Source: a virus
Strand: one strand, 5' to 3'
DNA length: 42,515 nt
IMG/VR virus record: IMGVR_UViG_3300045996_000594
Span: 1-42,515 of that record
This document shows, piece by piece, positions 1-42,515 of the stretch (position 1 is its first letter; every line of letters starts with the position of its first letter). The position numbers and the translations under genes were made by a program. The notes under the pieces are model-generated. The model saw only the letters and a list, made by a program, of their open reading frames with translations, was not told where the DNA came from and did no database searches.

Positions 1-112
1 CGGGATACGACGATGTGGTCGTTTCCCACGCCATCGTAGATCGATTTCTGCGTGGCATAAAAGGTGAAGCGATAGACACCGTCGCCCAAGTCTTCGATGT
101 CCGCGAGGCCCG
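1..112. repeat. Terminal direct repeat, left copy
   Basis: Bases 1-112 match 42404-42515 at every position except base 6 (t here, g at 42409). This is what an assembler leaves when a circular or circularly permuted genome is written as a line. A genuine direct terminal repeat of about 112 bp is possible but less likely, because the repeat lies inside an open gene on the minus strand. The mismatch is synonymous in that gene (GTA against GTC, both Val). The non-redundant unit is 42,403 bp. Confidence 0.93.
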
Positions 113-161
113 ATACATAGGTGTCCTGCACGATGGCAGGTTCTGTGAGATTGATGCCCAC
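1..161 (-). CDS. Conserved hypothetical protein, 88 aa (5' part; continues across the circular join)
   Basis: Read around the circle this gene starts with GTG at 161, leaves the window at base 1 and ends at 42298, giving 88 residues. The start has AAAGGGA about 10 bases upstream on the minus strand. The protein begins MGINLTEPAIVQD and contains GLADIEDLGDGVYRFTFYAT, a pattern I associate with small hypothetical proteins of Rhizobiales; function unknown. Third codon positions are rich in G and C in this frame, unlike the competing plus-strand frame that is also open here. It lies antisense to the early rightward transcript, so expression in the lysogen is plausible. The other part is the entry at 42298-42515. 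Confidence 0.62.
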   Translation of the reverse strand, partial: MGINLTEPAIVQDTYVSGLADIEDLGDGVYRFTFYATQKSIYDGVGNDHIVVS

Positions 162-340
162 CCTGGTGGTTCCCTTTGTTCTTATGAGTGTTCGCCCTTA
201 CGGGAACGAAGCAAGCACAACTGGTCTGACCAATCCAATCACAAATCGCGTTACAAAGCGGGTTTCTCACAGCGGTATGACAATCATTCATCTTTTGTGA
301 GTTCGCATGGTTTCCAATCCGTAAACGCGGAGGCAGCCCA
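162..340. promoter_or_regulatory. Divergent intergenic region with dyads
   Basis: This 179-base spacer separates the minus-strand gene starting at 161 from the plus-strand operon starting at 341. It holds a perfect dyad TGGTCTGACCA at 222-232. It also has a spaced inverted repeat CTCACA (266-271) and TGTGAG (296-301). A convincing sigma-70 promoter with correct spacing was not found, so the promoter for the 341 operon is unresolved; it may be read from the cro promoter upstream. Confidence 0.4.
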
Positions 341-664
341 ATGAGCGCCGAAGCGAAAGACATCGCATCCAACGTCATCGACACTGTTTCGGGCTGTTCC
401 TGCGATGACTGTCTCGGCAATGCCAGCAAGATCATCGCCCGCGCCATCATGGTCGAGCGCGAACGTTGTGCACAGGCCTTTGTCAGCGTGGCGGCTGATG
501 CCGCTGACGGAAATCGCCCGCTGCCACTCGACATCATGAAGGCGGTCGTTCGCGGCATCCGAATGACCACTCTGGAGCCAGCGTGGGGACCGGCAGTCAG
601 AGCCGCGACGCGCGAAAGCCACGCAAGCCTCTACGCCGCTCCCGGCCAGCCAACAGGTGAATGA
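341..664 (+). CDS. Hypothetical protein, 107 aa
   Basis: First clear gene of the rightward early operon. The ATG is preceded by GCGGAGG at a good distance. The protein starts MSAEAKDIASNVIDTV and carries a small Cys cluster, GCSCDDC, near residues 18-24. That could bind a metal, though no matching pattern follows later. The remainder is mostly helical in character and ends in a flexible tail. I do not recognise a family. The next gene starts 2 bases after its stop. Confidence 0.75.
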   Translation: MSAEAKDIASNVIDTVSGCSCDDCLGNASKIIARAIMVERERCAQAFVSVAADAADGNRPLPLDIMKAVVRGIRMTTLEPAWGPAVRAATRESHASLYAAPGQPTGE

Positions 665-665
665 G

Positions 666-800
666 ATGACACCGCGCGATCCCGTGTTCACCAGACCGAC
701 GCTCTCAACCTGGATCATTACGGGTTTCTTCGTGGCGTTCTGGTCGATGCTTCTCGGGCCGTTCTTCATCATGGCGATTTTCGCGGGGCAGGGCCAATGA
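666..800 (+). CDS. Small membrane protein, 44 aa
   Basis: Starts with ATG two bases after the preceding stop and ends in an ATGA overlap with the next gene. The polar N-terminus MTPRDPVFTRPTLSTW is followed by one membrane span of about 25 residues rich in Phe, Ile, Leu and Met, and a short GQGQ tail. This is a single-pass membrane peptide. Its role is unknown; early phage membrane peptides can act in superinfection exclusion or host inhibition, which is only a possibility here. Confidence 0.6.
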   Translation: MTPRDPVFTRPTLSTWIITGFFVAFWSMLLGPFFIMAIFAGQGQ

Positions 801-886
801 CCACGTTGGCGCTCTGCTACGTCTGCCTGTCCTTCGGCGCCCTTCTCGGCTGGTGCTTTCGCGCCATGATGGAGAACGCCCGATGA
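797..886 (+). CDS. Small membrane protein, 29 aa
   Basis: Overlaps the stop of the preceding gene (ATGA) and the start of the next gene (ATGA), which supports translation despite its size. The sequence MTTLALCYVCLSFGALLGW is almost wholly hydrophobic and is followed by a basic end. It is a single membrane span with two Cys in the span. It forms a pair with the 44-residue membrane protein just upstream. Function unknown. Confidence 0.52.
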   Translation: MTTLALCYVCLSFGALLGWCFRAMMENAR

Positions 887-1194
887 CCCGGCCATACGAT
901 CCGTGGCAAAAGCCATCGCGCCAGCTTCCAAGCAATCTGAGATCGGTGCCGCTTCCTTGTCGGCCTAGCAACGAGTTGGCAACGCACTCGTCCGGTGTGA
1001 GCGTTGCAACCAATTCACCACCAGTCGTCATCGTTCAAGTTCGAATGCGTCTGGATGAACAGCACGTTCAATTCCAAACCCTGCCGCATTTTGACGCCTC
1101 CACAAGCCCAGCGGCGGGCCACTGGCGGGAGCAGTTCAAGCGCGTTCGTCGCTGCTTCTCTGCTCCCGCATTTTTCTTTGGGGGAGCCAAATGA
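883..1194 (+). CDS. Hypothetical protein, 103 aa
   Basis: The ATG at 883 overlaps the previous stop, with GGAG about 9 bases upstream. The stop overlaps the next ATG at 1191. A longer in-frame start further upstream is less likely. The protein is polar and Pro-rich in its first half, starting MTRPYDPWQKPSRQ, and has a basic segment HWREQFKRVRRCF near the end. Codon bias is weak and I recognise no family. The call rests mainly on coupling at both ends. Confidence 0.5.
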   Translation: MTRPYDPWQKPSRQLPSNLRSVPLPCRPSNELATHSSGVSVATNSPPVVIVQVRMRLDEQHVQFQTLPHFDASTSPAAGHWREQFKRVRRCFSAPAFFFGGAK

Positions 1195-1694
1195 GTGAGG
1201 TGTGGTTAGACATTCTTGGTTATGAGGGGGTGTATCAGGTTTCATCGGATGGTCGCATTCGCAATAGCAGCGGGGCAATCCTCCGCCCCCATCTTGACCA
1301 TAAGGGCTACCTCAGAATTTGGCTGAGATTGCCCGGTGAAAAGAAAAAGTTCCTCGTTCATCGCATCGTTGCGAGTGTGTTCATCCGCCCACCAGAGGAT
1401 GGCGAGCAGGTAAACCACAAGAACTACGCCAAGACAGACAACCGGGTTTCTAACCTTGAGTGGTGCACTGGCGAACAGAATATGCGCCATGCCTTTGAGC
1501 GCCGTGGCTACCATGCGTTTTCCTCCAGTCGGAAGCTGAGTTTCAAAGCAGCTCAGCATCTTAGGGACATGGCATCGCGTGGAACACCGATGGGTGATCT
1601 TGTCTGTGCGTCTGGCCTAAACAGGAACACCATCAAGGAAATCCTGGCTGGCAGAACATATAAGTCGCCCATGCCATGGGAGGACGCGGCGTGA
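1191..1694 (+). CDS. NUMOD4-HNH homing-type endonuclease, 167 aa
   Basis: Free-standing HNH endonuclease. Residues 4-30 form a NUMOD4 DNA-binding motif (W then YEGVYQVSSDGRIR). The HNH core follows with VHRIVASVF, QVNHKN and NRVSNLEWCT. The C-terminal third (KLSFKAAQHLRDMASRGTPM and on to LAGRTYK) looks like a helix-turn-helix that reads DNA. Such genes move between phage genomes by cutting alleles that lack them. It is an architectural paralogue of the gene at 36284-36811. The start overlaps the previous stop (ATGA). Confidence 0.92.
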   Translation: MSEVWLDILGYEGVYQVSSDGRIRNSSGAILRPHLDHKGYLRIWLRLPGEKKKFLVHRIVASVFIRPPEDGEQVNHKNYAKTDNRVSNLEWCTGEQNMRHAFERRGYHAFSSSRKLSFKAAQHLRDMASRGTPMGDLVCASGLNRNTIKEILAGRTYKSPMPWEDAA

Positions 1695-1854
1695 TCTGGT
1701 CCGTCTCCCAACTGAATTTCTTCGGAGTCTTTCAGGCGCTCCGAAATCCTTTTCCAAAGCCGCGCGTCCATGACGCCAATCAAGCGCGCAGCAGCCTCGC
1801 TATCAGTCTCATCCTTTCGTGGCTCGTTCCGTTTCATGGGCTCAACCATGACGG

Positions 1855-1908
1855 AAGGAATGTCGGAAATGTCCGAAAAGCTGTCGGAGAAATCAGAAAT
1901 GTCTGAGT
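1855..1908. repeat. Imperfect 9-base repeat block (ATGTCNGAA type)
   Basis: The units ATGTCGGAA, ATGTCCGAA, CTGTCGGAG, AAATCAGAA and ATGTCTGAG follow one another. Read on plus they encode alternating Ser-Glu/Lys; on minus they encode alternating Ser-Asp. TCGGA and TCCGA occur as inverted pairs with 4- and 7-base gaps, so the block could also bind a protein. Confidence 0.55.
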
Positions 1909-2252
1909 TGGTTTTTGCGTCAACCATGATGCAGACGCGCATCGCGCCGCCCGGTTCTGCCGGGAGCAAGGGGGAACGGCTGCGCAATGCGGCCATTGCT
2001 CTACGGTGGAAATTCAGCCGAGCGCGCGACGTTTGGTATGCGGATGAACGCGTGTCGCTCAAGCCCCGGGAACTACGAAAAATCGAGGAACTAGCTGGTG
2101 TCAAATTCGGACAACAAGAAGTCAAAGAAACAGACCGCCTCATCGACCGAGCCGACGCTCTCCTGGAGGGCCAACCTGCGCATTTCCGTGGCGCGTTCAT
2201 TGCTGCGATGCGCGCGTTCGCTGGCTCTCTGGATAGCTCCAGAATTGATTGA
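1869..2252 (+). CDS. Hypothetical protein, about 127 aa (start uncertain)
   Basis: The frame is open from 1770 and the true start is unclear. ATG at 1869 has GGAAGGA 9 bases upstream; ATG at 1896 has CGGAGA; 1770 and 1926 have no ribosome site. The N-terminal part is a repeated Met-Ser-Glu/Lys stretch from a 9-base DNA repeat. The well-formed part is the last 95 residues, with WYADERVSLKPRELRKIEEL and ADALLEGQPAHF, mainly helical. No function is recognised. An open frame on the minus strand also covers 1670-1930. Confidence 0.62.
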   Translation: MSEKLSEKSEMSELVFASTMMQTRIAPPGSAGSKGERLRNAAIALRWKFSRARDVWYADERVSLKPRELRKIEELAGVKFGQQEVKETDRLIDRADALLEGQPAHFRGAFIAAMRAFAGSLDSSRID

Positions 2253-2294
2253 CGACGAATAACCCCCAACCCCCTCCACAGAGAGAACCCCGAG

Positions 2295-2666
2295 ATGGAC
2301 AAGCACCCCTTAAGCACAGCGCGTGGCATAGCAGTTGGCGTAACCCTCGGTGCTCTTGCTTGGGGCTTTCTCGTTGGCGGTTCGGTTGCGGCGTTTGCTC
2401 ACGATGCGAAGCCTACCGCAACGCAGCCACTCGGATGGACCTACGACTATTCTTGCTGCTCCACTTACGACTGTTCGGAGGTGAAGGACAGTTCGGTCAA
2501 AGTCACCAAGGAAGGCTACCAGATCGCCACGACCGGGGAACTGATCCCGTGGTCAGACAAGCGCATCAAGCGTTCCAAGGATGAATTCTACCACAGGTGT
2601 ACGCCCGGTGGCAAAGTCGATGCGCCGCGCTCCATCTGTTTGTACGTCCCGGATCGAGGCCTGTGA
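2295..2666 (+). CDS. Secreted or membrane-anchored Cys-rich protein, 123 aa
   Basis: An N-terminal signal or anchor (residues 10-35, GIAVGVTLGALAWGFLVGG then AAFAHDA, a possible signal peptidase I site) is followed by an exported domain of about 86 residues. That domain has Cys pairs YSCCSTYDC and later RCTPGG and SICLYV, consistent with disulphides in the periplasm. The ATG follows a GAGAGAA ribosome site. Similar small exported proteins occur in alphaproteobacterial phages; their role is unknown to me. The next ATG overlaps its stop by one base. Confidence 0.75.
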   Translation: MDKHPLSTARGIAVGVTLGALAWGFLVGGSVAAFAHDAKPTATQPLGWTYDYSCCSTYDCSEVKDSSVKVTKEGYQIATTGELIPWSDKRIKRSKDEFYHRCTPGGKVDAPRSICLYVPDRGL

Positions 2667-2872
2667 TGGAAGCGATCCTCGTCATCTTCGCCTGTGTCTC
2701 TGGCGACTGCTTCCCCATCGTCGGTGAACAGACGCCCATGAGCCAGTGCATGGCGACCTCTCAAGCTGTTGCCGCTGATTGGCTCAAAGATCATCCCGGC
2801 TACACGATAAAGGGACTGTCCTGTGTGGACCCCAAGCGCCTCGCCGCCATTCTCGGACGGGGGCAGGCATGA
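2666..2872 (+). CDS. Small Cys-containing protein, 68 aa
   Basis: ATG shares a base with the preceding stop (TGATG) and the stop overlaps the next gene (ATGA). The first 15 residues, MEAILVIFACVSGDC, are hydrophobic and may be a short signal or anchor. Later Cys residues and the segment WLKDHPGYTIKGLSC resemble small exported proteins seen next to the neighbour type at 2295 in other prophages. Probably the two are functional partners; no biochemical role can be given. Confidence 0.65.
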   Translation: MEAILVIFACVSGDCFPIVGEQTPMSQCMATSQAVAADWLKDHPGYTIKGLSCVDPKRLAAILGRGQA

Positions 2873-3453
2873 CAACCGCATCCCTCGAATTCGTCCCTCT
2901 AAAGCAATTCTCGGAACGCATCGCGGAGGGCTGGAAACTGGTCTACACGCTCACACCGGCAGACTACGCCGCGTTGATGTGCCCGCCGGGTCTACCACTT
3001 CCCTGCGTCACCCGCGCCGCCGTGAGCCGCAACATCGCCCGCTACAGCATGAAGACGGTGCCGACGCCGAAGCCTGCCAAGCCGCGCGATGAGATGGAGG
3101 AAGAAAACCATCAACTGCGCGCCCGCATTGCCGAGTTGACAGGGCAGACGGAGAAAGACCGGGAAGCCTGCATCAAGGCGTTCCGCCTCACGCCAACGGA
3201 AACGACGCTGTTTCTCACCCTGGTTCATCGTGGGGCTGCACCGCATGAGCTTCTGAAAGACACGCTCTTCGACGCTGACCAGATCGAGAAAATGGAGGAC
3301 GTAGGCGAGTCCATCCGCAGCCACGCCAAACGCCTCCGCCGCAAGATACGGTCGCACGGCTTGGAGTTCTCCACCGTCTATGGATTTGGCTTCGAGATGG
3401 ACGACTACAACCGCCGTCTCGCCAAGCGCCGGCTGGAATCTGCCAATGGGTAA
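2869..3453 (+). CDS. Winged-helix transcription factor-like protein, 194 aa
   Basis: The C-terminal domain (about residues 105-178) matches the OmpR/PhoB/CtrA effector fold. It has LTPTETTLFLTLV, then the recognition helix SIRSHAKRLRRKI (148-160), then the wing STVYGFGFEM. Ahead of it are a short coiled coil (75-95) and an N-terminal domain I do not recognise. There is no receiver domain, so no phosphorelay input is evident. Placed mid-operon, it may regulate phage or host promoters; control of the late genes is one possibility. ATG 2869 overlaps the previous stop, and a longer in-frame start at 2779 is rejected because it lies inside the previous gene. Confidence 0.78.
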   Translation: MTTASLEFVPLKQFSERIAEGWKLVYTLTPADYAALMCPPGLPLPCVTRAAVSRNIARYSMKTVPTPKPAKPRDEMEEENHQLRARIAELTGQTEKDREACIKAFRLTPTETTLFLTLVHRGAAPHELLKDTLFDADQIEKMEDVGESIRSHAKRLRRKIRSHGLEFSTVYGFGFEMDDYNRRLAKRRLESANG

Positions 3454-3961
3454 AAGATCGGACTTCGCCCGCCGGCCCATGGATCAGTATGCAACGCCGT
3501 ATAGCGCCGTTCCCCCGCTGCTGCCCCATCTTCGCGGCATACGGACGTTCGCGGAGCCGTGCTGCGGTGATGGTGATCTGGTGCGCCATCTCGAAGGCTA
3601 TGGCCTCGAATGCGTCTATGAGAGCGATATCCAGCACGGAGTCGACGCGCTTAATGTGAACTATTTCGGCGCGGTCAATGCCATCATCACGAACCCACCC
3701 TGGACCCGCGAAATCCTCCATCCGATGATCCTGCATTTCCAGAAGCAGGCGCCAACCTGGCTCTTGTTCGATGCTGGATGGATCTACACCAAACAGTCGG
3801 CCCCGTTCATCGATCAATGCAGCCATATCGTGGCTGTGGGGCGCATCAAATGGATTGAGGGCTCCAAGTACACCGGCAAGGATGATTGTGCTTGGCACAG
3901 ATTCCACGCCCAGCACACAGGCGGTCCGCGCTTCATCGGCAGAATGGACGTGGCAGCATGA
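3446..3961 (+). CDS. DNA adenine methyltransferase, 171 aa
   Basis: A compact Rossmann-type methyltransferase. Motif I for S-adenosylmethionine is AEPCCGDGDL at residues 36-45, an acidic residue ends strand 2 (YESD), and the catalytic motif is NPPW at 83-86, typical of amino-methylating (N6-adenine) enzymes. It then has WLLFDAGWIYT and a DDCAWHRF segment. No target-recognition domain is obvious and no cognate restriction enzyme is adjacent, so it is an orphan enzyme that may protect phage DNA. It overlaps the previous gene by 8 bases and the next by 4. Confidence 0.88.
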   Translation: MGKRSDFARRPMDQYATPYSAVPPLLPHLRGIRTFAEPCCGDGDLVRHLEGYGLECVYESDIQHGVDALNVNYFGAVNAIITNPPWTREILHPMILHFQKQAPTWLLFDAGWIYTKQSAPFIDQCSHIVAVGRIKWIEGSKYTGKDDCAWHRFHAQHTGGPRFIGRMDVAA

Positions 3962-4299
3962 GCGAACACGCTATCCAAGTCTCGATCATCAACTATTTGG
4001 ATCGGGTTCTCCCGCCATCCATACGGGCTGTTGGCGTGTCCAACAATCCCCGCTCCGCCGTTGCAGGAGCCAAGGAGAAGGCGCGCGGCATGCGCAAGGG
4101 ATTCCCGGACATCCTTCTGACGGGATCATTCCACGGCCTTCTGGAGGTCAAGCAGGAGGGTTCGTATCTGCGGCCAGAGCAGAAAGAGTGGCGCGATTTT
4201 CTCGCTGCTCAGCAAGTCCCCGTCGCAGTTGTCCGCTCGATTGATGATGTGAAGGAGACGCTTGCCAGTTGGGGTGTCCGCACGAAGGAGGCCGCATGA
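3958..4299 (+). CDS. VRR-NUC domain nuclease, 113 aa
   Basis: Small PD-(D/E)XK-type nuclease of the VRR-NUC family. Visible landmarks are the early helix HAIQVSIINYL, GMRKGFPDILLTG with the catalytic Asp, LLEVKQEGSYL with the E-x-K pair, and PEQKEWRDFL followed by VAVVRSIDDV. Phage stand-alone VRR-NUC proteins are thought to act on branched or replication-intermediate DNA. It sits between the methyltransferase and the replication-like genes, overlapping both by 4 bases. Confidence 0.9.
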   Translation: MSEHAIQVSIINYLDRVLPPSIRAVGVSNNPRSAVAGAKEKARGMRKGFPDILLTGSFHGLLEVKQEGSYLRPEQKEWRDFLAAQQVPVAVVRSIDDVKETLASWGVRTKEAA

Positions 4300-4757
4300 C
4301 AGACGCAGAGATGATCGCGGCTCTCGCGGGCAAGCTGGACAAGGACGAGCTAATGGCTCTCGCCTCCAGGCTGAACCGCAAGAAGCCAAAGGAATTGGTG
4401 CCGACAAACGAAGAAACGGAGCAGTTCGAGCGGCTCTGGACACTCCGCAGACAGTTCACCAAGCGCCCCGGCGACCCTAAGCGCCCCGCTCTTTTTAAGT
4501 TCTGTCGACGCATGCGCGAGAAGCCAGTTGCAATCGAGGAAATCGAACACGGCATCCGCTGCGAATACAGCGCCAAGAAAGAACGCCCCGAACACTACTG
4601 CCAGATGGAAACATTCATGAGCCAACGGCGGTGGGAGAATTACGACTGGGCAGCGGTGAAGATGGCTTCGGAGCGTGGAAAGAACGTTGTCCCGATCCGC
4701 AGCAATTACAAGTCGGCTTTCTTACAGGAGTGGGAAAGCAAGAGGGCTGAGCAATGA
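4296..4757 (+). CDS. Replication-protein C-terminal-like protein, 153 aa
   Basis: After a helical N-terminus (MTDAEMIAALAGKLDKDEL) the segment FERLWTLRRQFTKRPGDPKR through to MSQRRWENYDW resembles the C-terminal portion of phage replication initiators that end in a conserved Trp motif after a helical pair. No winged-helix initiator domain precedes it; the winged-helix gene at 41212 might supply that part in trans. Assignment is by pattern only. The start at 4296 is fixed by the ATGA overlap. Confidence 0.6.
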   Translation: MTDAEMIAALAGKLDKDELMALASRLNRKKPKELVPTNEETEQFERLWTLRRQFTKRPGDPKRPALFKFCRRMREKPVAIEEIEHGIRCEYSAKKERPEHYCQMETFMSQRRWENYDWAAVKMASERGKNVVPIRSNYKSAFLQEWESKRAEQ

Positions 4758-4966
4758 GAGCCGTTGATGACGAACTGCTTCTAAGGGCCTTCCGCTCCGG
4801 CAGCGACACATTCCGAATCGCCAAGAGCATGAACATGACCGAAGCCACGGTTTCCAGGCACATCTGGGTTGCGCGCTGCCGTGAGAAGAACCGTCCGGCG
4901 ATCTACATCGGCAAGAACGATGTGCTGAAGCGCATATCCGATCAGCCAATTCTCAAGACAGCGTAG
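4754..4966 (+). CDS. Small helix-turn-helix protein, 70 aa
   Basis: The first 45 residues form a likely homeodomain-like helix-turn-helix: LLLRAFRSGSDTFRIAKSMN, then MTEATVSRHIWVAR. It resembles small site-sensing proteins in the same place in other alphaproteobacterial phages. Its target is unknown. ATG overlaps the previous stop (ATGA), and the next gene follows after 10 bases with its own ribosome site. Confidence 0.68.
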   Translation: MRAVDDELLLRAFRSGSDTFRIAKSMNMTEATVSRHIWVARCREKNRPAIYIGKNDVLKRISDQPILKTA

Positions 4967-4976
4967 GAGTAAAAGC

Positions 4977-5456
4977 ATGCAACTATTTTCGTATCACAAC
5001 ACTATGCGGAACGCGAAGTTCAAGGCACCACCGCCACCGCCGGAGCCTCGTGAGACGGTTATGGAACGCGTCAAGACGGCGTGGGAGCAGAAACTTCGGG
5101 CAGATAGCCGCTACGATGAAATCCTGGCGAGTGCAGTTGATCGGTTCCCTGAGTTGCGCCCGCCCTCATCTTCGCGGCCTCTCGTCAAGGACATCATTCG
5201 TCGGGTTGCATTGAGGCACGGACTGCCAATCGGCCTCATCAAGGGCAATAGGCGGTCCAAGCACATTGTAGCGGCTCGGCATGAGGCCATTGTCGAAGCG
5301 GCGTTGGCGCGGCCCGACATGAGCCTTCCCGAACTTGGCCGGCAGTTCGGGGGCAGGGACCACACGACCATCCTCCATGCCCTTCGGAAGGCTGGCATAT
5401 ACCGAAACACCAAAAACTTCCGCCCCGGCACAACAGGGAAGGACACACACGGATGA
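4977..5456 (+). CDS. DnaA domain IV-like DNA-binding protein, 159 aa
   Basis: Residues 69-140 match DnaA domain IV, the part that binds DnaA boxes. RRSKHIVAARHEAI is followed by the signature GRQFGGRDHTTILHA (121-135). There is no AAA+ ATPase domain; in its place are 65 N-terminal residues with a Pro-rich run (KAPPPPPEPRE). The protein may mark the phage origin for the host replisome or compete with host DnaA. GGAG stands 9 bases upstream of ATG 4977; a later ATG at 5004 is possible. Confidence 0.85.
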   Translation: MQLFSYHNTMRNAKFKAPPPPPEPRETVMERVKTAWEQKLRADSRYDEILASAVDRFPELRPPSSSRPLVKDIIRRVALRHGLPIGLIKGNRRSKHIVAARHEAIVEAALARPDMSLPELGRQFGGRDHTTILHALRKAGIYRNTKNFRPGTTGKDTHG

Positions 5457-5626
5457 GCGACATGACAAAAGCGAAAGCAGAGCAGGCGATGGAACTATAT
5501 GACCGCCTCATGGAGCGGCTCAAAAACCGTCTGGTTTCGGAGCACGAGATACGGATGTTCGTCATGATGTTTCTTGCCGCCATGGAAGAGATGGAGAAGA
5601 TGCGCGCCTCCTCCAAGTCCCAATAG
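5453..5626 (+). CDS. Small helical protein, 57 aa
   Basis: The ATG at 5453 overlaps the DnaA-like stop (ATGA). The protein is a Met- and Glu-rich helix pair: KAKAEQAMELYDRLMERLKN and later MFLAAMEEMEKMRAS. This is probably a small dimerising or adaptor protein. No family is recognised. Confidence 0.6.
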   Translation: MSDMTKAKAEQAMELYDRLMERLKNRLVSEHEIRMFVMMFLAAMEEMEKMRASSKSQ

Positions 5627-5650
5627 TCCCCCACGAGGAAACAGAACACC

Positions 5651-6205
5651 GTGAAAGCCCGCACACAAGCACAGAAGCGCAGGAGAGGACGGCCACGCAT
5701 GGAAACCGCATACCGTGAGCCCAATGGCCGCCCATCGCGCTCCAGTGAGCCGCCAGACGCCGTAGCGCTCGAAGCAAGGGCTCGCCACATCGGGCTGACC
5801 CTCATCAAGGCCAAAGACCAGCGTGCCGCTACATTCATTGGCTATTTGAACATCCTTGGGCCGATCGATGGCCTGAGTGATCGGCAATACGATGCCGCCA
5901 TCAAATATCTCGACTTGAGAGACGCATACCTCCAGACGCTCAAGGCGCCCAATGCCGAAGTCGATAACGAAGGCGGCGGAATGCCGAATGAGTTCGTTTC
6001 GCCGGCATATGAGGACTGGTGCCAGGACACACGTGAAACATGGGACGAATGCCGGAAAGCAATCCAAGAGACGCAGAACGAGAACCGCAGCGAGAACCTG
6101 TGGGCCGCGCTCGATCTGTGCATCATCCACAGCCATCGCGTTCATCACCTGATCGGGGCAACACGCCTTGTGTGTAATTGCCTGGTGAAATTTTTCCGGT
6201 GTTGA
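5651..6205 (+). CDS. Hypothetical protein, basic N-terminus, 184 aa
   Basis: Starts with GTG at 5651 behind ACGAGGAAA. The N-terminus is strongly basic (KARTQAQKRRRGRPR, with an AT-hook-like RRGRPR), suggesting DNA contact. The middle has GLSDRQYDAAIKYLDLRDAY and the end WAALDLCIIHSHRVHHLIGA. Basic starts of this type are common in rhizobial phage proteins lying ahead of the packaging genes, so a packaging or DNA-binding role is possible. It is the last gene before the late promoter, whose -35 overlaps its stop. Confidence 0.7.
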   Translation: MKARTQAQKRRRGRPRMETAYREPNGRPSRSSEPPDAVALEARARHIGLTLIKAKDQRAATFIGYLNILGPIDGLSDRQYDAAIKYLDLRDAYLQTLKAPNAEVDNEGGGMPNEFVSPAYEDWCQDTRETWDECRKAIQETQNENRSENLWAALDLCIIHSHRVHHLIGATRLVCNCLVKFFRC

Positions 6206-6230
6206 CTTTCTGAGGCAAATCAGGAATAAA
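6202..6230 (+). promoter_or_regulatory. Candidate late promoter (TTGACT-N17-AATAAA)
   Basis: TTGACT at 6202-6207 matches the sigma-70 -35 box at five of six bases. AATAAA at 6225-6230 lies 17 bases downstream and matches the -10 at four of six. Transcription would start near 6237, just after the last early gene and ahead of the packaging genes. A terminator-like hairpin lies only about 30 bases further on, which recalls the lambdoid late promoter layout. Confidence 0.6.
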
Positions 6231-6268
6231 TGACGCCATCCTTCACTTTCCCGAATTTGCGCCCATAG

Positions 6269-6299
6269 CCCGCCCGGAGAAATTCGCGGCGGGTTTTCA
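6269..6299 (+). terminator. Terminator-like hairpin in late leader
   Basis: CCCGCC (6269-6274) pairs with GGCGGG (6288-6293), leaving a 13-base loop, and is followed directly by TTTTCATTT. The stem is short but all G-C. The same GGCGGG can instead pair with a second CCCGCC at 6304-6309, so the terminator has a built-in competitor. Confidence 0.55.
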
Positions 6300-6300
6300 T

Positions 6301-6364
6301 TTGCCCGCCAACGCCTGACACCCAGTGTCCGCTATCTAGCAACAGAGGCCGTGTGTGCGGGCAA
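6301..6364 (+). promoter_or_regulatory. Structured leader with alternative stems
   Basis: TTGCCCGC (6301-6308) is a perfect inverted partner of GCGGGCAA (6357-6364), and GACAC-CCA-GTGTC forms a small hairpin inside that loop. With the upstream CCCGCC and GGCGGG segments this gives four elements able to pair 1:2 (terminator), 2:3 or 3:4. That arrangement is typical of attenuators. The last arm ends 8 bases before the AGGAG site of the 6386 mini-gene. Confidence 0.45.
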
Positions 6365-6385
6365 GCCCCTCCAGGAGTTAAAACC

Positions 6386-6475
6386 ATGCGCGAAATAGAA
6401 GGTTGGGGCGGTGGGAACCTCGGTGACGGCATTGGTGAAGTCATCATTACTGGCGACGGCGGAACCATCATCTAG
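6386..6475 (+). CDS. Gly-rich 29-aa mini-protein
   Basis: A short gene with a strong AGGAG site 8 bases before its ATG. The peptide MREIEGWGGGNLGDGIGEV continues IITGDGGTII and then stops with TAG. It is acidic, 11 of 29 residues are Gly, and it has no Cys. It is too short for any family I know. It could be a leader peptide translated in the attenuator-like leader, a virion peptide, or a precursor of a modified peptide; no modifying enzyme is nearby. Its site strength makes translation likely. Confidence 0.5.
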   Translation: MREIEGWGGGNLGDGIGEVIITGDGGTII

Positions 6476-6549
6476 ATTTCTCGCGTGACGTAGGCAATGG
6501 CCCCCCGCGCTAATCCACCCCAGCGATAATCCGAAGAGGACCGCTAATC

Positions 6550-6786
6550 ATGGCAGCCCGTGCGAACAAAATTCGCCACGATGACACTACCCGCGCCAAA
6601 ATTCAGGCAGGCGTTATCATTGATCGCTTCACCAAATGTCTGAATGGCGACATCGAACTTTCACCGACACAGGTCAGTTGCGGAAAAGCCTTGCTTAACA
6701 AGGTGATACCAGACATCCAATCGGTGAGCATCGATGCAAACGTCGGGATGACTGTCACAATCGCCAAGGAAGCGGCTGATCTGTGA
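6550..6786 (+). CDS. Putative small terminase subunit-like protein, 78 aa
   Basis: Begins MAARANKIRHDDTTRAKIQAG and continues IIDRFTKCLNGDIELSPTQVSCGKALLNKV. This helical pattern belongs to a common podophage protein that sits just ahead of the large terminase gene. Position and DNA-binding-like helices suggest it is the small terminase subunit that recognises phage DNA, but this is inference from place rather than proven homology. GAGGA lies upstream of the ATG, and its stop overlaps the next start. Confidence 0.65.
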   Translation: MAARANKIRHDDTTRAKIQAGVIIDRFTKCLNGDIELSPTQVSCGKALLNKVIPDIQSVSIDANVGMTVTIAKEAADL

Positions 6787-6938
6787 TGGCAATCGCGTTT
6801 GCATCCAAGGCATCCACGCCCGTTGTTAAACCGGGAGCCAAGCCTGTTAAACTGACAGCCAAGCAATGGCGTGAGCGCGACCCGGAAGCGTACCGCGCTT
6901 ACATGCGCGAATATATGAAGAAGCGCCGTGCAGGCTGA
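6786..6938 (+). CDS. Small basic protein, 50 aa
   Basis: ATG shares one base with the preceding stop (TGATG), and its end overlaps the terminase start by 11 bases. The C-terminal half, WRERDPEAYRAYMREYMKKR, is a very basic helix of a type found in small phage DNA-associated proteins. It may assist packaging. No function is recognised. Confidence 0.6.
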   Translation: MAIAFASKASTPVVKPGAKPVKLTAKQWRERDPEAYRAYMREYMKKRRAG

Positions 6939-8331
6939 TTTCCACCTCACGGACAAACAGAGGGCGCTTAAGCCGCTGCTCTCGTCTGCCGCTCGGCATG
7001 TGCTGCTGTATGGCGGCTCCAGATCGGGAAAGACATTCCTTCTCTGCTACGCAATAGCCACAAGGGCACTGAGGGCTGAGGGATCGCGCCACGGCATCTT
7101 TCGCAAGACCAACGTGGCGGTGAAGCAGTCAATCGGCAAGGACACCTTTCCGAAGGTCATGGCTCTTGCCTATCCGGATGCCGGTTTCAAATGGAATGAG
7201 CAGGACGGTTGTTTCCTGTTCGCTAACGGCTCCGAGGTCTGGCTTGCCGGCCTCGATGACAAGGACAGGGTTGATAAGGTTCTCGGCAAGGAATTTGCTA
7301 CGATCTACGAGAACGAGGCTTCCGAAATCTCGTATGATGCGCACACGACGCTTTCGTCTCGTCTGGCGCAGAAGGTGGCTGTAACGGCAGGTGTCGGGGA
7401 ATACCTGCCTCAAAAGAACTACGTCGATCTAAATCCGACAACGCAATCACACTGGACATACAAGATGTTCGTCCAGGGCATTGAGCCTTTGGAAAAGCGG
7501 CCTCTGCCCCGTGATGATTATGTGTGGGGTGTTGCCAATCCATCGGACAACATCGAAAACCTCGATCATGCGTATGTGTCTGGGCTGGCTCTGCTGCCCA
7601 AGGCCAAGCGCGCGCGGTTCTTCGAGGGCAAGTTCTCTGGAGATAGCTCGGATGCGCTGTGGACGCGGTCTACAATCGATAATGCTCGGCTGTTTGTTCG
7701 CAATGAAACCGATCTTCCCGACTTCAAGCGAATTGTGGTTGCAATCGATCCTGCCATCTCAAGCGAGACAGGCTCTAACGAGACAGGGATAGTCACTGGA
7801 GCGATAGACGGCTCTGGACAGGGATACGTGCTGGCGGATGGGTCTGGTGTCTACAAGCCCGACGAGTGGGCAAGAAACGCCATCCATCTCTTTCATTACT
7901 ACAAGGCGGACAGGATCGTAGCAGAGGCCAATCAGGGCGGTGAGATGGTGACTGAGGTCATCCATGCTCAAAACCCGGATGTCCCGGTAACGTTGGTCAA
8001 GGCTTCAAGAGGAAAATACATCAGGGCAGAGCCGGTTGCGGCGTTGTATGCGCGCGGCAGGATTCGCCACGTTGGCGAGTTCAATGAGCTTGAAGACCAG
8101 ATGTGCACCTTCACAGCGGACTTTGACCGCAAGAGCGAGGGTTATTCGCCGGATCGCCTCGATGCTCTGGTGTGGGCAATGACTGAACTGTTCCCCAATC
8201 TGATCTCCGACAGGGGGCGGCAGAACAACAATCAAGCTGTTGCTCACGGGGATTACGATATCTTCGCAGCCGAAGAGACGACAAGGCGCATGAACCGGCA
8301 GGCTATGGCCTTGGATTACGATCCTCTGTGA
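6928..8331 (+). CDS. terL: Terminase large subunit, 467 aa
   Basis: Packaging motor ATPase and nuclease. Walker A is GGSRSGKT at residues 29-36, and the Walker B/catalytic Glu segment is ATIYENEA near 124-131. The C-terminal RNase H-like nuclease has AIDPA with Asp 274, VAEANQGG with Glu 333, and SPDRLDALVWA with Asp 409/412. Length is normal for the Terminase_6-type enzymes of podophages. The GTG start at 6928 overlaps the previous gene. Confidence 0.96.
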   Translation: MQADFHLTDKQRALKPLLSSAARHVLLYGGSRSGKTFLLCYAIATRALRAEGSRHGIFRKTNVAVKQSIGKDTFPKVMALAYPDAGFKWNEQDGCFLFANGSEVWLAGLDDKDRVDKVLGKEFATIYENEASEISYDAHTTLSSRLAQKVAVTAGVGEYLPQKNYVDLNPTTQSHWTYKMFVQGIEPLEKRPLPRDDYVWGVANPSDNIENLDHAYVSGLALLPKAKRARFFEGKFSGDSSDALWTRSTIDNARLFVRNETDLPDFKRIVVAIDPAISSETGSNETGIVTGAIDGSGQGYVLADGSGVYKPDEWARNAIHLFHYYKADRIVAEANQGGEMVTEVIHAQNPDVPVTLVKASRGKYIRAEPVAALYARGRIRHVGEFNELEDQMCTFTADFDRKSEGYSPDRLDALVWAMTELFPNLISDRGRQNNNQAVAHGDYDIFAAEETTRRMNRQAMALDYDPL

Positions 8332-8933
8332 TCCCGATCTCATTTGCCGCTGTTGAGTATCTGACATTCAACATGCGGGAGATAGACGCCCGCGAAATCT
8401 ACGGCATGCGCGGCCATGACGATCCGCTGCTTCTGGCGAAAGAGGTTGTCCTGGCCGCCACATACGGCAAGGCAGCGATAGCCACGCATCACGGCGTTCC
8501 CTGCGGCATCATTGGTGTTTCGCCGCTCTGGCCCGGTGTGTGGTCAGCCTGGAGCTTTGGGACGGATAACTGGTCCAAGGCAGTCCTTCAGCTAAGCCGC
8601 TTTGCTCTGCGTGAGTTGCGGCCCTTCCTACTCAATCGCGGTGTTCATCGCCTCCAGTGCGAAAGCCGCATCGATCATTCAGACGCACATCGCTGGCTGA
8701 GTTCAATGGGCGCCCAAAGAGAGGGTATCCTGAAGGGCTACGGCAGGGATGGTGCGGATTACGTCATGTTCTCATGGAGCAATAACCATGTGCTTTGCCA
8801 AGCCCCCAGACCCGAAACCAGCACCTCCGCCTCCAGACCCGAACAAGGCCACGCTTGCGGCTGCTTCGGAAATGCGCCGTGCTGGCAGTGGTGCGAGTGC
8901 ATCCAAGAACATCCTTGCCCGCCTCAGCGATGA
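8328..8933 (+). CDS. T7 gp13-like GNAT-fold virion protein, 201 aa
   Basis: Residues 1-150 match the podophage gp13/DUF2833 group, an acyltransferase-like fold: FNMREIDAREIYGM, GVPCGIIGVSPLWPGVWSAW, then AHRWLSSMGAQREGIL and ADYVMFSW. The T7 counterpart is an internal virion or assembly protein. GTG at 8328 overlaps the terminase stop. The last 50 residues are odd: Cys- and Pro-rich, and translated from DNA that encodes the next gene in another frame from 8788. Homologues I know end near the FSW motif, so the tail may be non-functional read-through or mark a lost stop. Confidence 0.82.
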   Translation: MIPISFAAVEYLTFNMREIDAREIYGMRGHDDPLLLAKEVVLAATYGKAAIATHHGVPCGIIGVSPLWPGVWSAWSFGTDNWSKAVLQLSRFALRELRPFLLNRGVHRLQCESRIDHSDAHRWLSSMGAQREGILKGYGRDGADYVMFSWSNNHVLCQAPRPETSTSASRPEQGHACGCFGNAPCWQWCECIQEHPCPPQR

Positions 8934-8976
8934 AGACGTTGCCGCGTCGGCTCAAAAGAAGAAGCTTGGTGCCTGA
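8788..8976 (+). CDS. Small Pro/Ala-rich protein, 62 aa
   Basis: ATG at 8788 has GGAGC upstream, and its stop overlaps the portal start (TGATG). The protein starts MCFAKPPDPKPAPPPPDPNK and continues with a helix ending in SAQKKKLGA. Similar short Pro-rich proteins lie ahead of the portal in BPP-1-like and other podophages; function unknown. Its first 146 bases lie inside the out-of-frame tail of the preceding gene. Confidence 0.7.
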   Translation: MCFAKPPDPKPAPPPPDPNKATLAAASEMRRAGSGASASKNILARLSDEDVAASAQKKKLGA

Positions 8977-10574
8977 TGGATACCGAAACCATTTGCAAGC
9001 GATATGACGCCCTGAAGGGTAATCGCGGCACATGGGAGAGCCATTGGCAGGAGGTGGCTGAATACATCTTCCCGAGGCGCGCTGACTTCAATGTCACTCG
9101 TTCCGAGGGTGATAAGCGCATGACCAAGGTGTACGACAGCACCGGCATTCAGGCGCTGGAACTGTTGGCTGCTGGCCTGCATGGCATGGCGTCGAATCCT
9201 GCTTCGCGGTGGTTTTCGCTGAAGACCGGCAATTCCGAACTGGATGAGAACGACGCGGTAAGGGAGTGGCTGGCGAACGTTGAAGACCACATCTTCGCCA
9301 AGATGCATTCTCCCGGCTCTTCGATCACCACGCATCTGCACGAACTGTATCTGGACTTCGCAGGCTTTGGCACGGCGCTGATGTTCATCGGCGTAGGCAA
9401 GAAGGACAATCTGCTTTTCCAGACGCGGTTCCTTGGCGAGTGCGTCATTGACGAGAATGCAGAGGGTGAGGTCGATACCGTCATTCGCTGCTTCTCCATG
9501 ACTGTGCGCCAGGTCATGCAGAAATGGGGCGATAGAGCCTCGGAGGACGTTAAGAAGAAGCACGCGGACGGCAAGGCGGATGACAAGGTGGAACTGCTCC
9601 ACTGCGTTTATCCGCGTGATGACAGGGATCCCCAGAAGGAAACCCCGGACAACATGCCGTGGGCTTCGATCTATCTGGAGAAGAAGGAGAAGCACGAGCT
9701 ACAGAACGGCGGGTTTGAGGAATTCCCGTACGCTGTTCCGCGCTGGTACAAGGTTGCCGGCGAGAAATATGGCCGCTCTCCTGCAATGACATCGCTTCCT
9801 GATGTGAAGATGCTTCAGGAGATGATGAAGACCACCATCAAGGCGGCTCAGAAGATTGTCGATCCGCCGCTGATGGTTCCCGATGACGGGATGGTTGGGC
9901 CGGTTCGGACTGTTCCGGGTGGCTTGAACTTCTATCGCGGCGAGCGTGAGATTGTACCGCTGGTCACGGGTGGCAATATCCCGATCAGTTTGGAGATGAT
10001 GCAGGACTTGCGTAATCGCATCCTGTCCACGTTCTTCGTTGACCAGCTCCAGATGACCGGCGATGCTGACATGACGGCAACCGAGGTCATTCAGCGCACG
10101 GAAGAACGCATGAGGCTTCTCGGCCCGATCCTGGGCCGCATGGAAGCCGAGTTGCTTGGCCCGATCATTTCGAGGGTATTCGGCATCCTGTTGCGTCAGG
10201 GACAGCTTCCAGATCAGCCACAGGAGCTTGATGGCGTCGAATGGCGTGTTGAGTACGTCAGCCCGATTGCCTTGGCTCAGAGGGGCCAGAAGGTTGAGCG
10301 TGCTGTTCAGATGCTCACCATTGCGGGGCAGATGGCGGCGTTCGATCCCGGTGTGATGGCACGCTTCGATAGCGAGAACTTCCTGCCGTGGATTGCGAAC
10401 GAACTTGGCGTCGATCCCGATATCATTCTTGACGATGACGAGTTCGCCCAGAAGCAACAGCAACAGCAGATGGCTGGCATGGTTGAACCGGCTCAGATGG
10501 CCGCAGATGCCTTTGCCAAGGCGGGGCAGGGCGCCAAGAGCTTTGCTGAAGCGCAGGAGGTAGGCAATGCCTAG
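8976..10574 (+). CDS. Portal (head-to-tail connector) protein, 532 aa
   Basis: Podovirus portal of the head-tail connector family, which forms the ring at the capsid vertex through which DNA passes. Landmarks are NRGTWESHWQEVAEYIFPRR near the start, GLHGMASNPASRWFSL, and the core ILSTFFVDQLQMTGDADMTA followed by TEVIQRTEERMRLLGPILGR. A Gln run near residue 490 leads into a flexible C-terminus. Length is typical. It begins on the preceding stop and overlaps the next gene by 8 bases. Confidence 0.96.
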   Translation: MDTETICKRYDALKGNRGTWESHWQEVAEYIFPRRADFNVTRSEGDKRMTKVYDSTGIQALELLAAGLHGMASNPASRWFSLKTGNSELDENDAVREWLANVEDHIFAKMHSPGSSITTHLHELYLDFAGFGTALMFIGVGKKDNLLFQTRFLGECVIDENAEGEVDTVIRCFSMTVRQVMQKWGDRASEDVKKKHADGKADDKVELLHCVYPRDDRDPQKETPDNMPWASIYLEKKEKHELQNGGFEEFPYAVPRWYKVAGEKYGRSPAMTSLPDVKMLQEMMKTTIKAAQKIVDPPLMVPDDGMVGPVRTVPGGLNFYRGEREIVPLVTGGNIPISLEMMQDLRNRILSTFFVDQLQMTGDADMTATEVIQRTEERMRLLGPILGRMEAELLGPIISRVFGILLRQGQLPDQPQELDGVEWRVEYVSPIALAQRGQKVERAVQMLTIAGQMAAFDPGVMARFDSENFLPWIANELGVDPDIILDDDEFAQKQQQQQMAGMVEPAQMAADAFAKAGQGAKSFAEAQEVGNA

Positions 10575-10833
10575 CCGCGAGCAGATCGCGCGGGACATCA
10601 GGATTGTGAATGGTTCGGAGGAAGGGGAACGGCTGCTCGGCTATCTCCTGGACTTCTGCCACGTGTTCAAGAGTTCGATGCCTCCAGACTGCAATCCCAA
10701 CATGACGCTGTTCAACGAGGGCCAGCGTTCTGTCGGCAATGAGATTGTTGCCCTCCTTGTCAACGAGCCAGACCGTTTCAAGGCCAAGACGCTGCGAACG
10801 GTAGCCGCTCAAGCTGAAGGAAATGAACTTTGA
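10567..10833 (+). CDS. Bbp19-like virion-associated protein, 88 aa
   Basis: Matches the small Bbp19-type phage domain: GERLLGYLLDFCHVFKSSM, then MTLFNEGQRSVGNEIVALLV. In BPP-1-like phages this gene also lies between portal and scaffold. The exact role is not established; a head-assembly accessory is likely. It overlaps both neighbours by a few bases. Confidence 0.82.
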   Translation: MPSREQIARDIRIVNGSEEGERLLGYLLDFCHVFKSSMPPDCNPNMTLFNEGQRSVGNEIVALLVNEPDRFKAKTLRTVAAQAEGNEL

Positions 10834-11687
10834 CAGATCAGATTGCGCCCCCGGCAGGGGATAACGCACCGCCCGCCGTTCCACCGGTGGCACCTCCTGC
10901 AACTCCACCGGCAGCCCCGCCCGCATCATGGCGGGATCAACTGCCGGATGACATCAAATCCGCCCCGACACTCTCGAAATTCGAGACAATCGAGGGCATG
11001 GCGAAATCCTACGTCAATCTTGAGCGCATGCTTGGCGCCGACAAGGTCGTCATTCCCAAGGACGGCGATACCGAGGGCTGGAACAGCTTCTACAAGGCAG
11101 CCGGCAAACCGGAAACCCCGGATGCATACGGCTTCAAGCAGCCCGAGACGATCCCCGAGGGCATGCAGTACGACGCTGAGCTTGACACCAAGCTTGCCGG
11201 TATCATGCACAAGGGCAACCTCAACAAGCAGCAGGCCGCAGTCGTTCGTGAGGAACTACTGAGCCTCGTAGCCTCCGGGGCCACGGCCAACCTCGAAGCG
11301 GCCAAGGCGCACAGTGCAACACAGCAGCAGGCCATCATTCAGGCCGAGACTGCCCTGAAGGCCGAATGGGGCCAGGCCTACGAACAGCGCGGCAAGGTTG
11401 CTGGCGCTGCGATCAACAAGTTTCTGAGTGCCGAGACTATCGCGGCGATGGATGCGGCTGGCTTGGCCAATAACCCCGCCATCGTCAAGGACATGTACAA
11501 TCTCGGCGTGAAGCTCGCTGGTGAAAGGGAACTGATTGGCGAGATTTCCCAATCGCCGGCAGACCTTGAAACCTCGATTGCGGATTTCCGCGACAAACAC
11601 GGTACTGCGCTGTTCGACAGGAGCCATCCTGAGCATGCGCAGCGCACCAAGGAATACACGACCCTCTTTGAGAAGCGGTACGTGTAG
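10830..11687 (+). CDS. Capsid scaffold/assembly protein, 285 aa
   Basis: Acidic, Ala/Pro-rich N-terminus (PPAVPPVAPPATPPAAPP) followed by a helical body and a basic end, FEKRYV. The conserved stretch GDTEGWNSFYKAAGKPETPD with YGFKQPE is typical of podophage scaffold proteins just before the capsid gene. It would guide procapsid assembly and then leave. TTG at 10830 is the start, with AAGGA 10 bases upstream, overlapping the previous stop. Confidence 0.88.
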   Translation: MTDQIAPPAGDNAPPAVPPVAPPATPPAAPPASWRDQLPDDIKSAPTLSKFETIEGMAKSYVNLERMLGADKVVIPKDGDTEGWNSFYKAAGKPETPDAYGFKQPETIPEGMQYDAELDTKLAGIMHKGNLNKQQAAVVREELLSLVASGATANLEAAKAHSATQQQAIIQAETALKAEWGQAYEQRGKVAGAAINKFLSAETIAAMDAAGLANNPAIVKDMYNLGVKLAGERELIGEISQSPADLETSIADFRDKHGTALFDRSHPEHAQRTKEYTTLFEKRYV

Positions 11688-11826
11688 CAGACAAGCCGCG
11701 AGGCCCTGCAAGACCGCCTGATAGCAGGCCGTCCATCGGTGACGTTAAGCCGAAGGGAAGCCCGGGCTCCCCGGACAACTGACCGACAAACCCCAGAAAA
11801 TTCAACCGTTTTGAAGGAGATGGACA
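11688..11826 (+). promoter_or_regulatory. Capsid gene leader
   Basis: A 139-base spacer, long for this compact region. It has a strong near-palindrome around GGGAAGCCCGGGCTCCCC (about 11755) without a T-run, so RNA stability or processing is more likely than termination. It ends in GAAGGAGATGGACA, a very strong ribosome site, as expected for the most abundant virion protein. No clear promoter was seen. Confidence 0.5.
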
Positions 11827-12738
11827 ATGTCCACCCAGATCACGACGGCGTTTGTCGAGCAGTACAAGGCAAACGTCTATCACCTCGTGCAGCAGAAGGG
11901 TTCGAAGCTGCGCGGCTCGGTTCGCATCGAAACCGTTACTGGCGAGAATGCTTTCTTCGACCAGATCGGCGCCGTTGCTGCCCAGCTCCGCGTTTCGCGC
12001 CACAGCGACACTCCCCGCATGGATACCCCGCACAGCCGGCGCCGCGTCTCGCTTGCCGACTATGTGTGGTCCGACCTGATCGACAAGCAGGACAAGGTCC
12101 GCATGCTCATCGATCCGACCTCGGAATATGCCACGGCGGCCATGTGGGCGCTGGGTCGCGCTATCGATGATGTCATTCTGGCAGCGGTCGATGGCACGGC
12201 ATTTACCGGCGTCGATGGTTCGACCTCGACGGCGTTCGACACCAACATGATCGTGGATGTGCAGACGGTTTGGCCCGGTGTTACCTCCGCCGATACCGGC
12301 CTGAACATTGCCAAGCTGATTGCGGCCCGCCGCCTGCTTGGTGACAACGATGTGGACCCCGACGAGGAAGTCTTTGTCGCGGTCAACGCCCGCCAGGTGT
12401 CTTCGCTCCTGAAGGACGAACGCGTCGTTTCCGGCGATTACAATGCTGCGCTTCCGCTGGTCAGCGGCAAGATCAGCAAGGTTGCCGGCTGCACGCTCAT
12501 CCCCTGCAATCGCATCGGGGTGGACGCCAATTCGGACGACAAGGTGCCGTTCTGGACCCGCTCGGGGCTTCTGCTCGCGACTGGCCAGGACATGACGGGC
12601 CGCATCTCGGAACGTGACGACAAGAACTATTCCACGCAGGTCTACGCCTCGATGTCCGTTGGTGCGACCCGCATGGAAGAGAAGCGCGTCGGCTACATCG
12701 AGTGCGATCCGGGCGCGTCCCCGATCACCGACATCTAA
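11827..12738 (+). CDS. Major capsid protein, 303 aa
   Basis: Belongs to the podophage capsid family seen in BPP-1-like phages (HK97-type fold). The start is MSTQITTAFVEQYKANVYHL. Family landmarks are HSRRRVSLADYVWSDLIDKQDK, TSEYATAAMWALGRAIDDV and the end VGATRMEEKRVGYIECDP. It follows the scaffold gene and a strong leader. At 303 residues it is slightly short, with no sign of truncation. Confidence 0.93.
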   Translation: MSTQITTAFVEQYKANVYHLVQQKGSKLRGSVRIETVTGENAFFDQIGAVAAQLRVSRHSDTPRMDTPHSRRRVSLADYVWSDLIDKQDKVRMLIDPTSEYATAAMWALGRAIDDVILAAVDGTAFTGVDGSTSTAFDTNMIVDVQTVWPGVTSADTGLNIAKLIAARRLLGDNDVDPDEEVFVAVNARQVSSLLKDERVVSGDYNAALPLVSGKISKVAGCTLIPCNRIGVDANSDDKVPFWTRSGLLLATGQDMTGRISERDDKNYSTQVYASMSVGATRMEEKRVGYIECDPGASPITDI

Positions 12739-12759
12739 GCGTAGAAAGGAGAAAACGAC

Positions 12760-13185
12760 ATGACTACGCTTACTTCGAACTACAAGGACGGTTCGGTCTT
12801 CGGCGGTCGTATGCGCCGTTACCGTGCTGTCGTGACGCTGGCCTCGCAGGCTGCTGGTACCGTCGATCTCGGCATGCGCATTCCTCCGGGCCATGTGTTT
12901 GCCTTCGGCGTTCTGACGGGCGATACGTCGCTCGGCTCTTCGACGGTAGCCATCGGCATTACCGGTGCGACCGGCAAGTATCGTGCCGCCGCCACGCATA
13001 CCGCTACCGTTCCGACGCTCTTTGGCGTGACGGCGGCTGTTGCGGCCACCACGCATACGAGCTCGGAAGTCGGGTCTTCGCCGCTTGGCGAGGGCACCAA
13101 CGAGGACATCATCGCGACCGTCGCCGCCGCTGCGCTTCCCGCATCCGGCACGTTGGTTATCGATATGTACTTCTCGGCCACCTGA
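12760..13185 (+). CDS. Capsid decoration (cement) protein, 141 aa
   Basis: Beta-rich, Ala/Thr/Gly-rich protein directly after the capsid gene, with a GAAAGGAG site. VTLASQAAGTVDLGMRIPPG is followed by repeated TGATG and AATHTATVP segments and the end TLVIDMYFSAT. In BPP-1 the corresponding gene encodes the cement protein that clamps the shell, and this is the likely role. Identity rests on position and composition. Confidence 0.75.
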   Translation: MTTLTSNYKDGSVFGGRMRRYRAVVTLASQAAGTVDLGMRIPPGHVFAFGVLTGDTSLGSSTVAIGITGATGKYRAAATHTATVPTLFGVTAAVAATTHTSSEVGSSPLGEGTNEDIIATVAAAALPASGTLVIDMYFSAT

Positions 13186-13195
13186 TGAAAACGAG

Positions 13196-13230
13196 GGGGC
13201 TGGCTCCGGCTGGCCCCTTCCCCTTTTGGG
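13196..13230 (+). terminator. Intercistronic hairpin after head genes
   Basis: Bases 13196-13217 fold into a 9-pair stem (two G-T pairs) with a TCCG loop, followed by TTCCCCTTTTGGGG, which is itself a small hairpin. It separates the abundant head proteins from the tail genes. Partial termination or 3' end protection would lower tail expression relative to capsid. Confidence 0.5.
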
Positions 13231-13238
13231 GGTGACCG

Positions 13239-14027
13239 ATGGCCACAGATGTCCAGATTGCCAGCCTTGCGCTGTCGCGTATCGGTCATGACCCGATCAC
13301 GGCCTTTAGCGCGTCGGGCAACAAGGCCCAACGCTGGTTCCATGCGAACTATGACATGGTTCGTCAGGCGCTTCTCCGGGAGCACACGTGGCGTTGTGCG
13401 GCTAAACGCGCCGTGCTGGCCATGGACACGATATACACCATCACAGGTGCTACAGCGGCCAACCCCGTGGTCGTCACACTCTCTGCCGCTCATGGCATCG
13501 CCAACGGCACCGAGGCGTTCATTGCTGGCGTTGTCGGCATGACGCAGCTGAACAATCGCACTTTCACCACGGCGAACGGTTCCGGTGCAACGCTGGAGCT
13601 GTCGGGTGAAGACGGTTCTTCCTATACCGCCTATTCCTCGGGCGGCTCCCTCACCACATACGTTGCGACCGAATACGCCTATCGGTTCGCGCTTCCCTCG
13701 GACTGCCTTCGCCTCATTCGCATCAATGGTGCCGAGTGGGATGAGTATCGCGTTGAACAGGGCTATATCTGCACCGACGAAGGTACGGTCAACATCGAGT
13801 ACATCTTCGACCAGACCGACGAAACCAGGTTCGACGCGCAGTTCACCGATGTTCTCGCGGCTCGTCTTTCGGCTGAAATCGCCTTCTATCTGACTGACAA
13901 TTCAACTCTTACAGAACAGGCGTGGAAGATAGCTAACGACAAACTAGCGATAGCCCGCACGATGGATTCCCGGCAGGGAACGCCGCGCGGGATGGACGCC
14001 GATCTATGGCTGGCCTCACGTGTCTAG
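13239..14027 (+). CDS. Tail tubular protein A with inserted FCCH-like domain, 262 aa
   Basis: T7 gp11-like tail tube/adaptor protein. The N-terminus VQIASLALSRIGHDPITAF and the C-terminus TDVLAARLSAEIAFYLTDN are the family core. Residues 66-140 (ITGATAANPVVVTLSAAHGI to GYTAYSSGG-like SYTAYSSGG) are an insertion of the FCCH-like beta domain often found in phage tail proteins, possibly exposed on the tail. The tail adaptor joins portal and nozzle. The end overlaps the next start by 8 bases. Confidence 0.92.
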   Translation: MATDVQIASLALSRIGHDPITAFSASGNKAQRWFHANYDMVRQALLREHTWRCAAKRAVLAMDTIYTITGATAANPVVVTLSAAHGIANGTEAFIAGVVGMTQLNNRTFTTANGSGATLELSGEDGSSYTAYSSGGSLTTYVATEYAYRFALPSDCLRLIRINGAEWDEYRVEQGYICTDEGTVNIEYIFDQTDETRFDAQFTDVLAARLSAEIAFYLTDNSTLTEQAWKIANDKLAIARTMDSRQGTPRGMDADLWLASRV

Positions 14028-16509
14028 CGCAACGGCCTTCCAGACCAACTTTTCTGCGGGTGAAATCAGCCCGCGCCTCTATGGCCGCGTGGATGTGGCG
14101 AAGTACGCCAACGGCTGCCAGAAGCTTGAGAACTTCATTGTCCAGCGCTTCGGCGGAGCGAAGAAGCGCGGCGGGACGGAGTTTATCAATGAGGTTAAAA
14201 CCTCGGCCACCGATGTTCGCCTGATACCGTTCATCTATTCGGTGACGCAGGCATATGTCCTTGAGTTCGGGGATTCCTATATCCGGTTCTATACCAATGG
14301 TGGACGGGTGGAGAGCCCTCCCGGAACCCCTGTAGAGGTCGCTTCCCCGTGGGATGAGCTGGAAATCTGGGACTTGCAGTTCGCACAATCGGCGGACGTT
14401 CTTTACATCACCCACCCCAATTTCGCGCCGCGTACGCTTTCCAGAACATCGGCTACGACCTTCGTCCTCGATGTCATGGAGTTTCAGGACGGTCCCTATC
14501 TTGAACTCAATACGACCGACACGACGCTGACACCGGCCAGCACCAAGGTATTCACGGCAGGCGGGACACCAACCGGTGGTACAGACCCCGCCAACGCCTT
14601 CGACGGAAGCAGGGCCACGAACGTCACGAACGCGGCGTCCACGCTGACCCTAACCTATCAGCTCGCGTCTTCGGCCACCAAGGTCCCGAACAAGTACTGG
14701 ATGATTGCGCCGAGTGGCGACGATGCGCAGGACATGGCTACGGGCTGGACGTTCTCCGGTTCGAATGACGGCTCGACGTGGGTTACGCTCGACACACAGG
14801 AGGGTGAAACGGGCTGGGCGGCGAACGAAAAACGTTTCTATGAGTTTCAGAACCAGGCCGCCTTTGAATACATCCGGTTTGAGTTCTTCGGTGGTGGCGG
14901 CGCTGATGGGGCGCCCACAGCGGTTGCGGAAATCGGGGTGAATGAAGACGGCGACACGATGACCGCGTTCAATCTCACCGCGTCGTCGACAGCCGGCATC
15001 AATGACGGGCAGGGGTTCTTGGCCTCGGATGTTGGCCGCATGATCCGCATTCTCGGGGGCGATGGAAAATGGCGTTGGCTACGTATCGACGCACATTCGT
15101 CGTCAACCGTTGTGACTGTGCGCATGTACGGCCATGCTCTTCCAGATACGCGGCCAATCCTAAATTGGCAGTTGGGGTCATGGTCTGGCGTTTCAGGCGG
15201 GAATGGGTTCCCAGCCTGTGTCGGGTTCTTCAACGGGCGCCTATGCTTTGCACGGACTGCCGCGCAGCCTCAAACCGTCTGGATGAGTGTTGTCGATGAC
15301 TTCACCAACTTTGGTGTTTCTGACCCCCTGGAGGATGACGACGCGATTAGCGCGACCGTGTCGTCTGATAGTATCAACGTTATTAATTGGATTGCCGAGG
15401 GGACGGACCTGTTCCTCGGGACAACCGCCGCGATACGGACCATCGGGGCAACCTCTGCCTCTGCGGCATTTTCCCCTACGAACATCAGGCAGAAGCGCGA
15501 AACCAATTTCGGCGCCTCGGAAGTCCAGCCTGTGCGGGTCGGTACGACGGCGCTTTATGCCGGATATTACCGCCGGGACATTCGCGAGATTGCTTATTCG
15601 TTCGATGCCAATGGCTATGTTAGCACCGATCTCAGCATCCTTGCTGAGCATGTAGGGCTTCCCGGCATCAAGCAGCTTGCCTATGCGCAGAACCCGGATT
15701 CCGTGGTGTGGGTGGTCCGGGACGACAATACCCTTGTCGGCATGACCTATGAACGGGATCAGGAGGTTATCGCCTTCCATCGGCATATTCTCGGCGGGAC
15801 GTACGATGCCGGCGGATCAGTCGGTTTCATTCCGGCCCGCGTTGATAGCGTTGCCACTATCCCGGGCACTGAGGGCGACGAAACGTGGCTTGTGGTGCGC
15901 CGAACGATCAACGGCAGCACCGAACGCTATATCGAGCGGCTGAGCGTCGGGCTTTCCGACAACCCCGTGGTCACCATTACAAAGGCCGATGCGACGTTCC
16001 TCGATAGCTACCTGTCCTATTCAGGTTCCTCGACAACCACGATCACCGGCCTTTCTCATCTCAACGGTCAGAGCGTCTACGTCTGGAGCGGCACGAAGCA
16101 GGGTCCATACACGGTTTCGGGCGGGTCAATCACGATAGGAACCGCGATCACTGCTGGAATTGTGGGGCTGGCGTACACATCCACGCTGGAGACGCTTTCA
16201 CCCGAGGCGGCGGCGCGTGGCGGTACGGCCCAATCAAGGCTTGGGCGCATCAGCGAAGTGTTCGTCCGGGTCAATCGCTCGATGGGCGGCACAATCGGCC
16301 CTGCCGATGGCACGCAGGAAACGCTGGATTACACAGCAAGCACCGATACCGAAGGCGACTACGGCACCGGGACCGATCTTTACACCGGCGATGTCCGGGT
16401 TCCCATCTCGATGGCATGGGAACGCCAGAAGCGCTTGAAGCTGGTGCATTCCGATCCTTCGCCCTTCCATGTTCTTGGGCTGATTACAGAAATCAAGGTG
16501 AGCGGCTGA
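14020..16509 (+). CDS. Tail tubular protein B with discoidin-like insertion, 829 aa
   Basis: T7 gp12-like nozzle protein. It opens with the hallmark FQTNFSAGEISPRLYGRVDV and then NFIVQRFGGAKKRGGTEF. Residues 185-320 (NAFDGSRATNVTN to FEYIRFEFFGGGGADGAP) resemble a discoidin/F5-8 type C module, a carbohydrate-binding beta-sandwich. The nozzle core resumes with GNGFPACVGFFNGRLCFART. The insertion may add sugar binding at the tail tip. GTG at 14020 is the start. Confidence 0.93.
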   Translation: MSSATAFQTNFSAGEISPRLYGRVDVAKYANGCQKLENFIVQRFGGAKKRGGTEFINEVKTSATDVRLIPFIYSVTQAYVLEFGDSYIRFYTNGGRVESPPGTPVEVASPWDELEIWDLQFAQSADVLYITHPNFAPRTLSRTSATTFVLDVMEFQDGPYLELNTTDTTLTPASTKVFTAGGTPTGGTDPANAFDGSRATNVTNAASTLTLTYQLASSATKVPNKYWMIAPSGDDAQDMATGWTFSGSNDGSTWVTLDTQEGETGWAANEKRFYEFQNQAAFEYIRFEFFGGGGADGAPTAVAEIGVNEDGDTMTAFNLTASSTAGINDGQGFLASDVGRMIRILGGDGKWRWLRIDAHSSSTVVTVRMYGHALPDTRPILNWQLGSWSGVSGGNGFPACVGFFNGRLCFARTAAQPQTVWMSVVDDFTNFGVSDPLEDDDAISATVSSDSINVINWIAEGTDLFLGTTAAIRTIGATSASAAFSPTNIRQKRETNFGASEVQPVRVGTTALYAGYYRRDIREIAYSFDANGYVSTDLSILAEHVGLPGIKQLAYAQNPDSVVWVVRDDNTLVGMTYERDQEVIAFHRHILGGTYDAGGSVGFIPARVDSVATIPGTEGDETWLVVRRTINGSTERYIERLSVGLSDNPVVTITKADATFLDSYLSYSGSSTTTITGLSHLNGQSVYVWSGTKQGPYTVSGGSITIGTAITAGIVGLAYTSTLETLSPEAAARGGTAQSRLGRISEVFVRVNRSMGGTIGPADGTQETLDYTASTDTEGDYGTGTDLYTGDVRVPISMAWERQKRLKLVHSDPSPFHVLGLITEIKVSG

Positions 16510-17036
16510 TGTGCTTTCTTGCAGCATTGCCCGGATTGGGCGCTCTCTTCGGCGGCGCTGGTGGCGCAACGGGTGGCATTGCAACCGCGTTGCAGGCTGT
16601 CGGAACGTTGGCCGGTGCCGGTGCGTCAATCGCTGGTGGCATTCAGTCCAACAACGTCGCCAAATACAACTCCAAGGTTGCGGAGAACAACGCGCAGGCC
16701 GAGAGGCAGCGCGCTTCGTATGAGGCCAACCTTCAGCGCGAGAATGTCCGTCGCGTCATTGGCGCGCAGCGGGCAGCTGGGGCTTCCTCGGGGCTGGATA
16801 TCACATCGGGGACGCCTGTGGCTGTTCTCGGGGATACAGCCAAGGCCGGTGAGATGGACGTGCTAGCTAGGCTTTATGCCGGCGAATCCGCTGGCGTGGC
16901 GTATGAGAACGATGCGCAGAGAATGAGGGCAGAGGGCAAGGCGGCAAAGACGGCAGGTTTCATCAATGCCGGTACAAACCTCCTGAGCGGGTTTGGCAAG
17001 ATGGCGGCTTCGAACAAATATAGGGCGCTCGCCTGA
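16509..17036 (+). CDS. Internal virion (ejection) protein, gp14-like, 175 aa
   Basis: Small ejection protein. The hydrophobic Gly/Ala-rich N-terminus MCFLAALPGLGALFGGAGG is followed by a long charged helix (NNVAKYNSKVAENNAQAERQ) and QRAAGASSGLDITSGTPVAV, a conserved loop of podophage gp14-type proteins. In T7 such a protein leaves the head with the DNA and forms an outer-membrane pore. ATG 16509 shares a base with the previous stop; a longer upstream frame is not used. Confidence 0.87.
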   Translation: MCFLAALPGLGALFGGAGGATGGIATALQAVGTLAGAGASIAGGIQSNNVAKYNSKVAENNAQAERQRASYEANLQRENVRRVIGAQRAAGASSGLDITSGTPVAVLGDTAKAGEMDVLARLYAGESAGVAYENDAQRMRAEGKAAKTAGFINAGTNLLSGFGKMAASNKYRALA

Positions 17037-19591
17037 TGCCGCGCTTCCCCACCTACGAGCGCCAGGCAGGGCTATCGGGAGGCTCGACGGCCTCCTACGC
17101 CTCGGACAGTTCCTTTGGCGCTCCCGCGCGTGCGCTTGGCGGCTTGGGCGATGCTGTAGCCGGTGTGGGCGAACAGTTCGCCGCCGTTGAACAGAAGGTC
17201 CGCGAAACGCAGGATAACACGTGGTTTTCCAAAGCCCGGGCACAAACCGCTGTCGATATGATCGGCAAGGAAAGGGAACTCCAGACTTCGGCCACGGATG
17301 GCGCGAAGGATTACACGCCTAGCGTTCGCGGCACCTTCGATGAATACCGCAAGGCCAAGATTGCCGAGGCTCCCTCAAAGCGCGCTGCCTCGATGTTCCA
17401 GGGGTGGTCGGACAGCTACGATGTGGACCTGACCCGCCGCAGTGCAACGTTCCAGGCTGAGAGCGAACTGGCAAAGCGCACGTCCGACTTTGCCGACACG
17501 ATGAATGCCCATGCACAGGCCATCCTTGCCGATCCCACGCAGTATGATGCTGTTGCCAAGCGGGCGATGGACGACTTCGAGGGCGCTCGTCAATGGATGA
17601 CGCCGGAACAGGAGACGGCAGCTCGTAACAAGGTTGACCACGACCTGAAACTTGCTCGGGCTAAGAGCCTTGTGGAGTTCTCCCCCGAGGATTTCATGCG
17701 GGAAACGCAGGGCGACGATACCACCGCCGGCTCTGCGATCGATACGGTTGTCGGCAAGATCATCGGCGTGGAGAGCGGTGGCAACCCGAACGCAAAGAAC
17801 CCCAATTCCTCGGCTACTGGAGCGGGCCAGTTCATCAGTTCGACCTGGCTCAACATGATCCGGAAGTATCGGCCCGAGCTTGCTGAGGGCAAGAGCGCCG
17901 GTGAAATCCTGGCCATGCGCAACAATGGCGCCCTCTCCAGGGAGATGACGACCCGTTACACGCAGGAGAACGCCGAGTTCCTGACGAACAAGGGCATCCA
18001 GACCACACCGGGGAATCTGTACCTTGCGCACTTCCTCGGCCCGCAGGGTGCGGCAAATGCATTGAGGGCCGATCCGGGCGCCTCGGTTGCCAGCGTTGTC
18101 GGTGCAGACGTGGTGCGCGCCAATCCGTTCCTTGCGGGTAAGAGCATAGCCGATTTGCAGGCATGGTCCGCGAAGAAGATGGGCGGCAAGGGCATCAATG
18201 TGGTTGGCAACCCGAAATACGAGGGGCTGTCTGTAGATGAACTGCTGAGCCTCCAGAACAGCGCGCAGACCACCATCAACGCCAACCAGACCACCGCCTA
18301 CAACCAGATGAAGGACACGATTGCGCTCGGCATCCAGACCGGCTCGATCATGTCCGAAGGCGACATTCTCGGCTCTGGCTTGAACGATGGCGACAAGGCT
18401 TCGGCCATTTCCCGGTTCCGAGAGGTCAACAAGGACGCGGTTGCCGTGCGCGATGTGCTGGAGGGTCTGGCCAACAACTCGCTGAGCCTTGATCCGTTCG
18501 ATACCGACGCAAGGAAAGCCGTTGACAAGACCGCCGAACTGGTCAAGCAGCGCGTCCCACAGGAGGACTATCAGCGCCACGCCGAAGAGATTGTCAGGCA
18601 GACCGGTATCGTTCCCAAGGATGTGGTGAACGAAATCAGGAAGGGCCTGCAAAGCACCAATGCGCAGGACGTGGCGAACGCCGCCAACATGGCATCGCGC
18701 CTTTCACAAATCGACCCGGCTGCACTTGGCCGCAGGGATGGTGGTTCCGAGGCCCAGAAAGCGGCTGACGATTTCTCCTATATGGTCAACGACTTGAACA
18801 TGACGCCTGAAGAAGCAGGCAAGCGCATTATTGAGAACAACGATCCCGAGAAGAAGCGTGACCGCAAGGCCATGGAGCCGGCTGCCAAAGAGTTCGTCAA
18901 GGAAATGGAGGATGTCTCCATTGCTGGCGAGTTCGATACCTGGTTGGGCTCGGAGCCGTCGCTTGGGTTTTCCCCCGGTCAGGAGATGGGTATCAAAGCA
19001 GAGTTCCTGGCCATCGCCGAAGACCAGTTCTTCCAGACCAACGGCGACCCTGATCTGGCGAAAAACCGCGCCATCGAACAGATGAAGCGGCTGTACGGCG
19101 TGACAGAAATGTCAGGTTCCAAGGTGGTGATGAAATACCCGCCTGAGCGTTATTGGCCGGCACAGAACAGTCCAGGATTCTTCGGTATTGGCGCCGATCC
19201 GTGGCAGTATGCGCGCACGCAACTGTTTCAGGACATTACGGCGCTTGACCCGGAGTTCCAATCGGGATCGGTGCAATTCGTCACGACCCCTGAGACGGAC
19301 AGGGAGATCAAGGCAGGGAAGTTGCCTGGCTATGCCGTCCTGTGGAAAGACAAGAACGGTGTTCTTCAGACCATGCCCGGTAAGTTGTGGCGTCCGGACC
19401 CAACCAACGTGTTGAAGATCGATGCGATCAACGCCGAGAAGGAGCAGGCCGAAACCATCGAGCGTGCGAGGCAGGACGACATAGACGACAAGATGGGCAA
19501 GGACAGGGAGGGCAACCTTGACCGCTCGCTGTATGGTAATCCTTTGACGGGTGGCCTTGATGGCAACCTCAAGACAACGGCTGGCCGCTGA
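17036..19591 (+). CDS. Ejection protein with lytic transglycosylase domain, 851 aa
   Basis: Large internal virion protein. Residues 235-360 are a soluble lytic transglycosylase domain: IIGVESGGNPNA with catalytic Glu 246, then SSATGAGQFISSTWLNMI and NLYLAHFLGPQGAANAL. It would cut peptidoglycan locally during DNA entry. The N-terminal 200 residues are helical. The long C-terminal helical part probably builds the ejection tube with the neighbours. ATG overlaps the previous stop. Confidence 0.93.
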   Translation: MPRFPTYERQAGLSGGSTASYASDSSFGAPARALGGLGDAVAGVGEQFAAVEQKVRETQDNTWFSKARAQTAVDMIGKERELQTSATDGAKDYTPSVRGTFDEYRKAKIAEAPSKRAASMFQGWSDSYDVDLTRRSATFQAESELAKRTSDFADTMNAHAQAILADPTQYDAVAKRAMDDFEGARQWMTPEQETAARNKVDHDLKLARAKSLVEFSPEDFMRETQGDDTTAGSAIDTVVGKIIGVESGGNPNAKNPNSSATGAGQFISSTWLNMIRKYRPELAEGKSAGEILAMRNNGALSREMTTRYTQENAEFLTNKGIQTTPGNLYLAHFLGPQGAANALRADPGASVASVVGADVVRANPFLAGKSIADLQAWSAKKMGGKGINVVGNPKYEGLSVDELLSLQNSAQTTINANQTTAYNQMKDTIALGIQTGSIMSEGDILGSGLNDGDKASAISRFREVNKDAVAVRDVLEGLANNSLSLDPFDTDARKAVDKTAELVKQRVPQEDYQRHAEEIVRQTGIVPKDVVNEIRKGLQSTNAQDVANAANMASRLSQIDPAALGRRDGGSEAQKAADDFSYMVNDLNMTPEEAGKRIIENNDPEKKRDRKAMEPAAKEFVKEMEDVSIAGEFDTWLGSEPSLGFSPGQEMGIKAEFLAIAEDQFFQTNGDPDLAKNRAIEQMKRLYGVTEMSGSKVVMKYPPERYWPAQNSPGFFGIGADPWQYARTQLFQDITALDPEFQSGSVQFVTTPETDREIKAGKLPGYAVLWKDKNGVLQTMPGKLWRPDPTNVLKIDAINAEKEQAETIERARQDDIDDKMGKDREGNLDRSLYGNPLTGGLDGNLKTTAGR

Positions 19592-22500
19592 TGCCGTTTT
19601 ACGAGCCACGGCCCCAGCCGCAAGACCTGATGAACATCGCGCCGTCCGACGCGCCACCGGTTGACCCATCGCTGGTTGATACCTTCGGTGCCGCATTCCG
19701 CACCCAGAACGTCATCGGTTCGTTCATCTCTTCGCGTGGAGTGGCCAACCCCTACGAGGAAGAAAAAGGCTTCAATGCTATCGACTACGTGAAGGACGAT
19801 CAGCAGTTCGCTCCCTTCGCGGAGGAATTTGCCGGCATCACCAATCGCAGGGCGGCGGACGCCAAGAAACAGCAGATCATCCGAGAACAGGAGGACGCAA
19901 GGACAATCGCCTCGGCTGGCGCCATGGGGGTTGTTGCCTCCGTCGCGGCGGGTGTTGTCGATCTTCCGACGCTTCTCCCTTTCGGTGGGGCGGCCATAGG
20001 TGGAAGCCGGGTTGCCGGTCGGGCCGCTGGCGTTGCAATGGCTGCCGGTCTTGACGCTGGATTGTCGGAGGCAGCCCTACAGGCCACACAGGCCACACGG
20101 ACGGCAGAAGAGACGATCCTGAACGTTGGCGGGTCGATCCTTGTCGGAGGCGCTCTTGGCGCTCTGGCTGCCCGTCTGCTGCCCAAGGATAGCCTTGCCA
20201 TGTCGCGCAAGGTTGAAGGGCAGGCGGCTGCGTTCGAAGATGTAGACCGTGGCTTCCGTGCTGCTTCGGCGGGCGCCGCCGCAAAGGACACTGGCCCGCT
20301 GAAACTGAAAGATGAAGGCTTTATTTCGAAGCTGCCCATCGTCAACCAGCAAGACCCGCTTATCCGCCTTCAGCTTGGGGAACTGGACAGCGGCAGGCAG
20401 ACGGTTCGCCAATTGGCAGAAACACCGCTGGAATATGCCGATAATGCCAAGGGTGTGGCCACGGAAATGGGCGGCTCGGTCGAAACCCGAATGAAGATGT
20501 GGCACGCGCCGCTCTATCGGGCCGTTCGGGACATCGATACCGAATACGCCAAATACTTCCATTCCACTCCAGAGCCTACTTCATGGCAGCGCCGGCTGTC
20601 CCCCGCGATGTCAGAGTTCGACCGCTGGCGCGGCGGTGGGAAGATGACGTTCAAGCAGTTCAAGGAGGAAGTCGGCAGGGCTGCCTATATGGGCGGCAAG
20701 CATGAAATCCCAGAGGTTGCGAACGCGGCCAAGGTCTATCGTGAGCTTGATGAGCAACTGAAGACTGCGGCAATTGACGCGAAGCTGTTCCCGGAAGACG
20801 TTGATGTTGCGGGGGATATCTCGCACCGCTTCCGCATGTACAACAAGGAACGCATCATTGCGAACCGCAGTGAGTTCGCCCGCATCCTCCAGGATTATTT
20901 CGTCATCCAGCGGGATATCGCGGCGAAGATCGACACGGCCACAGCGAAGGCATCGACCGACGCCAAGGCCGCCAAGGAAGCGGCGGAAGCGGCCAAGTTC
21001 GGGGAGATGTCAGACGCCGAACTGCGCAGCGTCGTTGATGACGTGATCGATAACATTCTAGGAAATGCCGATGGCCGCATTCCCTACGAGGTGACCGCTG
21101 GTCCTCGGGGCGCTCTGAAAGAGCGTGTGCTGAAGATCGAAACGGCGAAGATTCATGCTTTCACCGAAAACGACATTGAGCAGGTAATGCGGTCGCAAAT
21201 CCGCACCATGTCTGCCGATGTGGAGATTGCCAAGAAATTCGGCTCTGTCGATATGGCGGAGGAAATCCGCAAGATCAACGATGAGGCCAACGCCAAGATT
21301 GCGGCGGCAACGACACAGAAGGCCAGACAATCTCTTGAGAAAGCCCGCAAGGACGCCATCCGGGATGTGGAGGGTATCAGGGATCGTCTGCGCGGAACCT
21401 ACAAACTGCCGTCCGATCCATCGTCCTTGGTTCTGAGGGCAGGCAGGATTGCACGGAACATCAACTATGTGCGCCTCTTGGGTGGGATGACGATTTCCGC
21501 AGTCCCGGACATGGCCAAGGTGGTGTTTACCCATGGGCTGACTTCGACATTCCGTGATGGTTTCATTCCCATGGTGCGCAACTTCAAGGCGTTCCGTCTT
21601 GCTGGGGAAGAAGTCAAATCCGCCGGCACTGCACTGGATATGGTGCTGGACAGCCGCACGATGGCAATGGCCGATATCGTTGACGAGTTCGGGCATCATT
21701 CGAAGTTCGAACGCGGGCTTTCGGCGCTATCGTCCAAGTTTGGCGTTGTGTCGCTCATGGCCCCCTGGAACGCGGCAATGAAGCAGTTTTCGGGGCTGGT
21801 CACAATGACCAACATCCTGAAGGCTTCGGAACGTGTTGCAGCGGGGAAGGGAACGCAGAAGGACATTTCGCGGCTTGCCGCCTCGGGTATTGACGAGGAT
21901 ATGGCCAAGCGGATTGCCGAGCAATATACGCGCCACGGCACCGATCAGGACGGGGTTTTGCTTGCAAGGGGTGAGCGCTGGGGCGACAAGAAGGCGCTGG
22001 AGTCCTTCCGCGCCGCTGTCGTCAGGGACGTTGACCGCATCATCGTCACGCCGGGTCAGGACAAGCCGCTGTGGATGTCCACGGAACTCGGCAAGACGGT
22101 TGGTCAGTTCAAATCATTTGCCGTGTCTTCGATGCAGCGCACCATGCTCGCCGGTATTCAGCAGAGGGACGCGGCCACGCTGAACGGGCTTTTGCTGATG
22201 CTTGGGCTTGGCGCGGTCACCTATGGGCTGAAGGAGAGTCTTGCGGGGCGTGAACCGTCGGACGATCCGGCACAATGGGCGGTGGAGGCTTTCGACAAGT
22301 CGGGCATTGCTGGCTGGCTGATGGAGGCCAACAACATCGCTGAAAAAGCCTCGCGCGGGCGTGTGGGCCTGTCTGCCGTCACAGGCGAGCAGGTTTCCCG
22401 CTATGCGTCCCGGAACGTCACGGGCGCCTTCCTTGGCCCCACGGCGGACGCCGTTTCGGATATCTTTCAGGTTTCTGGGTCGATTTTCGCGGGAGATACG

Positions 22501-22632
22501 ACAAAATCCGATCTTCGGAAGGCAAGACAGCTTTTGCCGATGCAGAATTTGTTCTATGTTCGCGGATTGCTCAACCAAGTGGAAGAAGCGACGGGCGATG
22601 CCCTTGGCCTTCCCGACACAAGGCGTCAATGA
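19591..22632 (+). CDS. Large internal virion (DNA ejection) protein, 1013 aa
   Basis: Third ejection protein, gp16-like by size and place. A Gly/Ala-rich hydrophobic region at 105-195 (AGAMGVVASVAAGVVDLPTL and VGGSILVGGALGALAA) could cross the membrane. A long helical, Lys/Ala/Glu-rich middle includes TAKASTDAKAAKEAAEAAKF. The C-terminal third (MTISAVPDMAKVVFTHGL, QFKSFAVSSMQRTML) is typical of podophage internal core proteins that line the DNA channel. Starts on the previous stop. Confidence 0.9.
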   Translation: MPFYEPRPQPQDLMNIAPSDAPPVDPSLVDTFGAAFRTQNVIGSFISSRGVANPYEEEKGFNAIDYVKDDQQFAPFAEEFAGITNRRAADAKKQQIIREQEDARTIASAGAMGVVASVAAGVVDLPTLLPFGGAAIGGSRVAGRAAGVAMAAGLDAGLSEAALQATQATRTAEETILNVGGSILVGGALGALAARLLPKDSLAMSRKVEGQAAAFEDVDRGFRAASAGAAAKDTGPLKLKDEGFISKLPIVNQQDPLIRLQLGELDSGRQTVRQLAETPLEYADNAKGVATEMGGSVETRMKMWHAPLYRAVRDIDTEYAKYFHSTPEPTSWQRRLSPAMSEFDRWRGGGKMTFKQFKEEVGRAAYMGGKHEIPEVANAAKVYRELDEQLKTAAIDAKLFPEDVDVAGDISHRFRMYNKERIIANRSEFARILQDYFVIQRDIAAKIDTATAKASTDAKAAKEAAEAAKFGEMSDAELRSVVDDVIDNILGNADGRIPYEVTAGPRGALKERVLKIETAKIHAFTENDIEQVMRSQIRTMSADVEIAKKFGSVDMAEEIRKINDEANAKIAAATTQKARQSLEKARKDAIRDVEGIRDRLRGTYKLPSDPSSLVLRAGRIARNINYVRLLGGMTISAVPDMAKVVFTHGLTSTFRDGFIPMVRNFKAFRLAGEEVKSAGTALDMVLDSRTMAMADIVDEFGHHSKFERGLSALSSKFGVVSLMAPWNAAMKQFSGLVTMTNILKASERVAAGKGTQKDISRLAASGIDEDMAKRIAEQYTRHGTDQDGVLLARGERWGDKKALESFRAAVVRDVDRIIVTPGQDKPLWMSTELGKTVGQFKSFAVSSMQRTMLAGIQQRDAATLNGLLLMLGLGAVTYGLKESLAGREPSDDPAQWAVEAFDKSGIAGWLMEANNIAEKASRGRVGLSAVTGEQVSRYASRNVTGAFLGPTADAVSDIFQVSGSIFAGDTTKSDLRKARQLLPMQNLFYVRGLLNQVEEATGDALGLPDTRRQ

Positions 22633-22829
22633 TCGCTGCCATCTTCGGACTTGTAGGAATCGTGGCCTGCCTCTTCGTGGCAGATGCATGGGACAAGCAG
22701 TCCGGCGTGAAGGTCGCGACATTTCTTGCCGTAGCGCTGGTGTGCTTTGGCATCTCAATAGCCGGGGTTGGTAAGAACCAATTCCCCAACGAGTGTGACG
22801 ACTACTCGCGTTTCGCGACTAGCTGCTGA
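22629..22829 (+). CDS. Small two-span membrane protein, 66 aa
   Basis: ATGA overlap with the preceding gene. Two hydrophobic segments (MIAAIFGLVGIVACLFVADA and VATFLAVALVCFGISIAGVG) are separated by a short polar turn. The tail contains two Cys (FPNECDDYSRFATSC). It is the last gene before a strong terminator, at the end of the virion operon. It could be a minor virion membrane peptide or an accessory holin; the true holin candidate lies at 27806. Confidence 0.65.
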   Translation: MIAAIFGLVGIVACLFVADAWDKQSGVKVATFLAVALVCFGISIAGVGKNQFPNECDDYSRFATSC

Positions 22830-22853
22830 ACCAACCAAATCTGAAACTGCAAG

Positions 22854-22877
22854 AGGCTCCTCCAGGAGCCTTTTTCT
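22854..22877 (+). terminator. Rho-independent terminator
   Basis: AGGCTCCT (22854-22861) and AGGAGCCT (22864-22871) are a perfect inverted repeat, giving a stem of about 7 pairs with a 4-base loop. It is followed by TTTTT at 22871-22875. It ends the virion operon and leaves only 17 bases to the tailspike start. The tailspike therefore needs read-through or a promoter inside the preceding genes. Confidence 0.88.
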
Positions 22878-22891
22878 CGTGAGGAATACCA

Positions 22892-25378
22892 ATGCCCGAC
22901 ATCAGTCAATGGCAGTTTCCAAAGAACGTAGCCAATCAGGTTATTGGCTGGGCGCCTGACGGCAAGCGGCTCATCAATATTGATCCGAGCGCCGTAAGCG
23001 GGCTGCCTTCGCCAACGACTGCCCTGACATTCCTCTTCCGCAACGCTGGCAACACCGCTTATGAGGGGTTGAACGTTTTCGACACGCGGCAAGCGCTGGG
23101 ATCGGTAACGTTCGACACCAAGGCCGTGGCGGAAGCCTTCGATCCAGCGTCGTCGCCTGAGTTTCTTATCGCGGACAACCAGTATTACGACAAGACCGGC
23201 TCGGAACCGGCGCACGATGGCAAGTTACAGATCACCGAGGGCACTTGGTATGTCCTGCGCAAATCGCCTCTGGTCCAGTTGGAAGCGTTCCGGGACGACC
23301 TCGATATCGACGGTGTCGGGGATAGCTCCACCGGCTTCACAAAAGCGCTGGGGATGCTAGACGAGCTTGGCGGCGGAAAGCTGGTGTTCCCGCGTCAGGG
23401 ACAGTTCTTTGGCCGCATTACGGATATTCCATCGAACGTCGAAATTGACTTCAACTGGTCCAAGATCACGCCGGCCGACACACTCAACAACGCCATTTCG
23501 ATTGTCGGTTCGAAGAATGGCACAGAGTACGGGCTAAACACTGGCGCGGCTCAGGGTGATATCTCCATCGCGGTCAGTGGCGCTTCGGTGAATTTCGATG
23601 CGGGCGACGATATCATAATCTATGACAATTCCGACCGCCTAAGCGACGGCGCCACGGGCATCAACACGGAAATTCGTCGCGTTATTTCCAAGTCGGGCGC
23701 TTCGCCGGTCACTGTGATTTTCGACAAGCCCCTCGGCTTCAAGAAAGATGCCATTGTCGGCGCGGGTGTCGCGAAGATCACATGGAAAGAAAACATCAAA
23801 TTGCATCGGCTGGAGACAGCCGGCGCGGTCAGCACGGGCGGCAACGCTGGCATTCTTGCCAGATATACGAAAGACATTGAAGTCTACGACCGCAAGCACA
23901 GCAATGGCTATGGCACAGCGAATGATTTCAGGACATGTCAGAACGTCCGGGGCGGCGGCAGCCGTGATGTCGATCCTGCTGACGTTGGCCACTACCACAC
24001 TGGCTTTATCCAGGGGTCGCGCGACTGCCTTTGGGATGGGCAGGAAGACACTGGCGTTCGTCACTCTGTTGATTTCGACAGTGCTGACAATTGCCGCGCC
24101 ATCAACATCATCTCAACCGGTGCAACGTCAACGCCGTTCGTCTTGTCGCATAATGGCGCTGGCCAGGACTGTTTTGTTCAGGGCGAAGTGCGTAACGGGC
24201 CGGACGCGTCGGGCGGCTATGGATTCGTCAACACGCGCGGATGGAATTCCGTCACCGGCGAAGGCTCTGGCGAAAGCGCATGGGGCCTGATTGGTATGGG
24301 TTGCCGGATCAAGGGCCGCCAGAAGCGCGACACAGGCAGCGGCGCCGACTACGGTGTCTACTTCCAGCAGCCGATGAAGGACTTCGATATCGATATCGAC
24401 GCGGTTTGCGGCAGCGACACATCTTACGATCCTAGTGCGTCGGGTGTGTCGGCTGCTGTTCGCCTCTACCAGAACAGCAACAAGGGCAAGGTGCGTCTGC
24501 GGCGGGTGCGCGGCTACCAAGCTGCGCTGGGATCGTTCTCGGCCAGCAACGCCACTAGCAAACTGAATATCGTCGAAGTGCAGATGGATGATGTCGATTG
24601 GGTCGACTATGCCATCTACGCAGACGACGCCGATGGCTACAATATCAAGAAGCTGGTTTCAGGGTCGAACATCAACACGAAGTTGATCCATTTCGGCAAC
24701 GCTTCGGGCCGTCCGCTGCGACATATCGAGTTCGGCGATATTCGAACGTCCGTCACTGCGGCTAAGACGTTTGAAGGCACTGGCACTGGTTTTGACGGTG
24801 CAGCATCTGGAAACATAGGCTCTATCGACACGCCGACAACAATCAACACTAAGTCGGTATCAGCTAATACGACAATCTCGCAGGAAGAAATCTTCTGCGC
24901 TGGCAAGAACCCTATCCGCATTGACGCTTCCTCGGCAGCGTCGATCACGTCCATCGCGGCTGGCATGTTCGTCGGCCAGGAAATATCGATCTTTAATGCC
25001 GGCGCGTCCAATCTGTCGCTTCTGACGACCACGACAAACGTTTCTCTTGTAGCGAACATCGTGCTTGGATTGGCGCCTATTACGCTGATCTGGACCGCTG
25101 GCGCGTGGCGTCTCAAGGATGTGCGCGATCTGACCGGCAGCGCTACCTTCAACCCAACCAGTCTGGCGGATGGAGCTGGCGAGACAACGACAGTAACAGT
25201 CAACGGGGCATTGCTCGGTGATTTTGCCATCGCGTCGTTTAGCCTTGACACCACAGGCATCACGATCACGGCGTGGGTTAGCGCCTCAAACACCGTATCC
25301 GTTCGTTTTCAGAACGAAAGCGGGGGTGTTCTGGATATCGCTAGCGGCACGCTCAGGGCGCGGGTGATAAAGGTCTAG
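22892..25378 (+). CDS. Tailspike (beta-helix receptor-binding protein), 828 aa
   Basis: Receptor-binding protein. Residues 1-140 form the likely tail-attachment head domain. FRDDLDIDGVGDSSTGFTKA with LDELGGGKLVFPRQGQFFG is the usual entry into a right-handed parallel beta-helix, which runs to about 640 with repeats such as ASGGYGFVNTRGWNSVTGEG. The last 80 residues (SATFNPTSLADGAGETTTVT onward) are a beta domain shared by many phage fibres, probably for trimerisation or binding. A depolymerase activity is possible but no catalytic residues were identified. A GAGGAA site precedes the ATG. Confidence 0.9.
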   Translation: MPDISQWQFPKNVANQVIGWAPDGKRLINIDPSAVSGLPSPTTALTFLFRNAGNTAYEGLNVFDTRQALGSVTFDTKAVAEAFDPASSPEFLIADNQYYDKTGSEPAHDGKLQITEGTWYVLRKSPLVQLEAFRDDLDIDGVGDSSTGFTKALGMLDELGGGKLVFPRQGQFFGRITDIPSNVEIDFNWSKITPADTLNNAISIVGSKNGTEYGLNTGAAQGDISIAVSGASVNFDAGDDIIIYDNSDRLSDGATGINTEIRRVISKSGASPVTVIFDKPLGFKKDAIVGAGVAKITWKENIKLHRLETAGAVSTGGNAGILARYTKDIEVYDRKHSNGYGTANDFRTCQNVRGGGSRDVDPADVGHYHTGFIQGSRDCLWDGQEDTGVRHSVDFDSADNCRAINIISTGATSTPFVLSHNGAGQDCFVQGEVRNGPDASGGYGFVNTRGWNSVTGEGSGESAWGLIGMGCRIKGRQKRDTGSGADYGVYFQQPMKDFDIDIDAVCGSDTSYDPSASGVSAAVRLYQNSNKGKVRLRRVRGYQAALGSFSASNATSKLNIVEVQMDDVDWVDYAIYADDADGYNIKKLVSGSNINTKLIHFGNASGRPLRHIEFGDIRTSVTAAKTFEGTGTGFDGAASGNIGSIDTPTTINTKSVSANTTISQEEIFCAGKNPIRIDASSAASITSIAAGMFVGQEISIFNAGASNLSLLTTTTNVSLVANIVLGLAPITLIWTAGAWRLKDVRDLTGSATFNPTSLADGAGETTTVTVNGALLGDFAIASFSLDTTGITITAWVSASNTVSVRFQNESGGVLDIASGTLRARVIKV

Positions 25379-26420
25379 GCCTCAGCAAAAACCCCAGCTT
25401 GTAATTGCGTTCGAACACGTAATACGACCAGTGAGATACAAGCCACACAACGGGCGGGTAGACGGTGAACATCATCGCCGTCTCCCACCAGTTGTAGGCT
25501 CCGTCCGATCCAAGCAGGTAATAGTTGCCGAACAGGATCACCGGCCAGTGCCAGATATAGAGCGAGAAGGAAATCTTGCCGAGATAGTGGACGGTTTGGG
25601 ATAGTCGGGTGTTGCGGTTCGGTAGAGTGGCAAACGACAGCACGAGAAGCGCCATCGGCACGCTTTTCAGCAGAACGTTGTCGTACCCCTTGAGGTACTG
25701 CGGGAAGCACAGGAGCCCGACAGTCAGCGCCAAGCCGGTCACCCCAAGCGCCATCCCGTGATCGCGAACGCCCTCCCGGAGATAGACCAGACCGGCCCCG
25801 AGGAAGAACGGCAGCATCAAGGCCTGATGCTCGACTAACGCGCCACCCCAAAAGAGGAACGCAGCACAAGCGGCGGCGACAACAAGGTTCGCGAGCGTCG
25901 GGCGGCTAAGCGCTCCGACCAAAGCGACGAGGATGTAGAACGTCCACTCGATGATGAGCGTCCACCCCGGCCAGTTCCACTCCCTGCCAAACCCCGTCAT
26001 CGAGGCAAGGATCGACCAAAAATTGTAGTCATAATAGCGTGGCCACGGCGTTCCTGGGTGAAGCGTCTGGTAGACGTAAGCCAAGACAACGCTCACCAGA
26101 GTTGCCGGCGCGCAAACCGATGCTAGCCGCGTGAAGCGGAAGAAAAGGAACTCGACATATTTGCCCTCGGGCATGATGTCACGCCGGATGTAGAGCGTGA
26201 TGACGAAGCCAGAGAGGACGAAGAAGCCGATGACAGCGAAGGTGCTGAGCGGCTGCAATACGGCCCATCCAACGAGGTAGGCGTTTTCCTGCCACGATCC
26301 TTGCGGCATGAACGCCGTGTACCGGATATGGGCAAACAGATGGTAGATGAAGACGGCGAGCGCGCAAAGACCGCGAAAGCCGTCAAGGTTCCCGATCCGG
26401 TCGGCTTTGACGGCAGGCAC
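25353..26420 (-). CDS. Membrane O-acyltransferase (OafA-like), 355 aa
   Basis: Acyltransferase family 3 integral membrane enzyme. The N-terminus has the signature RIGNLDGFRGLCALAVFIYH with Arg 16 and the likely catalytic His 27, followed by about ten hydrophobic spans, including FFVLSGFVITLYI and IWHWPVILFGNYYL. Such enzymes acetylate O-antigen or other surface sugars. It overlaps the tailspike end by 26 bases, tail to tail. The GTG start overlaps the previous stop by one base. Likely expressed in the lysogen as a surface-conversion gene. Confidence 0.93.
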   Translation of the reverse strand: MPAVKADRIGNLDGFRGLCALAVFIYHLFAHIRYTAFMPQGSWQENAYLVGWAVLQPLSTFAVIGFFVLSGFVITLYIRRDIMPEGKYVEFLFFRFTRLASVCAPATLVSVVLAYVYQTLHPGTPWPRYYDYNFWSILASMTGFGREWNWPGWTLIIEWTFYILVALVGALSRPTLANLVVAAACAAFLFWGGALVEHQALMLPFFLGAGLVYLREGVRDHGMALGVTGLALTVGLLCFPQYLKGYDNVLLKSVPMALLVLSFATLPNRNTRLSQTVHYLGKISFSLYIWHWPVILFGNYYLLGSDGAYNWWETAMMFTVYPPVVWLVSHWSYYVFERNYKLGFLLRPRPLSPAP

Positions 26421-27070
26421 TAGCGGACGAGCGGTTTCGCGGGATTGCCGACAACGGTAGCGCCCGGCTCCACATCCTTGGTTACAACGGCTCCCGCACC
26501 GATCACGGCACCCTTGCCGATCGTCAGGAACTTGTCCGGCCTGCCGGGGAGAAATGTTGCGTCGGATCCCACATAAACGTCATCCTCGATCTTGATCCGG
26601 CCATTGACTGACACTTTCGGAGCCAGCGTCACGAAGTCGCCAACGATGCAGTCATGCGCCACGTAGGAATAAATGTTGCAGTGGAACGCCTTTCCGATCC
26701 TGGCGTCTGACGTGACCATCGTAAGGTGAGAGAAAATCGCCCCCTCATCGAGATCAACGTTGTCGCCAATGATGGAAGTCGGCGCAATGGAATGAAAGAA
26801 CGGCAAGCCATCCCGCTGGCACCGTTCGAACTTCTCCCGCCGCAGCTTGGGCGGGGCGAAGGCGATATTCACGGATAGGCCTTTGATCGTAAGCGCTTCC
26901 TCATAGGAGATGACCCGGCTTCCGTGGATCATCGTCCCCTGGCTGGCGGGATCGTCATCGATAAAGACGAACTCGCTGGCGTCATCGGAAGTCATTCCTT
27001 GTGAATCTAGAAAGCCGGCGCGGGTTTCGCGGGCAAAGCCGCCAGCGCTGTAGAAGGCAAAAGTTTTCAT
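26420..27070 (-). CDS. NeuD/PglD-like sugar O/N-acetyltransferase, 216 aa
   Basis: The N-terminal small nucleotide-sugar-binding domain (KTFAFYSAGGFARETRAGFL, then EFVFIDDDPASQGTMI) precedes a left-handed beta-helix of hexapeptide repeats. These include IIGDNVDLDEGAIFSHLTMV and IGKGAVIGAGAVVTKDVEPG, and the protein ends VVGNPAKPLVR. The His in SYVAHDCIVGDFV is placed like the catalytic His. It probably acetylates a sugar precursor. ATG with GGAG upstream, overlapping the stop of the mini-gene at 27067. Confidence 0.92.
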   Translation of the reverse strand: MKTFAFYSAGGFARETRAGFLDSQGMTSDDASEFVFIDDDPASQGTMIHGSRVISYEEALTIKGLSVNIAFAPPKLRREKFERCQRDGLPFFHSIAPTSIIGDNVDLDEGAIFSHLTMVTSDARIGKAFHCNIYSYVAHDCIVGDFVTLAPKVSVNGRIKIEDDVYVGSDATFLPGRPDKFLTIGKGAVIGAGAVVTKDVEPGATVVGNPAKPLVR

Positions 27071-27159
27071 TCTTCACTCCGGTTCGCGTACCAGGCCAGT
27101 ACGAACACTATCGCCATCGCGCCCGTGGGCACAGCCCAGAACCACGCCAAGTACCACAT
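27067..27159 (-). CDS. Tiny membrane protein, 30 aa
   Basis: The stop overlaps the acetyltransferase start (ATGA), so it is placed as first gene of the leftward cassette. The peptide MWYLAWFWAVPTGAMAIVFV continues LAWYANRSEE: one Trp-rich membrane span. No clear ribosome site is seen at its ATG. By analogy only, phage seroconversion loci can include a small membrane inhibitor of the host O-antigen polymerase (as in Pseudomonas phage D3). Confidence 0.45.
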   Translation of the reverse strand: MWYLAWFWAVPTGAMAIVFVLAWYANRSEE

Positions 27160-27221
27160 CAGCGCCGAATACAGGCGTTCAAGCTTCCTGACAATCTGAA
27201 ATAGCTGAAAGGGCTCACCCG

Positions 27222-27803
27222 ATGAGCATGAACAACATCACGCATGTGGTGGTGCATTACAGCGCCACGTTCGAAGACCAGAACCTCACCGTCAAAGACA
27301 TTGACAAAATGCACAAGGCACGGGGCTGGAAGGGCGTCGGCTATCACTACGTCATTCGCCGGGATGGCGTGGTCGAGAAGGGCCGCCCGGATAACGTTGT
27401 CGGCGCGCATGTGGCCGGACAGAACTCAGGCAAGATCGGCATCTGCTGCATTGGCGGCTGCAATCGTGCGACCGGTCCGAACAAGGGCGTTGACAATCGC
27501 ACGGCGGCACAGAAGGCGGCGTTGATAGCGCTCATCAAGACGCTGCTTGCTCGCTATCCGAAGGCCAAGGTTGTTGGGCATCGCGACCTTGCCTCTACGC
27601 AATGCCCCGGCTTCGATGTGATCCCTTGGTGGGCCTCCGTCGCGGCGGGCAAGACGCCGCCCGTTATTACCGCCCCTGCGAAGACGGTAACAACGCCAGT
27701 CCCAACAGTTCCACAGCCATCCAAGCCTCCGGCGCCCGCGTCCACGGGGCTACTGGGCATCATCATCGCATTCCTCAAAGCAATCTTCACGAAAGGAGCC
27801 TGA
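27222..27803 (+). CDS. N-acetylmuramoyl-L-alanine amidase (endolysin), 193 aa
   Basis: T7 lysozyme-type amidase 2 that cuts the bond between muramic acid and L-Ala. Zinc ligands are placed as expected: His 12 (THVVVHYSA), His 120 and Cys 128 (VVGHRDLASTQCPGF); Tyr 41 (GVGYHYVIRR) is the catalytic-site tyrosine position. A Pro/Thr-rich linker leads to a C-terminal hydrophobic segment LLGIIIAFLKAIFTKGA, which could hold it at the membrane. AAAGG precedes the ATG. First gene of the lysis module. Confidence 0.95.
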   Translation: MSMNNITHVVVHYSATFEDQNLTVKDIDKMHKARGWKGVGYHYVIRRDGVVEKGRPDNVVGAHVAGQNSGKIGICCIGGCNRATGPNKGVDNRTAAQKAALIALIKTLLARYPKAKVVGHRDLASTQCPGFDVIPWWASVAAGKTPPVITAPAKTVTTPVPTVPQPSKPPAPASTGLLGIIIAFLKAIFTKGA

Positions 27804-27805
27804 CC

Positions 27806-27997
27806 ATGGCCGCAGTCATAACCCGAATTGCACTTCGCTACCTTGCCGCTGCCCTTGTCGCTCACGGCTGGCTGTCAGCCGAGGACGGCTCAATGCTCGC
27901 CATGGACCCTGACGTGCAGATGATGGTCGGCGCGGCTGTCGGTGCTGCTGTGGAGGCATGGTACGGCCTCGCCAAGCAGTTCAACTGGAACACCTGA
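27806..27997 (+). CDS. Holin, Pam3-gp28-like, 63 aa
   Basis: MAAVITRIALRYLAAALVAH followed by GWLSAEDGSMLAMDPD and a second hydrophobic segment MMVGAAVGAAVEAWYGLAK, matching the small two-helix holins of the Pam3 gp28 group. It would open the inner membrane for the endolysin. AAAGGAG lies upstream of the ATG, two bases after the amidase stop. Confidence 0.85.
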   Translation: MAAVITRIALRYLAAALVAHGWLSAEDGSMLAMDPDVQMMVGAAVGAAVEAWYGLAKQFNWNT

Positions 27998-27999
27998 CA

Positions 28000-28242
28000 A
28001 TGACCGCGCTCCTACTCGGGGCTGTAGCCAAGCTGTGGCCATACATCATCGGCGCCATCGGGCTGGGCTTCGCTGCTCTGAAGCTTCGCCAGTCCGGAGC
28101 CAATGCCGAGAAGGCAAAGCAGGACAAAGGCCGCCTCGAATCCATCCAAGCCAAAAAGGAGAAGGACGATGAGATTGATGCTCTCGCTCCTGCTGATCTC
28201 GACGCTCGTTTTCAGCGCTGGATGCAAGACGACAAGCGGTAA
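28000..28242 (+). CDS. i-spanin (Rz-like), 80 aa
   Basis: One N-terminal membrane span (LWPYIIGAIGLGFAALKL) and a periplasmic coiled coil (NAEKAKQDKGRLESIQAKKE). This is the architecture of the inner-membrane spanin, though shorter than lambda Rz. The outer spanin gene is nested in its 3' end in another frame, which supports the call. ATG two bases after the holin stop. Confidence 0.85.
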   Translation: MTALLLGAVAKLWPYIIGAIGLGFAALKLRQSGANAEKAKQDKGRLESIQAKKEKDDEIDALAPADLDARFQRWMQDDKR

Positions 28243-28363
28243 CTTCTGCGACGTGGCGGAAGCCTATCGGCCTCGGGCGGGTGAAGTCTACTCCGAAGCG
28301 AACAAGCGCCGGATCGTGGCTTTGAATGAATACGGCGAGAAAGCGTGCGGGTGGAAGCCATGA
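28169..28363 (+). CDS. o-spanin lipoprotein (Rz1-like), 64 aa
   Basis: MRLMLSLLLISTLVFSAGC is a lipoprotein signal with lipobox SAGC, so the mature protein starts at Cys 19 in the outer membrane. The mature part KTTSGNFCDVAEAYRP is short. It overlaps the i-spanin by 74 bases in another frame, the classic embedded Rz1 arrangement. AAGGA lies before the ATG. Together with Rz it would fuse the membranes at lysis. Confidence 0.87.
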   Translation: MRLMLSLLLISTLVFSAGCKTTSGNFCDVAEAYRPRAGEVYSEANKRRIVALNEYGEKACGWKP

Positions 28364-28503
28364 GCCATTTATACGCGAATTGGCATAAACTTCTCATAAT
28401 CGCATTTGCGTATGGGCTGCTTGCCGGATGCGCTCACCACGACAGACCAATGACCGACGAAGAAGGTGCGGCCATAGCGCGGCATCTGAGGTCAGCCCCA
28501 TGA
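28360..28503 (+). CDS. Second small lipoprotein, 47 aa
   Basis: ATGA overlap with the o-spanin stop and again with the next gene. The sequence HKLLIIAFAYGLLAGCAHHD has a lipobox LAGC, leaving a mature peptide of about 24 residues with a HHD start. A second lipoprotein directly behind Rz1 is unusual; it may be a modified or extra outer spanin, or an exclusion lipoprotein made late. Confidence 0.62.
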   Translation: MSHLYANWHKLLIIAFAYGLLAGCAHHDRPMTDEEGAAIARHLRSAP

Positions 28504-28775
28504 GCGACAGAAAGCTTTCCGCCATGACGGAAGATGAAATCGTGGCGACCATCCGCGCCGCTGTGCGGGCCGAATTCAGCGCTGCCGGATTGCGGGTGGA
28601 TGATTCTGACGACCAGGACGAGGCCCGAGAGGATTTCCGCTTCCTCCGCAAGCTCCGTGAGAACGTGAACGGTGCGCAATCCAAGATTGGCGGCGCTGTG
28701 ATCCTCGCGATAGTCAGCGGCTTTCTCTGGCTGCTGTGGAATGGCTTTCAACTCGTAACTGGCAAGGGCGCCTGA
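28500..28775 (+). CDS. Membrane protein with C-terminal span, 91 aa
   Basis: A charged cytoplasmic region (EIVATIRAAVRAEFSAAGLR, DDQDEAREDFRFLRKLREN) precedes one C-terminal membrane span, IGGAVILAIVSGFLWLLW. The layout suits an antiholin or lysis-timing protein of the XhlA type, but no family match is certain. It lies at the end of the lysis module, overlapping the lipoprotein gene by 4 bases. Confidence 0.68.
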   Translation: MSDRKLSAMTEDEIVATIRAAVRAEFSAAGLRVDDSDDQDEAREDFRFLRKLRENVNGAQSKIGGAVILAIVSGFLWLLWNGFQLVTGKGA

Positions 28776-28776
28776 T

Positions 28777-29691
28777 ATGGCAGCCCGCAAGAACATTGCA
28801 GACGCCGACTTCAAACTGCACTGGGACGCGACGGGGAATATCAGAGAGACGGCAAGACGCCTAAAAGTCGATTACAAGTCGGCCTTCCACCGCCTGACAA
28901 AGCTGAACCTCATTCGAACTCCCGCCTTCAATCCGGGAACGTATGGCTATACGGCCCGCTCCCTCCCCGAATACACCACCCTCATTATCCCAGACCTCCA
29001 AGCCCCGGCTCACCACCCCGACGCTCTGCCCTTCCTCTGCGCAGTCCGGGACAAATACCGAGTTCCCCATCAGGGCTTCAATGTCGTCTGCATAGGCGAC
29101 GAGGTTGATCTGAACTTCCTGTCAGATTTCAGCCGGATGCCCGAAGCAGACCAGCCTACGAGCGAATGGGCCGCCGCTCAAGGGTTTATGCGATCCTTCT
29201 ATGCGGAGTTCCCTGAAGGCGTCTCCTGCGTCTCCAACCACGTCGAAGGCCGGATCAGCAAGGCAAGGATGCGAGGCAGGTTGCCGCCTGCCTTCTTGCG
29301 ATCCGTGGAGGACTTGCTTGACGCGCCGACTGGCTGGAGTTGGCATTCCTCCATCCGCATGGGCGATATCCTCATTCGCCACGGCCACAAGGATACCCAA
29401 GGCCTTAAGCGGCTTATCGTGGAGGAAATCCCCGCCGAATACGGGCGACACTTCTCCCTGCTGATCGGGCACTTCCATTCCAAGATTGGTGTGGCGACCC
29501 CCGACATTAAGATCGGCAATCGGTTCTACTGGGGCGCGTTTTCGGGTTGCCTCGTTGACCCCCGCCATCCCTTCTTTTCCTACTCCAAGGGCACCGAAAA
29601 GCTCGGAACCGTTGTTCTGTCTCACGGGCGAGTTATCCCCGTTGCGATGCCCCTGGACGAAAATGGTCGCTGGACGGGGCAACTCCCATGA
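28777..29691 (+). CDS. Metallophosphoesterase with N-terminal helix-turn-helix, 304 aa
   Basis: Calcineurin-like phosphoesterase. Metal-site motifs appear in order: IPDLQAP (Asp 73, with Gln where His is usual), GDEVD (107-111), SNH (153-155), RHGH (201-204) and GHFH (231-234). Residues 8-45 look like a helix-turn-helix (NIRETARRLKVDYKSAFHRL), suggesting action on DNA or DNA ends. Similar genes occur in phages of several groups without a proven substrate. It follows the lysis module by one base. Confidence 0.85.
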   Translation: MAARKNIADADFKLHWDATGNIRETARRLKVDYKSAFHRLTKLNLIRTPAFNPGTYGYTARSLPEYTTLIIPDLQAPAHHPDALPFLCAVRDKYRVPHQGFNVVCIGDEVDLNFLSDFSRMPEADQPTSEWAAAQGFMRSFYAEFPEGVSCVSNHVEGRISKARMRGRLPPAFLRSVEDLLDAPTGWSWHSSIRMGDILIRHGHKDTQGLKRLIVEEIPAEYGRHFSLLIGHFHSKIGVATPDIKIGNRFYWGAFSGCLVDPRHPFFSYSKGTEKLGTVVLSHGRVIPVAMPLDENGRWTGQLP

Positions 29692-29792
29692 TCGGCCGTC
29701 TCGCCTTCCGCATCATGATCTGGCGGTGGAAGCTCGCATTGTGGCTTCAATTGCACCCCGCCTCTTTCATTCTCTCAACGATTTTCAAGTAG
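29688..29792 (+). CDS. Small hydrophobic protein, 34 aa
   Basis: ATGA overlap with the preceding stop. MIGRLAFRIMIWRWKLALWL continues QLHPASFILSTIFK: an amphipathic, Trp/Arg-rich helix likely to lie on a membrane. The AGGAG of the next gene sits at its stop. Function unknown. Confidence 0.45.
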   Translation: MIGRLAFRIMIWRWKLALWLQLHPASFILSTIFK

Positions 29793-29800
29793 GAGTTCCC

Positions 29801-29974
29801 ATGACGGAACCAGTTCGGATTCGCGTAACCAGAGAAGGCAATACAGCCCACTATGATTTGTGCGTCGATGGCTTCAAGGTGAAAGACCTTGACTATCTCG
29901 ATGTCCTGAACCTGGCGCTTTCCGCCACCTCGGCGCTGCGCTGGTCCCTGCCTCTTAACCGCCCCAATGGATGA
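29801..29974 (+). CDS. Small protein, 57 aa
   Basis: ATG behind AGGAG. The sequence VRIRVTREGNTAHYDLCVDG with FKVKDLDYLDVLNLALS suggests a small alpha/beta fold (two strands and a helix). No family is recognised. Its end overlaps the next start. Confidence 0.65.
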   Translation: MTEPVRIRVTREGNTAHYDLCVDGFKVKDLDYLDVLNLALSATSALRWSLPLNRPNG

Positions 29975-30140
29975 CGAAGCAGCCATAGCCCTGTTTGTGA
30001 AGGCTGGCGGGCTCCGGGAGGATTGGCCGCTGGTGGATGAAGCCGTGAGGCTATTCTACAGGCTCAAATTTCCCTTACAGGAATCCCGCGTTCGTGCGCC
30101 AGTTCCTTCATGCCATTCGTTCCCGTCCCGCCAGCAGTAG
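29967..30140 (+). CDS. Small protein, 57 aa, overlapping the convergent gene
   Basis: ATG overlaps the end of the preceding gene by 8 bases. The first 35 residues (MDDEAAIALFVKAGGLREDW and on) look like a real acidic helical protein. The last part runs antisense through the end of the SLOG gene and looks random. It is the last rightward gene before the leftward operon. Moderately likely. Confidence 0.42.
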   Translation: MDDEAAIALFVKAGGLREDWPLVDEAVRLFYRLKFPLQESRVRAPVPSCHSFPSRQQ

Positions 30141-30417
30141 CGAGAACCTCTTGCGGCTTGTAGCGGTCGCGCATTCGCTGGTTTCGTCGCGGCCCCGCCG
30201 ACTTCGTTGGCGTGGTGGTTTTCCATCGGGCCGGAACGCGTAAACAATCGACCTCGCGATCGATTGCCCATTCATCCGCAAGTTTGTCCGTCCCGGATTT
30301 ATGCGCACCGTGTATGATGATTAGGTCATCGCCATAGCGCTCTCGGTACTCGTCGAGCGTGCTCCACAGCAGCTCCTTGTTCGTGTAATCCCGGCCACCG
30401 GTAACGAGCAATTTCAT
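30064..30417 (-). CDS. SLOG-family (DUF2493/YspA-like) protein, 117 aa
   Basis: Nucleotide- or ligand-binding Rossmann-like protein of the cpYpsA-related SLOG family. It has MKLLVTGGRDYTN, HGAHKSGTDKLADEWA and AGPRRNQRM, with the Gly-rich GGTGTNGMKELA near the end. SLOG proteins are thought to bind NAD- or nucleotide-derived ligands and occur in conflict systems as well as phages; the ligand here is unknown. ATG 30417 is chosen over longer in-frame starts because homology begins there. It is the last gene of the leftward operon. Confidence 0.87.
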   Translation of the reverse strand: MKLLVTGGRDYTNKELLWSTLDEYRERYGDDLIIIHGAHKSGTDKLADEWAIDREVDCLRVPARWKTTTPTKSAGPRRNQRMRDRYKPQEVLATAGGTGTNGMKELAHERGIPVREI

Positions 30418-30652
30418 CCCAATACCTACCACGAATCCCGTTGATTCAAAAGCGCTTTTGTGCGATAAGAGGGGTGAGGCTGCGCTTGCAGCGAACCCGT
30501 CGAAAAGACTGCAAGCTGAGTAGTCGGGCCAGTCGGAGTTGAATGGCAGGGAAAAACCCGCGTAGACTGCCAACCTTCGGGTTCCGATTACGGTGAGCCT
30601 CATTACAACCCATCCCGGCAGCAACGCTCCTGAAGAGCGCCAAGTGCCGGGA
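30418..30652. other. Gene-poor structured spacer
   Basis: No supported gene in 235 bases, though two minus-strand frames stay open. It holds the perfect palindrome CAAAAGCGCTTTTG at 30447-30460 and most of a nested hairpin at 30612-30653. Both suggest regulation of the SLOG gene or an RNA element rather than coding. Confidence 0.45.
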
Positions 30653-30653
30653 T
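30612..30653 (-). terminator. Nested hairpin at the end of the DUF982 gene
   Basis: ATCCCGGC and GCCGGGAT form perfect 8-base outer arms; inside, CGCTC and GAGCG pair around TTCAG. No T-run follows on the minus strand, so intrinsic termination is doubtful. A processing or Rho-linked end, or a structured RNA, is possible. Confidence 0.4.
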
Positions 30654-30901
30654 TATTCTCCTCTCAGCACCCCCGCCTCTTTCGCAGCCGATTCAAACGC
30701 CTTGCGAACCTCATCAGCGCTCTTCTTCCCCTCCATAGCCTCCATACAGACCTGAACGGCCTTTCGCCATTTAGGACCGCGCTTATCCCAAGTCAGCAGT
30801 ATCTCTGCGGCTTTGGGTACATTGCTGACATATATCGTGTGACCGACATTGTTGACATCCCGGACGGGAACGGAGGGGTTGAACCAGTGTTCTAGCTTCA
30901 C
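30653..30901 (-). CDS. DUF982 family protein, 82 aa
   Basis: Matches DUF982: WFNPSVPVRD, then VPKAAEILLTWDKRGPKWRK and AVQVCMEAMEGKKSADEVRK, ending AFESAAKEAGVL. This family is largely confined to Rhizobiales, so it is one of the best host clues here. GTG at 30901 is chosen because it has GGAG upstream and a GTGA overlap with the previous stop; a longer GTG at 30928 lies inside the previous gene. Function unknown. Confidence 0.85.
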   Translation of the reverse strand: MKLEHWFNPSVPVRDVNNVGHTIYVSNVPKAAEILLTWDKRGPKWRKAVQVCMEAMEGKKSADEVRKAFESAAKEAGVLRGE

Positions 30902-31134
30902 GGGATTAAGCTCCGGCCTCGGGTCCACGCCAGTTCACCGGTTCCTCGACAGCGAAGACAATTGTACTCGTAAGCCGTTATGCTCCGGTAGTAATCCAAC
31001 AAAGTGTCGCCGGAAGGCTGAACCGGGCGGCATATTACCTTGGCGGTGGCAACATTGAGCCACGGGTGGGCATCAGCCTTCGCTATCCTGTAGAAGCCGT
31101 CACCCTTGCAAGTCGGGCAAACGCACATTTTCAT
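30898..31134 (-). CDS. Zinc-ribbon (DnaJ-type) protein, 78 aa
   Basis: Two Cys pairs, CPTCKGDGF near the start and CLRCRGTGE near the end, have the CxxCxGxG form of DnaJ zinc fingers and would bind one zinc. The middle (WLNVATAKVICRPVQPSGDT) is unrecognised. ATG 31134 has GGAG upstream and overlaps the stop of the mini-gene before it. Confidence 0.78.
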   Translation of the reverse strand: MKMCVCPTCKGDGFYRIAKADAHPWLNVATAKVICRPVQPSGDTLLDYYRSITAYEYNCLRCRGTGELAWTRGRSLIP

Positions 31135-31220
31135 CGGAATATCTCCCAAGCAGCGGTCACCACCAGATACACAGCTATTAGCCCTGTGCAGGCATAGGTG
31201 AAGCGGAGGTGGCGGAACAT
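31131..31220 (-). CDS. Tiny membrane protein, 29 aa
   Basis: The start overlaps the DUF551 stop (TGATG) and its stop overlaps the next ATG (ATGA). MFRHLRFTYACTGLIAVYLV then VTAAWEIFR is a basic start plus one membrane span. Coupling at both ends supports translation; function unknown. Confidence 0.5.
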   Translation of the reverse strand: MFRHLRFTYACTGLIAVYLVVTAAWEIFR

Positions 31221-31468
31221 CAGGCAGCCGGTTGCCAGTGGGTTGGCGGGTCTGAGGGCTTACTGTCCTCGTTCACTTCCCAGCATATGCCTTCCGTCCA
31301 GCACGGGGGATAGTCTTCATCCTCGGCGGCGGCCCATCCACCACAATCGCCCCCGTCGCTGTCCATAAGCTGATTGTGCCAGAATCCGATCAGGATTGCG
31401 CCACCAGATGTTCGAAGTCGGATGCGGTCTGCGTACTTCGGCGCAGTTTCAATCGGCTGCCAGTCCAT
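31220..31468 (-). CDS. DUF551 family protein, 82 aa
   Basis: Classic DUF551 frame: starts MDWQPIETAPK, then a strand-rich middle (ILIGFWHN) and ends PPTHWQPAA. Such proteins are frequent in tailed phages and prophages with no known role. ATG 31468 follows GGGAGAG. First gene of the block downstream of the 203-base spacer after integrase. Confidence 0.9.
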   Translation of the reverse strand: MDWQPIETAPKYADRIRLRTSGGAILIGFWHNQLMDSDGGDCGGWAAAEDEDYPPCWTEGICWEVNEDSKPSDPPTHWQPAA

Positions 31469-31671
31469 CCTGTCTCTCCCTTCTAGAGTGTGCGGAACGT
31501 CCGGCGAACAGACTGTGCCAAAAACTGGACACACTGTGGCGCGCGGCCCTGCATTCCGGCGCGCGGCAGATCGCAAAACCGTTGGCTTCCATGCTTGTTT
31601 TGCTTGGGTTTTGGCGCTGGATCAGCAAACCATTCTCCCGATTTCCGGTTGAATGTCAATTCCAATTATCC
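31469..31671. other. Spacer next to integrase; candidate attP region
   Basis: A 203-base stretch without a supported gene between the integrase stop and DUF551. It contains GGCGCGCGGC twice (31538-31547 and 31558-31567, exactly 20 bases apart) and an A+T-rich block near 31645-31675. Attachment sites commonly lie beside integrase, so attP is most likely here, but no tRNA-like core or host copy can be seen. A weak minus-strand frame (31483-31665) is not believed. Confidence 0.4.
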
Positions 31672-32706
31672 TTATTTTCCAAAGCGATACCCCTTCCGCT
31701 TGCCGCTCTGTGTCTCTGGTGTGCCAACCAGGCCGCGCTTCTTGTCGATGACGGAAGCCACTTTCGCGGCTGCATCCTCAGTGTGAACATACCGTCCCAT
31801 GAATATGGCGACTGACTTCCACCGTCCTGCCTCCATGGCCGATTTCACATCTACCCCATCCGCGATGGCGTCGGTGGCGAAGGTATGGCGCCCCAAGGCA
31901 TGGGTGCTCCTGTATTCGATCCCTGCTTTCTTGCAGACGGCGGCAATGCGCTGGTTCACCGCGATCCGGTTGGTATAGGAGAACACCCTGTCCTCCGGGC
32001 CGGCGCTCAACTGCCCCATTCGCAAGACCAGTTCGGACGTGAGGGCGCAAACGACATTCTCGTCAGTCTTCGTCCTTTCGAGCAAGCATGCCCTCTCCGT
32101 GAGGTTCACGTGCTTGCCACGAACCCGCATGGCTTCAGATACGCGCGCGGCGGTGTCATGCATGAAAAGGACTATGCCGGACAGATGAGGCAGCCTCATG
32201 GCGTCCGCTGTCTTCAGGAAGGCATCAAGCCACGCCCGATCGACAGGCTTCTTCGGCACCGGCTTGGCCTCATCGAACGGCTTTATCTTGATCGGGGCGC
32301 ACCATCCCAGATCGTGCGCGTGATTGATGACGGCCTTGGCGGGGGTGATTACCTGCCTGTTTTTCGTGGCGCCAGACGCATTCGGGTAGAGTTCCGTCGC
32401 CATGCTTCGAATCTCACCCGGCTTCAATTTCGCCAGCGTCCGGCCTTTGAGACGGCGGATCAGCCTTGGCAGGTAGCGCCGTTCCCCGCCCTGCTGCATG
32501 TAGTGCAGCGCCGCTTCCTCGAATGTCCTTACGGCCTCTTCGCCATAGGAATGACGTTTCCAGAGCTTCGCCTCGAAGATGGCGCATTGCTCTTGGGCTG
32601 TTTTGCGGTCGCGAGTTTTAAGGCTGCGTCGAATGCGCTTTCCGTCGAAGGTTCCAACGACGTACCAGATCCCTTTTCCGTCTCTGTCTTCGATTTCGAG
32701 TGGCAT
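31672..32706 (-). CDS. int: Tyrosine integrase, 344 aa
   Basis: Site-specific recombinase for integration and excision. The N-terminal arm-binding part (DGKGIWYVVGTFDGKRIRRS) and core-binding helices precede the catalytic domain. Its residues are Arg 188 (DTAARVSEAMRV), Lys 213 (ERTKTDE), His 269 and Arg 273 (THALGRHTFAT), Trp 296 and the nucleophile Tyr 306 (MGRYVH). The His and Arg are separated by three residues rather than two. Its first 178 bases also encode the end of the upstream excisionase-like gene in another frame. Confidence 0.95.
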   Translation of the reverse strand: MPLEIEDRDGKGIWYVVGTFDGKRIRRSLKTRDRKTAQEQCAIFEAKLWKRHSYGEEAVRTFEEAALHYMQQGGERRYLPRLIRRLKGRTLAKLKPGEIRSMATELYPNASGATKNRQVITPAKAVINHAHDLGWCAPIKIKPFDEAKPVPKKPVDRAWLDAFLKTADAMRLPHLSGIVLFMHDTAARVSEAMRVRGKHVNLTERACLLERTKTDENVVCALTSELVLRMGQLSAGPEDRVFSYTNRIAVNQRIAAVCKKAGIEYRSTHALGRHTFATDAIADGVDVKSAMEAGRWKSVAIFMGRYVHTEDAAAKVASVIDKKRGLVGTPETQSGKRKGYRFGK

Positions 32707-32888
32707 AGGGCTTCCCTCAGCGCGGCAATGTGTTCGGGATAGAAAACCTTGCGAACCCCGCGCCGCTCATAGTGCGGGTAGACGGCTATAACGTCCACAA
32801 GGTAGCGTCGAGAGCATCCAAGCAACAATGCCGCCCCGTCCATGTCAACGGGGAGCATGCTGGCCGTCCATGCTGGTAGGGCCGTCAC
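32529..32888 (-). CDS. Excisionase-like DNA-binding protein, 119 aa
   Basis: The N-terminal half is a MerR/excisionase-type helix-turn-helix: MDGAALLLGCSRRYLVDVIA, then YERRGVRKVFYPEHIAALRE. The C-terminal half is polar and Ser/Lys-rich (TETEKGSGTSLEPSTESAF, ending GNVIPMAKRP) and is encoded inside the integrase gene in another frame. It may direct excision or control integrase. It begins 44 bases inside the preceding gene. Confidence 0.78.
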   Translation of the reverse strand: MTALPAWTASMLPVDMDGAALLLGCSRRYLVDVIAVYPHYERRGVRKVFYPEHIAALREALCHSKSKTETEKGSGTSLEPSTESAFDAALKLATAKQPKSNAPSSRRSSGNVIPMAKRP

Positions 32889-33186
32889 TTCCCGTCGCCT
32901 CCCATATCCTGGAGGGCGCGGCGGGCCGCCTCTTTCGGGTCATTTGTCCCAAGTCGATAACGTCTGCGGATATCTCCCTCGTACCAGGTGACGCAGTATT
33001 CGTCTCGAAGCCTTGTGATCCGCCAGCCCGACATTCGTATTCCTCCACATCGCTCGCCCTTATTCGGAGCAACTTGCCGCCAAGGCGAAACGATGGCAAG
33101 TTCCCAGCGGCGATCAGATTCCGCACATGGCTTTCAGAGCAGGCCCAGCGCTCCGCCAGCATTGCCGGTGTGTAGACGCGTGTCAT
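32845..33186 (-). CDS. Excisionase/MerR-like helix-turn-helix protein, 113 aa
   Basis: Residues 4-50 are a typical excisionase-family winged helix: YTPAMLAERWACSESHVRNL, then IAAGNLPSFRLGGKLLRI and RASDVEEYE. The C-terminal part is disordered. Two proteins of this type in tandem ahead of integrase suggest an excisionase and a second regulator. ATG 33186 follows GAGGTG and overlaps the previous stop. Confidence 0.83.
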   Translation of the reverse strand: MTRVYTPAMLAERWACSESHVRNLIAAGNLPSFRLGGKLLRIRASDVEEYECRAGGSQGFETNTASPGTREISADVIDLGQMTRKRRPAAPSRIWEATGSDGPTSMDGQHAPR

Positions 33187-33377
33187 CACTCACCTCTATC
33201 GGGAGCACTGGATTGGGAGAGGGAGCGACGAACGGAGCTTTCGAAAAATCCCCGCAAAAAATCGGCAGTCAGCCGTGCCGCTTGGCGGGACAGGTCGCCC
33301 TCTCCAAAGTCGATAGTCAAACGCCATCTACCCGCGTCACAGACCTCAGAAACAATCGGAGCCGTCAGCTTCGCCAT
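33186..33377 (-). CDS. Hypothetical protein, 63 aa
   Basis: Starts MAKLTAPIVSEVCDAGRW and continues LTIDFGEGDLSRQAARLTAD, then a helix and a polar end. The stop overlaps the next ATG. Small alpha/beta protein; no family recognised. Confidence 0.6.
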   Translation of the reverse strand: MAKLTAPIVSEVCDAGRWRLTIDFGEGDLSRQAARLTADFLRGFFESSVRRSLSQSSAPDRGE

Positions 33378-33387
33378 CTACCTGCCC

Positions 33388-33603
33388 TCAGTCGTCCGAT
33401 TTTATATCGGCAAGCACGCGGTCTCTCTCAGCCAGGAGTATCGCGGCGATCTGGCCGCATGCCTCTTTCGAAAGGCTGAAACTGACGCTCGTGTCGCCTA
33501 TCGGCCAGATGCCCCCTTCGCCATCGTCGCCGGCCTCGATAAGCTCAACGGTCCCAGAATTGCGCTCGGGGTCGTATTTCAGTGTTATTGGTAGGAATTG
33601 CAT
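33388..33603 (-). CDS. Hypothetical protein, 71 aa
   Basis: ATG with a strong AAAGGAG site. Strand-rich start MQFLPITLKYDPERNSGTVE, an acidic Gly loop, then a helix KEACGQIAAILLAERDRVLA. Codon use fits a real gene. Function unknown. Confidence 0.68.
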   Translation of the reverse strand: MQFLPITLKYDPERNSGTVELIEAGDDGEGGIWPIGDTSVSFSLSKEACGQIAAILLAERDRVLADIKSDD

Positions 33604-33642
33604 AGTTTTCTCCTTTGGTTTTTAGTTTAAAAGAATGGACAT

Positions 33643-34425
33643 CTACCTGCCCTCTGTTGGGGCGGTGGGGAGCGCGAGGGCGCGTATTCCATTTGCCATT
33701 GAACGGCGGTTGGGGTCTGCGAACCATGTCAGGATATACGTGGCGGCTTCTTCCAATCCGACCCTTCGGCCATCGTTAAAGCCCACCAACCGGCTCTCCG
33801 CCTCTACCGCTCCGCTGGCGGGCGGAGCCGAGCGCTCCTTCGCGGCCCGCAGATTGGCCATGACCTCGTCGAGGGCTGCCGCATGGGCGTACACCCACTC
33901 ATAGAGTTCGTCGGTCTTGTCCTTGTCGCCAAGCTCGTACTGGACGCGCATGGTCATGAACTCTCGATGCCGCATCGCCAGCCATTCCTCGAACGATTCG
34001 AGGTCCTTCACGCCGGTATGGGCCATCCACGGTTTTAGAGCCGTATTCCCGGCCAAGAGGTCTGACAACGGGATCATACCCGCCGCCTTCATGCGCTCGT
34101 CGAGGCTCGCCACCGGTTCGGCGCTGGCGGGGAGAAGGGCGGAACGGAGCGCTCTCAGTTCGCCAAGAGTGACCTGCACCCATTCGCGATCATCATGCGG
34201 ACCTTCTCCGTGGTCGGGCTTGTCGTAGGCATTTGCCCTGTCCGCCAGCGACTTCACCCCCTCAAGGGGAGCCTGCTTCGATGGGGCGGATAGGACTGCA
34301 TCGAGGTCTGCTCGCATCGTTGGAGCGCCATCCGGTGCCTTGCCTCGATAGGCGGTGTAATGGAATGTGCCATCGAGCATGGCGCGGAGCCGTTCGGCTG
34401 CTGCCTTCGGATCAAGCGCGCTCAT
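33643..34425 (-). CDS. Hypothetical protein, 260 aa
   Basis: ATG 34425 with AGGAG upstream; a longer frame to 34545 overlaps the preceding gene and is not used. N-terminal AAERLRAMLDGTFHY motif, a middle resembling small phage helical modules (ASLDERMKAAGMIPLSDLLA), and a C-terminal segment VGFNDGRRVGLEEAATYILT. The mixed short modules suggest recombination between phage hypothetical genes. Role unknown. Confidence 0.7.
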   Translation of the reverse strand: MSALDPKAAAERLRAMLDGTFHYTAYRGKAPDGAPTMRADLDAVLSAPSKQAPLEGVKSLADRANAYDKPDHGEGPHDDREWVQVTLGELRALRSALLPASAEPVASLDERMKAAGMIPLSDLLAGNTALKPWMAHTGVKDLESFEEWLAMRHREFMTMRVQYELGDKDKTDELYEWVYAHAAALDEVMANLRAAKERSAPPASGAVEAESRLVGFNDGRRVGLEEAATYILTWFADPNRRSMANGIRALALPTAPTEGR

Positions 34426-34435
34426 TCTTCCGCTC

Positions 34436-34654
34436 CTATGTCCAGTCGTCATCGAGGCCGCAGGCCCTTGCGTCGTCCAGCAGCATTGACGCGGTGTGTG
34501 AATTGAGTCGGCGAAACTTTTGCTCGTTAACTCGGCACTCGGCATAGTCGGAAGAAAGAATTGCTCCGGTATTGGTATCTCGGACTATGCAAAGAAGCAC
34601 CGTTTCTTTTGGTTCGCGCAAGGCAGATAACCAGCGCCAAATGTTAATTATCAT
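34436..34654 (-). CDS. Hypothetical protein, 72 aa
   Basis: Starts MIINIWRWLSALREPKETVL with a short membrane-like or amphipathic beginning, then LCIVRDTNTGAILSSDYAEC and a polar end. ATG overlaps the preceding stop and has GGAGGG upstream. Not recognised. Confidence 0.62.
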   Translation of the reverse strand: MIINIWRWLSALREPKETVLLCIVRDTNTGAILSSDYAECRVNEQKFRRLNSHTASMLLDDARACGLDDDWT

Positions 34655-35370
34655 TTCCCGCCCTCCAGATCGTTCCCGCGCTCGGCTGCTTCGGATTTCG
34701 AGGCGGCTAGAGCGGATGCGAATAGCGCACTCCATTCCGGCCAATCACGGTCTAGAACGTCCCACTCGCCGTGGTTCCAGCATTTCAGGAAAGCTTGCGG
34801 CTCGTCGGTTTCGATGGCGAAGTTGATTGCTTTCCGCCAATCCTCGTAGGGATGGTGCAAGCGATCTTCTTTCAGTCGCTCGATTTCCGCTGTTGCGGCG
34901 GAAAGAGCGGCTTCGGCAGCCTTCTTTTCCCCGGCTGCCTTTTGCCACCATTCGTGGCTGCGGGATTGCGATGCGCGGATACGCTCGACACAGAACGGCA
35001 GGTCCGCCGTGTACATGTCGCCTATCTTCCGCCCGAAATACTCAGAGCCGCCGGCAGTCAGTCCGGTGATCGCCTTCGTGGCCTCGTGGGCGTAGGAAGC
35101 AAGTTCCGCCCGCTCCAGCAGCATCTTGCCGAGCGCTTGATCCAAGTCGGTGATGCTCTTTGTCGCGTTGGCTTCGAAAGCCTTCAGCCGCTCACGCTCC
35201 ACTTCCAGCGCGGCATTCGCTTCGGAAAGCGAACGGATGAGGGCGGCGGCTTGCCGACAATCGCGAAGAAGCACGGGGACATCTTGCCGCCCCATGTGAG
35301 CTTCCAGTCGCTCGATAAATTCCCCCACCAGCGTATCTTGCGGCAGGCCCTGCGCTTCTTTTGTGGTCAT
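34651..35370 (-). CDS. Coiled-coil hypothetical protein, 239 aa
   Basis: Long helical regions rich in Ala, Glu, Lys and Leu (SLSEANAALEVERERLKAFE and KKAAEAALSAATAEIERLKE), with a C-terminal module HPYEDWRKAINFAIETDEPQ. Such composite helical proteins are common in phage early regions and have no defined role. ATG 35370. Confidence 0.72.
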   Translation of the reverse strand: MTTKEAQGLPQDTLVGEFIERLEAHMGRQDVPVLLRDCRQAAALIRSLSEANAALEVERERLKAFEANATKSITDLDQALGKMLLERAELASYAHEATKAITGLTAGGSEYFGRKIGDMYTADLPFCVERIRASQSRSHEWWQKAAGEKKAAEAALSAATAEIERLKEDRLHHPYEDWRKAINFAIETDEPQAFLKCWNHGEWDVLDRDWPEWSALFASALAASKSEAAERGNDLEGGK

Positions 35371-35372
35371 GA

Positions 35373-35750
35373 TCAGTCACCTTCTCGATTTTGGCCAACT
35401 GGCCATAGCCATTGCTTTTGAAAACCACGGCTTTGAATCATGCCCTTCGGCTTGATCAGCCCGAGGTGTTTCGCCTTGATCCGCGCGATTTTGGATTTCT
35501 CCGCAACGTCCCGGGCGGTCTTTTCCTTGTGCGCCTTGCCACGGAGGATGGGCGCCAGGTTGTCTTCCGAATTGGTGCCGCCGTTACAGAGGGCTATAAT
35601 ATGATCGAAATCATATTGATCGCCGGGCTTGATTTTGCGACCCGTCCAATGACAGCGCCCGTTATGGGCTTCGAACACCCGGAGCTTTACGCGCGGCGGG
35701 ATCGGCGTGTCATCGGAGGCGCCAATCCATAGGGGGACGGCACGCGACAT
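35373..35750 (-). CDS. HNH endonuclease (McrA-like), 125 aa
   Basis: Classic HNH fold: VFEAHNGRCHWTGRKI with a Cys, YDFDHIIALCNGGTNSEDNL with the catalytic His, and NLAPILRGKAHKEKT with the final His/Lys. The preceding N-terminus is PIPPRVKLRVFEAH. It differs from the two NUMOD4-type HNH genes and may process or nick DNA. ATG 35750 overlaps the previous stop (TGATG). Confidence 0.9.
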   Translation of the reverse strand: MSRAVPLWIGASDDTPIPPRVKLRVFEAHNGRCHWTGRKIKPGDQYDFDHIIALCNGGTNSEDNLAPILRGKAHKEKTARDVAEKSKIARIKAKHLGLIKPKGMIQSRGFQKQWLWPVGQNREGD

Positions 35751-35920
35751 CACTGCGTCTCCCGGCGCACATTAAAAGCGACAAGCCGCGAAAGCTCTCG
35801 TTCCATGCGCTTGAATAAGGCGGCCTCACGTTCTACCGCGCGCCGAAGTTGCTCGTGCTTCGCTTCCATGAGTGCGGCGTAGGGCTTCCGGCGGGTATGG
35901 GGTGCTACATGGATTGTCAT
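35750..35920 (-). CDS. Small basic helical protein, 56 aa
   Basis: Starts with ATG overlapping the NinB stop (ATGA) and ends overlapping the HNH start. MTIHVAPHTRRKPYAALMEA is followed by one long basic helix (KHEQLRRAVEREAALFKRME). It may bind nucleic acid or dimerise. Not recognised. Confidence 0.62.
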   Translation of the reverse strand: MTIHVAPHTRRKPYAALMEAKHEQLRRAVEREAALFKRMERELSRLVAFNVRRETQ

Positions 35921-36312
35921 GCTGCGGTCCTTTCCATGCTCGGGTCCGTCCAGCGCACGCCGTGCCGGTCACCGTATTCGATGATGCAGGTGATAAGATC
36001 GGCCATCTGGCGCACTGTCAGCCGTGAGGACCGAAAGCCGAGAGGAAATGGCCCGGAGCCGTCCAAGCCCTCACAGAACTGCACCTGATGCCCAAGGGCA
36101 TGCATGAATGCGGCTTTCCACGTCTCGGCTACCCAGCGCCTGCCTTCGGGCTTGGCGCGGCTAATATCCGACAGGAGCGCCCACATCTTGGCGTTCTGGT
36201 CGGCATTGCGTGTCGCTTCACGGATTGTCAGCACTGCACCCGCTGGCGCTACGTCAACCAGCTTGTGCGCCATTCTTTTTTGGCTATCGCTGTGGAGTAT
36301 TATTGTTTGCAT
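35917..36312 (-). CDS. ninB: NinB recombination protein, 131 aa
   Basis: NinB family: RNADQNAKMWALLSDISRAK, then ETWKAAFMHALGHQVQFCEG and the hallmark FPLGFRSSRLTVRQMADLIT. Lambda NinB (Orf) binds single-stranded DNA and SSB and helps RecF-type recombination. SSB and a Rad52-like annealing protein lie just upstream in the same operon. ATG 36312 gives the usual length; a longer frame lies inside the HNH gene, which overlaps by 29 bases. Confidence 0.94.
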   Translation of the reverse strand: MQTIILHSDSQKRMAHKLVDVAPAGAVLTIREATRNADQNAKMWALLSDISRAKPEGRRWVAETWKAAFMHALGHQVQFCEGLDGSGPFPLGFRSSRLTVRQMADLITCIIEYGDRHGVRWTDPSMERTAA

Positions 36313-36811
36313 AGGATTTGCCCTGACATATGCGGAGAACCCCTTTCTTAGAAATCCCAACCATTGCCCCGATCTTTGCTAGGGAGAGTCCATCTCCCCG
36401 CAGGCACTTCACCGCGTTAACCTGGTCGTCGGTCAGTTTTGAGTTGGCTGGGCGCACTCCGATATTGGGGGCTGCCCGACGCCCCAACCTCGTCATGTGA
36501 TCGAGGTTCTCCCTCTGTGAACACCACTCCAAATTATCCGCATGGTTGTTCAGCGGGTTGTTATCGATGTGGTTGACGAGTGGTCTAGAATTTGGATCGG
36601 CATTCGGTATGAACGCCTCAGCCACCAAACGATGAACCCTTGCCTTCTTGCGCGGAAAGGAGAGTTGGGTGGTGTAATATCCGTGGTCGCCGCAGCATCG
36701 CTTTTTCTCCCGGCCATCCTTTTTGCGACGAACGCGACCGCAGGAAGAAACCTCATAAAAGGGTTCCCAACCAACTACCGGTCGCCACTCTTCCAAAATC
36801 ACGGTCTGCAT
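36284..36811 (-). CDS. NUMOD4-HNH homing-type endonuclease, 175 aa
   Basis: NUMOD4 at the start (EEWRPVVGWEPFYEVSSCGR), HNH core with VHRLVAEAFIPN, PLVNHIDNNPLNNH and NLEWCSQRENLDH, and a C-terminal helix-turn-helix (KLTDDQVNAVKCLRGDGLSL). It has the same architecture as the gene at 1191-1694. It sits between ssb and ninB and probably entered as a mobile gene. ATG follows GGAAAGG. Confidence 0.92.
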   Translation of the reverse strand: MQTVILEEWRPVVGWEPFYEVSSCGRVRRKKDGREKKRCCGDHGYYTTQLSFPRKKARVHRLVAEAFIPNADPNSRPLVNHIDNNPLNNHADNLEWCSQRENLDHMTRLGRRAAPNIGVRPANSKLTDDQVNAVKCLRGDGLSLAKIGAMVGISKKGVLRICQGKSYANNNTPQR

Positions 36812-36874
36812 GTCGGGGCCTTTCCGGGGCCAATGCGGGTCCTGTTGAAACCCACACCGGCCCCTTTGCTGGCT

Positions 36875-37288
36875 TCAGAAGGGGATGGAATCCTGGTCTA
36901 AATCGCCTGCCGGGTCGCCGTAGCTCGTGCGGTCTGCCTCACGGTCGGATTTCGAGACATAGGCGGACATGCCGGGTTGCTCGTCCTTGCGCTTCTCGTT
37001 GCCGCCCTGAAGGTCCACGTCATTGACGCGGATGGTGAGATACGTCTTGCCGTCATGCTCGCGCCTGCCGAGGTCACCTGACACGGTTACGGGCGTTCCC
37101 TTCTTCAGGTGGGGCTCCAGGCTTCCGCCGCGCTTGCCCCACAGGCTGCAATCGAACCAGAGTGTCGATTTGTTTTCGCCGTACCCGTCATCCACGGCAA
37201 CGGAGAAGGAAGTGACGGGATCGCCGTTCTGCGTTCTGCGGAGTTCTGCGGATTTGCCGATGCGGCCCGCTATCGTGATGTTTTTCAT
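36875..37288 (-). CDS. ssb: Single-stranded DNA-binding protein, 137 aa
   Basis: OB-fold SSB: MKNITIAGRIGKSAELRRTQ, NGDPVTSFSVAVDDGYGE, WFDCSLWGKRG and VTVSGDLGRREHDGKTYLTI. A disordered tail ends DLDQDSIPF, the acidic Pro-Phe tip that recruits partner proteins in bacterial SSB. Protects ssDNA for replication and annealing. The start overlaps the Rad52-like gene's stop. Confidence 0.95.
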   Translation of the reverse strand: MKNITIAGRIGKSAELRRTQNGDPVTSFSVAVDDGYGENKSTLWFDCSLWGKRGGSLEPHLKKGTPVTVSGDLGRREHDGKTYLTIRVNDVDLQGGNEKRKDEQPGMSAYVSKSDREADRTSYGDPAGDLDQDSIPF

Positions 37289-38133
37289 TGGAATTTGCTT
37301 TCTGCCGTTGCGTTAATGACGCGAAGTTCGTCGTTGATGGAATGCTTGAGAGCCTTGTCCAACGGCACATCGGCCAACTCAGCGGCGTCCATCGCGTTCA
37401 TGATGGAACGCTCGATGGCGGCGAACTCTTCGGTCAGCACGTCAAGGAACTGTCGGTTCCATTTGAGTTCCTTCGCCTTGCCGCGATAGAACGTTTTCAG
37501 ACTTTCAAGCTGTGCGAGGGTGTGGCAATCCACGGCATCCTCATAAAGCTGGGCCTTCAATTCTTCGGCGGAACCGTTGTTCTTGAGCCAGTAGGACGTG
37601 CGGGTACCGTCCTCTCGCCATCCCTTCTCGGGCAAGCCGTTCGCTTTTCGGGGAGGGTTGGCTGGCTCGTCCGAGAACTCCTGCCGCATGGTGTTGACGT
37701 ACTTGTTGTCGTCGAACATGCCCATGTGGACATCGGCGCCGACGCCAATCAGCTTGAGGGCGTTCGTTACCGCGTCGGTGAACGCCTTCTTGAACGCCTC
37801 GTCATCGCTCTTGAGGCCGGACGAGAACTTGTTGACGACCTTGTCGCCGCCGACGCCGTAGACGGTCCTCTGGCGTTCTCCGGGGGCATAGGTGTACCAG
37901 ACGGAGGCGGTGCAGTAGACAAGCACTTCGCCCTCCGGGCCGGGAACAACCTGGAATGCTGGCTCACCGACGCCCCAGCCAAGCCCGCAGGGGCCGAACT
38001 CTTCCGTCATGCGCCGGTAGGACCACATAGGCTTGATGGCCGTGCCGGAAAAGCCGCCGCCGCGTTTGAATTGCTTCGTATGCGCGGGATCGGTTCGGCC
38101 AAGGTTATCCCAAAGCTTCGTGTTCTCAGTCAT
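37285..38133 (-). CDS. Rad52-like single-strand annealing protein, 282 aa
   Basis: Phage recombinase-type protein. HTKQFKRGGGFSGTAIKPMW with YRRMTEEFGPCGLGWGVGEP and VYGVGGDKVVNKFSSGLKSD followed by DEAFKKAFTDAVTNALKLIG is the pattern of the Rad52/Sak annealing proteins common in alphaproteobacterial prophages. The C-terminal 90 residues are helical. With SSB and NinB it makes an annealing module. ATG 38133 is used; the frame to 38214 lacks support. Confidence 0.82.
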   Translation of the reverse strand: MTENTKLWDNLGRTDPAHTKQFKRGGGFSGTAIKPMWSYRRMTEEFGPCGLGWGVGEPAFQVVPGPEGEVLVYCTASVWYTYAPGERQRTVYGVGGDKVVNKFSSGLKSDDEAFKKAFTDAVTNALKLIGVGADVHMGMFDDNKYVNTMRQEFSDEPANPPRKANGLPEKGWREDGTRTSYWLKNNGSAEELKAQLYEDAVDCHTLAQLESLKTFYRGKAKELKWNRQFLDVLTEEFAAIERSIMNAMDAAELADVPLDKALKHSINDELRVINATAESKFQ

Positions 38134-38311
38134 TGCGATTGCCTTTCCGTTCGTCCAAAATGATTGTGGCCATGATGTTCTGAGCTCGGTCCAGGCCAAC
38201 AAGCCTTCGGACATCGATGAACGCGGTTCTCAGGTGATAGGTGAGGAAATCCTCATCATCCCCCAAAGCGTTCTTGGGCGCTTCCCGGCTCTCTGTCTGG
38301 ACCGCGCTCAT
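38126..38311 (-). CDS. Hypothetical protein, 61 aa
   Basis: ATG 38311 overlaps the stop of the tiny membrane protein upstream (ATGA), and its end overlaps the Rad52-like start by 8 bases. After an acidic start (NALGDDEDFLTYHL) comes a helix RTAFIDVRRLVGLDRAQNIM. Unknown role, perhaps a partner of the annealing protein. Confidence 0.6.
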   Translation of the reverse strand: MSAVQTESREAPKNALGDDEDFLTYHLRTAFIDVRRLVGLDRAQNIMATIILDERKGNRND

Positions 38312-38391
38312 ACGACGAGGCTCCAAAACCCGATGGCGATAATCACCAGCATCAGGGCGATTGCGGAGGCGATATCCTGCACTGTGTCCAC
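38308..38391 (-). CDS. Tiny membrane protein, 27 aa
   Basis: GTG start, and its stop overlaps the next ATG. MDTVQDIASAIALMLVIIAI then GFWSLVV is an acidic start plus one membrane span. One of four tiny single-span peptides coupled into the leftward early operon or nearby. Function unknown. Confidence 0.45.
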   Translation of the reverse strand: MDTVQDIASAIALMLVIIAIGFWSLVV

Positions 38392-38397
38392 GGTCTT

Positions 38398-38970
38398 CTA
38401 CTCCTGCTCTAATGAGGGTTTGAGGGCGGCTTCGATGGCGTCCATCGCGGTCTTGCCGTGTTCTGAGAACCAAGCCTCATCGCCGTTTGCTGCGCTCAGA
38501 CCGCCCTCTTCTGTGGCCACAAAGACGATCTGCTTGACAACTTTGCGGGCCGTCTCCAGCGCCTTCACCAGTTCCGCTTCTCGCGCGCTGGCGGGCGGGG
38601 CGAGAAGGGCCTCCTCTATTTCCCCGGCGGTTGGCGCCGGAGATGCATCAATCATGGCTGCAAAAATTCGATCCGGCACGAAGCCGTAACTGTTATAGAT
38701 TTCAACTGCAGCATCGTGCATACCCACGTCAGGCTCTTTCAGCACAAGCCGCCAATCGGCAGTCCGACCACGGGCCGGAGTCTCGACAATGGCTGTGACC
38801 ATGCTGCAATCCGTGTCACCCACCGTAGGGGCGGTCGCAGCTGCCTCGAACGCCTCCATAATCGCCCTGCGAGCTGCATGGAGTTCGTCCCTGTCTGCCG
38901 GATCGTCGGAGCGCTCGTAGACGCCTGCTGCGTTTTCAAAGCGGTCGAGTAGGTTGAGTAGGGAGGTCAT
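38398..38970 (-). CDS. Hypothetical protein, 190 aa
   Basis: ATG 38970 with GAGG upstream. The N-terminus MTSLLNLLDRFENAAGVYER is shared with the 25-residue gene at 39167-39244. The C-terminal part, ASAREAELVKALETARKVVK and EHGKTAMDAIEAAL, is a helical module typical of phage composite early proteins. Role unknown. Confidence 0.68.
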   Translation of the reverse strand: MTSLLNLLDRFENAAGVYERSDDPADRDELHAARRAIMEAFEAAATAPTVGDTDCSMVTAIVETPARGRTADWRLVLKEPDVGMHDAAVEIYNSYGFVPDRIFAAMIDASPAPTAGEIEEALLAPPASAREAELVKALETARKVVKQIVFVATEEGGLSAANGDEAWFSEHGKTAMDAIEAALKPSLEQE

Positions 38971-39170
38971 AGGAACCTCGAATAGCTGATTTGGAACCAC
39001 GCAAACCGCGCCCACCAGATTGTCTCGCCGTCGCGACGGGCCTTTTCGGTGAGCGACTTCCGATGCGTGAAGGACGGCATCCAAAACCCGAAAGGGTTGA
39101 GCGTTATGGAAATGCGCGCAGCGCGAAGCGGGTATGGAATGCGCTTCTGAATAAAGTTGAGATGGCTCAC
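38967..39170 (-). CDS. Conserved phage protein, Trp/Arg-rich, 67 aa
   Basis: GTG start with AGGAG upstream. The core FGFWMPSFTHRKSLTEKARR and DGETIWWARFAWFQISYSRF is a pattern I have seen in many small phage proteins, always ending in aromatic, Arg and Ser residues. It may bind nucleic acid or membrane. Start and stop overlap the neighbours by 4 bases. Confidence 0.7.
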   Translation of the reverse strand: MSHLNFIQKRIPYPLRAARISITLNPFGFWMPSFTHRKSLTEKARRDGETIWWARFAWFQISYSRFL

Positions 39171-39244
39171 AGCACCGCTCCTGATGTCTCGTAGGTGACA
39201 GCAGCCTGTTCAAAGCGGTCGAGCATGGAAAGGAGGTCGGTCAT
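39167..39244 (-). CDS. 25-aa peptide, truncated copy of a neighbour's N-terminus
   Basis: ATG overlaps the previous stop and its stop overlaps the next GTG. MTDLLSMLDRFEQAAVTYET parallels MTSLLNLLDRFENAAGVYER of the gene at 38398-38970, at protein and DNA level. It looks like the remnant of a tandem duplication into which the 67-residue gene was inserted, still kept in coupled translation. Confidence 0.5.
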   Translation of the reverse strand: MTDLLSMLDRFEQAAVTYETSGAVL

Positions 39245-39828
39245 GGCTGCACCGACTTCGCGATGGCCTTGCGAGGCGCGTCGGCTATGGCATCTTCAGC
39301 GCGGTCAAAGCACTGCAACGCCTCGTCTCGCGCTGGAGTTTGCGGCATACGCTGAATGATGGGCTTGGCATTCTGTAGATGCCGTATAGCCTCTTCCTCC
39401 GCTTGCCACCCGCCAGATAAGGCCGAACGGATGCGAGCTTCGAAGTCGGCTTGAGCGGCGGCTTTGGCGGCCTCGACAGTATCGAAGCCTGCCCAATCCA
39501 TCGGATCGTGCGCCCACCAAAGAAGATATGCGGGTCCGACACTCTGCCGTACGCTGACCGAATAGACGCCTCCGATCCCGTCAGCGCAGAACAGGCTGTC
39601 ATCCTCGTCAGGGTCTTTGGGGTGGTCGGTGGGTTCCCGCCACTCTAGCGGCTTGACCGCAACGGCCTCCGCCTGCCTCTTGCCGTCCGGCGCTGCCCGC
39701 GCCACGAACCAGTTATCCCAAGCGTCCTGTAAGGCTTGGGCGAGAGAGGCTTGCATCTCATCGCCGTCATCGCCCTTGCAGCCCAAGAAATACTGTGCCA
39801 AGTCGAAGCATTTGCTGTCGTAGGCCAT
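39241..39828 (-). CDS. Hypothetical protein, 195 aa
   Basis: ATG 39828 shares a base with the previous stop. N-terminal SKCFDLAQYFLGCKGDDGDE; a middle module VKPLEWREP with LWWAHDPMDWAGFDTVEAAK and AAAQADFEARIRSAL that is frequent in rhizobial phage proteins; and a helical end. A mosaic of common phage modules; no defined role. Confidence 0.7.
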   Translation of the reverse strand: MAYDSKCFDLAQYFLGCKGDDGDEMQASLAQALQDAWDNWFVARAAPDGKRQAEAVAVKPLEWREPTDHPKDPDEDDSLFCADGIGGVYSVSVRQSVGPAYLLWWAHDPMDWAGFDTVEAAKAAAQADFEARIRSALSGGWQAEEEAIRHLQNAKPIIQRMPQTPARDEALQCFDRAEDAIADAPRKAIAKSVQP

Positions 39829-40010
39829 CAAACTGTCTCCCTGCGAATAAGGGCAATGCGCCGGTCAATTGCTTCGGAACGCCGGATGTGGCAGCTGCCC
39901 AACTTGTGGAAAAAGCTCTGATAGTCGTCCGCCTCCACCTTCCTTGCGAATGTCCGTTGGAACATCGCTTGCGGTGGCATCGTGAGGCTGAAAATCGTTA
40001 CTGTGATCAT
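39828..40010 (-). CDS. Hypothetical protein, 60 aa
   Basis: ATG overlaps the preceding stop (ATGA). MITVTIFSLTMPPQAMFQRT followed by a basic, His-containing part with HIRRSEAIDRRIALIRRET. Coupled at both ends; no family recognised. Confidence 0.55.
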   Translation of the reverse strand: MITVTIFSLTMPPQAMFQRTFARKVEADDYQSFFHKLGSCHIRRSEAIDRRIALIRRETV

Positions 40011-40327
40011 GGCGTGGTTGCCTGAAACTCATCAATGAGCGACAGCAGCAGCTTGGCGGTCGCAACCCGCTGTGGATCGGCGCTCCAGTGCTTGATATCG
40101 ATCTTCGCCTTCTCCCGCTCCAGGCGGACTTCAAGGCGCTTCTTGGTGAAGGCCAGATCGTCCGTGTCCTTGATCCCGTACATGAGGGCCAATCCCCAGC
40201 GGATGTTCGGATAGGGATTGGAGGGGTGGGACTTTACGAACTCGACCAGATCGCCAACGACAGGCTGGCGGAGCTTGGCGAGGACGCGGGTCAGGTCCGG
40301 GATGGTGAATTGCGCGAGGGCGTTCAT
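40007..40327 (-). CDS. Hypothetical protein, 106 aa
   Basis: Starts MNALAQFTIPDLTRVLAKLR and then SHPSNPYPNIRWGLALMYGI, followed by a long basic helix KKRLEVRLEREKAKIDIKHW. Good codon bias. It may be an early host-interaction or DNA-binding protein; not recognised. Confidence 0.65.
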   Translation of the reverse strand: MNALAQFTIPDLTRVLAKLRQPVVGDLVEFVKSHPSNPYPNIRWGLALMYGIKDTDDLAFTKKRLEVRLEREKAKIDIKHWSADPQRVATAKLLLSLIDEFQATTP

Positions 40328-40536
40328 GATTGCACCTGTGCTTTGGAGAGGGCGGTGTTAACTTCACTCCATCCATCTTCGTCAAAACAGGAGAACTCCC
40401 CACTGTGCGCTACGCGCTTAAGGGCCTCCAGCATGGCGGAATGAGTGCCGACCGGCAGAACGATGTAGCCATCGAGCACAAGCTGCATGAAAAGGTCGTC
40501 GCCAATGATGCTGGCTGGAGTGTGTTTCGCATTCAT
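40324..40536 (-). CDS. Hypothetical protein, 70 aa
   Basis: ATG overlaps the stop of the tiny membrane gene. The middle YIVLPVGTHSAMLEALKRVA and the acidic FSCFDEDGWSEVNTALSKAQ suggest a small alpha/beta protein. Not recognised. Confidence 0.6.
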   Translation of the reverse strand: MNAKHTPASIIGDDLFMQLVLDGYIVLPVGTHSAMLEALKRVAHSGEFSCFDEDGWSEVNTALSKAQVQS

Positions 40537-40613
40537 TTCAAAATCCCCATCAGGACATCGAGCCAGATAAGGCCAATGCCTATTGCGGTGGCGGTGAGAG
40601 GGATCGCGGTCAT
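40533..40613 (-). CDS. Tiny membrane protein, 26 aa
   Basis: Starts one base after the preceding stop and its own stop overlaps the next ATG. MTAIPLTATAIGIGLIWLDV then LMGILK is a single hydrophobic helix. Function unknown. Confidence 0.42.
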   Translation of the reverse strand: MTAIPLTATAIGIGLIWLDVLMGILK

Positions 40614-40614
40614 G

Positions 40615-40824
40615 TCACAGCACCTTGATTGCGCCGCCAAAGCCGGCGAGAGGGTTGGGGCGACTGTATCCGCGAGGATGAGTGTGGGAGATCAGCCATT
40701 GCAGCGCCGCGAACCGCGGCATCGCTTTGAGGTCTGGAATTTCGATCTTGTTCGACCGAACCGCGTATGTGGAACCGTCCCATTCGACGTAGCGCTTGGG
40801 GCCACGGTTGCTGCTGCGCTTCAT
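40615..40824 (-). CDS. Small basic protein, 69 aa
   Basis: ATG with GGAGAG upstream. MKRSSNRGPKRYVEWDGSTY starts basic; later IPDLKAMPRFAALQWLISHT and HPRGYSRPNPLAGFGGAIKV. A longer overlapping frame (40610-40894) is a shadow. Not recognised. Confidence 0.6.
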   Translation of the reverse strand: MKRSSNRGPKRYVEWDGSTYAVRSNKIEIPDLKAMPRFAALQWLISHTHPRGYSRPNPLAGFGGAIKVL

Positions 40825-40871
40825 GTCTGCTCTCCAATTTCAGCCAGTAAGCCTTGCGGCGGGTGGCGGGG

Positions 40872-41087
40872 TTATGCCGGTATTCCTGCTTCATCAGCCC
40901 ATTCAGAAAGGGCTTTGAGAAAGGCTCGGAAGTCAGAGGCGGGCACTTCGATCAGGTTGCCGTCCTGCTGCATGGCAACGTGCGTGAGCAGGCCGCTGAA
41001 GGTCGGGCTGACGAAAAGTTCCTCGAAGCCGCCTTCAAAGCTGAACCTGGCGCTGACTTCGGTGGTGGTCTGGATCGTGTGCTTCAT
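40872..41087 (-). CDS. Hypothetical protein, 71 aa; first gene of the leftward early operon
   Basis: MKHTIQTTTEVSARFSFEGG, then FEELFVSPTFSGLLTHVAMQ and a helix FRAFLKALSEWADEAG. Strand-rich with a C-terminal helix. It lies immediately behind the repressor-controlled promoter at 41118-41145, a position where early regulators or host-takeover proteins are often found. No family recognised. Confidence 0.68.
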   Translation of the reverse strand: MKHTIQTTTEVSARFSFEGGFEELFVSPTFSGLLTHVAMQQDGNLIEVPASDFRAFLKALSEWADEAGIPA

Positions 41088-41109
41088 GGCCGTAGCCGTT
41101 CTCCGTTGT

Positions 41110-41126
41110 TGTTAGCGATACTAACA
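41110..41126. promoter_or_regulatory. Operator dyad OL1 (TGTTAG-CGATA-CTAACA)
   Basis: A perfect inverted repeat with 6-base arms and a 5-base centre. The same pattern lies at the repressor/cro junction (42077-42093). It covers the -10 of the leftward promoter, so repressor binding would block the long leftward operon. Confidence 0.75.
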
Positions 41127-41145
41127 TCACAGACGCCGTTGTAAA
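41118..41145 (-). promoter_or_regulatory. Candidate leftward early promoter (TTTACA-N16-TAGTAT)
   Basis: On the minus strand TTTACA (41140-41145) and TAGTAT (41118-41123) are 16 bases apart. They match sigma-70 boxes at five and four of six bases. Transcription would begin near 41110 and reach the first ATG at 41087. The -10 lies within the operator dyad. Confidence 0.55.
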
Positions 41146-41154
41146 CCCCAATTC

Positions 41155-41169
41155 GTCAGTTTGGCTAAC
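41155..41169. promoter_or_regulatory. Operator dyad OL2 (GTCAG-TTTGG-CTAAC)
   Basis: Nine of ten arm positions fit the GTTAG-N5-CTAAC consensus. It lies 29 bases beyond OL1 toward the winged-helix gene and may control that rightward gene or help cooperative binding. Confidence 0.55.
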
Positions 41170-41211
41170 TTTTTTTATTGAGGCAGTCCGCGCAATGCGC
41201 TAGTGTGGCTT

Positions 41212-41550
41212 ATGGAACAATGGATGAAGAATGACCCTGGATTGTCACTGGCTGGGGAGTGGTACCGCGACCGCGACGAGTGGGTTCGGCACATTCTGAG
41301 CCGAGATTATCTGTCCTCGGATTGCCAGCGCGTGGCAATTTTCATCGCGCTGCACATGAACCGATATGACAACCACACCAAGCACCAGCAGACGACAATA
41401 GCCAAGGATTTGCACCTCGGAGTCGCCACCGTGAAGCGAGCCGTGAAGAAGCTCATGCAGGAGGGGTTGATTGACCGGGAGCAGGTAATCCGGGGACGGC
41501 GGAATAGGGCCGTCAACCACTATTTTCTGATCTTCCCGTGGCGTCCCTAA
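41212..41550 (+). CDS. Winged-helix DNA-binding protein, 112 aa
   Basis: VRHILSRDYLSSDCQRVAIF with HQQTTIAKDLHLGVATVKRA, then VKKLMQEGLIDREQVIRG and NHYFLIFPW, form a winged helix of the type found in phage and plasmid replication or regulatory proteins. It may bind the palindromes lying directly behind it. GTG 41203 and ATG 41221 are other possible starts; no strong ribosome site is seen. It is convergent with the repressor gene. Confidence 0.78.
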   Translation: MEQWMKNDPGLSLAGEWYRDRDEWVRHILSRDYLSSDCQRVAIFIALHMNRYDNHTKHQQTTIAKDLHLGVATVKRAVKKLMQEGLIDREQVIRGRRNRAVNHYFLIFPWRP

Positions 41551-41591
41551 GTATCACTGCTGATACTTCGACAAGGTATCACTGCTGATAC
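41551..41591. repeat. Two identical palindromes GTATCACTGCTGATAC
   Basis: The 16-base palindrome (6-base arms, CTGC centre) occurs at 41551-41566 and 41576-41591, 25 bases apart. The period is not a multiple of three, so it is not a coding repeat. Likely binding sites, perhaps for the winged-helix protein just upstream. Confidence 0.8.
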
Positions 41592-41594
41592 CCC

Positions 41595-41620
41595 TAATAA
41601 CGGTAGACATAATAACGGTA
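41595..41620. repeat. Two direct repeats TAATAACGGTA
   Basis: The 11-base repeat lies at 41595-41605 and 41610-41620, 15 bases apart, directly after the palindromes and followed by an A+T-rich stretch. Together they look like iterons beside a replication origin or a dense operator. Confidence 0.7.
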
Positions 41621-41637
41621 CTTATTTGAAGGGATAT

Positions 41638-41674
41638 AGGGCTCTGAGAGAGAAGATTATATCTCTAGCCCTTT
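41638..41674. terminator. Hairpin between convergent genes
   Basis: AGGGCT (41638-41643) pairs with AGCCCT (41667-41672), and inside it AGAGA pairs with TCTCT around an A+T-rich loop. TTT follows on plus and the flank is A+T-rich on both sides. It overlaps the repressor stop codon. Probably a bidirectional terminator for the winged-helix and repressor genes, though the T-run is short. Confidence 0.5.
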
Positions 41675-42006
41675 CGGACAAGACCACGAACAAAACCGAG
41701 GGCCTCGGCCTGCACATCGGCGGGTTTCCCCCTCAATGCGTCGGTGATATCGACCACGATGCCATCGACCAGAGGATTGACCCGCAAAATGTCCCACGGG
41801 TCGATCTGGAACGCGTCGGCAAGGGAATACATCATTTCTTCGGTCAGCGCCGTTTCGCCGCTCTCGATCTGTGAAATGAGGCCGCGCGACCGCTCTACCC
41901 GCTCAGCTACCTGGTCCTGTGTAAGCCCGCGCTTCTCCCGCCACTCCTTCGCGTAGTGCCGAGGCTTGGCGCGTTCCTTGGTGGTTTTGCGGACTTGTTT
42001 AGCCAT
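41665..42006 (-). CDS. XRE-family phage repressor, 113 aa
   Basis: Residues 19-75 are a lambda-type helix-turn-helix: EWREKRGLTQDQVAERVERS, then RGLISQIESGETALTEEMMY and SLADAFQIDPWDIL. The C-terminal 35 residues are only a short dimerisation part; there is no LexA/CI peptidase domain, so RecA-driven self-cleavage is not expected. ATG 42006 has no ribosome site, and leaderless translation as in lambda CI is possible. It is divergent from the Cro-like gene with operators between. Confidence 0.9.
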   Translation of the reverse strand: MAKQVRKTTKERAKPRHYAKEWREKRGLTQDQVAERVERSRGLISQIESGETALTEEMMYSLADAFQIDPWDILRVNPLVDGIVVDITDALRGKPADVQAEALGFVRGLVRKG

Positions 42007-42041
42007 GCTGGCATGATCGCGCCGCAACAATTTTCAGTCTA

Positions 42042-42056
42042 TCCAGCCAAACTAAC
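42042..42056. promoter_or_regulatory. Weak operator-like site (TCCAG-CCAAA-CTAAC)
   Basis: One perfect half-site CTAAC with a degraded partner, in the correct 15-base frame and near the repressor start. It may be a low-affinity site for autoregulation. Confidence 0.35.
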
Positions 42057-42077
42057 AAATTTCGCTTGCAATGTCGC

Positions 42078-42092
42078 GTTAGCCATACTAAC
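42078..42092. promoter_or_regulatory. Operator dyad OR (GTTAG-CCATA-CTAAC)
   Basis: A perfect dyad, extended by one more pair (C at 42077, G at 42093). It lies between repressor and Cro-like gene and covers the region between -35 and -10 of the likely cro promoter (TTGCAA 42066-42071, N17, TAACGT 42089-42094). Confidence 0.78.
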
Positions 42093-42100
42093 GTTGGCGA

Positions 42101-42295
42101 ATGGACAAACTCACCACATGGATGAAAACGGAACGCGGGCGGCTTGCTGAATTGGCGACGGCCTGTGGGATCACTCACGCCGCGATCCTGCAATGGACGC
42201 GTGTTCCAAGCGAACGGGTGGTGACTGTCGAGCGGGTTACGGGGATTCCACGGATTGAACTCCGCCCCGACCTGTATTCGGAGCGGGTCCAATGA
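42101..42295 (+). CDS. YdaS/Cro-like DNA-binding protein, 64 aa
   Basis: Small helix-turn-helix protein: TTWMKTERGRLAELATACGI, then THAAILQWTRVPSERVVTVE and RVTGIPRIELRPDLY, the usual YdaS/Cro layout ending in a segment that names the host-type recognition RPDLY. It would oppose the repressor at the shared dyads. The ATG lies close to the predicted transcription start, so little or no leader is expected. Confidence 0.88.
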   Translation: MDKLTTWMKTERGRLAELATACGITHAAILQWTRVPSERVVTVERVTGIPRIELRPDLYSERVQ

Positions 42296-42297
42296 CC

Positions 42298-42515
42298 TCA
42301 GTGCGCGAGATACCGGATCTTCTGACCTCCGCAGCAAGCGAAGCCCAAAGCCTCCATGGTCTGCTGCATTCCCTTGATAACGGAGGTGCTGTTCAAGATG
42401 AGCCGGGAGACGACGATGTGGTCGTTTCCCACGCCATCGTAGATCGATTTCTGCGTGGCATAAAAGGTGAAGCGATAGACACCGTCGCCCAAGTCTTCGA
42501 TGTCCGCGAGGCCCG
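42298..42515 (-). CDS. Conserved hypothetical protein, 88 aa (3' part; open at the window's right edge)
   Basis: Second part of the gene that crosses the circular join. This copy covers residues from about 17 to the stop at 42298, with SIYDGVGNDHIVVSRLIL, STSVIKGMQQTMEALGF and the Cys-Cys end ACCGGQKIRYLAH. It is tail to tail with the Cro-like gene, with 2 bases between the stops. See the entry at 1-161 for start and reasoning; bases 42404-42515 repeat 1-112. Confidence 0.62.
   Translation of the reverse strand, partial: GLADIEDLGDGVYRFTFYATQKSIYDGVGNDHIVVSRLILNSTSVIKGMQQTMEALGFACCGGQKIRYLAH
42404..42515. repeat. Terminal direct repeat, right copy
   Basis: Repeats bases 1-112 with one difference (g at 42409 against t at 6). 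Joining the copies gives a 42,403 bp circle and restores an intact minus-strand gene. Confidence 0.93.

Follow-up and report, generated by a model that had tools for sequence, protein, structure and literature searches.

The virus DNA analysed here (the window, a whole virus record of 42,515 bases) is quite likely to carry the site from which a temperate alphaproteobacterial phage controls its late genes; here a layout like the Q/PR′/tR′ region of lambda would be worked by a GafZ-like protein. In the proposed mechanism, for which the start site, termination, DNA binding, loading and antitermination are inferred and the arrangement of gene, motif and terminator, its recurrence and the remote GafZ homology are computed, the early operon would end with a GafY-like DnaA-domain-IV protein and then the GafZ-like protein of ORF 5651–6205. 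Until the GafZ-like protein is present, transcripts from the promoter at 6202–6230 would stop at the hairpin at 6267–6297, after about 60 nt. Its synthesis would allow binding at CAAATCA, between the −35 and −10 boxes, and loading onto RNA polymerase, which the protein would then take past the terminator to the genes for terminase and virion. The features concerned are as follows.

4754–4966, plus strand: small HTH ORF, weakly GerE/LuxR-like (Pfam GerE 15 bits, under the cut-off)
4977–5456, plus strand: DnaA-domain-IV-like DNA-binding protein with the position and domain of GafY (PF08299, 56.2 bits)
5651–6205, plus strand: putative late antiterminator, GafZ-like (phrog_15385, 'unknown function', PHROG 123 bits)
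6202–6230, plus strand: putative late promoter, with −35 TTGACT at 6202–6207, a 17-nt spacer and −10 AATAAA at 6225–6230
6216–6222, plus strand: CAAATCA element lying between −35 and −10, a putative binding site for the antiterminator and QBE/ZBE analogue
6267–6297, plus strand: intrinsic terminator, with stem CCCGCC 6269–6274/GGCGGG 6288–6293 and TTTT 6294–6297
6300–6365, plus strand: second hairpin TTTGCCCGC..GCGGGCAAG, 3′ of the terminator
6386–6475, plus strand: glycine-rich mini-ORF of 29 aa read from the sequence, with RBS AGGAG and ATG at 6386
6550–6786, plus strand: putative terminase small subunit (TerS), with a C-terminal VTIAKEAADL common to the ORF before TerL in L001/L005
6928–8331, plus strand: terminase large subunit (TerL), start of the late genes (phrog_979, 218 bits)
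8976–10574, 3′ of TerL: head-tail adaptor/portal-like protein

The window also encodes an integrase. The leader had been placed at an early/late boundary, and the gene order bears this out, with TerL and the head-tail adaptor/portal-like protein both coming after it. A small LuxR-family HTH gene is also annotated ahead of the homologous gene in phages RHph_N3_2, RHEph18, Y25 and I3_18. A similarity search found no DNA similarity between the leader region and known phages, the mini-ORF has no relative among the loci fetched for comparison, and ORF 6550–6786 has no PHROG, Pfam or NCBIfam match. In L001, L003 and L005 a conserved non-coding stretch with two small inverted repeats lies between TerS and TerL (e.g. 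TGCCCCGAAACACGGCGTTATACCAATCGGCGGTTGAAA). Elsewhere in the window, at 25353–27070 on the minus strand, are acyltransferase and hexapeptide-transferase genes, for which a role in prophage surface-polysaccharide modification is possible.

Which gene might encode the antiterminator? The initial annotation had seen no known one, and this holds for curated families, the product of ORF 5651–6205 having no Pfam (E up to 0.1) or NCBIfam match and no curated Q, NusG or DUF6456 match. It does not hold in the wider sense, as from its sequence and place the antiterminator gene is probably ORF 5651–6205, a candidate directly upstream with an apparent remote homology to GafZ. The predicted structure of the product is all-helical (pLDDT 80.5); no PDB sequence or fold match was found, and a viral fold search gave no informative match. 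Homologs, joined into one family by iterated HMM, are present in 31 of 298 sampled genomes of Rhizobiaceae (the family of Ciceribacter), 37 of 397 sampled Hyphomicrobiales genomes, 41 + 6 IMG/VR loci, the relative L001 and seven isolated Rhizobium phages, where they are annotated 'hypothetical protein'; searches started from single proteins (that of the window and two relatives) gave no annotated phage. By profile, the subfamilies of window type and L001 type match each other (97.6%). Among the regions fetched, five isolated phages have the gene 5′ of the annotated large-terminase gene and in the same orientation, and the family is kept at this place before the late genes in prophages with diverse terminases. 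Many homologs (L286, L289–L304, L234, L235, L237, L241) carry, at their stop codon, a terminal palindrome resembling TAGGAATATTATCCTA; this subgroup, kept in the family statistics as one cluster or a few, appears to have a different, chromosomal context and is possibly a domesticated chromosomal regulator. At L228:690–1441 (minus strand) tmRNA and tRNA genes lie directly 3′ of the GafZ-like gene, and tRNAs are found there in L227 and L322 too.

The GafZ protein of Caulobacter is an experimentally supported anti-terminator with an element between −10 and −35 (PMC11150451), and it works with GafY, a DnaA-domain-IV homolog (PMC9632790). PMC9765227 and PMC9638019 describe GafA as the fused form, annotated DUF6456, and a GafA homolog has been noted before in a roseophage (PMC6363796). 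The present family is probably remotely homologous to DUF6456/GafZ, a relationship that emerges from profile comparison. Aligned by hhalign against 37 DUF6456 proteins, the 72-row family gave a probability of 95.7% and a score of 63.6 (19.3 when reversed, 15.9 for the best shuffle), and a 34-row window-like subset gave 90.7%. Only deep alignments were significant: small sub-alignments gave nothing significant, the closest seven-sequence profile of the window protein (A5) does not reach DUF6456, and a search with the Pfam model at E up to 1 found DUF6456 absent in ten relatives of the window protein. Among 14 control genomes DUF6456 matches Caulobacter alone. Of the 72 family representatives, 29 have a DnaA-domain-IV gene 5′ of the family gene and in the same orientation.

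The GafY/GafZ pair of the Caulobacter crescentus gene transfer agent likewise combines a DnaA-domain-IV protein with an anti-terminator, has its element between −35 and −10 with a terminator 3′ of it, and controls a capsid-gene cluster, as the window switch would (PMC11150451, PMC9632790). Unlike GafZ (GafA in Rhodobacter capsulatus; DUF6456/PF20057), the window gene is in a phage with an integrase and adjoins its would-be promoter, and the window protein is under DUF6456 detection by an ordinary HMM. The element itself also differs, the palindromic ZBE of Caulobacter being GCGCCCG-CTGGCGC whereas the window has CAAATCA at the same location. No solved structure of a GafZ-type anti-terminator was found, and a literature search found no paper on phage late control by this family.

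The TTGACT-N17-AATAAA promoter hexamers of the initial annotation are present, the −10 box being weak. A scan with the sigma70 consensus passes over the putative promoter, so that its hexamers by themselves do not exceed chance; it is the comparison with relatives that lifts them above that level. The pattern TTG-N10/11-CAAATCA occurs a single time in the 42.5-kb window, counting both strands, exactly at 6202, and is found again at the corresponding position in relatives, of which L272 preserves TTGACA..GCAAATCAGCG AATAAA TGAC. Of all 7-mers around the 3′ ends of the family, CAAATCA is the most strongly enriched (20 of 78 regions against 16 of 1131 background windows, ln p = −43), and its offset from TTG in these 78 regions is mostly 13–14 nt, which is to say between −35 and −10; the cases with the fixed offset include four isolated Rhizobium phages. 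A second class of family ends has CAAATCA 4–6 nt after TTG, and L326 has both classes. The order TTGAC, CAAATCA, terminator is found repeatedly at family 3′ ends. As a separate observation, TTGATTC is over-represented close to the gene ends (7/78 versus 0/1131), where it typically comes right after the terminator T-run.

Gene and promoter are interlocked in the window, the TGA stop of ORF 5651–6205 (6203–6205) falling inside the TTGACT −35 box. For the family as a whole, 3′ ends were grouped into 72 clusters at 75% identity and set against 853 other ORF ends from the same loci. The stop codon lies inside TTGAC in 16 of 72 family representatives versus 24 of 853 control ends, and with TGA stops alone the figures are 16/45 and 24/515. 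TTGAC near the stop together with a terminator is found in 10 of 72 clusters versus none of the 853 controls. By strict patterns, motif plus terminator is a feature of a minority of family members, and some homologs are chromosomal or are without both.

In a forward test, IMG/VR was scanned with CTTGAC-N8-GCAAATCAG, that is with DNA alone, which gave 80 loci among the matches listed. A family member is encoded in 13 of these 80 listed loci (roughly nine distinct, given near-duplicates), always on the motif strand, as against 1/48 loci of an unrelated scan used as control. The motif lies within 200 nt of the 3′ end of the gene in 10 of the 13 family-bearing loci among the matches listed, and on the same basis a terminator follows the motif in 10/13 of them versus 1/67 of the others. 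The one exception, L425, has the motif after an ORF whose end is TTGAC and which resembles the family weakly over a short stretch.

The recurrence of gene, CAAATCA and terminator in relatives gives strong comparative backing to the earlier idea of a Q-like antitermination point. Lambda-type Q/QBE/PR′/tR′ systems have the same order of genes, likewise with an element inside the promoter and an early terminator ahead of the late genes. In the window the antiterminator candidate gene is directly 5′ of the putative late promoter, an arrangement recurrent in relatives; a specific element, CAAATCA, enriched, position-fixed and predicted to be bound, lies between −35 and −10; and the intrinsic terminator at 6267–6297 is found shortly 3′ of the promoter, before the late genes. 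Unlike lambda-type Q, the window protein has no sequence relation to curated Q families and no fold match in the PDB. According to PMC9371919, AlpA of Pseudomonas aeruginosa likewise uses an element within the promoter to load an anti-terminator past a downstream intrinsic terminator, but it serves a host cell-death operon rather than a phage late operon and no relation to the window protein was found. NusG paralogs of the RfaH/LoaP type are a further comparison. The window has no match to the NusG N-terminal domain (PF02357), while the relative L005 encodes a NusG-domain protein (L005:2058–2597; PF02357, 60 bits) upstream of its late region, an area in which no GafZ-like gene was found; this protein may be an exchangeable antiterminator.

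It is unlikely that the GafZ-like protein is instead a transcription activator of the late promoter and the hairpin a mere terminator of the early operon. The weak −10 is what an activated promoter would be expected to have, and an activator role of this kind has been proposed for GafA in R. capsulatus, which acts on RcGTA via the omega subunit of RNA polymerase (PMC9638019). Set against this, both the window and many relatives have the terminator 3′ of the promoter, so that late transcripts must still pass it; the placement of the element between −35 and −10, moreover, resembles that of QBE and ZBE.

The terminator on which antitermination would act is a hairpin of −19.1 kcal/mol (z = −3.6, equalled by 1 of 200 shuffles) with a short T-tract (TTTTCATTTG), and terminators are found at the same place in relatives. 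The second hairpin (6300–6366) has −27.8 kcal/mol and z = −2.8, the fold of the whole leader reaching z = −2.0 only. The same hairpin arms, TTTGCCCGC..GCGGGCAAG, occur in L005 (3478–3545) at identical spacing around a divergent interior, just upstream of the terminase genes, and the shared hairpin may serve in packaging or as an mRNA element. That 6300–6365 is a packaging or terminase-recognition site (cos/pac) and not an RNA element has its position just 5′ of the terminase genes in its favour, as well as the retention of the arms in L005, which is without a GafZ-like gene there; it is nevertheless highly improbable, accounting for the second hairpin only and not for the promoter, CAAATCA or the terminator, and a pattern scan of IMG/VR gave no further clear case near terminases. 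The pattern TTTGCCCGC-N-GCGGGCAAG was rejected as a recurring element, the scan giving mostly chance matches; the one in L202 sits within a coding sequence, and L202 carries a family member by luck.

Two other structures were seen 3′ of the GafZ-like gene. In late leaders of L275, L282, L309, L223 and L387 a recurrent inverted repeat TCGGGAAG..CTTCCCGA around some 55–90 nt looks like a structured RNA, with no Rfam match in the loci searched. The isolated Rhizobium phages L387, L389, L390 and L391 have, 3′ of the gene, a conserved hairpin-like segment around GAGGCGAATGCC..GAGAGACTACATCGGCTTATGGATGTCTCTCCATTCCTCGTCGCCT.

The leader had also been read as four mutually competing segments forming an attenuator. 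All the parts named are present: CCCGCC/GGCGGG with TTTT, a second CCCGCC at 6304–6309, GCGGGC at 6357–6362, and the RBS AGGAG with its mini-gene. The complementarity is real but the mutual competition is not, the full-length fold forming 1:2 and 3:4 together, with 2:3 an alternative only when the terminator hairpin is not formed; in relatives it is a terminator that is kept at this spot, and not the scheme of four segments. An RNA attenuator, in which alternative pairing of leader segments decides termination, is the least probable account and can be set aside, for although the complementary segments exist and 2:3 pairing is stable once the 5′ arm is taken away, the other possible partner of the terminator 3′ arm (6304–6309) lies 3′ of the release point at about 6297 and so is transcribed too late, the strongest fold that can form ahead of release if the 5′ arm is blocked has −11.5 versus −19.1 kcal/mol, the antiterminator pairing before release that marks an attenuator or riboswitch leader is not found, and no Rfam family matches the window.

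With the GafZ-like switch as the preferred reading, a broader proposition has about even chances, namely that processive antiterminators of GafZ type would form a large superfamily, so far unrecognised, whose members would be loaded at CAAATCA in late promoters and run the late genes of many temperate Hyphomicrobiales phages, and that the GTA regulators GafY/GafZ would have been recruited from a phage module of this kind. With this finding, a family of proteins with no assigned function, common among phages infecting rhizobia and related bacteria, gains a probable role; the finding also points to a predictable late-promoter signature. The gene is present in seven isolated Rhizobium phages and is therefore testable in laboratory strains, and the phage proteins are small and perhaps easier structural subjects than GafZ. 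The comparison suggests, finally, that gene transfer agents and living phages use the same kind of late switch.
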